From Muribaculaceae bacterium (GTDB lineage Bacteria > Bacteroidota > Bacteroidia > Bacteroidales > Muribaculaceae): a stretch of DNA of 39,092 bases. How positions within the stretch are numbered: position 1 is the stretch's first letter; every line of letters begins with the position of its first letter. The stretch is from assembly GCA_029068655.1 (NCBI GenBank), contig JAIECF010000064.1, forward strand, positions 1 to 39,092. The letters are read 5' to 3'. Below are positions 1 through 39,092 of this stretch, piece after piece. A model generated the notes under the pieces. That model worked only from the letters and a program-made list of their open reading frames with translations, was not told the origin of the DNA and searched no databases. The position numbers and the translations under genes were made by a program.

Positions 1-366
1 GTATCTAAGACGGCGGCGGAAATTTCATCTGAATCGGCAAAAATCGCAGCCGAATCCGGAATGGCGGCGGCAAAAGATATGGCGGCCGACAAATTAGCGG
101 AAGCAAAAGCGGCAGCGGCAGATCAACTTGCCAATGCGAAGGAAGCAGCCCAATCTGCAGCGGCTCAGGCACAAGACAAAGCTGCAGAATTGAAAGAGAG
201 TTTGCAGGACAAACTGGCTGACGCCAAGGATGCCCTTGGCGACAAGGTAGACCAGGCAAAGGACGCCCTAAGCGGTTTCGCCGCCCAGGCCCTCGACAAG
301 ATCTCCGGCTTCGCCGCCAAAGCTTCACAAGCAGCAGCCCAGAAAGCAAAAGACCTCAGCGACTAA
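1..366 (+). CDS. Ala/Lys-rich helical repeat protein (5' end outside window)
   Basis: The frame is open from base 1 to a TAA at 364-366, so only the last 121 residues are visible and the true start lies upstream. An ATG at 61 is in frame but nothing marks it as the start. The visible part is almost entirely Ala, Lys, Asp, Glu and Gln with an irregular pattern of about 11 residues (blocks such as DKLAEAKAAAADQL, DKLADAKDALGDK, DKVDQAKDALSG). This predicts a long amphipathic helix like those of LEA-type or apolipoprotein-like proteins. No catalytic motif or membrane segment is visible. The role is unknown; coating or stabilising membranes or proteins would fit the composition but is inference. 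No terminator follows directly; the first is at 629-667. Confidence 0.6.
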   Translation, partial: VSKTAAEISSESAKIAAESGMAAAKDMAADKLAEAKAAAADQLANAKEAAQSAAAQAQDKAAELKESLQDKLADAKDALGDKVDQAKDALSGFAAQALDKISGFAAKASQAAAQKAKDLSD

Positions 367-628
367 TGATTACTGATGAATTATCAATGACTCAACTTTC
401 GTATGCTCTTTTATTATCACGCAAAGGCGCAAAGGGACAGAGTTTCAGGACCTTATGAGCTTCGCGACATAGTCTTTGCAAGCTCGCAATGAATTGCGGC
501 CTGCTGCGCATCGGCCGGAGGACGCAGAAAAAGCTACGCAGTATTAAAGTTCTTACCTTTGAACTACAATAAATTAGAACTAGCGAAATTTATATCAATG
601 ATCAAATATTGATAGTGTTAACGTTTTG
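367..628. other. Intergenic stretch with degenerate repeat remnants
   Basis: No gene is seen here. The stretch holds a tandem 8-mer (CGCAAAGG twice, 420-435) and a perfect 6-bp inverted repeat (CGCAAT/ATTGCG, 485-498), inside about 130 bp that is more GC-rich than its surroundings. It resembles the decayed dispersed repeats common in Bacteroidales intergenic DNA. A TACCTTTG box at 554-561 matches the -7 consensus but has no good -33 partner. Confidence 0.4.
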
Positions 629-667
629 AAAAAGAGGACTCACTTGCATGGTGGGTCCTCTTTTTTT
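629..667 (+). terminator. Rho-independent terminator
   Basis: A 13-bp stem (AAAGAGGACTCAC pairing with GTGGGTCCTCTTT, one G-U pair) with a 7-nt loop is followed by a run of T at 661-667. It ends plus-strand transcription ahead of the lipoprotein gene promoter. Confidence 0.85.
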
Positions 668-696
668 ACATGACTTTGAAAATTATCATTGAGATA

Positions 697-728
697 ATTG
701 CTAATAAGCGGAGTTTTCATTAACTTTG
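697..728 (+). promoter_or_regulatory. Bacteroidetes-type promoter of the lipoprotein gene
   Basis: TTG at 698-700 and TAACTTTG at 721-728 are separated by 20 bp, matching the Bacteroidetes primary-sigma pattern. A second -7-like box, TATATTTG, lies at 733-740. The predicted leader contains the heptamer array before the ATG at 796. Confidence 0.7.
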
Positions 729-753
729 CAAATATATTTGAATTGAGTCTTCT

Positions 754-788
754 GAAGACTGAAGACTGAAGACTGAAGACTGAAGACT
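754..788 (+). repeat. GAAGACT heptamer x5 in the 5' leader
   Basis: Five perfect copies of a 7-bp unit end 7 nt before the ATG at 796. The reverse complement of the unit (AGTCTTC) sits once at 746-752, so the leader RNA could pair that copy with any of the downstream copies. Confidence 0.9.
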
Positions 789-795
789 AACAACT

Positions 796-1878
796 ATGAA
801 CAAGATAGCAAGATATTTCACAGCAGCGGCATCAGTGGCCGCTATAGCACTCGCCGGCGGATGCGGCGAGAAGGGTTTCAAGATCGAAGGTGAACTCGCC
901 GACAGCGACGGCGACAAAGTGCTTCTCGAAAAAGCCGATTTCTCCGGCTACTGGACCATCGTGGACTCCACACGTACCGACAGCAAGGGTAAGTTCAAAT
1001 TCTCACAGCCTCAGCAGAGCGGCCCGGAGATATTCCGACTCTCACTCGACGACAAATACATCTATCTCCCCGTAGACTCCACAGAGACTTTGACAGTGAC
1101 AAGCTCCAAGCAGAACTTCGGTCACGACTTCAACGTAGCCGGCTCAGAACAGGCAGCACGCATGGCACAGTTCGAGAAAGACCTCATTGCATTCGTACCC
1201 TACTTCGGCAACGCTGACTCCCTCAAGAACTTCAAGAAACACATCTACAACAACTACATGCACGACGGGCGCGGAAACGTGATGACCTACTATATACTCA
1301 CAAAGACAATAGGAAATGAACCACTTTTCGATCCCACAACGGAAGACTTCCGCTATATCGTTGCCGTAGCCAACAATTTCCAGCAGTTCCGTCCGGATGA
1401 TGCCCATACTCCCTTCCTGCTCAATCTCGCAAAAGCTGCGCAACGCCATCATAATGATCAGAACGGTATCCGGACTGTCATCAACGCCGAGGAAATCAAG
1501 GTTCTCGAGATCGCGCTCAATGATGAAAACGGGAAAGAGAAGAAACTCACCGACATGGTCGGCAAGGGTAAACCGGTGATAGTTGCATTCACCCTGATGC
1601 GCGACGGAGCTACTCCTGAAATCAACCGCCAGCTTGCGGAGCTCTACAATGCAGGCCGCATCGACATCTACAACGTAAGCCCTGACCGCGACCAGTATGG
1701 ATGGCGCGAAGCAGCAGCCAACCTACCCTGGACCACAGTGCTCGACCCATCGGCAGGACAGGACAGAGTGTTCCTGCAATACAACGTAGGCGAGCTCCCG
1801 ACATTCTTCGTCTATAACTCCAACGGAGAACTCATCGCACGCTGCATGAACGTGAAGGAAATCAGGGAGAAGCTTTAA
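796..1878 (+). CDS. Lipoprotein with DUF4369-like N-domain and cysteine-less thioredoxin fold
   Basis: The 360-residue product has a lipoprotein signal peptide with lipobox LAGGC, Cys23 being the predicted lipidation site. Residues about 28-120 form a beta-rich domain resembling DUF4369, which commonly precedes TlpA-like thioredoxin domains in Bacteroidetes. The C-terminal part (about 245-360) has a thioredoxin-like layout: GKPVIVAFTLMRDG where the active site should be, an LPTFFVY cis-Pro loop and a NSNGELIAR strand. The CxxC redox pair is absent at the active-site position, so a disulphide oxidoreductase role is unlikely and a structural or binding role is more probable. It has its own promoter (697-728). 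The family call is from remembered features, not a search. Confidence 0.75.
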   Translation: MNKIARYFTAAASVAAIALAGGCGEKGFKIEGELADSDGDKVLLEKADFSGYWTIVDSTRTDSKGKFKFSQPQQSGPEIFRLSLDDKYIYLPVDSTETLTVTSSKQNFGHDFNVAGSEQAARMAQFEKDLIAFVPYFGNADSLKNFKKHIYNNYMHDGRGNVMTYYILTKTIGNEPLFDPTTEDFRYIVAVANNFQQFRPDDAHTPFLLNLAKAAQRHHNDQNGIRTVINAEEIKVLEIALNDENGKEKKLTDMVGKGKPVIVAFTLMRDGATPEINRQLAELYNAGRIDIYNVSPDRDQYGWREAAANLPWTTVLDPSAGQDRVFLQYNVGELPTFFVYNSNGELIARCMNVKEIREKL

Positions 1879-1983
1879 GGGTTAAGAGTTAAGGGGTGAG
1901 AGTTAAGAGTTAAGAGTTAAGGGTTAAGGGTTAAGGGTTAAGGGTTAAGGGTTAAGGGTTAAGAATTAAAAGTTAAGAGTTGT
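1879..1983 (+). repeat. GGGTTAA/GAGTTAA heptamer array, about 15 units
   Basis: The whole gap between the lipoprotein stop and the SUI1 start is built of 7-bp units, including six perfect GGGTTAA copies at 1921-1962. The TAA stop at 1876-1878 is itself in phase with the array. Since TTAA is palindromic and 7 is not a multiple of 3, TAA stops occur in all six frames. Confidence 0.95.
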
Positions 1984-1988
1984 AAGTG

Positions 1989-2336
1989 ATGAGCATGATG
2001 GATTGGAAAGATGCACTCGCATCCCTCTCTGGCCTTCCCGAGGGAGAAGCCACTGATGACACTTCCGAAGGCAACACTGCGCCAAGGACTCAGTCTGAGG
2101 TTCCCCAACAGAAATCTCCTCTCCACGTCCTGATCGAGAAGAAAGGACGCGGAGGGAAGACAGCTACTATCATCGAGGGTTTTGAGATTTCTGACGAGGA
2201 AATCGACGAAATAGCCCGAAGCCTAAGGAAGAAACTCGGCACAGGGGGGAGCGCACGCGGAGGCGAGATACTGATACAAGGCGACCGCAAGACTGATGTA
2301 GTCCGGCTCCTGAAGGAAATGGGATTCAAAGCATAA
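1989..2336 (+). CDS. eIF1/SUI1-family translation factor (YciH-like)
   Basis: A small protein of about 115 residues with an acidic, variable N-terminus (about 1-50) and a C-terminal SUI1 domain. The recognisable family pattern is a basic GRGGK loop, an EGF segment, a helix ending in LRKKLGTGG, EILIQGD and a final LLKEMGFKA. SUI1/YciH proteins bind the small ribosomal subunit and influence start-codon fidelity; the bacterial role is less defined. Start choice is uncertain: GTG 1986 and ATGs at 1989, 1995 and 1998 are all in frame, and no Shine-Dalgarno helps. No promoter is visible in the repeat-filled gap upstream, so it may be read from the lipoprotein promoter. Confidence 0.88.
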   Translation: MSMMDWKDALASLSGLPEGEATDDTSEGNTAPRTQSEVPQQKSPLHVLIEKKGRGGKTATIIEGFEISDEEIDEIARSLRKKLGTGGSARGGEILIQGDRKTDVVRLLKEMGFKA

Positions 2337-2382
2337 TTCATAATGCATAATTCTTAATGCATAATTCTTAATGCATAATTAT
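2337..2382 (+). repeat. TAATGCA/TAATTCT heptamer array
   Basis: Alternating 7-bp units TAATGCA and TAATTCW start in phase with the SUI1 stop codon (TAATTCA at 2334-2340) and continue to 2382. The same word family occurs in the dispersed elements at 27859 and 38943 and after the first rhomboid gene. Confidence 0.9.
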
Positions 2383-2417
2383 CTGACTTTTGGAATTCAT
2401 CTGCATCATATTTTAAT

Positions 2418-2494
2418 TGATCATTAATCATTGATCATTAATCATTGATCATTGATCGTTAATCGTTGATCATTAATCATTGATCATTAATCAT
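2418..2494 (+). repeat. TGATCAT/TAATCAT heptamer array with six GATC sites
   Basis: Eleven contiguous 7-bp units run up to 8 nt before the GTG start of the AddA-like gene. Six units contain the palindrome TGATCA (four as TGATCAT before a TAATC unit, others adjacent), so GATC sites recur at 7- or 14-bp spacing. Confidence 0.92.
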
Positions 2495-2502
2495 TTGAAC
2501 AA

Positions 2503-5500
2503 GTGCTTCAGCTTCAGAGAGCCTCAGCAGGATCGGGCAAGACATATACGCTGGCCAAGAAATTTATAGAATATTATATTTCCCAGGCAGACAAGACCGG
2601 GCGCAGACATCTGCGTCCGGTCCGCGCCTTGCGAGAATCGCTCCAGCATATACTCGCCATAACATTCACCAACAAAGCCACCAATGAGATGAAGCTGCGC
2701 ATAGTGGATAAACTCAATGCACTGGCTTCATGGACTCCCGCTATACCCATATCAAAAACAGACTATCTTGAAGACTTCACAAAAGAGTTTTCCTGCACTC
2801 CACAGGAAATAGCGGCGGTATGCAAATATGCACTCAAGGTGCTTCTGACCGACTATGGTGACTTCAAGGTGTCAACCATCGACTCATTTTTCCAGACCGT
2901 ATTGCGCACATTCGCCTATGAAGCTGACCTTGACGACACCTACCAGCTTGAGCTCGACTCAAACTACGTAACACAAATGGGTCTGGACACTACTCTCGAC
3001 GACATAGACACCAATGAGAATCCGACCCAAGGGGCAGTCTGGGTGGAAAGCATGATGGAAAACAAGGCCGCCACGGGAAAGGGATGGAATATATTCCAGA
3101 AAAGAGAGAACCGCTCCAGCGTCTACGGCGAGATTCTTAATGCCAGCAGAAACCTCGCAAAAGAAACCTTCAAGGAGATCAGGGAAAGCCTTGATAAATA
3201 TTTCGAGAAGAATCCCGATTTCTTCAATACCTTCCATCAGCTCTGCCGACACTACGAGCAGCCACAGCGCGAGGCATTCGCCAGAATGAGGGAGGCGGCC
3301 CGCGCCGTGCGCGACGCTTTCCGTGAAGCCGGACTCGACATGAAGGAGACAGCGGGGACCTATCTCGCGAGCCGCGTCAGAAACATGTCGCAATCATGGG
3401 ACTGGGACCACTCCATCGAAGAGGGAGCAACCTTCAAGATTCCTGAATTCACACGGAAAGGAGCGACAACAAGGGTGTTTCATCCTCAAAAGGAAAATCC
3501 GCATCTCGGGACTCCGGTGGAAGACTATATCCAGCAACTTGCCGAAAAGATGTATGAATGCTTCGAAGCATGGCGTAAGGAAGCCTCCTCCGACAGGATG
3601 AAACGATGGCGTATCTACCGCGCCACAATGCCCTACGTAGGACTGCTTCAAAGCGTACGCAGCAATTCAAGACTTTTCCTGACCGACAGCAACACCGTCG
3701 AACTCAGCGAGACAAACTCCATACTCAACCGCATCATAGGCGACGATGACGCTCCTTTCGTGTATGAGCGACTTGGAAGCCGTCTGGAGCATTTCCTCAT
3801 AGACGAGTTTCAGGATACAAGCAAGCTCCAATGGCTCAACCTCCGTCCCCTCCTCTTAGAAAGCGAGAGCAACGGAAATGACAACCTGATAATCGGCGAC
3901 GCGAAACAGAGCATCTACCGATTCCGCAATGCCGATCCAAACCTGATCACATCTGAAGTGCCAAAGGAATTTGCCTCAACCTGCCTGGAATGCGGAAACA
4001 CTCCTGCTGAGAACACCAACTGGCGAAGCAGTCTCCGAATAGTGAAATTCAACAACCTTTTCTTCCGGTTCTTCTCAAGAGAACTCGGAGAGAAGATGGA
4101 AAGCCTATACTCTAACACCGTACAACCACCATCGCATAAGGAAAACACCGGCTACGTGCGGGTGGAGCTATTCGAGAATGTCTCTGCCAACGACGATGTG
4201 CCCCCACACTTCGACGAGATACCACTCCTAATATCCGACATGCTGGCGCGCGGCTATCACATGAGCGAAATAGCAGTACTCGTAGACACTCATGAACAAG
4301 GCGCAAAGATAATAGAGCGAATAATGCTTCATAACCTGCGCGACGACACGGAACAGAAAATAAACTTCATCAGCGCCGACTCTCTTCAGGCCGGAGAGTC
4401 TCCGGCCGTACAGACGGTAGTGTCGATCCTCGAAGCCATCAACAACGGGACACAGGCCCGGCTCAATCCTAAAGAGGAGAGGAAAGACAAAGGTGCCGGC
4501 GAATGGAGCAGACTGAGAGCTGACTTCAGTTTCTTCGCAATGGGGCATCCGGACGCCCCCCTGTCAGAACTCCTATCGAGATTTCTTGACGGGGAATACA
4601 ATCCCGATGCCATACGCGACATGCTCGCAGAGATGAGCACGACTGTGCTTCCGGCTCTCGTAGAGAATATCATCCACCAGTTCATACCGGCTCATTCCCG
4701 TCAGTCAGAAGCCGCATTCCTTGCAGCTCTCCAGGATATGGTGATCGAATTCTGCGAGGGCCATACCTCCGACATAGCCACATTCCTGCAGTGGTGGGAA
4801 AAAAAAGGACGTTTCAGGTCTATATCATCGCCGGAAGATGCAGACGCCGTCAACATAATGACCGTCCACAAATCCAAAGGTCTTGAATTCAGATGCGTAA
4901 TTGTCCCCTACTCCAAACAGACGGTGATGCCGGTATCATCTCTCCAGAAAGAATGGCTATGGGTGCAGCCCGACCTATCGGATGCGCCGGGAATACCACA
5001 TATCCCATGGATACCGGTATGGAGCGATCCTAAACTCGAAGAAACCATTCATGCCGAAATCTACAGGGAATATCTCGACAACTACATGACAGACAAGGTC
5101 AACATGGCATATGTGGCCTACACCAGAGCCATCGACGAACTCTACATATATTCACCGGCAGCGGAAAAGGAAAACGGAAGGGCTCCCGACTCCCTGCGGA
5201 TAGGATCCTACCTATGGAGGTGCGGATCAGAAGCAGAGGAAATCACCGCCGACATAAAGGCGGCGTATCCTGACATCGCCGACTATATTCCCGATGCAAA
5301 TGAGATTGATGTGAGTGCGGAAGAGAAAGTGTGGAGTTTCGGCACTCCTCTGACAAAGGAGGAAGTAGAAGCCGGACACAAAAAAAAGGAGGATGGCCCC
5401 GTGAGCCTCTCTGTGCCGGAATACAGATGCGGCACCGTCATTCCGGCCCTCATATACTCCGATCCGTCAAGTCCGGATCTTGACACACTGCCTTCAGACC

Positions 5501-5967
5501 TCAGGGAGGAACATACGGATGAACAGGAAAGCGAAGAAACGCGCCGCTATGGCGAACTTATGCATTCCATCATGGAGAACATAAACACGCCTGCGGATAT
5601 CCCTTATGCCCTTCTCAAGGCTAAAAGCTCGGGATATATCGGGGTGCAGCAGTCGAAAAACCTGAATGAATTCCTGAAAAAAGCCCTGCAAAGCGTAGAA
5701 CAATACGGATGGTTTGATAAAGGTGTGCGTGTGATCAACGAACGGGGAATAGCGATAGACGGCAAGGTGCGTCGCCCCGACAGGATTGTGATGCGTAAGG
5801 ACGGAAGCGCCGTGATAGTAGACTATAAGTTCGGAGAGCGCCGGAACGACAAGGTATACGGGCGCCAGGTGAAACGCTATGCATCGGCACTACTACAGAC
5901 TGGAACAGTAAAAAAATGCGAGGCCTACATTTGGTATGTAAGCCTCGGAGAAGTCATTAATCTTTAG
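2503..5967 (+). CDS. AddA/RecB-type UvrD helicase with C-terminal PD-(D/E)XK nuclease
   Basis: This 1154-residue protein is a superfamily 1A helicase. Visible motifs are Walker A ASAGSGKT (about 8-15), motif Ia ITFTNKATNEM (about 51), motif II LIDEFQDTS (about 431), motif III GDAKQSIYRFR (about 461), motif V TVHKSKGLEF (about 787) and motif VI VAYTRA (about 871). The C-terminus carries a nuclease core, with IVDYKFG (Asp at about 1107) followed by GRQVKRYASAL. Such enzymes unwind and resect double-strand breaks before recombination, normally with a second subunit (AddB), which is not adjacent here. The start is GTG at 2503, because a stop lies at 2488 in frame and the family begins just before Walker A. 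Its stop overlaps the convergent fucP end by 11 bp. Confidence 0.93.
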   Translation: MLQLQRASAGSGKTYTLAKKFIEYYISQADKTGRRHLRPVRALRESLQHILAITFTNKATNEMKLRIVDKLNALASWTPAIPISKTDYLEDFTKEFSCTPQEIAAVCKYALKVLLTDYGDFKVSTIDSFFQTVLRTFAYEADLDDTYQLELDSNYVTQMGLDTTLDDIDTNENPTQGAVWVESMMENKAATGKGWNIFQKRENRSSVYGEILNASRNLAKETFKEIRESLDKYFEKNPDFFNTFHQLCRHYEQPQREAFARMREAARAVRDAFREAGLDMKETAGTYLASRVRNMSQSWDWDHSIEEGATFKIPEFTRKGATTRVFHPQKENPHLGTPVEDYIQQLAEKMYECFEAWRKEASSDRMKRWRIYRATMPYVGLLQSVRSNSRLFLTDSNTVELSETNSILNRIIGDDDAPFVYERLGSRLEHFLIDEFQDTSKLQWLNLRPLLLESESNGNDNLIIGDAKQSIYRFRNADPNLITSEVPKEFASTCLECGNTPAENTNWRSSLRIVKFNNLFFRFFSRELGEKMESLYSNTVQPPSHKENTGYVRVELFENVSANDDVPPHFDEIPLLISDMLARGYHMSEIAVLVDTHEQGAKIIERIMLHNLRDDTEQKINFISADSLQAGESPAVQTVVSILEAINNGTQARLNPKEERKDKGAGEWSRLRADFSFFAMGHPDAPLSELLSRFLDGEYNPDAIRDMLAEMSTTVLPALVENIIHQFIPAHSRQSEAAFLAALQDMVIEFCEGHTSDIATFLQWWEKKGRFRSISSPEDADAVNIMTVHKSKGLEFRCVIVPYSKQTVMPVSSLQKEWLWVQPDLSDAPGIPHIPWIPVWSDPKLEETIHAEIYREYLDNYMTDKVNMAYVAYTRAIDELYIYSPAAEKENGRAPDSLRIGSYLWRCGSEAEEITADIKAAYPDIADYIPDANEIDVSAEEKVWSFGTPLTKEEVEAGHKKKEDGPVSLSVPEYRCGTVIPALIYSDPSSPDLDTLPSDLREEHTDEQESEETRRYGELMHSIMENINTPADIPYALLKAKSSGYIGVQQSKNLNEFLKKALQSVEQYGWFDKGVRVINERGIAIDGKVRRPDRIVMRKDGSAVIVDYKFGERRNDKVYGRQVKRYASALLQTGTVKKCEAYIWYVSLGEVINL

Positions 5968-7282
5968 AACGTCGAAGGCCGTAGGCGATTATGACGAGGA
6001 AGCATATAAACGGAAGGATAAACGAAAGATTTACGGCAGGGAACCCAGCTATCGATCCGCAATCGATGATCTTGGCCTGAAGCGGAGGAAGCACCGATCC
6101 GCCGAGGATCGCCATAATAAGACCGGCTGCGCCGAACTTAGCATCATCGCCCATACCGTCGAGCGCGATACCATAGATGGTCGGGAACATCAGCGACATA
6201 CAGGCTGAGACCCCGACGAGGCAATAGAGTCCCATACGGTCTTGAAACAGGATAACTCCGGCAGTAAGGATAGCGGCTGCCACAGCCAGTATCGCCAACA
6301 GACGTCCGGCATTGACATAGCGTAGAAGATATGTGCAGACAAAACGGCTGCAGCAGAAAATAGACATGGCAATGATATTGTATTTCTGCGACAGTACCTC
6401 TGCAGCCTTCTCTCCCATTCCCTCAAGCATGAATACGCGGGTGCCATACTGGATGATGAAAGTCCAGCACATTATCTGCGCACCTACATAGAAGAACTGT
6501 GCTATCACACCCTCACGGTAGCGGGGAAGCGAGAATATTCTCTTCAAAGTAGGGAAGAAATCGATGGTATGCGATTTATCACCATTTTTTGGCATTCTCA
6601 CCACTGCTATCACCACAAACATAAGCAACACCACAATGCCGATGAACACGTAGGGAGAGATCAGCGTAAGCAGGTCGGCGTCACGCACCGCCTCAAACTC
6701 CGCATCGGAGAGACGCGCGCGTTCTTCGGTCTCAAGCGGATTGAGACGTGCCTGTATGAAGTTCATCGCCACCCACATGCCCATGAGAGAGCCGACAGGA
6801 TTGAACGACTGCGCCATATTGAGGCGCCGGGTAGCCGTTGATTCAGGCCCCATCGAGAGGATGTAGGGGTTACAGCTTGTCTCAAGGAAAGAGAGTCCGC
6901 ATGTCAGTATGAAATAGGCAATGAGAAATGGATAGTAGCTTCCAGTCAGCATCGCCGGATAAAAGAGAAACGCTCCGCATGCATAAAGTCCGAGACCGAG
7001 CAATACGCCCGCCTTGTAGGAGAAGCGGCGTATGAACATGGCAGCAGGGAAAGCCATAGCGAAATATCCGCCATAGAAAGCTACCTGCACCAGGGTGCCG
7101 TCGGTGACGCTCATGCGGAATATCTTCGAGAAAGCCTTCACCATGGGATTGGTGATATCGTTGGCGAACCCCCACAGTGCGAAACAGCTCGTAATGAGGA
7201 TAAACGGGACAAGATAACTGACGCCGTTGAGGCTAAGGAGGGAACCGCCGCCTCCGACGGCCCCCTTTGTATTGTCTTTCAT
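5957..7282 (-). CDS. fucP: L-fucose:H+ symporter (MFS)
   Basis: A 441-residue inner-membrane transporter of the major facilitator superfamily with about 12 hydrophobic segments. It shows FucP-family signatures: WGFANDITNPM in TM1, YGGYFAMAFPAA in TM2, a YKAGVLLGLGLY stretch, and SFLETSCNPY with the conserved membrane Glu, followed by RRLNMAQSFNP. It lies 84 bp downstream of fucI on the same strand, so the pair is likely co-transcribed. It should import L-fucose, or a related sugar, for the isomerase. The E. coli proton-coupling Asp in TM1 appears as Asn here with an Asp nearby, as I remember for Bacteroides homologs. No terminator is visible before the overlapping convergent helicase gene. 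Confidence 0.93.
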   Translation of the reverse strand: MKDNTKGAVGGGGSLLSLNGVSYLVPFILITSCFALWGFANDITNPMVKAFSKIFRMSVTDGTLVQVAFYGGYFAMAFPAAMFIRRFSYKAGVLLGLGLYACGAFLFYPAMLTGSYYPFLIAYFILTCGLSFLETSCNPYILSMGPESTATRRLNMAQSFNPVGSLMGMWVAMNFIQARLNPLETEERARLSDAEFEAVRDADLLTLISPYVFIGIVVLLMFVVIAVVRMPKNGDKSHTIDFFPTLKRIFSLPRYREGVIAQFFYVGAQIMCWTFIIQYGTRVFMLEGMGEKAAEVLSQKYNIIAMSIFCCSRFVCTYLLRYVNAGRLLAILAVAAAILTAGVILFQDRMGLYCLVGVSACMSLMFPTIYGIALDGMGDDAKFGAAGLIMAILGGSVLPPLQAKIIDCGSIAGFPAVNLSFILPFICFLVIIAYGLRRSKD

Positions 7283-7297
7283 GGTGTCTTGATAATT

Positions 7298-7326
7298 ATT
7301 AAATATTAAAGATTAAAGATTAAATT
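7298..7326 (-). repeat. ATTAAAG-type heptamers between fucI and fucP
   Basis: Imperfect 7-bp units (ATTAAAT, ATTAAAG, ATTAAAG, ATTAAAT) lie in the 84-bp gap. On the minus strand the 7-bp phase can be followed from the fucI stop codon. Confidence 0.7.
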
Positions 7327-7366
7327 CAGTCATCATGACATATCTTTAATAATATATCTATAATCT

Positions 7367-9145
7367 TTATTTGTAGATAGGTCCGTAGGCCGCGCATGCG
7401 CGGTAGTCAGCACCCTCCTTGTCCATGCCGAAAGCATTCCAGGAAGCAGGACGGAAGATCTTATCTTCCTCAACGTTGTGCATGCAGACCGGGATGCGGA
7501 GTATGGATGCGAGGGTGATCAGATCCTGGCCAATGTGACCGTAGGATATGGCTCCGTGGTTTGCACCCCAGTTGTTCATGACTGAATATACATCCTTGAA
7601 CGCATCGCGGTCGGGACAGAGGCGGGGCACGAACCATGTAGTGGGCCAGGTCGGATCGGTACGCATATCGAGCACCTTGTTGATCTCCGGATCGACTTCC
7701 GCAGTCCAACCTTCAGCTATCTGAAGAACCGGACCAAGACCTTTCACAAGGTTAAGACGCATCATAGTGACCGGCATGCCTCCCTTCGTGAGGAAGTTGG
7801 AGGAGAAGCCGCCTCCACGGAAGTAGTCGCGGTCTGCGGGATACCAAGTAGTGGCACCGAGACACTTCTCTACATCCTCATCGGTCATCTCCCAGTGAGG
7901 CTTCATGACAGGAACACCGGAAGCATCGACGGAGCAGCCGGTTCCATCGAGAGTAGTGGCTCCGGAGTTGATGAGATGTATCATGCCGCCGGATGCCCTT
8001 CCGGTGAGTTCCTTACCGGTAACACGATAGACAGCCTCAGGGCTCCAATATGTGCGCACGTCGCTGAAGAACTGCGCACGATTGGTCAGAAGATGGCCGA
8101 AAAGCATGGCCACTCCGTTGCAAGCATCATTTTCGGTAGCCAGCACAAATGCCTCGCGAATGCCGTTCCAGTCAAACGACGTATTGAGCAGAGCCTCGGT
8201 AAAGTCACCGTTGGGATAGAAATCAGTCCACTGGCGCTGACCCTGGAAACCACCGGCAATGGCATTGTGTCCGAGAGCCTCTTCCTTAAAGCCCATTTCC
8301 TTCAGTTTCGGATTTCCCTTCAGAAGGTCGCGCACGATGAGGGTCATCTTAACCACGAATTCCCAGTCGGCATCCTTCTGCTCTCTGGTCTTCTTTTTCT
8401 CCTCGCGGTTCTTGAAGTCTTCGCCCTCGCGGGGTTTGCAGTATTTCTCAGTCCAGGCCATAGCCTTCTCATACTCCTCCTTGTCGTAGATTCCTTCTGT
8501 CATTCGGCGGATAAGCTCGGTAGCGTCGACGGATTCAGTGCGCATGCCGAGATATTCCTGGAAAAAGTCTGGATTTACGATGGAGCCTGCGATACCCATC
8601 GAAACGGAACCGATGGAAAGGTAGGACTTGCCACGCATGAGAGCAACAGCAAGAGCGGCGCGTGCAAAACGGAGAAGTTTCTCCTGCACGTCAGATGGAA
8701 TGGAATTGTCGTCAAGATCCTGAACGTTACGGCCATAGATGCCGAATGCGGGCAGTCCTTTCTGAGCATGTGCGGCAAGCACAGCTGCGAGATATACGGC
8801 ACCCGGGCGTTCCGTACCGTTGAATCCCCATACAGCCTTAGGCCAGTGGGGATGCATATCCATGGTCTCCGAACCGTAGCACCAGCAGCTGGTCACGGTG
8901 ATGGTGGCGCCGACACCTTCGCGCTCGAACTTCTCAGCACATGCGGCCGTCTCGGGGAATCGGCCGATAGTGCCGTCGGCAATCACACACTCCACGGGAG
9001 AGCCGTCGGGATAACGAAGATTGGAAGAAATAAGGTTAGCTACCGCCTTTGCAAGATTCATCGTCTTGTCTTCAAGACTCTCACGGATACCGCCCTGACG
9101 CGCGTCGATAGTGGGGCGTATGCCGATTTTTGGGTATTTTACCAT
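7367..9145 (-). CDS. fucI: L-fucose isomerase
   Basis: A 592-residue cytoplasmic enzyme converting L-fucose to L-fuculose (family members also act on D-arabinose). Length and motifs match FucI throughout: N-terminal [20 protein letters not shown], a central [12 protein letters not shown] segment, and the metal ligands at the expected places: Glu about 337 (in ATENDACNG), Asp about 362 (in SDVRTYW) and His about 530 (in NHGAISYGH). The ATG at 9145 precedes the conserved N-terminus directly. The gene leads the fucI-fucP pair. Fuculokinase and fuculose-1-phosphate aldolase are not in the neighbourhood, nor is a FucR-type regulator. Confidence 0.96.
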
Positions 9146-9223
9146 GAGTTTGTCAGTTGTTAAGTTGTTGAGTTATTAAGTAGTTATTAAGTAGTCTGTC
9201 CTCGCCGAGGCTCGGATCATAAA

Positions 9224-9231
9224 CAAAAATA
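9224..9231 (-). promoter_or_regulatory. Possible -7 box of fucI
   Basis: Minus-strand TATTTTTG fits TAnnTTTG, about 80 nt upstream of the fucI ATG, but there is no matching -33 element at the usual distance. The 9146-9200 leader also has an AGTT-rich repeat of about 8-bp period. Confidence 0.35.
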
Positions 9232-9263
9232 ATAAAAATAATATTGTGGAGAAAAGTCAGAAA

Positions 9264-9295
9264 GGACCTGCTACGTGGGAGTCACGCAGCAGGCC
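9264..9295 (-). terminator. Terminator after the BI-1 family gene
   Basis: On the minus strand GGCCTGCTGCGTG pairs with CACGTAGCAGGTCC around a 5-nt loop and is followed by an interrupted T-rich stretch. It separates the argS/BI-1 unit from fucI. Confidence 0.75.
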
Positions 9296-9309
9296 CCGGG
9301 TATCGTATT

Positions 9310-10035
9310 TTAGTCACGGTTGCCGCCGAAAATGCGCAGGAGGAAGAGGAAGAGGTTGATGAAGTCGAGATAGAGGTTCATCGCACCCATTGTAGCAAGC
9401 TTGTCGGCGAGAACCGGGTCAAGGTTGGCGGCCGACAGCTGTTTCACCTGCTGGGTATCCCAGGCTGTAAGGCCGGTGAAGATGAGCACACCAACAATAG
9501 ATATGATGTAGCTCATAGTGCTGCTGTGCAGGAACATGTTGACAAGCATGGCGATGATGAGACCGAAAAGGGCCATCATCAGGAACGAACCCATCTTGGT
9601 GAGGTCAGCCTTCGTGAAATATCCATAGACTGTCATAGCTCCGAATGTTCCGGCGGTAATGAAGAATGTAGCCACGATGGCCGACATCTTATAGGCAAGG
9701 AATATAGCGCTTAGGAAGGTGCCCATCAAGGCAGAGTATACTAAGAAAAGCGCGAGCACCGTTCCGCTCGACATCTTCATCATTCTTACCGGGATGAGGA
9801 TGGCCATTGCAAACATGGCAATGATAAGGCCCCACATCACGAACTGATTGCCGAAGATGATATTCAGCATGGCCGGGCTTGATGCCACGCCGAGGGCGCA
9901 GAAGGCCGACACAAGGAGTCCGATCGTCATGCGGACATATACACGCTTCATGACCGAATTGGTCTGGGTCTTGACTGCAGACTGTCCGTAGTAGGGAGGA
10001 GGAGTCTGCTGAGGATTATTGTAATCTGGATACAT
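9310..10035 (-). CDS. Bax inhibitor-1/YccA family membrane protein
   Basis: A 241-residue protein with a short polar N-terminus rich in Pro, Gln and Tyr, then seven hydrophobic segments. Family hallmarks are the RMTIGLLVSA first helix, the AWDTQQVK segment and the final NLYLDFINLFLFLLRIFG helix. The two Asp residues in AWDTQ and YLDFIN correspond to the di-aspartyl pH sensor described for bacterial TMBIM proteins such as YetJ, so a pH-sensitive calcium leak is the family expectation. It lies 120 bp downstream of argS on the same strand and is followed by a terminator. Confidence 0.93.
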   Translation of the reverse strand: MYPDYNNPQQTPPPYYGQSAVKTQTNSVMKRVYVRMTIGLLVSAFCALGVASSPAMLNIIFGNQFVMWGLIIAMFAMAILIPVRMMKMSSGTVLALFLVYSALMGTFLSAIFLAYKMSAIVATFFITAGTFGAMTVYGYFTKADLTKMGSFLMMALFGLIIAMLVNMFLHSSTMSYIISIVGVLIFTGLTAWDTQQVKQLSAANLDPVLADKLATMGAMNLYLDFINLFLFLLRIFGGNRD

Positions 10036-10043
10036 ATTTTTAA

Positions 10044-10098
10044 GTTTTTTCGTTTTTCGTTTTCCGTTTTCCGTTTTCCGTTTTTCGTTTTTCGTTTT
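10044..10098 (-). repeat. GTTTTCC/GTTTTTC heptamer array before the BI-1 gene
   Basis: About seven 7-bp units run up to about 9 nt upstream of the minus-strand ATG at 10035. On the coding strand the units read GGAAAAC or GAAAAAC. Unlike most arrays in the window, this one carries no stop codons. Confidence 0.9.
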
Positions 10099-10155
10099 AA
10101 GGTCTTTGAGCTACTACAGTATTATAGACACAGAAACATGGCTTTAGGTTTAATC

Positions 10156-11937
10156 CTACATTCTATCAGGCATCTCCATTCCGAGAAGGGCCACACCGGT
10201 CTTCAGGGTGCGAGCCACAACATAGCTCAGAAGAAGGCGGAGCTGACGCACGGCTGGATTCTCTTCCTTAAGTATGCTGTAATCATGATAGAAACGGTTG
10301 TATTCCTTAGCGAGATCGAAGCAGTAGTTGGCGATAAGCGAAGGACTGTAGGTGCGTCCCGCCTCCTTAACCACTTCAGGGAAGTCGGCGACCTTCTGAA
10401 TGAGTGCGGATTCAACCTCATTCGGGATAGCAGCCGGCATATAGAGTGGATCGAAATCATCGCCGGCCCGGCGAAGCACCGACTGCACGCGCGCGTAGGT
10501 ATACTGAAGGAAGGGTCCGGTATTTCCGTTGAAATCGATCGATTCCTTAGGATTGAAGAGCATGTTCTTGCGCGGGTCCACTTTCAGTAGGAAATATTTC
10601 AAGGCTCCCATTCCCACGATACGCGCAACTTCGGCACGTTCATCCTCCGGCATGTCGGCGAAACGTTCGGCCCCGGTCTCGGCGGCGTCGGCTATCATCT
10701 TGTCGATAAGATCGTCGGCATCGACCACCGTTCCTTCGCGGCTCTTCATCTTGCCTTCGGGAAGCTCCACCATGCCGTAGGAGAAATGGGTGAGGTCTTT
10801 TCCCCACTTGAAACCGAGTTTGTCGAGAAGCAGCGAAAGCACCTGGAAGTGATAGTTCTGCTCGTTGCCCACTACATAGATCATCTTATCGATAGGAAAG
10901 TCCTGATAGCGAAGCTTGGCAGTGCCGATATCCTGAGTCATATAGACGGAAGTGCCGTCGGCACGCAGCAGAAGCTTATGGTCAAGACCGTCAGGCGTCA
11001 GATCTGCCCATACAGATCCATCTTCCTTACGGTACATTATGCCTTCGTCGAGCCCTTTAAGCACCAGGTCCTTGCCCTGAAGATAGGTGTCGCTTTCGTA
11101 ATATATCTTATCGAAGGATACGCCAAGCCGCTTGTAGGTCTCGTCGAAACCTTCATAGACCCATTCGTTCATCATCTTCCAGAGGTCGCGCACCTCCTTA
11201 TCGCCGGCTTCCCACTTGCGGAGCATCTCGCGAGCCTCGAGCATAAGCGGAGACTTAGCCTTAGCCTCGTCTTCACTGATACCATCCTTTTCCATAAGCT
11301 CCTTCACCTCTTCCTTGAAATGCCTGTCGAAAAGCACATAGAAGTCTCCGATAAGGTGATCACCTTTCTTTCCGGTAGATTCCGGGGTGGCTCCGTCGCC
11401 CCATTTCTTCCATGCGAGCATCGACTTGCAGATATGAATGCCTCGATCGTTGACTATATTGGTCTTCACTACCTTATGACCGTTGGCCTCAAGGATGAGA
11501 GCGAGTGAATATCCGAGGAGGTTATTGCGGACATGTCCGAGATGGAGCGGCTTATTGGTATTGGGACTCGAGTATTCCACCATTACGAGATCAGAGTTCT
11601 CGTCGGCCCTGCGGATTCCGAATTCCGGATCCTCCGCGATGCCGTGGAGGGTAGTGAGCCAGAAAGTCGGGTTGACAGAGATGTTGAGGAATCCCTTTAC
11701 AACATTGAACTTCTCTACGGCAGGCACATTAGCGACAAGCCACTCTCCTATTTCTGAGGCTGTCGCTTCGGGCGACTTACGTGATGCCTTGAGGAACGGA
11801 AACGCCATAATAGTCAGGTTTCCTTCGAATTCCTTCTTCGTCTGCTGCGGCTGTATCTTGTCAGCGGGGAAATCGAGGGCGTAGAGCGCCTTTACGGCAT
11901 CGCTCACACCCTGCGTGATAATCGATTCGATTTTCAT
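10156..11937 (-). CDS. argS: Arginyl-tRNA synthetase
   Basis: A 593-residue class I aminoacyl-tRNA synthetase charging tRNA-Arg. The N-terminal Add-1 domain spans about 1-110. The HIGH signature is present as HLGH (132-135) after EYSSPNTNKPL, the KMSKS-like loop is GKMKSREGT (about 396), and the C-terminal DALR anticodon-binding domain ends in ALLGMEMPDRM. Length matches the family. A strong promoter at 11963-11994 gives a leader of about 20 nt, and the BI-1 gene follows. Confidence 0.97.
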   Translation of the reverse strand: MKIESIITQGVSDAVKALYALDFPADKIQPQQTKKEFEGNLTIMAFPFLKASRKSPEATASEIGEWLVANVPAVEKFNVVKGFLNISVNPTFWLTTLHGIAEDPEFGIRRADENSDLVMVEYSSPNTNKPLHLGHVRNNLLGYSLALILEANGHKVVKTNIVNDRGIHICKSMLAWKKWGDGATPESTGKKGDHLIGDFYVLFDRHFKEEVKELMEKDGISEDEAKAKSPLMLEAREMLRKWEAGDKEVRDLWKMMNEWVYEGFDETYKRLGVSFDKIYYESDTYLQGKDLVLKGLDEGIMYRKEDGSVWADLTPDGLDHKLLLRADGTSVYMTQDIGTAKLRYQDFPIDKMIYVVGNEQNYHFQVLSLLLDKLGFKWGKDLTHFSYGMVELPEGKMKSREGTVVDADDLIDKMIADAAETGAERFADMPEDERAEVARIVGMGALKYFLLKVDPRKNMLFNPKESIDFNGNTGPFLQYTYARVQSVLRRAGDDFDPLYMPAAIPNEVESALIQKVADFPEVVKEAGRTYSPSLIANYCFDLAKEYNRFYHDYSILKEENPAVRQLRLLLSYVVARTLKTGVALLGMEMPDRM

Positions 11938-11962
11938 TGCTTTATATTGTCTGTTGAGTATG

Positions 11963-11994
11963 CAAATTTAACAATAAATACCGACATAAGCAAA
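11963..11994 (-). promoter_or_regulatory. Promoter of argS
   Basis: On the minus strand TTTG (11991-11994) and TAAATTTG (11963-11970) are separated by 20 bp, a full match to the Bacteroidetes housekeeping promoter. Confidence 0.85.
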
Positions 11995-12001
11995 TAAAAA
12001 T

Positions 12002-12041
12002 AAAAAATGCCGGCTCCATGCATGCGGATGCAAGGAACCGG
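12002..12041 (-). terminator. Terminator after the HU gene
   Basis: The minus strand reads CCGGTTCC paired with GGAGCCGG, extended by partly paired TTGCAT/ATGCAT, then a T-rich tail. It ends the HU transcript just before the argS promoter. Confidence 0.8.
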
Positions 12042-12072
12042 AAATTTATAATGGGAATGCGGGATATTCAAA

Positions 12073-12336
12073 TCACTTGCCAAGACCATCGGCAGGTTTG
12101 AACTTAACCACCTTGCGGGCCTCGATCTGGATCTTTTCCTTAGTACGCGGATTGATGCCTTCACGAGCGGGTTTCTCCTGCACTGAGAATGTGCCGAAGC
12201 CAATGAGCTGCACTTTGTCTTCGTTGGCGAGAGCCTGTTCGATTGATTCGAGCACTGCGTCAAGAGCCTTCTTGGAATCCACCTTGCTGAGACCGGCTTT
12301 CGCAGCGATTTCATTGACGAGATCTGTCTTGTTCAT
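12073..12336 (-). CDS. HU-family DNA-binding protein
   Basis: An 87-residue histone-like protein. It shows the HU fold pattern: MNKTDLVNEIAAKAGLSK helix pair, IGFGTFSV, then the beta-arm region with the PRTKEKI segment including the intercalating Pro, and the closing VVKFKPADGLGK. It should bind and bend DNA as a dimer and act as a nucleoid protein. It is a single-gene unit with its own strong promoter (12404-12434) and terminator (12002-12041). Confidence 0.95.
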   Translation of the reverse strand: MNKTDLVNEIAAKAGLSKVDSKKALDAVLESIEQALANEDKVQLIGFGTFSVQEKPAREGINPRTKEKIQIEARKVVKFKPADGLGK

Positions 12337-12403
12337 AATTCTTAATTTAGGGTTATAATTTCAAATATTTATTATTCTTTATAATTTAACGCTTTTCAAG
12401 ACG

Positions 12404-12434
12404 CAAATATAGTGTTAAAAACGTTAATGGCAAA
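12404..12434 (-). promoter_or_regulatory. Promoter of the HU gene
   Basis: Minus-strand TTTG (12431-12434) and TATATTTG (12404-12411) are 19 bp apart, a consensus promoter placing the transcript start about 60 nt upstream of the ATG. Confidence 0.85.
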
Positions 12435-12516
12435 CTTTTCTAAGAAAAAAATTTAAAAAAAATATAAAATTATGCGATTTTAATCCTTCCACGCCGTAAA
12501 TGCGGACTAAAATTGC

Positions 12517-12524
12517 TAAATTTG
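12517..12524 (+). promoter_or_regulatory. -7 box of the rhomboid operon
   Basis: TAAATTTG matches TAnnTTTG and lies 37 bp before the ATG at 12561. No clear -33 TTTG is found. It makes any start upstream of 12530 unlikely for the first rhomboid gene. Confidence 0.55.
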
Positions 12525-12560
12525 CATTCTGAAACAATTACGAACCCAAAAGCAGAATCA

Positions 12561-13328
12561 ATGTACGACGGCTCATCGACAGGCGGCTGGTGGCGTTCCA
12601 TCCCCCCTGTGACCAAAAACCTTATAATAATCAACCTGATCATCTGGCTCGCGGAAATACTCGTGCCAGGCTTCTCACGCACACTCGTAGACAGGCTTGG
12701 CCTCCATATGTTTGGAAGCTCCCTGTTCAATCCCGCACAGCTGCTGACCTATATGTTCATGCATGATCCCCACAGCCCCGCCCACATACTCTTCAATATG
12801 TTCTCGCTGTGGATGTTCGGCAGAATTCTCGAGCAGGTGTGGGGAGCCAAACGCTTCCTCGTCTTCTATATCGTCTGCGGCGTAGGCGCAGCTCTCGTGC
12901 AGGAGGGTGTGTGGGAACTTACATGGAAATCCGACTATATAGGGGGGATTGCAAGGCTCAACGGACTGACCACCGAACACATGACGGAAATCGTGAATGC
13001 GGCGGTAAACAGCGGCGATGCAAAATGGATCGACGCCATATCCGATTTCAAGTCGATGATGGTGACCATAGGAGCCTCGGGTGCAATCTACGGCATTCTG
13101 CTCGGATTTGCCTTCACTTTCCCCGACATGCCGCTATATTTCTTCTTCATACCGGTGCCAATAAAGGCCAAATACATGGTGATCGGCTACGGAGTGATCG
13201 AGTTTTTCCTCGGCGTGAGCGGGAGTGTCAGCACCGTGGCGCATTTCGCCCATCTCGGCGGCATGCTCTTCGGCATATTCATGCTTCTTTACTGGAAAAA
13301 GAAAGGGACACTGCACCGCTACCGCTAA
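12561..13328 (+). CDS. Rhomboid family intramembrane serine protease 1
   Basis: A 255-residue membrane protein. The family marks are an HxxxN motif (AHILFNM, His75 and Asn79), a WGAKRFLVFY loop, the nucleophile motif GASGAIYG (Ser173) and the general base in AHFAHLGG (His231). Rhomboids cut transmembrane helices inside the membrane. About 45 residues between two membrane helices (about 130-172) form a hydrophilic insertion. ATG 12561 is chosen because the -7 box at 12517-12524 lies inside the longer possible frame that begins at a TTG. A second rhomboid gene follows after 92 bp, suggesting an operon. Confidence 0.93.
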   Translation: MYDGSSTGGWWRSIPPVTKNLIIINLIIWLAEILVPGFSRTLVDRLGLHMFGSSLFNPAQLLTYMFMHDPHSPAHILFNMFSLWMFGRILEQVWGAKRFLVFYIVCGVGAALVQEGVWELTWKSDYIGGIARLNGLTTEHMTEIVNAAVNSGDAKWIDAISDFKSMMVTIGASGAIYGILLGFAFTFPDMPLYFFFIPVPIKAKYMVIGYGVIEFFLGVSGSVSTVAHFAHLGGMLFGIFMLLYWKKKGTLHRYR

Positions 13329-13332
13329 AGGA

Positions 13333-13367
13333 ATGCACAATGCATAATTGATAATGCATAATTGCCA
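13333..13367 (+). repeat. ATGCATA/ATTGATA heptamers between the rhomboid genes
   Basis: Units ATGCACA, ATGCATA, ATTGATA, ATGCATA and ATTGCCA continue in 7-bp phase from the stop codon of the first rhomboid gene (TAAAGGA, 13326-13332). Confidence 0.8.
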
Positions 13368-13420
13368 TCCAACAGCCGGGACTTGTATTGTGAACGAAGC
13401 ATTGATAAAAGAACGTAAGT

Positions 13421-14251
13421 ATGAATTTCTACAACAAGTATTTCGGAGGCAGCGTGCTGCTGGCCTGGCTAACCATCGGGTTGGTGGCGGTATGGCTGAT
13501 TGTGACAGTAATGATGCTGGCCGGAAGACTCCTTCATTTCTATGTGCCGGTAGCCGAATGGCTGACCCTCCCTTCCTTGTTTCCCCTCTTCCTGACGCGC
13601 CCCTGGACACTCGCCACATATATGGCTGTGCATTTCGATGTGCTCCATATGCTCTTCAATGTGCTCTGGCTCTATTGGTTTGGGAGAATAATGCTTCTTA
13701 CGCTAAGAGAGCGCCATCTCGCCGCAGCTTTCGCCGGAGGGGGCATAGCGGGAGGAATTTTCTTCCTCGCTTCAGCAGCCCTGGGATATGGATCAGGATG
13801 GCTATGCGGATGCAGCGCCGCTGTGATAGCGGTGATGTGCGCTACAGCCTTGCGCCAGCCTGACCATCCGGTCAATCTTTTCCTTATAGGAGAGGTAAGG
13901 CTTAAGTGGGTGGCGGCGGCTTGCTGCATACTGACCTTTATAGGTGGCGGAGGAAATCAGGCAGCACATATTGGAGGTATGCTCTGGGGTGTAGCCTTCG
14001 GCCTGATGCTAATACATGGCATCGACGTGACGGGATGGCTTTCCAGATTGAGCGCGCACAAGGGAAGCCGCAACCCGGGAAAACCGGCAAAAAGGAATGC
14101 AGACAGAATGGTAAGGGTTCTCAGAGACCGGCAGGCAGAAATAAAAAGACTTGACGAGCTCCTCGACAAAATACGTCTATCGGGCTATGGAAGCCTTTCG
14201 GCGAGTGAGCGTAAGGAACTCAACGAGATATCCAGCCGCATCAAGAAATAG
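13421..14251 (+). CDS. Rhomboid family intramembrane serine protease 2
   Basis: A 276-residue protein with an N-terminal membrane helix and a rhomboid core. HxxxxHxxxN is present as H71...H76...N80, the nucleophile motif is GCSAAV (Ser132), where the usual GxSG ends in Ala, and the base His183 is in AAHIGGMLWG. Ser and His are both retained, so it may be active. The C-terminal 70 residues are basic then helical, ending in the LLDKIRLSGYGSLSASERK pattern often attached to Bacteroidetes rhomboids. It follows the first rhomboid gene and precedes the phosphatase-fold gene by 59 bp. Confidence 0.9.
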   Translation: MNFYNKYFGGSVLLAWLTIGLVAVWLIVTVMMLAGRLLHFYVPVAEWLTLPSLFPLFLTRPWTLATYMAVHFDVLHMLFNVLWLYWFGRIMLLTLRERHLAAAFAGGGIAGGIFFLASAALGYGSGWLCGCSAAVIAVMCATALRQPDHPVNLFLIGEVRLKWVAAACCILTFIGGGGNQAAHIGGMLWGVAFGLMLIHGIDVTGWLSRLSAHKGSRNPGKPAKRNADRMVRVLRDRQAEIKRLDELLDKIRLSGYGSLSASERKELNEISSRIKK

Positions 14252-14270
14252 ATTTTGAAGGAATCCTTAC

Positions 14271-14300
14271 ATTTAATCTTTAATATTCAATATTTAATAT
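14271..14300 (+). repeat. TTTAATC/TTTAATA heptamers
   Basis: Four 7-bp units (ATTTAATC-like, TTTAATA, TTCAATA, TTTAATA) precede the GTG start at 14311. They stay in 7-bp phase with the TAG at 14249-14251. Confidence 0.75.
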
Positions 14301-14310
14301 CTCTCACGCA

Positions 14311-15435
14311 GTGATAATCATCTCCCCCCTGATACGCCTCGCGCTCAAGATAGCGTCGATCATACTCTATATCGTCACCTTAGCTGCCGCATATGGCGGA
14401 AAGGTGAATCCGGAATATATGACAGTGCCATCGGTTCTCGTGCTCGCTCTTCCCTATCTCGCTATCGCCACCCTGCTTGCCGGCATCGGATGGCTGCTCT
14501 CCGGAAGGCTGATAATGGCGGCGCTTGCTGCACTTACTCTTTTCGGCGGATGGTCGACACTGAAAGACGTGACGCCAATAGCTTTCTCAAAACCTGCGCA
14601 GGATGAAAAGCGCACTTTCAGGATCATGACCTTCAATTCCCTTCACTTAGCCGACACTACAAAACGGGAGGCTCCCGGCAACCGCGCGATAAGATTTCTC
14701 ACCGAATGCGGCGCAGACATAATATGCCTTCAGGAACTGGTCAACCTCGAGGATCCCGGAGAAATCCACCATTGGAGCCGCGGGCTGATTGACTCTCTCT
14801 ATGCCGCCTATCCATACAGGGCCGGAGGTTCGGGCGGATGCGCCCATGACCTCAAGGTGCTTTCCAAATATCCGGTAGTGGAGAAGCCTGCCATGTGCAA
14901 GGACTCCGATGACGAGAGCTACTGGCGCCCACGGCGCCGCTGGGCACTCTTCGAGGTAGACATCAACGGCTTCAAGCTGCCATTGCTAAACTTCCACATG
15001 AGCTCCTATAATCTTACCGATACCGAACGTGAGGTAGTCACCGAGATAAAAGGAGTGCATACCGCCAGGAAAAGCTATGAGGAGTTCCGCTATGAGATAT
15101 TTCCCAAGCTTGGAGAGGCTTTCCGCACGCGCGCGAAGAACGTAACAGAAATGGTAGCCACCACTTCAGATATCGACCCGATCATCGCCTGCGGCGATTT
15201 CAACGACGTGCCCGGAAGCTGGAGCTACGGATTAATGCGCAAGGCCGGTTTCAGGGATGCCTATCCGGAGACAAGCCTCGGACCGACAAATACCTTCAAT
15301 CAGTTTCTATTTCTTTTCCACATAGACCAGATATTTTACCGAGGCACCAGAATTAAGGCCCTCAATACCAAACGCCACCGCATAAACACGTCTGACCATT
15401 ATCCTGTAGAAGCCACTTTCGAAATACTCCCTTGA
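14311..15435 (+). CDS. Membrane-anchored endonuclease/exonuclease/phosphatase family protein
   Basis: The 374-residue protein has three hydrophobic N-terminal segments (about 5-27, 38-60 and 63-82), then an EEP domain, probably outside the cytoplasm. Catalytic motifs are RIMTFNSLH (Asn109), ICLQELVN (Glu142), IACGDFNDVPGSW (about 291-303) and SDHYPVEATF (His363). The EEP fold covers nucleases, sphingomyelinase-like and inositol phosphatases, so the substrate cannot be read from sequence. The start is GTG at 14311; the next in-frame ATG would remove the first membrane helix. It is the third gene of the rhomboid run and is followed by a terminator. Confidence 0.88.
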   Translation: MIIISPLIRLALKIASIILYIVTLAAAYGGKVNPEYMTVPSVLVLALPYLAIATLLAGIGWLLSGRLIMAALAALTLFGGWSTLKDVTPIAFSKPAQDEKRTFRIMTFNSLHLADTTKREAPGNRAIRFLTECGADIICLQELVNLEDPGEIHHWSRGLIDSLYAAYPYRAGGSGGCAHDLKVLSKYPVVEKPAMCKDSDDESYWRPRRRWALFEVDINGFKLPLLNFHMSSYNLTDTEREVVTEIKGVHTARKSYEEFRYEIFPKLGEAFRTRAKNVTEMVATTSDIDPIIACGDFNDVPGSWSYGLMRKAGFRDAYPETSLGPTNTFNQFLFLFHIDQIFYRGTRIKALNTKRHRINTSDHYPVEATFEILP

Positions 15436-15476
15436 TTTTAACATTTTAATTCTTCACAAACCCCATTACATACCTA

Positions 15477-15510
15477 AATGCCTGACTCACAAGAGCCAGG
15501 CATTGTTTTT
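15477..15510 (+). terminator. Terminator of the rhomboid/EEP operon
   Basis: AATGCCTGACTC and GAGCCAGGCATT pair with one mismatch around an ACAA loop, followed by GTTTTT. The 200 bp from here to 15710 hold the ompA leader; no clean TAnnTTTG promoter was found there, only TTGTTGG...TACAATTT at 15601-15628 with short spacing. Confidence 0.85.
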
Positions 15511-15710
15511 CATACCTATATAATCCATTCAAAGACCGCCATTTTAACTTAATAAATGTTAAATATGCATTTTCTGCTCGTTTTCATTGTGCCATTTTCC
15601 TTGTTGGCGCGTTTTAATGGTACAATTTCACTGAAACGGAAACTCCTTCATTGAAGCTGTAACCAATAAACAAATCTATCTTATTTAATAACTTGAAAAA
15701 ACGCACAATT

Positions 15711-16883
15711 ATGAAAAAAACGTTACTCGCCGTAGCAGTCCTCGCAGCAGGAGCGGCAACCACAATGGCTCAGGAATCCCTCCAGAAACCCGGTTTCTTC
15801 AGCAACATGTCAATCGGTGTCCAGGGTGGCGCCACCACTCCTCTCAAGTCAGGCTCCAGATTCTTTAAGGATATGCGCGGAGTCGCAGGTCTTGACATCC
15901 GCAAGCAGATCACTCCCGCTTTCGCACTCGGAGTAGAAGGCGATGCAGCGGTCAACACTTCCAACTGGGAAGGCATGACACACTCAACCACAGCATTTGA
16001 CGCAAGTTATGTAGGCACATACGGAGCTCTCAACCTCTTCAAGCTCTTCCAGCCCTACGGAACAAGAAATGTATTCGACATCGAAGCCGTAGCCGGCGCA
16101 GGATGGGGTCACTTCTATCAGAACGGCAAGGGTACAGACATGAACTTCTTCGCCACGAAGACAGGTCTTAACCTGAACTTCAATGTAAGCGACGCAGTCA
16201 CACTTTCTATCCGTCCGAGCGTACTCTGGAACATGACCGGCGGAGGCGTCAAGCAGACTACAACCGCCTATAACGCAAAAGACGCAGTCTTCAACATCGC
16301 TGCCGGAGTATCTGTAAAACTCGGCGACGGATTCAAATATACCGTTCCCAACTATAATCTCGATGAGATCGCTGCCCTCAATGAGAAGGTCACTAATCTC
16401 CGCGCTGATCTTGCTGCCGCAGGCGATGCCCTCAATGCAAGCAACAACGAGAATATGGCTCTCGCTTCCGAACTTCAGAGGCTGAAAAACCAGAAGCCTG
16501 TCGTAGTCAAGGAGACTCAGGACTTCCTCAGCACTGTAAGATATGTCAACTTCGGTCTTGGAAAGTATAACGTTCCCGCCGATCAGCTTCCCAACGTAGC
16601 AGCTGTAGCATCCTATCTTAAGAACCATCCTGAGGCTACCGTAAACATCAAGGGATACGCTTCACAGGACGGCCCGATCGAAGTCAACGAGCGTCTCGCC
16701 AACCAGCGTGCCGAATCAGTCAAGAATATGCTCGTCAGCAAGTATGGCATCAAGGCCGACCGTATCAAGGCAGAAGGTCTGGGCGTAGGACACATGTTTG
16801 AAGAAGAAAGCTGGAACCGCGTTGCAGTCTGCATCCTTGACAACAACGCTCCTGTATCAACTGAAACCACCGTTAGAAAATAA
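15711..16883 (+). CDS. OmpA-family outer-membrane porin
   Basis: The 390-residue product has a signal peptide (MKKTLLAVAVLAAGAATTMA, cleavage near 20), an N-terminal eight-stranded-type beta-barrel (about 25-215), a short coiled coil (about 222-268) and a C-terminal OmpA peptidoglycan-binding domain (about 275-378). In the latter, KGYASQDG and ANQRAES carry the Asp and Arg that bind diaminopimelate, and the terminal WNRVAV matches the NR motif. It tethers the outer membrane to the cell wall. ATG 15711 is preferred over an in-frame TTG at 15693 because it starts exactly at the signal peptide. A strong terminator follows. Confidence 0.92.
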   Translation: MKKTLLAVAVLAAGAATTMAQESLQKPGFFSNMSIGVQGGATTPLKSGSRFFKDMRGVAGLDIRKQITPAFALGVEGDAAVNTSNWEGMTHSTTAFDASYVGTYGALNLFKLFQPYGTRNVFDIEAVAGAGWGHFYQNGKGTDMNFFATKTGLNLNFNVSDAVTLSIRPSVLWNMTGGGVKQTTTAYNAKDAVFNIAAGVSVKLGDGFKYTVPNYNLDEIAALNEKVTNLRADLAAAGDALNASNNENMALASELQRLKNQKPVVVKETQDFLSTVRYVNFGLGKYNVPADQLPNVAAVASYLKNHPEATVNIKGYASQDGPIEVNERLANQRAESVKNMLVSKYGIKADRIKAEGLGVGHMFEEESWNRVAVCILDNNAPVSTETTVRK

Positions 16884-16925
16884 AATAACTTTAGGTTAGT
16901 GACTGCCGCACGAGCGGCAGAAACG

Positions 16926-16955
16926 GATGCCCCGCTTTAGGCGGGGCATCTTTTT
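16926..16955 (+). terminator. Terminator of the ompA-type gene
   Basis: GATGCCCCGC and GCGGGGCATC pair perfectly around a short TTTAG loop and are followed by TTTTT. It is one of the strongest hairpins in the window, fitting a highly expressed gene. Confidence 0.95.
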
Positions 16956-16965
16956 ATTGAAAAAA

Positions 16966-16997
16966 TTTGGCCACCAACGAAAAAATCATTAACTTTG
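16966..16997 (+). promoter_or_regulatory. Promoter of tRNA-Leu
   Basis: TTTG at 16966-16969 and TAACTTTG at 16990-16997 are 20 bp apart, a full consensus match about 28 nt before the mature tRNA. Confidence 0.88.
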
Positions 16998-17025
16998 CAT
17001 CCGGAACGCTATCATGGCTCCTGAT

Positions 17026-17110
17026 GCAGGAATGGTGGAATGGTAGACACGGGGGACTTAAAATCCCCTGGCCTTTGCGGGCTGTGTGGGTTCGAGTCCC
17101 ATTTCCTGTA
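17026..17110 (+). tRNA. tRNA-Leu (anticodon UAA)
   Basis: An 85-nt class II tRNA. The acceptor stem is GCAGGAA with TTCCTGT (first pair G-U), the discriminator is A, and the anticodon stem GGGGA/TCCCC encloses loop CTTAAAA with anticodon TAA. There is a long variable arm typical of Leu, and a T-arm with GTTCGAGTC. CCA is not encoded. It has its own promoter and terminator and so is a single-tRNA transcript. Confidence 0.96.
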
Positions 17111-17112
17111 CT

Positions 17113-17146
17113 AAAAGACCTCCCGGAATTGTCCGGGAGGTCTTTT
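17113..17146 (+). terminator. Terminator of tRNA-Leu
   Basis: AAAAGACCTCCCGGA pairs with TCCGGGAGGTCTTTT around ATTG. A second small hairpin (CACTGCC/GGCAGTG, 17149-17169) follows. Confidence 0.93.
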
Positions 17147-17219
17147 CTCACTGCCTGAAACGGGCAGTGCATTAACATTATTTAACAATACGCTGTTCAA
17201 AACAGGCAGTCATTCCGGG

Positions 17220-17227
17220 TAATTTTG
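17220..17227 (+). promoter_or_regulatory. -7 box of the small unknown gene
   Basis: TAATTTTG fits TAnnTTTG, 55 nt before the ATG at 17282. The -33 element is weak. Confidence 0.45.
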
Positions 17228-17281
17228 CAGTAAAGAAACAAAAGGTACCGCCACGACGATATCTGCAAAAACATCCCGGAT

Positions 17282-17653
17282 ATGAACAGTACGTATTACA
17301 CTTCCAGCTCCTCCGGAGCGCCCATCTATACCTCACGCACCGTGCGCCGCGTCGCTGTAGGACGTTCCGACACACTGATGAGCTACGGCGACCGTATTTC
17401 CGTACGCATGATAATGGCAGACAAATGCACCATGCAGTATGAGACACGTCAGGCAGCTGACATGACCGACCTTATCGGCGATCTTCGACGCCGCGCAAAA
17501 GGGCTACGCGGTCTCGCCATAGTCTACGTACGCAACCATGACAGGGGCTGGACGCGCGAACACCGCCTCATGCTCTATCCGCAGAGAAAACATACACCCG
17601 CACAGCGTCCGAAAGCCGTACAGGTGCCGATGTTCTTCCCGTGGGAACTCTAA
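17282..17653 (+). CDS. Unknown small basic protein
   Basis: I do not recognise this 123-residue protein. It begins with a Ser/Thr/Tyr-rich stretch, then a beta-like segment (TVRRVAVGRSDTLMSYGDRISVRM), an amphipathic helix (DMTDLIGDLRRRAKGLRG), a strand (LAIVYVRNHDRGW) and a basic tail ending in VPMFFPWEL. No signal peptide or membrane helix is visible, so it is probably cytoplasmic. Codon use resembles its neighbours and a -7 box lies upstream, so it is likely a real gene. Its stop overlaps the convergent TPR gene by 4 bp. Confidence 0.7.
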   Translation: MNSTYYTSSSSGAPIYTSRTVRRVAVGRSDTLMSYGDRISVRMIMADKCTMQYETRQAADMTDLIGDLRRRAKGLRGLAIVYVRNHDRGWTREHRLMLYPQRKHTPAQRPKAVQVPMFFPWEL

Positions 17654-17904
17654 GGATTAAAAAGATCTTTGTTGTAGAAATCAAGTATCTCATATGTAGC
17701 CTTCAGGAGCTGCGTGGCACTGCCTGAAGGATTGATCCGCCGGGCGGCCAGATAGTCGCCGATAGCCGCGCTACGCCTTCCGAGCGCCCAGTAAAGGCGA
17801 CCTCGTTCTATCAGCGCCGACTCGTCGCTGCTGTCGGCAGCGATCCTCTCGTCAAGACTCCGCAGCCTCGCGGCAGTCTCCTCCGGTATTTCTTCCTTCT
17901 CCAT
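17650..17904 (-). CDS. Small TPR-containing protein
   Basis: An 84-residue protein made of a short acidic N-terminus and about one and a half tetratricopeptide units (ALIERGRLYWALGRRSAAIGDY, then a partial helix pair). No signal peptide is seen. It lies 9 bp after murI on the same strand and is probably the last gene of the envelope operon. It would be a protein-protein interaction module; its partner is unknown. Confidence 0.75.
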   Translation of the reverse strand: MEKEEIPEETAARLRSLDERIAADSSDESALIERGRLYWALGRRSAAIGDYLAARRINPSGSATQLLKATYEILDFYNKDLFNP

Positions 17905-17913
17905 TTTTTTCCT

Positions 17914-18786
17914 TCAGTCTAACGAGCACCTGCTCGATTCCACGCTCTGGTGCGTGAAAAGCGATGCAAGCACATCAAATTTATCCGGGTTCTCACTCGT
18001 GAGGAATTCTACCTCACCATTCCTGCCAAGCCGGCACTCCATCTCAGGATGACGTCTCAGATAGTCTTTCAGCGACTCAGCCACCAGCTGTCCCTGTTCC
18101 AGTATACGGATTCCGGAAGGAGCATAACGACGGATCTTCTCGATAAGCAGCGGATAGTGAGTGCACCCGAGCACGAAAGTATCTATCTGCGGATCTTTCG
18201 CCATCAGCTCATCTATATACTTCTTCACGAAATAATCAGCGCCATCGCCCTCGGCCTCTGAATTCTCTACGATCGGCACCCATAGCGGACAAGCCTGCTG
18301 GGCTACCGACATATAGGGAAAAAGTTTCGTAGCCTCAATGACGTAGGATTCACTCGCCACCGTCCCGGGAGTTCCAAGCACACCTATATGTCCGGTCTTC
18401 GACACCTTGTCGAGAATCTCTACCGTAGGACGTATCACTCCCAGCACCCTGCGCGTGGGGTCAATGCCCGGAAGGTCTTTCTGCTGAATTGTCCGCAGAG
18501 CCTTTGCAGAGGCGGTATTGCACGCAAGAATGACCAGCGGGCACCCCCGCTTAAAAAGCTCCCGGACAGCCTCAAGAGTATAACGATAAATCACCTCGAA
18601 GCTCCTCGATCCATAGGGCGCACGGGCATTGTCGCCAAGGTACAGATAGTCATAGCCGGGGAGCGCCTTACGAAGCTCCCTGAGGATAGTAAGTCCTCCG
18701 TAGCCCGAATCGAAGACACCTATAGGACCTAACGAAATGGCGGAAGCATCAGCCTCCGCCATTACATATGCGTCTGTTTCATTCAT
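17914..18786 (-). CDS. murI: Glutamate racemase
   Basis: A 290-residue cytoplasmic enzyme making D-glutamate for peptidoglycan. The family motifs are IGVFDSGYGG (Asp26, Ser27), YLGDNARAPYG, the first catalytic cysteine in LACNTAS (Cys89) and the second in LGCTHYPLL (Cys208). Length is slightly longer than usual because of about 20 extra N-terminal residues; a second ATG at residue 9 could be the start. It sits 33 bp after the second Skp-like gene, in the order found across Bacteroidales. Confidence 0.96.
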   Translation of the reverse strand: MNETDAYVMAEADASAISLGPIGVFDSGYGGLTILRELRKALPGYDYLYLGDNARAPYGSRSFEVIYRYTLEAVRELFKRGCPLVILACNTASAKALRTIQQKDLPGIDPTRRVLGVIRPTVEILDKVSKTGHIGVLGTPGTVASESYVIEATKLFPYMSVAQQACPLWVPIVENSEAEGDGADYFVKKYIDELMAKDPQIDTFVLGCTHYPLLIEKIRRYAPSGIRILEQGQLVAESLKDYLRRHPEMECRLGRNGEVEFLTSENPDKFDVLASLFTHQSVESSRCSLD

Positions 18787-18819
18787 GGTGTCGGACTCAA
18801 CACATGTATGAAGTATGGA

Positions 18820-19326
18820 TCATTTCACGCCGAGTTTAGCCTTTACAGCATCTGTGATATCCTCTACAGGAGCAGCATGATAAAGTGTCAGTTGAGGTGC
18901 ATACATCTGTATGAGGGAGAAGTTGGCCTCGCGTCCCACGCTCTCGATAGCCTGAGAGATCTTCTGCTGAATCGGGCCATAGAGGTCGTTCTGCATCCTC
19001 TGGAGGTCGCTCATCGCAGTCTGCTCAAACTGCTGAAGCTTCTGCTGATAGTCGCTTAGTTCACGGGTCTTACGCTCCTTGATGGCAGGAAGCTCGTTAT
19101 CCGCCATTTTCTGATACTCATCCATAAGGCGATTCATCTCCTCGTTGAGCTTATTGAATTCCGCCTGATACTTGTCGCCCACTTCCTTGAGCTGGCTGTC
19201 TGCAGTAGCTGTCTCAGGCATTGCCTGGAAGATTGCATCGAAGTTTACAAGTCCGATCTTAAGGGTCTGGGCGGACAGGAGCATCGGGCATATAAGCGCG
19301 ATAGCCAAAAGTACTTTCTTGATCAT
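18820..19326 (-). CDS. Skp/OmpH-family periplasmic chaperone (distal copy)
   Basis: A 168-residue protein with a signal peptide (cleavage after LLSAQ, about 19-20), then a short strand KIGLVNFDAIFQAMP and a long charged coiled coil (about 40-125) before the closing strand and helix. That is the layout of Skp, which holds unfolded outer-membrane proteins on the way to BamA. It is 40 bp downstream of a second family member with different sequence, so the pair is an old duplication. Confidence 0.88.
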   Translation of the reverse strand: MIKKVLLAIALICPMLLSAQTLKIGLVNFDAIFQAMPETATADSQLKEVGDKYQAEFNKLNEEMNRLMDEYQKMADNELPAIKERKTRELSDYQQKLQQFEQTAMSDLQRMQNDLYGPIQQKISQAIESVGREANFSLIQMYAPQLTLYHAAPVEDITDAVKAKLGVK

Positions 19327-19366
19327 TTCTTTTTTGTTTGATTTTATGTGTTATTGTTCGTATCAC

Positions 19367-19882
19367 TTATTTTGAATATCCAAGCTTAGCGAGAACCTCA
19401 TTGCTGACATCTATCTTCGGAGAAGCGAAGACGATGCTCTGCGAAGAAGCGCGGTCGAAGATGACCTGATAGCCTTTCTCCTCTGATACAGCCTTTACAG
19501 CATTGTAGACGTCTTCCTGAATCGGCTTCATGAGACTCTGGCGCTTCTTGAAGAGTTCACCTTCCGGACCGAAGTATTTGTAGCGGAGATCAGTCACCTG
19601 CTTTTCCTTGGCTACCAGTTCTTCCTCACGGCTCTTCTTCTGGTCGTCGGTCAGGAAGATCATCTCGGCCTGATAGTTCTTATACATAGTCTCCGCTTCC
19701 TTAGAGAGCTCCGTGACCTCACGCTCCCAGCGCTGCGATACCTGATTGAGCTGTTCGTTGGCCATCTCGTAACTCGGCACGTTGCGCAGGATATAGTCCA
19801 TGTCAACGAGAGCGAACTTCTGCGCGCATGCTCCTATAGCGGCGAAAAGCACTACTGCAAGCGATATGATAAGTTTCTTCAT
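19367..19882 (-). CDS. Skp/OmpH-family periplasmic chaperone (proximal copy)
   Basis: A 171-residue protein with a signal peptide (MKKLIISLAVVLFAAIGACA), strand KFALVDMDYILRNVP and a long coiled coil (about 38-130), then YQVIFDRAS and IDVSNEVLAKLGYSK. It belongs to the same family as the next gene. The gap of 117 bp to bamA is the largest in this run; it contains a small palindrome (GACAAAAATGTC) but no clear promoter. Confidence 0.9.
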   Translation of the reverse strand: MKKLIISLAVVLFAAIGACAQKFALVDMDYILRNVPSYEMANEQLNQVSQRWEREVTELSKEAETMYKNYQAEMIFLTDDQKKSREEELVAKEKQVTDLRYKYFGPEGELFKKRQSLMKPIQEDVYNAVKAVSEEKGYQVIFDRASSQSIVFASPKIDVSNEVLAKLGYSK

Positions 19883-19999
19883 GTTATTCCTATTTTAAAA
19901 GTTCATACTACTTTAAAGACAAAAATGTCTCTCTAAAGTTTAAACATCAACGCAGCTTGAGCCTGAAGTCTCCCCAATATCCCTCTCAGGACTCAAGAC

Positions 20000-22636
20000 T
20001 TAGAATTCCTGTCCGAGTACGAAGTGCAGATTACCTCCACCTCGCTTACCCCATACCTTGTCGAAACCATAACCCCAGTCGATACCGAGGAATCCGAGCA
20101 TCGACAGATAGAGACGGATTCCGACACCGGCCGAACGCTTCAGATTGAAAGGAGCGAAAGCCTTGATATCCGTCCATGCATTACCTGCCTCGGCAAATGC
20201 AAGAGCGAAGATGGTAGTGTTAGGTTGCAGCATGAAAGGGAAACGAAGCTCGAACGTGAACTTGGAGTAGGCATATGCCTCATAGTAATAAGGAGTGAAC
20301 TGGCCGTTCTCATAGCCTCGCATCGAGACGGTCTCTGTAGCATATGTATAGCTGCCGGTCATGCCGTCGCCGCCGAAGTAGAAAGTCTCGAAAGGAGACT
20401 TCACGTATTTATTGTACGATCCCAAGAGAGCGAAGTCTGCCTTGGTCATCATCACGAGTGTCCAGTTTCCTTCAGGATCAGTGAGCGGCGTGAAGGTCTT
20501 GGCCTGGAATTTAAGTTTCCAGTACTCTATCCACTTGTAGAGCTCAGCCTGTGCCTTGACGTCTCTTTTATTGGCTTCCTCGGCGAGCTGCTTCCAGTTA
20601 TGCCCCTTGCGCAGGGATGTCCATGGCGGTGTCATCTGGAAGTTAAGCATGAAGCTCGATCCGCTGCGCGGATAGATCGGCTGGTCGGTAGTATTTCTGC
20701 TGAGCATGAGACCAAGCACTATCGAATTGGCCGAGCCGGTGTTCATGAAGCGGAGATACTCCCAGTTCTTCAGGTAATACCAACGGTAGGCAAGCGACAC
20801 CTGGAACTGGAACCAGTCGTCGGGCCATGTCAGACGCGAACCGTAGGCGGCCGAGACACCGGCGAGCTGAAGCACCTTGTTGGGGTCGTAGGCATTCTGG
20901 TAATAATACTGCCCATAATTGCCATATTGGGAGCCAAGGTAATAGTTGCTCATCAGACCGGAATTAAAATAGCTGTTGCTATAGAAGCGGCTGTTGACGC
21001 CGGTGGAGCGGCTGTAGTCTACAGAGAAAGAGAAAGAATTTGGTCGCTTGCCACCGAGCCAGGGATCAAAGAAGCTGATATTGTAGCTCTGATAATACTT
21101 GGCGTTGGTCTGTGCTGATATCGAGAAGGTCTGGCCGTCGCCGCGAGGGATGATGCCACGGTAGCTCGACGGGTTAAAGAGGTTCTTGATAGAGAAGTTG
21201 GAGAATGACAGTGCTACCTGTCCTGTCACACCTGTCTGGCCCCAGCCGAGCGATAGCTGTACCTTGTCGTTGGCTTTCTGCTCAAGGTCGAAGACAATGT
21301 CTACAGTGCCGTCAGCATCATTGGTGATGGGGTTGACACCCATGGTCTCGGGGTCGAAGTGTCCCGAAGCCGCAATCTCGCGCGCCGAGTTCATGAGGGC
21401 ACGTTTTGAGAATAGATCGCCCGGCTTGACACGCAGTTCCCGACGGATCACCTTCTCGTAGAGCTGATCGTTGCCGTTGATAACCACCTTGTTGATCTTT
21501 GCGGGCTGACCCTCATAGACACTCATGAGAAGCGATATGCTGTCGCCTTCCACCTGCTGCTCGATCGGCACGAGATGGAAGAAAAGATATCCGTTGTCGA
21601 GATATAAGTTGCCTACGGCGTCGTCATCCTCCATCGTGCGCTTGTTGAGACGCTTCTGGTTGTAGACATCGCCCGGATACATACCGAGCACCTGATTGAG
21701 GAAGTCGGTGGAGTAGATGGTGTTGCCCACCCAGTTGATATCCTTTATGAAATAACGGTTGCCTTCGTCGACAGTGAGATAAATATCGATCTCCTTGTCG
21801 TCGTATTTCACGATGGAATCGCTCAATATCTCCGCGTCACGATAGCCGAGTTCGTTATATTTCTCAATAATGCGGATCTTGTCGTCGGCATAGTCGGAAT
21901 CGACGAATTTCTTCTGCTTGAAGAGATTGAGTATGTCGTGATTCTCGTTGGTCTTCTTCATAGCGTTTTTCACCTTGCGGTCGGAAAGCACCTCGTTGCC
22001 GTTGATATAGATCTTATGAACCTTCACTTTGTTCTGACGGTCGACATTGATGGTCAGATAGTCGTAGTTCTCCTGCGAGAGATCAGGTTGCTGAGAGGAT
22101 GTCACGATGACGTTCTTGAAGCCCTTGTCGGAATAATACTGCTTCACTACCTGGACAATACGGGCCACGATGTTGGGAGTAAGCTGCTGACCTTTCTCCA
22201 CACCAAGCCGCTCGAGGAGGTCTTTCTTCTCACCACCCTTCACACCCGTAAACCGGAGTTCGGCCATCCTCGGCTGCTGCTTGAGGGAGATCTCGAGCCA
22301 TGCCTTGTCGCCAACAGTCTTCTCAAGATTAATCTCTACCTTCGAATAGAGGCCCTGGCGGTAGAACCGCTTCACCGCCGTGGATATAGCCTCACCGGGA
22401 ATCTCGACGCGTTCTCCTACGGAGAGGCCGGAATATCCGATGATGACGTAGTCTTCCACGTCGGGAACACCCGTCACCTTTATACCGGCGATCTCATATT
22501 CCTTCGGGATCGGGCTATAGATGATATCGGGAGAATATATGGTGTCGTTGGCAGGAGTCTGTGCCGATGCCGGCATCGTCGCAGCAATTGCGGCGATTGC
22601 AAGCATGATCCGTCTTAGCATTCTGGTCAAAGTCAT
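20000..22636 (-). CDS. bamA: Outer-membrane protein assembly factor BamA
   Basis: An 878-residue Omp85 protein. A signal peptide ends near residue 25, five POTRA domains run to about 450 (each with the strand-helix-helix-strand pattern, for example INKVVINGNDQLYEKVIRREL), and a 16-stranded barrel follows. The lid-loop motif appears as SMRGYENG with the conserved Arg, and the chain ends in Phe. It inserts beta-barrel proteins into the outer membrane. It is longer than E. coli BamA, with Tyr/Asn/Gly-rich loops in the barrel (about 560-620). It lies between uppS (27 bp) and the two Skp-like genes. Confidence 0.96.
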   Translation of the reverse strand: MTLTRMLRRIMLAIAAIAATMPASAQTPANDTIYSPDIIYSPIPKEYEIAGIKVTGVPDVEDYVIIGYSGLSVGERVEIPGEAISTAVKRFYRQGLYSKVEINLEKTVGDKAWLEISLKQQPRMAELRFTGVKGGEKKDLLERLGVEKGQQLTPNIVARIVQVVKQYYSDKGFKNVIVTSSQQPDLSQENYDYLTINVDRQNKVKVHKIYINGNEVLSDRKVKNAMKKTNENHDILNLFKQKKFVDSDYADDKIRIIEKYNELGYRDAEILSDSIVKYDDKEIDIYLTVDEGNRYFIKDINWVGNTIYSTDFLNQVLGMYPGDVYNQKRLNKRTMEDDDAVGNLYLDNGYLFFHLVPIEQQVEGDSISLLMSVYEGQPAKINKVVINGNDQLYEKVIRRELRVKPGDLFSKRALMNSAREIAASGHFDPETMGVNPITNDADGTVDIVFDLEQKANDKVQLSLGWGQTGVTGQVALSFSNFSIKNLFNPSSYRGIIPRGDGQTFSISAQTNAKYYQSYNISFFDPWLGGKRPNSFSFSVDYSRSTGVNSRFYSNSYFNSGLMSNYYLGSQYGNYGQYYYQNAYDPNKVLQLAGVSAAYGSRLTWPDDWFQFQVSLAYRWYYLKNWEYLRFMNTGSANSIVLGLMLSRNTTDQPIYPRSGSSFMLNFQMTPPWTSLRKGHNWKQLAEEANKRDVKAQAELYKWIEYWKLKFQAKTFTPLTDPEGNWTLVMMTKADFALLGSYNKYVKSPFETFYFGGDGMTGSYTYATETVSMRGYENGQFTPYYYEAYAYSKFTFELRFPFMLQPNTTIFALAFAEAGNAWTDIKAFAPFNLKRSAGVGIRLYLSMLGFLGIDWGYGFDKVWGKRGGGNLHFVLGQEF

Positions 22637-22663
22637 ATCTTAGTTGTCAATTTGTCTGAATTG

Positions 22664-23431
22664 TCATTGTGCCACCTGTTCGGAGGTCTTTCCAAACCTG
22701 CGCTCCCTCTGTTGGAAATCTACAAGAGCCTCCGCATACTCCTTCTTGCCGAAATCGGGCCAGAGTGTAGGAGTGAAATAGAGCTCACTGTAGGCGATCT
22801 GCCAGAGCAGATAGTTGCTGATGCGCTCTTCCCCTCCCGTGCGAATCAGAAGATCGGGATCGGGCATTCCGGCAGTGGCGAGATGGTCGGAAAAGACCCT
22901 TTCGTCGATATCATCAGGATTGAGTCTTCCGGCAGCCGCCTCCCGGGCAAGCTTCCGTGCGGCTTCAGCAATTTCCCATCTGGAAGAATAGCTTATACAT
23001 ATGTTGAGCTGCAGTCCGGTGCAGTGGGCCGTTTTGTCGCGAGAATCGTAGAGTTCGGCCCTCGGACCTTCCGGCACCCTCTCAATGTCGCCGAGAAGGT
23101 TGATCCTGACGTTGTTCTGCAGAAGTTCAGGCAGTTCCCTGGCTATCGCCCATCCAATGATGGTCATAAGGGTGTCGACTTCCTCTTTAGGCCTGTTCCA
23201 GTTCTCGGTACTGAAAGCATACAGTGTCAGATATTCGATACCGAGATCCGAGGAAAGCGCGGTGACGTTGTGAACGCTTGTGATGCCTTCATAATGGCCG
23301 TCGCTCCGCACCTTATCGCGGTTTTTGGCCCAGCGTCCGTTGCCGTCCATGATCATGGCCACATGCCGCGGTATACGCGTCATGTCGAGTCTGCCTAATA
23401 TATCTTCAAGTGTTTCCATTACAGGATTCAT
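22664..23431 (-). CDS. uppS: Isoprenyl transferase (undecaprenyl diphosphate synthase)
   Basis: A 255-residue cis-prenyltransferase making the C55 lipid carrier for cell-wall and surface polysaccharides. Motifs are VAMIMDGNGRWA with catalytic Asp29, GHYEGI, TLYAFSTENWNRP and the C-terminal DLLIRTGGEERISNYLLWQ region that binds diphosphate and magnesium. The ATG at 23431 is 2 bp after the stop of the PorG-like gene; an in-frame ATG four codons later is an alternative. Confidence 0.96.
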   Translation of the reverse strand: MNPVMETLEDILGRLDMTRIPRHVAMIMDGNGRWAKNRDKVRSDGHYEGITSVHNVTALSSDLGIEYLTLYAFSTENWNRPKEEVDTLMTIIGWAIARELPELLQNNVRINLLGDIERVPEGPRAELYDSRDKTAHCTGLQLNICISYSSRWEIAEAARKLAREAAAGRLNPDDIDERVFSDHLATAGMPDPDLLIRTGGEERISNYLLWQIAYSELYFTPTLWPDFGKKEYAEALVDFQQRERRFGKTSEQVAQ

Positions 23432-23433
23432 TG

Positions 23434-24120
23434 TTATTCTTTATAATTACATGTGGCGCACCGCTTCGAGAATTCATAGCTTAGCGTCACCGAGAGAGTT
23501 GAATACCAGTCGGTGTTCTTGGCAAACCCCGACTTTATGGCGTGAGGATCCGAGAGCATCGGGCCGTCAAGCCGGTCGGAGAATGTCTTCTTCATCAGAA
23601 ATTCAAGACCGAGATTGAGCCTCTCGTTGATCTTGTATTTCGCGCCTACGCCGAAAGGTAGGGTGAAGGCAACCCCAGTATAGCCGTCGGTGGTCCATAA
23701 GGTGGCTCCCGCTCCGGCGGCGATATAGGGACTCCATCTCTTCAGTTTCCTATAGTTCTCTCCAATACCGTAATTGAAGAAATTGAACTCAAACATTTCG
23801 CTCAGTTCAAAGAATGTAGTCGAGAACTTAAACTGCGCCGCATCAGGAAGCACGTCGGTCATATCTTTCGTGTCGCCTGAAAGGGTACCTACATAAAGTC
23901 CGGTCTTAAAAGCGATCCTGGGACTTTTCATATAACGGAACAGAAGCATTCCGTCCAATCCCGGATGGCTCAAAAGGCTGGAAGTGTTAGCGTCGCCGAG
24001 ATATCCGGTCATACCTATTCCGCCACCGACATCGTACCGATAGTCTTCCTGCCCCGATGCCGTATTCGTGACACCGAGACATAGCATAGAAAGAAGTATG
24101 ACAGACAACGGCCTCCTCAT
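23434..24120 (-). CDS. PorG-like outer-membrane beta-barrel protein (DUF6089 type)
   Basis: A 228-residue protein with a signal peptide (cleavage near SGQ, about 23) and alternating aromatic/Gly strands of a small barrel: DVGGGIGMTGYLGD, FELSEMFEFNFFNY, WSPYIAAGAGATLW, TLPFGVGAKYKI and LGLEFLMKKTFSDRLDG. This is the layout of the DUF6089/PorG family that sits before uppS in Bacteroidetes. In Porphyromonas PorG belongs to the type IX secretion system; whether this organism has that system cannot be seen here. It is 6 bp from the upstream lipoprotein gene. Confidence 0.82.
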   Translation of the reverse strand: MRRPLSVILLSMLCLGVTNTASGQEDYRYDVGGGIGMTGYLGDANTSSLLSHPGLDGMLLFRYMKSPRIAFKTGLYVGTLSGDTKDMTDVLPDAAQFKFSTTFFELSEMFEFNFFNYGIGENYRKLKRWSPYIAAGAGATLWTTDGYTGVAFTLPFGVGAKYKINERLNLGLEFLMKKTFSDRLDGPMLSDPHAIKSGFAKNTDWYSTLSVTLSYEFSKRCATCNYKE

Positions 24121-24126
24121 CTCTGT

Positions 24127-25650
24127 TTAAATCAACGGGACGAAAGAAAGTCGGTTGAGCACTCCGCGCCATATATCGCAGTTGAGAGACCCGTCTTCTT
24201 TGGTTCCTCCGAATATGTAGATGTATGGACAATCCCAGTACACCTTGTAGTATTCCACATTATATTTCACGCGTGCCATTCCCGTCTCGCCGCGGCTCCC
24301 GGACACGGTCCAGTTGCTCTCAAGCGAGGCATCTTTGGGCCATTCAGCCATGATACCGTCCAGATTCCTAAGGCTCGGGAAATTATCTGACGGCTGCATC
24401 GATGTTTCCGCCGCATACCAGTTCACGCCGTTATCGTATGAGACGTAGATGGTGCGGTTGCTTTTCCCGTCGAAGCGAATGCCTCCTATAAGCATCCATA
24501 CAGAGAACTCCGTCTGCATGAGCGATGAGCTGGTCTTACGGTAGACGAAATAAGGAACCAGAGTTGCGCCGGAAATCTTAGGCGTCATTCCTTCTGAAAG
24601 CACGGCCCAGTGGTCGCCGTCAAATCCCCAAGTCTTATCAGTCAAGGATCCGTCGGCAAGACGTCCGCCTACCAGGAAGCCGACGGGAAGGGTGGTCCAG
24701 CGGTTGCTGAACTGTACGAAATCCGTATATTCAGACAGAGGGAAATCGCTGCTGACCGGAGTTTCGGCATAGCCGGCATCAGCAGGCCAGCATGTATGCA
24801 GGAGTTTTCCACCCTCGCTACGCATGCCGAGCATTGCATCATCGTAGGCTCCTATGATGTTGGTCCATATGCAACCGGTGTTTTCCCAAGTCAGTCCGTC
24901 GGCCGAAGTATGAAGAGTCCCCGTGGAGTCGAGTAAAAACAGTTGATCGGATGTCGCGTTTAAAGTCCTTACATCCGGCTCGAAATCCAATGTCGGGACG
25001 TGCACTTCCCATTCGCCGACCTGAAGGTCGGTGGCTACAGCCAGAGTATAGCTTCCGTCTGACTCCTTGACTAAGGTGTACGAAGTGTCCTTGTAGCCTA
25101 CTGTCTTCTGTTGCTCCGGCGAGCCCATACGTGAAGGCATCTTCAATGTCTCGACACGGTCCCATATAAGGGAGTCAGGATCCATCGTATGCACGTTGAC
25201 CTTTATATCGTAAGAGCGGGTCGTGGTCTTGTCTTCCGCCGTAATCTTAAGCACTACTTTTCCGGAGAAGTCTACCGAATCGGAGGGATTGGTCTTATAG
25301 TCGATCTCTCCCGTATACTTTCCTCCGCTTTGCGTGAGAGTGACAGCGGAAGCTGAGCTGGCATAGCTGATGACCGGGACAAGCTTCGTCACGTCTGTGC
25401 CTACAGGAAGAGAGTCTGCATTGAAAATAACGCCGTGAGTGAGATCGATCGAGAAGAAGACCGAGTCAAGCTTCACTTTGGTTCCGGTCTTAGCCTTCAG
25501 GCTGAAGTTGGTGACGGCCACGGATGATGCGGGCATATATATCTCCTCCTCAGTCTCCGTCTTCTTATTGCACGACGACAACGTGCCTATCAGCATCATA
25601 AGGCATGCCGATAGCACCAAACCACCTAATAATGAGTTTCTTAGATTCAC
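24127..25650 (-). CDS. Large surface-type lipoprotein (DUF6242-like)
   Basis: A 507-residue lipoprotein with lipobox LSSC (Cys27) after a hydrophobic signal. An acidic stretch just after the Cys (KKTETEEEIY) resembles the surface-export signal described for Bacteroides lipoproteins. Residues about 40-160 form an Ig-like/cadherin-like domain. The rest contains repeated Trp/Gly-rich motifs (GLTWENTGCIW, DHWAVLSEG, GVNWYAAE, YIYIFGGTKEDGSLN) that fit a beta-propeller of sialidase/kelch type. Catalytic residues are not evident. The DUF6242 name is from memory. It heads the minus-strand envelope run; CAAAATTA at 25692-25699 could be its -7 box. Confidence 0.75.
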   Translation of the reverse strand: MNLRNSLLGGLVLSACLMMLIGTLSSCNKKTETEEEIYMPASSVAVTNFSLKAKTGTKVKLDSVFFSIDLTHGVIFNADSLPVGTDVTKLVPVISYASSASAVTLTQSGGKYTGEIDYKTNPSDSVDFSGKVVLKITAEDKTTTRSYDIKVNVHTMDPDSLIWDRVETLKMPSRMGSPEQQKTVGYKDTSYTLVKESDGSYTLAVATDLQVGEWEVHVPTLDFEPDVRTLNATSDQLFLLDSTGTLHTSADGLTWENTGCIWTNIIGAYDDAMLGMRSEGGKLLHTCWPADAGYAETPVSSDFPLSEYTDFVQFSNRWTTLPVGFLVGGRLADGSLTDKTWGFDGDHWAVLSEGMTPKISGATLVPYFVYRKTSSSLMQTEFSVWMLIGGIRFDGKSNRTIYVSYDNGVNWYAAETSMQPSDNFPSLRNLDGIMAEWPKDASLESNWTVSGSRGETGMARVKYNVEYYKVYWDCPYIYIFGGTKEDGSLNCDIWRGVLNRLSFVPLI

Positions 25651-25691
25651 AAGTATATATTTTTATCGCAGATGCGCGTAGTTTCAACTTG

Positions 25692-25699
25692 CAAAATTA
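25692..25699 (-). promoter_or_regulatory. Possible -7 box of the envelope operon
   Basis: Minus-strand TAATTTTG fits TAnnTTTG, 42 nt upstream of the lipoprotein ATG. No -33 at the standard distance; a TTTG occurs too close, at 25711-25714. Confidence 0.4.
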
Positions 25700-25807
25700 A
25701 CATTATTTGCCAAATAAACCTTCATGATAAGGCAAATTTTTTCGGTCAACAGCTACGAAACTGACGTTTTTAACAACTTTTAAGTCAATCTCATTATAAA
25801 GCGGAAG

Positions 25808-25839
25808 TTTGTATATGTCCGATATTTTCTTTATTTTTG
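25808..25839 (+). promoter_or_regulatory. Promoter of ribD
   Basis: TTTG at 25808-25811 and TATTTTTG at 25832-25839, 20 bp apart. The predicted leader before ATG 25858 is only about 12 nt, leaving no room for an FMN riboswitch. Confidence 0.85.
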
Positions 25840-25857
25840 CAAAAAAGCTATACAGCC

Positions 25858-26742
25858 ATGCATATCGAAGAACAATATATGCGTCGGGCGCTCCAGCTCG
25901 CCCGCCTCGGAGAAGGCCTTGTTTCCCCAAATCCAATGGTGGGAGCAGTAATCGTAGACTCATCGGGCCGCATCATAGGCGAAGGGTACCACCACCGCTA
26001 TGGAGGGCCTCACGCTGAAGTCTGTGCCGTAAGGTCGGTCAAGGAAACAGACCGGCATCTTCTTTCAGACTCCACCATTTACGTCACGCTCGAACCCTGC
26101 TCGCACTACGGCAAGACACCGCCTTGCTCCCGACTGATCATCGACACCGGGATTCCGAGGGTTGTGGTAGGCAGCGCAGATCCTTTTCCGGAAGTGAGCG
26201 GACGCGGCATACGAATGCTGCGCGAGGCAGGTGTTGAAGTGGTCGAAGACGTTCTCCGCGAAGAATGCGACGCACTTAATGTGCGGTTTCTTACCGCGCA
26301 TCGGCTCGGACGCCCGTGGATACAGCTGAAATGGGCCCAGAGCGCCGACGGATTCATGGCAGGAATAGATTCCTGCGGACGTCCGTATCCCGTGAAGTTC
26401 TCCACTCCGGTCTCGTCTGTCTGGATGCACAGGCGCCGCTCCATGGCAGATGCTATAATGGTAGGCGCCAAGACCCTTGAGATCGACCATCCGCGCCTTG
26501 ACTGCCGTCACTGGCCGGGAAAGGCACCGCGGCGCGTGACGCCGCGCCACGACCTCGAGAACCAGATGAGAGAATTATACAGGGAAGGGATAACATCGCT
26601 TATGGTAGAGGGAGGACCCACCCTGCTGCAGAGCTTCATAGACCTTGGCCTCTACGACGACCTCCGGATCGAAACAGCAGAAAAGAAATTGGGAACCGGT
26701 CTTCCTTCTCCAAAGATTAAAGAGCGGTGGTCTCTAAAATGA
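25858..26742 (+). CDS. ribD: Bifunctional riboflavin deaminase/reductase, shortened reductase domain
   Basis: The 294-residue product acts in riboflavin synthesis: deamination, then side-chain reduction of the pyrimidine intermediate. The deaminase half is complete, with zinc site PHAEV (His52, Glu54) and PCSHYGKTPPC (Cys81, Cys90). The reductase half starts at RPWIQLKWAQSADG (about 152) and keeps the late VEGGPTLLQSFI motif (about 250). Compared with the usual 340-370 residues it lacks about 40 between GKAPRRV (226) and the next helix, and its C-terminus ends soon after LGTGLPSP. ATG 25858 is chosen over an in-frame TTG inside the promoter. Deaminase activity looks safe; reductase activity is doubtful. 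Confidence 0.88.
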   Translation: MHIEEQYMRRALQLARLGEGLVSPNPMVGAVIVDSSGRIIGEGYHHRYGGPHAEVCAVRSVKETDRHLLSDSTIYVTLEPCSHYGKTPPCSRLIIDTGIPRVVVGSADPFPEVSGRGIRMLREAGVEVVEDVLREECDALNVRFLTAHRLGRPWIQLKWAQSADGFMAGIDSCGRPYPVKFSTPVSSVWMHRRRSMADAIMVGAKTLEIDHPRLDCRHWPGKAPRRVTPRHDLENQMRELYREGITSLMVEGGPTLLQSFIDLGLYDDLRIETAEKKLGTGLPSPKIKERWSLK

Positions 26743-26769
26743 AAAAGCACCCTGACCAGAGTGCTTTTT
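26742..26769. terminator. Bidirectional terminator between ribD and ilvC
   Basis: AAAAAGCACCCTG and CAGAGTGCTTTTT pair with one mismatch, giving a T run on both strands. It overlaps the last base of the ribD stop and serves the convergent ilvC transcript. Confidence 0.85.
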
Positions 26770-26802
26770 CTTTAATATTTAATCTTTTATATTTATTATT
26801 TA
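26770..26802 (-). repeat. nnnTAAA heptamers after the ilvC stop
   Basis: On the minus strand the ilvC TGA opens a 7-bp series: TGATAAA, TAATAAA, TATAAAA, GATTAAA, TATTAAA. Confidence 0.75.
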
Positions 26803-27846
26803 TCAATTGCCTTCCGGCCTCAGGCTACGCACGGTAGCGCCGGCCTGCCACATCTCGCTTTCACGCAACTCCTTGAGTTCCTTCTCCAGACCCTCGCGGT
26901 AGTCTGGCTTGGAATTGCTGTCGATTGAGTTCTGAGCCTCAATTCCATCGGCAACGCTCCTGTAGAGTTTCTCCATCACAGGCTTGATGGCATCACGGAA
27001 AGGAGTCATCCAATCGAGCGCGCCGCGCTGGGCTGTGGTAGAACAGTTAGCATACATCCAGTCCATACCGTTTTTAGCCACGAGCGGCATAAGCGATTGT
27101 GTCAGCTCTTCCACAGTCTCATTGAAAGCCTCGGAAGGAGTGTGTCCGTTTTCGCGGAGCACCTCATACTGCGCAAGGAAAAGACCCTGTATAGCACCCA
27201 TGAGACTGCCGCGCTCTCCGGTCAGGTCACTGTAAGCCTCACGCTTGAATGTAGTCTCGAAGATATAGCCGGAGCCGATGCCGATGGCGAGCGCGAGGGT
27301 GCGCTCGAGAGCGTGTCCCGTATAGTCCTGTTCGATGGCGTAGCTGGAATTCAGGCCACGACCTTCAAGAAACATGGTGCGGAGTGATGTGCCGCTCCCC
27401 TTGGGAGCCACGAGTATGACATCAACGTCGGCCGGAGGCACCACGCCGGTACGCTCGGGCCAAGCGATGGCGAAACCATGTGAGAAATACAATGCCTTAC
27501 CGGGCGTGAGATGCTTCTTTATGACAGGCCATACGGAAATAACCGCAGCGTCGGAGAGCAGACACATTATGATGGTGCCCTTCCGGCATGCCTCCTCAAT
27601 GGAGAAAAGGGTCTCGCCCGGCACCCAACCGTCGGCAACCGCCTTATCGAAGGTCTTGCCCTCGCGCTGGCCGACGATGACATTGAATCCGTTGTCGCGC
27701 AGGTTGAGGCTCTGACCCGGGCCCTGCACTCCGTAGCCGATGACAGCTATCGTTTCGTCTTTCAGTATCTCACGAGCTTTCTCAAGAGGGAATTCCTCTC
27801 TGGTCACTACAGTCTCCTCGACTGTGCCGAATTTCATCTTTGCCAT
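26803..27846 (-). CDS. ilvC: Ketol-acid reductoisomerase
   Basis: A 347-residue class I enzyme converting acetohydroxy acids to dihydroxy acids in valine/isoleucine synthesis with NADPH and magnesium. The Rossmann motif is GYGVQGPGQ (about 37-45), followed by VIVGQREGKTFD, VAPKGSGTSLR, and the magnesium-site helix region SDLTGERGSLMG. ATG 27846 (MAKMKFGTVEE) is chosen because it matches the family N-terminus and length; the frame is open 9 codons further upstream into repeat DNA. It is the last of the ilv genes, 169 bp after ilvN, with a dispersed repeat element in between. Confidence 0.95.
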   Translation of the reverse strand: MAKMKFGTVEETVVTREEFPLEKAREILKDETIAVIGYGVQGPGQSLNLRDNGFNVIVGQREGKTFDKAVADGWVPGETLFSIEEACRKGTIIMCLLSDAAVISVWPVIKKHLTPGKALYFSHGFAIAWPERTGVVPPADVDVILVAPKGSGTSLRTMFLEGRGLNSSYAIEQDYTGHALERTLALAIGIGSGYIFETTFKREAYSDLTGERGSLMGAIQGLFLAQYEVLRENGHTPSEAFNETVEELTQSLMPLVAKNGMDWMYANCSTTAQRGALDWMTPFRDAIKPVMEKLYRSVADGIEAQNSIDSNSKPDYREGLEKELKELRESEMWQAGATVRSLRPEGN

Positions 27847-27858
27847 ATCTATATAATT

Positions 27859-27956
27859 TAAGTGGTAATGCATAATTCATAATGCATAATGCATAATTGT
27901 TTGTCGCTGAATTTCAGACCAAAACATTTTGATGATAATATACGTTTAATTTGAGC
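27859..27956 (+). repeat. Dispersed 98-bp element, copy A
   Basis: The first 42 bp are heptamers (TAAGTGG, TAATGCA, TAATTCA, TAATGCA, TAATGCA, TAATTGT). The rest is a non-repetitive core containing GAATTTCAGA and AACATTTTGATGATAAT. Copy B at 38943-39039 matches it with seven substitutions and one indel. Here it lies 12 bp upstream of the ilvC ATG, in the reverse orientation to the gene. Confidence 0.9.
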
Positions 27957-28015
27957 AATTACTTATAATTTAGAATTTAAAAACTTTAACAACCAAGGTC
28001 TATGTTCATTCTTAG

Positions 28016-28561
28016 TCAGGCCTTCGACCTTTGGTAAGCGGCGATCCTTTTCTCAAGAAACTCGTCAACGAGCTCCCGCGACGACCGGGTCACGGCTATC
28101 CTCCCCGACCTTACAAACTGGCGTATCCCAAGCGGCTTGAGATGCCTGTAAAGCTCCATTATCTCATCGGTATGTCCCGTCTTCTCGAATACCGTGTATT
28201 CAGGATGAATCTCAAGCACACGGGCCCCATGGCGACGCACAATGTCTTCGATATCGGTGTTGACCACACTTTCGGTAGGCACCTTATAAAGCGCCACCTC
28301 CTGAAAAAGAATCTCGTCGTCGGTCATAAGAAACGCCTTTATTACATCTATGCGCTTTTCTATCTGCTTCACCACATGCTCCATCATAGTACGCGAGGAA
28401 AAGCAGGTGATGGTGAATTTATGGACTCCCTCTATAGAGCAGGCGCTCACCGACAGACTGTCGATATTCAGGCAGCGCCGACTGAATATCATGGAGATCT
28501 GATGAAGGAGGGTCACTCTGTTTTCGGTATAGACAGATATGGTATATAATTGTTCTTCCAT
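28016..28561 (-). CDS. ilvN: Acetolactate synthase small (regulatory) subunit
   Basis: A 181-residue protein with an N-terminal ACT domain (about 4-77: LYTISVYTENRVTLLHQISMI, then RRCLNIDSLSVS) and a C-terminal domain (about 85-170). It binds valine and controls the catalytic subunit. ATG 28561 is chosen because it begins the ACT domain and lies 4 nt after the ilvB stop; the frame remains open 11 codons upstream inside ilvB. Tight spacing indicates translational coupling with ilvB. Confidence 0.94.
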   Translation of the reverse strand: MEEQLYTISVYTENRVTLLHQISMIFSRRCLNIDSLSVSACSIEGVHKFTITCFSSRTMMEHVVKQIEKRIDVIKAFLMTDDEILFQEVALYKVPTESVVNTDIEDIVRRHGARVLEIHPEYTVFEKTGHTDEIMELYRHLKPLGIRQFVRSGRIAVTRSSRELVDEFLEKRIAAYQRSKA

Positions 28562-28565
28562 GATC

Positions 28566-30287
28566 TCAGACTGGTTTATAATATTCCGATTCATTAAGGA
28601 GTATCTCGTCGACCCCGTTACCTCCCGGGGTCATCGGAAAGACCATATCGGTCTCATCTATGTTTACATTGAGCAGATACGCACCGTCATGAGCTTTCAT
28701 CTCTGCAACAGCGGAATCAAGCCGGGAGACATCCGCCACATCCGCAGCCGCTATTCCATAGGCTCCGGCAAGCATCCTGAAGTCAGGATTGACCATAGGC
28801 GTGCTGCTGTAGCGTCTGTTGAAAAAGAGATGCTGCCACTGGCGCACGTTGCCTAAAAAATTATTGTTTAGAAGTATTATCTTCACATCGATGCCATATT
28901 CCATTATCATCCCGAGTTCCTCTACGGTCATCTGCAGTCCACCGTCGCCGCAGAACAACACAACAGGCCTGTCGGGCTTTCCTATCTTGGCGCCTATGGC
29001 TGCCGGAAGTCCGAAGCCCATAGTCCCGAGACCTCCCGAAGAGATCAGGCTGCGCGTCTGATTGAATTGCGAATACTTTACAGCGAACATCTGATTCTGT
29101 CCGACATCCGTGACCACTATGGCGTCGTTGCCGAAAGCATCGCAGACTTTTCTCACGACTCCCCCCATGAGCATTTTTCCTTCCGGAGCCACGCATGAGA
29201 GTTCCCTCGCCATGACACGTTCTGCCTCAATCCTTTCATGCCGGTCGAACGATTCTCTCCATTCCTTACGCTCTCTCTTGTCTACAAGTGGCAGCAAGGC
29301 ATCGAGCGCCTTGCGCGCGTCTGAATGAAGATGAAGATCACAGCGGATCATCTTGTCGAATTCACTTGAGTCTATGTCGATATGAATGATCTTCGCATCC
29401 GGAGCATACTTGCGCACGTCGCCTGTCACGCGGTCGTCAAACCTCATGCCCACCGCCAAAATCACGTCAGCGCGATTGGTGTTGATGTTAGGGCCAAGGT
29501 TGCCGTGCATGCCGAGCATTCCGACATACTGCGGATGAGACGAAGGAATAGAGGAAAGTCCCAGCATAGTGCAACCGACGGGAATTCCGGCTTTCTCCAC
29601 AAGATCTGCGAGAGCCTTCTCAGCTCCTGATATCATTATTCCATGCCCCGCAAGCAGGAGAGGACGCTCGGCCTCGTTGAGCAGACGCGCCGCCTCCGAC
29701 ACCTCATCCTCCTGAAGTTCGGGATCTGAATCATAGCTTCGTATAAAGGGTTCTGACTGATGCTCGTATACGGCGGAACCCACCTGCGCGTCTCTGGCGA
29801 GATCGATCACCACCGGACCCGGGCGTCCGGAGTTCGCTATGTAGAAAGCGCGGCTGATGGCCGGGGCTATGTCTTCAGCCCTTCGCACCTGGAGAGCCCA
29901 TTTCGTCACAGGGAGCACACTGGATATGACATCGCTCTCCTGAAAAGCATCCTTTCCGAGCATACCGCAACCCACCTGGCCTGATATGGCCACGATAGGA
30001 GTGCTGTCCATCAGTGCGTCCGCGAGACCGGTGAGAAGGTTCATCGCGCCCGGGCCGGAGGTAGTCACCACCACTCCGGTGCGCCCTGTGGCCCGAGCAT
30101 AACCCTCGGCGGCATGTATGGCGCCCTGTTCATGTCGCGCGAGGAAATGCCTCACGCCATGCTGATTCTCATATATTTTATCGTAGACCGGCATTATCTG
30201 CCCCCCGGGATAGCCGAAGACACAATCGACCCCGTTGTCAGCAAGCGCTCGGATCAGGATCTCTGATCCGGTTATCTTCTCATACAT
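28566..30287 (-). CDS. ilvB: Acetolactate synthase large (catalytic) subunit
   Basis: A 573-residue thiamine-diphosphate enzyme condensing pyruvate with pyruvate or 2-ketobutyrate. Visible are FGYPGGQIMPVYD, the catalytic Glu53 in RHEQGAIHAAEG, the FAD region in the middle, and the thiamine motif GDGGLQM through LLNNNFLG (about 445-475). Length is typical of the anabolic enzyme, and the adjacent regulatory subunit supports this over a catabolic AlsS. It is 27 bp after ilvD. Confidence 0.96.
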   Translation of the reverse strand: MYEKITGSEILIRALADNGVDCVFGYPGGQIMPVYDKIYENQHGVRHFLARHEQGAIHAAEGYARATGRTGVVVTTSGPGAMNLLTGLADALMDSTPIVAISGQVGCGMLGKDAFQESDVISSVLPVTKWALQVRRAEDIAPAISRAFYIANSGRPGPVVIDLARDAQVGSAVYEHQSEPFIRSYDSDPELQEDEVSEAARLLNEAERPLLLAGHGIMISGAEKALADLVEKAGIPVGCTMLGLSSIPSSHPQYVGMLGMHGNLGPNINTNRADVILAVGMRFDDRVTGDVRKYAPDAKIIHIDIDSSEFDKMIRCDLHLHSDARKALDALLPLVDKRERKEWRESFDRHERIEAERVMARELSCVAPEGKMLMGGVVRKVCDAFGNDAIVVTDVGQNQMFAVKYSQFNQTRSLISSGGLGTMGFGLPAAIGAKIGKPDRPVVLFCGDGGLQMTVEELGMIMEYGIDVKIILLNNNFLGNVRQWQHLFFNRRYSSTPMVNPDFRMLAGAYGIAAADVADVSRLDSAVAEMKAHDGAYLLNVNIDETDMVFPMTPGGNGVDEILLNESEYYKPV

Positions 30288-30314
30288 ATTATTTTATTTT
30301 GTAAAAAGTAAGAC

Positions 30315-32144
30315 TTACAACTCCACGCGTACTCCCCCTTTGTCGGCCGAGGTCACATTGGCAGCATAGGCTCGCAGAGCACGGCTGACGTGCCTGTCAC
30401 GTCCTCTCGGAGTGAAGGCATCCTTACCGAAAGATTCTTCTTCTTTCCTGCGTTCAGCCAGTTGCGAGTCGGTGAGCCTTACATTTATACTTCTCGCAGG
30501 GATGTCGATGTCGATTATGTCACCGTCTCGTACCAGTCCGATAGCCCCTCCGGCGGCAGCCTCAGGCGATATATGCCCTATCGAGAGACCTGAAGTGCCA
30601 CCTGAAAAGCGGCCGTCAGTGATCAGAGCGCATTCCTTTCCCAGGTGCATGCTCTTGATGTAGCTTGTGGGATAGAGCATCTCCTGCATACCGGGGCCAC
30701 CCTTCGGGCCCTCAAAGGTGATGACTACTACATCGCCGCTTTTAATCTGACCGCCAAGGATGCCTTCCACAGCCTCATCCTGGCTATGGAAAACCCTGGC
30801 AGGGCCCGAAAACCGGAAGAGACTCTCGTCTACGCCTGCAGTCTTGACTACGCACCCATCCTCTGCAATATTTCCCTTGAGCACAGCGAGACCTCCGTCT
30901 TTTACATAAGCATGCTCGCAGTCGCGGATACATCCTTCTTCCCTGTCGGTGTCGAGATCCCAGTACATCGATGTCTGACTTCCGGCCTCTGTAGTATGTA
31001 TCAATCCGGGCGCGGAACGCCAGAGTAGGTCGGCTTCATCACAATAGGAATCTCCTCCGACTGCAAACGCGGAGATAGCTTCCCCAAGTGTCAGACCGTC
31101 GGCACGCTTCACTCCGGTATCGACCAGACCCTTGTCGGCAAGCTGCTTCATAATGGTGAGGATTCCTCCGGCACGGTTGACGTCTTCCATGTGATAATGC
31201 GAGTTAGGCGCTACCTTACAGAGAACCGGGACACGGCGGGAAAGTGCGTCGATATCATCAAGTGAAAAGTCTACTTCCCCCTCATTGGCTATAGCAAGGA
31301 GATGCAGGACTGTATTGGTGCTTCCTCCCATAGCTATATCAAGGGCCATGGCGTTAAGGAAAGCTTCCTTTGTCGCGATATTGCGGGGAAGAACGGAATC
31401 GTCGCCGTCCCGGTAGTAACGGTAGGCCATCTCCACTATCTTTCGGGCTGCCTGCTTAAAGAGACGAATACGGCTCACATGTGTGGCGAGCACCGATCCG
31501 TTGCCGGGAAGCGCGAAACCAATAGCCTCGTTGAGGGAATTCATGGAGTTGGCGGTAAACATTCCGGAGCAGCTTCCGCAAGTAGGACATCCTTCCTTCT
31601 CAAGGATCTCCACATCGCCGTCGCTTACGGTGGGGTCGGCCGCGTCTATCATAATATCAATGAGGTCGAGCTTCCGGTGCCCTGCGCGTCCGGCTTCCAT
31701 CGGACCTCCTGATACGAACAGACTCGGTATGTTGAGACGCATTGCAGCCATCAGCATGCCCGGGGTAATCTTATCGCAGTTGCTTATGCAGATCATGGCG
31801 TCGGCCTTATGGGCGTTGACCATATATTCGACCGAGTCGGCAATGAGATCGCGCGAGGGCAGAGAGTAAAGCATGCCGTCGTGCCCCATCGCGATGCCGT
31901 CATCGATTGCGATGGTGTTGAACTCGGCTGCATAGCAACCGAGAGACTCTATCTCTTTCTTGATGATCTGCCCTACATCATGCAAATGCGTGTGGCCGGG
32001 AACAAACTGAGTGAATGAATTTACTATCGCTATAATCGGTTTGCCAAACTGCTCCTCCTTCATGCCGTTGGCTCTCCAGAGTGCTCTCGCCCCTGCCATA
32101 CGGCGCCCAGAGGTAACGACCTCGCTTCTCAACTTATTTACCAT
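30315..32144 (-). CDS. ilvD: Dihydroxy-acid dehydratase
   Basis: A 609-residue iron-sulfur enzyme making the branched 2-keto acids. Cysteines expected for the cluster lie in CISNCDK (119, 123) and [18 protein letters not shown] (186-192), and the C-terminal [15 protein letters not shown] motif is intact. It is the first gene of ilvD-ilvB-ilvN-ilvC, read from a consensus promoter at 32171-32202 with a leader of about 20 nt, too short for an attenuator or T-box. Confidence 0.96.
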
Positions 32145-32170
32145 AAGATTCTACCTGTTACTTAAAAATG

Positions 32171-32202
32171 CAAATTTACATTTTTTTATCGTACCAACCA
32201 AA
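32171..32202 (-). promoter_or_regulatory. Promoter of the ilv operon
   Basis: Minus-strand TTTG (32199-32202) and TAAATTTG (32171-32178) are 20 bp apart, a full consensus match just upstream of ilvD. Confidence 0.85.
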
Positions 32203-32318
32203 TCTTAAAGCAATTTTATTTAAATTTTCTTAAAACAGCACATCTATTCATTCATTCCGCGATAGATCACGCATAGTGTATAACATCAGCCGGCAGGTAG
32301 CCGGAAATTGACTTCATT

Positions 32319-34286
32319 TTAGCGAAGCCACGAGGAGGGATTCTGCTTCTCGCGTCCTTTCCACACCTCGAAATGTACCGATCCGTGGCGGGGATCGTCC
32401 GGATCGCTGCCTGCAGTCCCCAACGCATGCCCTCCACCGACCTGAGTGCCGACACTCACATTGGCCGAGGCGAGGTTTCCGTAGACCGTGTAATAATCTC
32501 CATGGTTGACGATCACAACAGTTCCATAGCCTGCTACCTTATACACTCCGGACACCTTACCTCCACATACAGACTTTACGGTGGCGCCGGTGGCAACTTC
32601 CGCATCTATGCCGGGATTGTCATACTCGATCTCGGGCATCTCGGGCATGGCGTGGCGTCCGAAAGGATTAGTGATGCGCCATCCGCCATCGACAGGACGC
32701 GGCAGGCTACCTCGAAGGCTTGCAAAATTTACATTTGACGGAGCGGAAACATCCGACACCGTTTTCTCCGCATTCTTCGGTGTGGTCACCGCGATAGGAT
32801 CAGCCTTCTTTGCGGCCTCTCTTACCTCTACAGAATTCTTCAGACGGCGGTCACCCTTCTTGCGGGCTGTCCTTTCGCTGTTCCTGAAGTTCTTCTTATC
32901 CTCTTCCTTGCGCAGCTTCTCCTCAGCCTTGGCCTTGGCTTCGGCAAACTTTTTGTCGGCTTTCTCTTTCTCCTCGGCGGCTTTCTTATATGCCTTCGCC
33001 TTCTCGGCTGCCTCTTTCTGAGCGGCTGCCTTTTCAGACGCAGACTTCTCGGCCAACGCCTTCTCAGCAGCTATCTTCTCGGCCAATGCTTTCTCGGCCG
33101 CTTTCTCCGCGGCCGCTTTTTCCGCAGCCGCTTTCTCGGCAAGCACCCTTTCTGCAGCGGCCTTCTCGGCGGCTGCTCTTTCCGCTTCCGCCTTTTCCTT
33201 CGCTATGCGCTCTGCCTCCGCTTTCGCCTGCCTCTCTGCCTCAGCCCGCTCGCGTGCCTTACGCTCCGCCTCCGCCTTGGCCTGTTCCTGGGCGATAAGG
33301 CTCGAGATGGTCTCCTTAAGTCGGTTGGCTTCCTTCTGTTTGGCTACCAAATGAGACTGAAGCGCATCGCCGTTCTGGCGGAGAGCGGCCACAAGCTGCT
33401 CCTGTCTGCGATGGTTCTCTTCAAGCCGATCCTGCGACCTGGTAAGCTCTTCAAGCGTTACTGTCTGTGCATCCTTAGCCTTGGCAAGCTTCTCGCGCTC
33501 CCGGGCGAGCTGTGCTATCTTTTTGTCGATATCAGCGCTCTTGCGTTCTTTCCAAGCTGAAAACTGACGCATGTAGCGTATGCGGCGCATCGCCTGATTG
33601 AAATTCTCGGAAGCAAAGATGAATGCGAGCGTAGACTGGCTTTTACCTGTAAGCCTCATCTTCTTCACTGCCTTGAGATATTCTTCTCGCATCAGCTTGA
33701 GTTCCGCCTCATTTTTCGTTATCCGGCTGCCGAGACCGGTGATCTCGTTGTCAAGACCGGCCACTTTCTTCCGCAACCCCTGTACCTGTGATCGTCCAGC
33801 GGCGATTTCTGACGAAAGTCTGTTTAGATCCGAAAGTCCGGTCTTTATCTCCTGTTCATTAAGACGCAGCTTCTCCTTGGTCTGCTGTATGTCTCGCTGG
33901 GCAGCCTCCTGCATACGCTTGGCTTCGTCAGACGATGTCGGTAAGGCCTGATTCTTTACATTAGATGATTTCTTCGGAGCCTGATTTCCTTTTTTCTGTG
34001 TCTGACCACCTTTCTTCGTAGCCTGGCTTCCTTTTTTCTGTGTCTGACCACCTTTCTTCGTAGCCTGGCTTCCCTTCTTTTGATTTCCTGAACTCTTAGG
34101 GCCCGACGATACATTTTTTTTCTGATTCGAAGTAGACGTTCCTTTCTTTTTCTTAGTAGTCGCATTCTTGGTCTGCGCTATCAGGACTCCGCCTCTATCA
34201 AAGGAAGGAATACCTGCGACAAACACTGCCACCATCAGGCATGGCAGCAAACGTCTTAAATTATTGCAAAAAAAGAAACTCTTCAT
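32319..34286 (-). CDS. EnvC-type murein hydrolase activator with degenerate LytM domain
   Basis: A 655-residue exported protein: signal peptide (about 1-38), Lys/Gln/Gly-rich low-complexity region (44-112) with two perfect 14-residue repeats, coiled coil (about 120-330), an Ala/Glu/Lys helix of about 130 residues (333-465), then a LytM/M23 domain (about 535-655). In active M23 enzymes zinc is held by HxGxD and by the second His of HxH. Here the first His is Asn557 (DNPGID, Asp561 kept) and HxH reads SVH638, so the zinc site is broken. That fits EnvC/NlpD-type activators, which switch on cell-wall amidases rather than cutting. It is the last gene of the TPR-DUF4292-EnvC set. Confidence 0.88.
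   Translation of the reverse strand: MKSFFFCNNLRRLLPCLMVAVFVAGIPSFDRGGVLIAQTKNATTKKKKGTSTSNQKKNVSSGPKSSGNQKKGSQATKKGGQTQKKGSQATKKGGQTQKKGNQAPKKSSNVKNQALPTSSDEAKRMQEAAQRDIQQTKEKLRLNEQEIKTGLSDLNRLSSEIAAGRSQVQGLRKKVAGLDNEITGLGSRITKNEAELKLMREEYLKAVKKMRLTGKSQSTLAFIFASENFNQAMRRIRYMRQFSAWKERKSADIDKKIAQLAREREKLAKAKDAQTVTLEELTRSQDRLEENHRRQEQLVAALRQNGDALQSHLVAKQKEANRLKETISSLIAQEQAKAEAERKARERAEAERQAKAEAERIAKEKAEAERAAAEKAAAERVLAEKAAAEKAAAEKAAEKALAEKIAAEKALAEKSASEKAAAQKEAAEKAKAYKKAAEEKEKADKKFAEAKAKAEEKLRKEEDKKNFRNSERTARKKGDRRLKNSVEVREAAKKADPIAVTTPKNAEKTVSDVSAPSNVNFASLRGSLPRPVDGGWRITNPFGRHAMPEMPEIEYDNPGIDAEVATGATVKSVCGGKVSGVYKVAGYGTVVIVNHGDYYTVYGNLASANVSVGTQVGGGHALGTAGSDPDDPRHGSVHFEVWKGREKQNPSSWLR
33988..34071 (-). 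repeat. 42-bp tandem repeat x2 within the EnvC-type gene
   Basis: Two identical 42-bp units (33988-34029 and 34030-34071) encode duplicated 14-residue Lys/Gly/Gln segments, with a decayed third copy beside them. The unit keeps the frame, so copy-number change would alter only linker length. Confidence 0.92.
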
Positions 34287-34327
34287 CGGCCGGAGTGTGA
34301 ATTATGAATTTTGCGTTAAGATTCGAC

Positions 34328-35206
34328 TTAAAACTTCATCAGCTGAGTGAAGTCTACCTTTCTGTATTTAGATCCTATAGCGGTAAACTCGAGCGGAGCA
34401 GCCTCGTAGTCTGGATATGACAGCTGTACCTCTCCCTTCATCTTTTTCTTGGGAAGAGAGATCTCAAGTCCCAGTGTCCAGCCTTTGTCGCCATAGACAT
34501 ATTTTGTCTCCACCATCACTTTCGCCTGCTGAAGCATCAACACAAACGAGCATAACTGCCAATAGGAAGAATCCATGACGAATCCGTATTCTGTGCCGGC
34601 TGTCTGCAGTGCTGCAGAAGGATATATCAGTACTTCCTCCGTAGGAAGGGCGATCCATTGTGAAAGAATCGCATTCTCAGAAGTAAGTCTGCCATGACCG
34701 GGAAACGCAACCTGCCCCAATAGAATATCCTGAAGATCGGTAAGATAGGCCTTCCGATCCACTTCCAGTCCTGCAAAAGGCTGCACATTGTAGCAACGCG
34801 TATGCTTATTGATCAAAGTGATGGAATCCTGATCCACCTCTACCCGGGCCACTTCACCCAGAAACGGTGCCCGCGCCGAGAGTATCACACTTTCTCCCCT
34901 CTTCATGTAGACCTTTACACTTACCGACATCGGGAGCCCATCGAACGACAGTTTTCCCTGCATCGACAGATCGGTCCAGTCAGAGTCATAGTTCGATATT
35001 ATTGTATCAGCGGCCACAGTTATCTCCTCCACAGTCATCAAACGTGACGCATCGGAAGGAAGCGCAGGCTCCTGCACATCATCCATGACTACAGGGGCAT
35101 CTCCCGGCTCGCAGACAGCTATTGAATCAGGAACGGACTGCCCGCAAACCTCTGCACTCTGCAGCATCGCGACAGCAATTATCACAATTATATATATAAT
35201 TCGCAT
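34328..35206 (-). CDS. DUF4292 family exported protein
   Basis: About 292 residues from the ATG at 35206; seven further codons are open to an ATG at 35227. A hydrophobic signal (MRIIYIIVIIAVAML) precedes a Pro/Asp/Val-rich linker and, from about 65, a LolA/LolB-like sheet pattern: LSMQGKLSFDGLPMSVSVKVYMKRGESVILSARAPFLG is read as successive strands, ending in YSYPDYEAAPLEF-like and YRKVDF strands. DUF4292 proteins are predicted lipid- or lipoprotein-handling folds. It has no clear lipobox. The gene sits between the TPR and EnvC-type genes, 41 bp from the latter. Confidence 0.8.
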   Translation of the reverse strand: MRIIYIIVIIAVAMLQSAEVCGQSVPDSIAVCEPGDAPVVMDDVQEPALPSDASRLMTVEEITVAADTIISNYDSDWTDLSMQGKLSFDGLPMSVSVKVYMKRGESVILSARAPFLGEVARVEVDQDSITLINKHTRCYNVQPFAGLEVDRKAYLTDLQDILLGQVAFPGHGRLTSENAILSQWIALPTEEVLIYPSAALQTAGTEYGFVMDSSYWQLCSFVLMLQQAKVMVETKYVYGDKGWTLGLEISLPKKKMKGEVQLSYPDYEAAPLEFTAIGSKYRKVDFTQLMKF

Positions 35207-35261
35207 ATGGTTATGTCTTTTTATCACGATTCATCAGCTTCTTTCGCGTGGCAGCATTATA

Positions 35262-37088
35262 TTATTTATTCTTTAATCTTTTTTCTTTAACCTTCTGCTC
35301 TATCTCCTTATTGTCTTTGTCGAGTTCGAGAGCCTTCTTCCAGCTCTCGAGCGCCTTATCCTTCTGGCCGCACATATACTGGATATCACCTAAGTGATCC
35401 CAGTATTCACCGGAGGATTCAGCATCGGGAGTGATGGTCTCCATAGCCTTTTCCTGCAGTTCAAGAGCCTCGGCAAACTGACCTTTAAGATACAGAATCC
35501 ATGCGAGGGTGTCAAGATATGTGGGATTGTCAGGCTGCTCGCCTACCGCTTTCCGGCTAAGCTCTTCAGCTTTATCGAGGTCTCCGCCTCCGATAGCAAG
35601 ATAGTAGGCATAGTTGTTGAGCGCTATCACGCTCTCCGGATTGAGAGCGAGCACCACATCGTATTCCTTAGCGCTCCGCTCCACGTCGCCGGTCTTAAAA
35701 CTTCCGTCACCTACCATCTGGAAGATGTCAGCCACTTTCATCAGAGACTCATACGAAAGCTTGGCTGCCTTCTGAAGCATCGTCTGAGCGTCGTCGGTCA
35801 GCAACGCTCCCGGGAGTTCCATATCAAGCAGCTTCTGATAGGCGCCCCTCGCCTTGTCATAGTCTTCGGAAAGCGAGGACGCTGTGGCATATACGAGCAG
35901 CAGTCCCCTCGGCGTCTCCTGAAGTTTCTCCATTCCTTTCTCGCATACCGCCATGGCATCGGCATATCTGTCGTCGGCGAAGTTGAAATGTGCAAGACGT
36001 GTCCAATAGTCGGGATTCTCCGGTTCGAGGTCGGTGGCATAAGCCATCAGCTCCCTTGCCCTCGCATAGTCGCCGATAGTGGCAGAATATTGTGCACCCA
36101 GGTCAAGAACCTTGGGTTCATGAGGATACTGATGAAGCAATCCGTCAAAGAGTCGTGCGCCACGTCGCAAGTCGGCAGTAGAATCTGAGATGATATTCTG
36201 CATATAGCGGGTCATCATGTCGAGTTTCTCATCAAGCATGATGTTCTCGCTGAGGATAGCTTCGCTGCTCTTGCGGTCGTAGGCGGCGGAGTCGCCCCGC
36301 TCAAGATAGAAATTGGCGAGTGTGAGTTTCACCCTTCCGTCGTCGGGATCAAGAGCCTCGGCCCTCTCGTAGCTCGCAAGCGCGGAGTCAGGCATCTCGA
36401 TGGCCTCCATGGCGTTGCCACGGATAAGAAGGTATTCTGTACTTAGAGGATTTTCCCTTACGAGCCTGTCGCTCTCGCTGATAAGTCGCGCGGTGTCACC
36501 CTTGAGATACATCAGGGAGAATTTACGCAGAGCTATGTCGGGATCGTTTCCCTCTATGCGCTCGTAGCGTTCAAGTGTAGATATCGCCTTGTCATAGTCT
36601 TGCTTCCCCGTATAATACTGGGCAAGCTGAATCAGGATAGCGGGTAGGCTCCCCGAGAGGGTATCACTTCTCTCGGCCACACGGATAGCCTCGTCAAGAT
36701 CGCCGGTGCGCGCCACAAGAAACGAGTAGTTCATCGCCTCTTCAGTCTCGCCCGGATACTTATCAACATAAGCTTTCATGAGAGATATGGAGCGCCCTAC
36801 CTCCTCAGGGGAACTTAGAGTGTCGTTGCGCAGTGTCATACGCATCAGAGCGTATGTATAGTTTGCCTCAGCATTGTCCGGATCTGTCAAGGCGGCCTTC
36901 TTCATGAGCTCATAGGCTTCCGCTGCCCTCCCCTCTGCAAGTGCAACGCTGCCCTCAATATAATAATAGCGTGCCTTGGCTTTGTCTGCTGAGGAGTTTT
37001 GCGTAGTCTTTCCAGCCATGACAACGAGTGTTCCGGCCAGCATGGTCATCGCCACTGCAAACGCTATCCTGCCATATCTTTTCTTCAT
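35262..37088 (-). CDS. TPR-repeat exported protein
   Basis: A 608-residue protein with an N-terminal hydrophobic segment (FAVAMTMLAGTLVVMAG; signal peptide or anchor) followed by tetratricopeptide units over nearly the whole length, for example YYYIEGSVALAEGRAAEAYELMKKA at the start and LGDIQYMCGQKDKALESWKKALELD at the end, where the repeats best match consensus. It should be a periplasmic or membrane-attached scaffold. It heads the three-gene set with the DUF4292 and EnvC-type genes, an arrangement I recall as conserved in Bacteroidales and pointing to envelope or division work. Minus-strand TAAATTTG at 37118-37125 is a likely -7 box. Confidence 0.88.
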   Translation of the reverse strand: MKKRYGRIAFAVAMTMLAGTLVVMAGKTTQNSSADKAKARYYYIEGSVALAEGRAAEAYELMKKAALTDPDNAEANYTYALMRMTLRNDTLSSPEEVGRSISLMKAYVDKYPGETEEAMNYSFLVARTGDLDEAIRVAERSDTLSGSLPAILIQLAQYYTGKQDYDKAISTLERYERIEGNDPDIALRKFSLMYLKGDTARLISESDRLVRENPLSTEYLLIRGNAMEAIEMPDSALASYERAEALDPDDGRVKLTLANFYLERGDSAAYDRKSSEAILSENIMLDEKLDMMTRYMQNIISDSTADLRRGARLFDGLLHQYPHEPKVLDLGAQYSATIGDYARARELMAYATDLEPENPDYWTRLAHFNFADDRYADAMAVCEKGMEKLQETPRGLLLVYATASSLSEDYDKARGAYQKLLDMELPGALLTDDAQTMLQKAAKLSYESLMKVADIFQMVGDGSFKTGDVERSAKEYDVVLALNPESVIALNNYAYYLAIGGGDLDKAEELSRKAVGEQPDNPTYLDTLAWILYLKGQFAEALELQEKAMETITPDAESSGEYWDHLGDIQYMCGQKDKALESWKKALELDKDNKEIEQKVKEKRLKNK

Positions 37089-37117
37089 AGTTCTTTCAAT
37101 TCTATAACTTCAACCTG

Positions 37118-37125
37118 CAAATTTA
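37118..37125 (-). promoter_or_regulatory. -7 box of the TPR-DUF4292-EnvC operon
   Basis: Minus-strand TAAATTTG, 30 nt upstream of the ATG. The -33 region is only partly matched. Confidence 0.5.
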
Positions 37126-37200
37126 CTATTTTTTTTTCAAACGCAGTCTGTAAATTGGCATTTTCGCTAAAATTAACAGTCAGGATCATAAAAAATTTCC

Positions 37201-37208
37201 TATCTTTG
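37201..37208 (+). promoter_or_regulatory. -7 box of the sigma/barrel fusion gene
   Basis: TATCTTTG fits TAnnTTTG. No clear TTTG sits at the -33 position, so a regulated or alternative promoter is possible. The leader would run about 60 nt and hold a short ORF. Confidence 0.5.
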
Positions 37209-37230
37209 CACATCAAAGTCATTTTTTTTC

Positions 37231-37278
37231 ATGCAGCGATGCAGTATTAAGACTCATATGGTATCTTATAAGATGTGA
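37231..37278 (+). CDS. 15-codon leader ORF overlapping the sigma/barrel start
   Basis: ATG at 37231 opens 15 codons (MQRCSIKTHMVSYKM) ending at TGA 37276-37278, which overlaps the GTG start (37275-37277) of the next gene as GTGA. This spacing is typical of translational coupling. It may be fortuitous; no codon statistics are possible at this length. Confidence 0.35.
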   Translation: MQRCSIKTHMVSYKM

Positions 37279-38945
37279 GACACCTTTACCTCGACATAGA
37301 CAACAAGACTCTCGTGGAGGAGTGCAGGAGCGGTGATAAAGATGCCATGAGCATTCTCTACACCCGCTACGCAACCCGTATGCTCCATGTCATCACCCGG
37401 TATGTCAACGACCGGGACAGCGCACACGATATACTTCACGACGGATTCATAGCCGCTTTCACCCGTATCGATTCACTCCGCGATCCGGAACATATCGAGT
37501 TCTGGCTCGCTACGATCATGAAGAATCTATCCCTGAAGTATCTGCAGGCCCAGACAGTGACATCAATTCTTGAGGAAATACCTGAAACAATTGACGAACC
37601 GGAGATAGATGACATCCTCGATTTCGCCACACTCGAATCACTCATCAAGCAGCTGCCGGAAGGATACCAGAAGGTGTTCCGTCTTGCTGTGCTTGAGGGA
37701 AAATCGCACAAGGAGATATCGGAAATCCTCGGTATCGCTCCTAATTCATCGTCCTCTCAGCTATTCCACGCCAAACTGCGTCTTCGCGAACTGATAAAAG
37801 ACTACCGGCTCCGAGCCGGGCTAATATCGCTTCTCCTCCTCATAGCCTGCTCCGGATTGCTATTTCTTTCCAGGAAAGCAGAAGATACGCATACCAGGGA
37901 TTTCCTATCGGCTGACGCAAGGCCTAAAAAACGGATTTCGAATCCTGAAAATGCCATAGAACCTACTACAGAAGAATTGCCGGAAGAGACTTGCGCGCCC
38001 ATAGTTGCCGTACATTCTAAAAATACCGGTAAGGGACTTCCATCAGCATCTGCCGATTCTACGCCAGAGAACGATGCTGAAGAGAATGAGGCCCCCCTAT
38101 CTGCTACTGCAGATGAAAGCCAATCTCAGATTGAATCCAATTCCGTAGAAAATTCCGTAGAAGAGTCCCCATCATCCGGTAAACCTGAAAGACTGCCTGC
38201 AGAGCCTCTTGATGAAGACTATAGGAATGACTACGACAGATTGTTTGCAGATATACCGAGCAAGCCATCATCTTCAAAGGGATGGTCGGCCGAAATTTCA
38301 TTCGATCCCGGAATAATCAGTTTCAATGGAGTGGCTGACGTTGCCAACACGGCTAATCCTCCGGCAAATGACCCGTCGCACGGGCCTGACGACGATAAAG
38401 ACCCGGATCAGACCAGAATGTCCCATATTCCTGAAGATGTGGAAAGTTCCCTCGGCTCAGCCCCACGGCGACATTATCTGCCAATCTCATTCGCTCTCAC
38501 TGCCGAGAAGCATCTTTCCTCTTGGCTCGGTCTGGAGTCAGGAATAGGATATTCATATCTCCATACCGATTTCGAACGCTATAAAGAGCCGTCAACATGC
38601 CATTGGCATTATCTCGAGATTCCCCTCAAAGTGAATCTTTATGTCTACACTTCCCCACGTATGAAAATTTACGGAAGTATGGGAGGAAGAATTGCCATTC
38701 CTATATATTCCTATGCGCAAATGAATCCAAACACCCACGTACGGAGCGGAACATTCAGTTCCAAGACGGTGTGGTCGGCAGGAGGAAGCATCGGCGCGGC
38801 TTTCCGCCTTTCAAAACGTGTCGACCTCTTTGTGGAGCCGTCGCTCCACTACCATTTCCCACAACAGTGCACAATACCCAATATCTGGACCGACGACGAG
38901 CCATGGAGCATATCGATTCCGATCGGTTTCCGCTTCAACTGGTAA
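37275..38945 (+). CDS. ECF sigma factor fused to TM helix, linker and outer-membrane beta-barrel
   Basis: One uninterrupted 556-residue frame. Residues 24-90 are sigma region 2 (LYTRYATRMLHVITRYV, DILHDGFIAAF, FWLATIMKNLSLKYL) and 119-172 region 4 with its helix-turn-helix (GKSHKEISEILGIAPNSSSS). Residues 183-198 are one membrane helix flanked by Arg (RLRAG before, SRK after), then about 135 residues rich in Ser, Glu, Pro and Asn with no fold. Residues about 337-556 show barrel strands (GWSAEISFDPG, GLESGIGYSYLH, MKIYGSMGGRIAI, VDLFVEPSLHYHF) and an aromatic end (GFRFNW) as recognised by BamA. Start is GTG 37275, since an in-frame stop lies at 37269. No ATG lies between residue 82 and residue 382, so separate translation of the second half is not obvious. 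Confidence 0.85.
   Translation: MRHLYLDIDNKTLVEECRSGDKDAMSILYTRYATRMLHVITRYVNDRDSAHDILHDGFIAAFTRIDSLRDPEHIEFWLATIMKNLSLKYLQAQTVTSILEEIPETIDEPEIDDILDFATLESLIKQLPEGYQKVFRLAVLEGKSHKEISEILGIAPNSSSSQLFHAKLRLRELIKDYRLRAGLISLLLLIACSGLLFLSRKAEDTHTRDFLSADARPKKRISNPENAIEPTTEELPEETCAPIVAVHSKNTGKGLPSASADSTPENDAEENEAPLSATADESQSQIESNSVENSVEESPSSGKPERLPAEPLDEDYRNDYDRLFADIPSKPSSSKGWSAEISFDPGIISFNGVADVANTANPPANDPSHGPDDDKDPDQTRMSHIPEDVESSLGSAPRRHYLPISFALTAEKHLSSWLGLESGIGYSYLHTDFERYKEPSTCHWHYLEIPLKVNLYVYTSPRMKIYGSMGGRIAIPIYSYAQMNPNTHVRSGTFSSKTVWSAGGSIGAAFRLSKRVDLFVEPSLHYHFPQQCTIPNIWTDDEPWSISIPIGFRFNW
37805..37819 (+). repeat. GC-rich inverted repeat at the sigma/TM junction
   Basis: CCGGCT and AGCCGG pair perfectly around CCG within codons 177-182, exactly between sigma region 4 and the membrane helix. 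Confidence 0.7.
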
Positions 38946-39039
38946 GTGGTAATGCATAATTCATAATTCATAATGCATAATTGTTTGCCGCAGAATTTCA
39001 GACAGAAACATTTTGATGATAATCTACTTTAATTTTAGC
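38943..39039 (+). repeat. Dispersed 97-bp element, copy B
   Basis: It starts at the stop codon of the sigma/barrel gene (TAAGTGG) and runs through heptamers into the same core as copy A at 27859-27956, with seven substitutions and one single-base gap. The remaining bases to 39092 hold an AT-rich stretch with no gene visible. Confidence 0.9.
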
Positions 39040-39092
39040 TAATTTTTTTTAATTCTTCATGCAGTATTCCAACTGAATTCTTATCTATATAG

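Follow-up and report, generated by a model that had tools for sequence, protein, structure and literature searches.

A conserved single-chain ECF sigma factor with a predicted outer-membrane barrel and an associated promoter-like element in Muribaculaceae and related families

The window analyzed in this study, a stretch of 39,092 nucleotides from a Muribaculaceae bacterium (contig JAIECF010000064.1), carries near its end a real, conserved and constrained single-chain regulator, the layout of which is already known as Dma3-type. The analysis yielded the chain itself, its conservation, constraint on both of its ends, the loss of the anti-sigma domain and a common promoter-like element (Table 1). 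Our preferred reading, to which we assign a probability of just under one half (about 0.48), is that the sigma factor would be held at the inner membrane, cut free on envelope stress sensed via the barrel, and would then induce itself and a small envelope operon.

Table 1. Coordinates of the regulator, its parts, neighboring genes and promoter-like elements. Positions are those of the window unless a contig of the same genome is named.
Feature	Position	Strand	Remark
M23 peptidase/EnvC-like protein	32319..34286	-	EnvC model below cut-off
DUF4292/LolB1-like protein	34328..35227	-	NCBIfam LolB1_Flavo 40.2 bits, cut-off 50
Divergent TPR protein	35262..37088	-	neighbor in close relatives only
Housekeeping-like -7 element TATCTTTG (TAnnTTTG)	37201..37208	+	upstream of ECF-type element
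Promoter-like element GCAGTATT-N13-TATCTTAT	37241..37269	+	GTG start 13 nt past first T of TATC
Single-chain ECF sigma/inner-membrane helix/tether/outer-membrane barrel	37275..38945	+	556 aa, GTG start
Sigma region 2	37356..37553	+	residues 28-93
Sigma region 4	37632..37784	+	residues 120-170
Inner-membrane helix	37812..37877	+	approx. residues 180-201; hydropathy, conserved position, model
Disordered periplasmic tether	37878..38267	+	approx. residues 202-331; fast evolving
8-strand OprF/OmpA-like barrel	38268..38942	+	residues 332-556; model, fold match
Long disordered loop within barrel	38310..38465	+	approx. residues 346-397
Second element copy	39061..39087	+	just before contig end
Exact GCAGTAT-N14-TATCWW sites in the window's genome	37241; 39061; C183:1544; C174:18232		at the fusion; at window end; before cassette; before DUF4377 lipoprotein-like gene

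A preliminary description of this DNA had proposed that sigma factor, helix, tether and barrel are encoded in one frame, and this was confirmed by family tests, a structure model and relatives. By Pfam, the N-terminal part has sigma regions 2 and 4 only, without region 3, as expected for an ECF sigma factor; it reached 72.6 bits with the NCBIfam model sigma70-ECF (cut-off 42.9), and among the fold matches listed were sigmaE region 2 with DNA and SigR region 4. In the predicted structure, the region 4 helix and the inner-membrane helix form one continuous helix (residues 156-204), the tether has pLDDT values below 50 at residues 204-324, and the C-terminus models well as an eight-stranded transmembrane barrel, assigned to the OmpA/OprF type by model and fold. 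With its membrane helix, disordered tether and C-terminal barrel the protein resembles the Dma family; the N-terminal cytoplasmic anti-sigma segment of the two-gene Dma proteins is absent, the helix following directly after region 4. By domain order, with the sigma domain N-terminal on the helix-tether-barrel chain, it is of the Dma3 type.

Of the interpretation given in the preliminary description, the replacement of the anti-sigma segment by the sigma factor thus stands; the layout is not new, and the support drawn from the divergent neighbors is weak. Dma3 of B. thetaiotaomicron (bt_2778-2779) was described in 2026 as having its own N-terminal sigma domain and as not adjoining an ECF21 sigma gene; in the accessible part of that paper (PMC13088901), in which a 2024 PNAS paper is cited, very little is said to be known about Dma3, and the dma3 locus is reported to be up in dma1 and dma2 mutants. 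In the accessible part of PMC10434189, BT2778 appears among the factors of the sigma-70 family. The window protein, likened to Dma3 by this published description, has the same sigma-first layout; no regulon or promoter is given for Dma3 in the accessible part of PMC13088901, whereas a candidate box exists for the window family. Dma1/Das1, Dma2/Das2 and EcfO-Reo likewise combine an ECF sigma factor with an inner-membrane helix, a disordered tether and a C-terminal outer-membrane barrel, but in two genes and with an N-terminal anti-sigma segment; for the two-gene pair EcfO-Reo, a regulon induced by envelope-active toxins is described in the accessible parts of PMC9308784 and PMC13114119. In the literature searched, the circuit of box and small envelope-related target set was not found in print, and a search for TGCAGTCTTT gave, among the matches listed, only ones on other subjects. 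Membrane-tethered activators of the ToxR/CadC kind join a DNA-binding domain to a membrane helix and an outer sensor; in the window protein, a sigma factor takes the cytoplasmic position and the chain extends to the outer membrane.

For conservation, 111 genomes of the window's genus were scanned, 58 of which gave some match at E ≤1e-12, many of these being other ECF sigma factors. Sigma and barrel lie in one complete ORF in 27 of the 30 genus fusion loci (L001, the window, and L009-L037), and a stop or frameshift near 37800-37830 separating two genes, named as a possibility in the preliminary description, was not seen there. Two of the remaining loci run off their contig (L026, L027) and one has an early stop within the sigma part followed by a 494-aa ORF (L037); stops flagged at L028 and L033 fall upstream of their start codons. 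The 27 sequences, when aligned, are 28-73% identical to the window protein. Homologs with the same domain order were found in several families: in a wider scan, the best 80 of at least 553 relatives were kept, and these come from Muribaculaceae, Bacteroides, Phocaeicola, Prevotella, Segatella, Hoylesella, Xylanibacter and others. Counting duplicates and L037, an ORF of 480 aa or more is present at 100 of 110 loci, and the other ten comprise contig-end cuts (L026, L027, L049, L050), split pairs (L106, L109, L117), two loci that look broken (L107, L113) and a partial one (L108).

The position of the membrane helix is equally constant. The 17-residue stretch of highest hydrophobicity begins 10-21 residues past the SSSQ of region 4 in 83 of 85 distinct fusions (60 residues in the other two; L052, being without this motif, was excluded from the count), as compared to about 42 residues ahead of the membrane helix in the two-gene Dma proteins of the same genome. 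This leaves no room for an anti-sigma domain, in agreement with the claim that the sigma factor stands in place of the Dma anti-sigma segment, and since that domain is gone, control must come from the tether or from another protein. The ten residues before the hydrophobic stretch have a mean net charge of +2.2 and the ten after it one of 0.05, and the C-terminal residue is tryptophan in 76/85 fusions. Pairwise dN/dS values of the window gene versus eight close relatives were 0.03-0.07 for the sigma part, 0.07-0.16 for the barrel and 0.32-0.77 for the tether, with dS close to saturation and with undefined values in three helix comparisons and one barrel comparison; by these values, sigma and barrel look to be under strong constraint.

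Upstream of the gene, ATGCAGTATT was found in 10/10 aligned regions of close loci (window included), followed by TATC or CATC at a fixed gap; at L160 the element lies farther from its gene than in the nine others. When 13-17 nt were allowed between TGCAGTA and TATC/TGTC/CATC/CGTC, the spacer was 15 nt in all 23 distinct genus sequences with the element before the fusion start, and the GTG start follows 12-13 nt after the first base of the -10 part in 19 of these 23, the window among them. With the usual geometry of ECF promoters, the transcription start would fall at or next to the GTG, so that the autoregulated message is predicted to be near-leaderless and GTG-initiated. Among 83 distinct fusions (upstream regions shorter than 100 nt and L108 dropped), TGCAGT(A/C)(T/A)T occurs in 71 within 120 nt upstream of the codon that aligns with residue 8 and is missing from 12, as compared to 0/83 on the reverse strand of the same 120 nt and 52/1179 for control ORFs. 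The controls comprise every ORF of 150 aa or more at these loci and also take in spurious ORFs and possible targets. We infer that the element is the promoter of the fused sigma factor, which would provide positive feedback. For the housekeeping-like element farther upstream, TAnnTTTG is given as the -7 consensus in the accessible part of PMC12632263.

A related box also lies near the end of the fusion gene. TGCAGT(A/C/G)(T/A)T was found between 40 nt before and 320 nt after the fusion stop in 56/85 fusions (missing in 29/85), with 0/85 in antisense orientation and 26/458 at the equivalent position behind other ORFs of 300 aa or more. In the window, where the contig ends 147 nt past the fusion gene, the second element copy is predicted to be the promoter of the next gene, encoding a 190-aa outer-membrane-like protein. 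This is probably the 190-aa gene at the start of contig C183, which has TATCTATATAG in common with the window contig at the ends of both; it is followed on C183 by an FNT-like gene (opposite strand, own reading), a lipoprotein gene and a radical-SAM gene. Across the family, genes behind downstream boxes look like those of radical-SAM proteins, lipoproteins, CotH-like proteins, methyltransferases and serpins, family tests having been done on L041, L068 and L070 and other labels being our own reading or similarity groups. At L041, lipoprotein and radical-SAM genes matched above cut-off (TIGR04134, 75.6 bits versus 39.8; TIGR04133, 579 bits versus 425), whereas the radical-SAM and oxidoreductase genes at L070 stayed below. 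The operon adjacent to L070 encodes a radical-SAM protein that stands far from TIGR04133, scoring 30.7 bits against a cut-off of 425. It also has genes for a Gfo/Idh-like oxidoreductase, likewise below cut-offs, and for a small lipoprotein-like product without family, and similar genes follow fusions at other loci.

Whole genomes were also searched for stricter forms of the element. TGCAGTC-N16-CTCYT gave two matches per genome in P. denticola, S. buccae, H. timonensis and S. baroniae, all eight of them at the fusion locus, as compared to six matches of the reversed control in the same four Prevotellaceae genomes; the pattern was derived from those four loci, so weaker sites elsewhere could escape it. 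It had 0 matches in B. rodentium (G115), which is uninformative here, as the fusion of this genome is broken and has its own box with another -10 part. In the window's genome, GCAGTAT-N14-TATCWW had four exact matches versus one for the reversed control, and the site on C174 lies 55 nt ahead of a DUF4377 lipoprotein-like gene; with one mismatch allowed, 22 matches stood against 15 in the control, and therefore only exact matches carry weight. Over the 111 genomes, 86 exact matches were found in 48 genomes (control 29). By counts from the match table, 54 of them (control 9) fall into the 22 genomes with a window-type fusion, defined by at least 36% full-length identity or a cut at the contig end, and 32 (control 20) into the other 89 genomes, some of which have more distant fusions. 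Of the 54, 37 are at the fusion or its cassette and 17 elsewhere, as compared to the 9 control matches in these 22 genomes; distant sites are thus few, which speaks against release. Eighteen hand-picked sites of the 86 were inspected: three are intergenic, away from the fusion and ahead of lipoprotein-like genes (L240, L244, L245), two lie ahead of serpins adjoining a fusion (L247, L248), ten are inside open frames, and L246, L249 and L251 are of none of these kinds.

The cassette of TIGR04134 lipoprotein and TIGR04133 radical-SAM genes is a predicted target, as distinct from the regulator in the window; in the window's clade it follows the fusion, in many cases carrying the same box, and its genes outside L041 were called by similarity to tested members. 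In the literature searched, neither model was found named. TIGR04133 occurs in 31 of the 111 genus genomes, namely in 17/22 with a window-type fusion and in 14/89 of the others (Fisher p 7e-8, uncorrected for kinship and with groups set post hoc), and at least four of those 14 have a more distant fusion (G004, G096, G106, G108). In 14 of these 17 genomes, its gene shares contig and strand with the fusion at a distance of no more than about 5.5 kb; in the other three (G000, which is the window's genome, G077 and G090), the two are on different contigs and the fusion is at or near a contig end. That the box belongs to the radical-SAM cassette and not to the sigma factor is unlikely, though the case is not clean: seven cassette loci without a nearby fusion were scanned for TGCAGT/TGCAAG, and six had none, while L123 (G096), in a genome with a distant fusion on another contig, had one. 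In a scan of L121-L160 for GCAGTA patterns, the strict element was also present at L122 (G059), for which a fusion was not found, and L121 and L128 had loose matches.

For the working of the chain, the following course is proposed. The sigma domain would lie inside the cell, the helix in the inner membrane and the barrel in the outer membrane, where its assembly state or surface contacts would report on that membrane. If the barrel were unassembled, damaged or displaced, the chain would be cut near the membrane and the sigma domain set free. It would then direct transcription from promoters of the TGCAGT(A/C)(T/A)T type, at its own gene and at a few others that mostly encode exported envelope proteins; in the window's clade these would be the outer-membrane-like protein and the TIGR04134/TIGR04133 cassette. 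Release by cleavage is known from sigmaE/RseA, the model for the proposed release; by analogy with it and with EcfO-Reo we infer proteolytic release and the signal. The distant sites ahead of lipoprotein-like genes (L240, L244, L245, L123) would suggest action in trans, and hence release.

The chain might instead never be cut, and the tethered sigma factor might act at the membrane, mainly in cis, on two nearby promoters. By co-transcriptional insertion of its product, the locus would be drawn to the membrane, and RNA polymerase would be recruited there by the tethered domain. We consider this rather unlikely. It would suit the Prevotellaceae, where both strict sites per genome are at an intact fusion gene and action without release would be sufficient, and it is favored by the frequent box around or just past the fusion stop; against it stand the far candidate sites in Muribaculaceae, the G096 cassette with its box on another contig than the fusion, and the missing linker between region 4 and the membrane helix, which should crowd the polymerase. 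In its full form, with a two-membrane sensor controlling its own promoters through its own insertion and without a soluble messenger, we regard it as improbable. If it were true, a sensor spanning to the outer membrane would control its own locus directly. As the sites found adjoin the gene in some species, the family lends itself well to asking whether a tethered sigma factor has to be cut or is able to act where it is held.

Release also has to be weighed against the two-gene relatives. The window's genome has two split serpin-sigma-Dma operons, at G000:C176 (L002/L157) and G000:C41 (L003/L158). Of the split sets behind a serpin gene in this genus, both of these included, 15/16 have TGCAAG, upstream of the serpin gene, and 0/16 have TGCAGT; six genus sets without an upstream serpin have TGCAAG in one case (L213) and TGCAGT in none. 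The TGCAGTATTT box itself is present on the split pairs L106 and L117 and on two-gene pairs of the Bacteroides-genus group (L279, L280, L281; CGCAGTATTT in L278), so that a box special to fusions was rejected; judged from these pairs, it marks a sigma type that includes the fusions, and not fusion itself. This puts less weight on release and more on the possibility that the fused sigma factor is held by a paralogous anti-sigma segment, or that its promoters are read by a paralogous sigma factor, as the box on two-gene pairs could suggest, with the barrel serving localization. The two split pairs in the window's genome and the induction of dma3 in the dma1 and dma2 mutants (accessible part of PMC13088901) speak for this possibility, which we still hold to be distinctly improbable given the TGCAAG box of the genus split sets and the tree described below, in which fused and split sigma domains group apart.

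The same targets may be served by both types of regulator. In G056 and G073, a split serpin-sigma-Dma set stands ahead of the same lipoprotein/radical-SAM cassette, with TGCAAG before serpin and lipoprotein in L125 (G073) and before the serpin only in L127 (G056). By this arrangement, a fused and a split regulator may be able to replace each other at the head of one circuit. The TGCAGT element was also observed on serpin genes beside single-chain fusions at L155 (G107), L247 (G102) and L248 (G026), and both split and fused regulators seem to have serpins among their targets. The box yields a testable prediction as to which promoters the fused sigma factor uses and how few they are, with operons for exported and radical-SAM proteins among them; these operons behind the box are predicted to be driven by it.

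In a tree of 111 sigma domains, the 25 split family rows cluster together with support 99/100, and the 84 fused rows stand outside this cluster. Two changes between fused and split labels were counted, as the far ECF rows L230 and L231 were also labelled split, and 11% of the bootstrap trees had a single change; the tree fits one old fusion event and does not prove it. That the sigma part is inactive in transcription and merely a membrane-side domain, as tethering without a linker might suggest, is very improbable in view of its low dN/dS, its fold matches to sigmaE region 2 with DNA and SigR region 4, and the conserved box. Joining of two genes by a lost stop codon or mis-assembly, for which same-frame split pairs (L002, stop and 9 nt; L278-L281) offer a starting point, is in effect refuted by the relatives: species from several families have complete fusions that retain no anti-sigma domain, and fused and split domains separate on the tree.

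In the preliminary description, the divergent TPR, DUF4292 and EnvC genes had been taken as an envelope-stress context. This support is weak, since the TPR neighbor was found in 12/110 loci, all of them close relatives (window and duplicate species included; many flanks are short), and as a functional partner the divergent operon was rejected. The stronger functional link is to the lipoprotein/radical-SAM cassette with the common promoter-like box, which lies downstream and beyond the end of the window.

Several single-chain genes look broken, namely L107 (B. rodentium), L113 (B. muris), one in G149 and L037 (G062). When 60 genomes of the Bacteroides-genus group were searched with the L077 protein (E ≤1e-30), a long single-chain frame was listed only in G116. 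Among five large genomes of this group searched with A1, G116 had two intact single-chain ORFs, and the best sigma-plus-barrel match in G136, G157, G162 and G172 was a two-gene pair. Apparent single open frames of 626-640 aa in these four are actually two ORFs in one frame with a stop between, as at G000:C176. The sigma and Dma genes of L002 (1477-1488, minus strand) and L278-L281 likewise share a frame, with a stop and a few codons between them, and such pairs illustrate how fusion could start. Beside the two-gene pairs L278, L280 and L281 lies a short exported lipoprotein-like gene (LQSCL.DDD), which looks NigD-like. L094, from a record titled Roseburia sp. (Bacillota), is a single-chain fusion that groups with Prevotellaceae and is probably on a mis-binned contig. 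G084 has two single-chain copies, one (L147) followed by omp190 and lipoprotein genes and the other (L146) by lipoprotein and radical-SAM genes.
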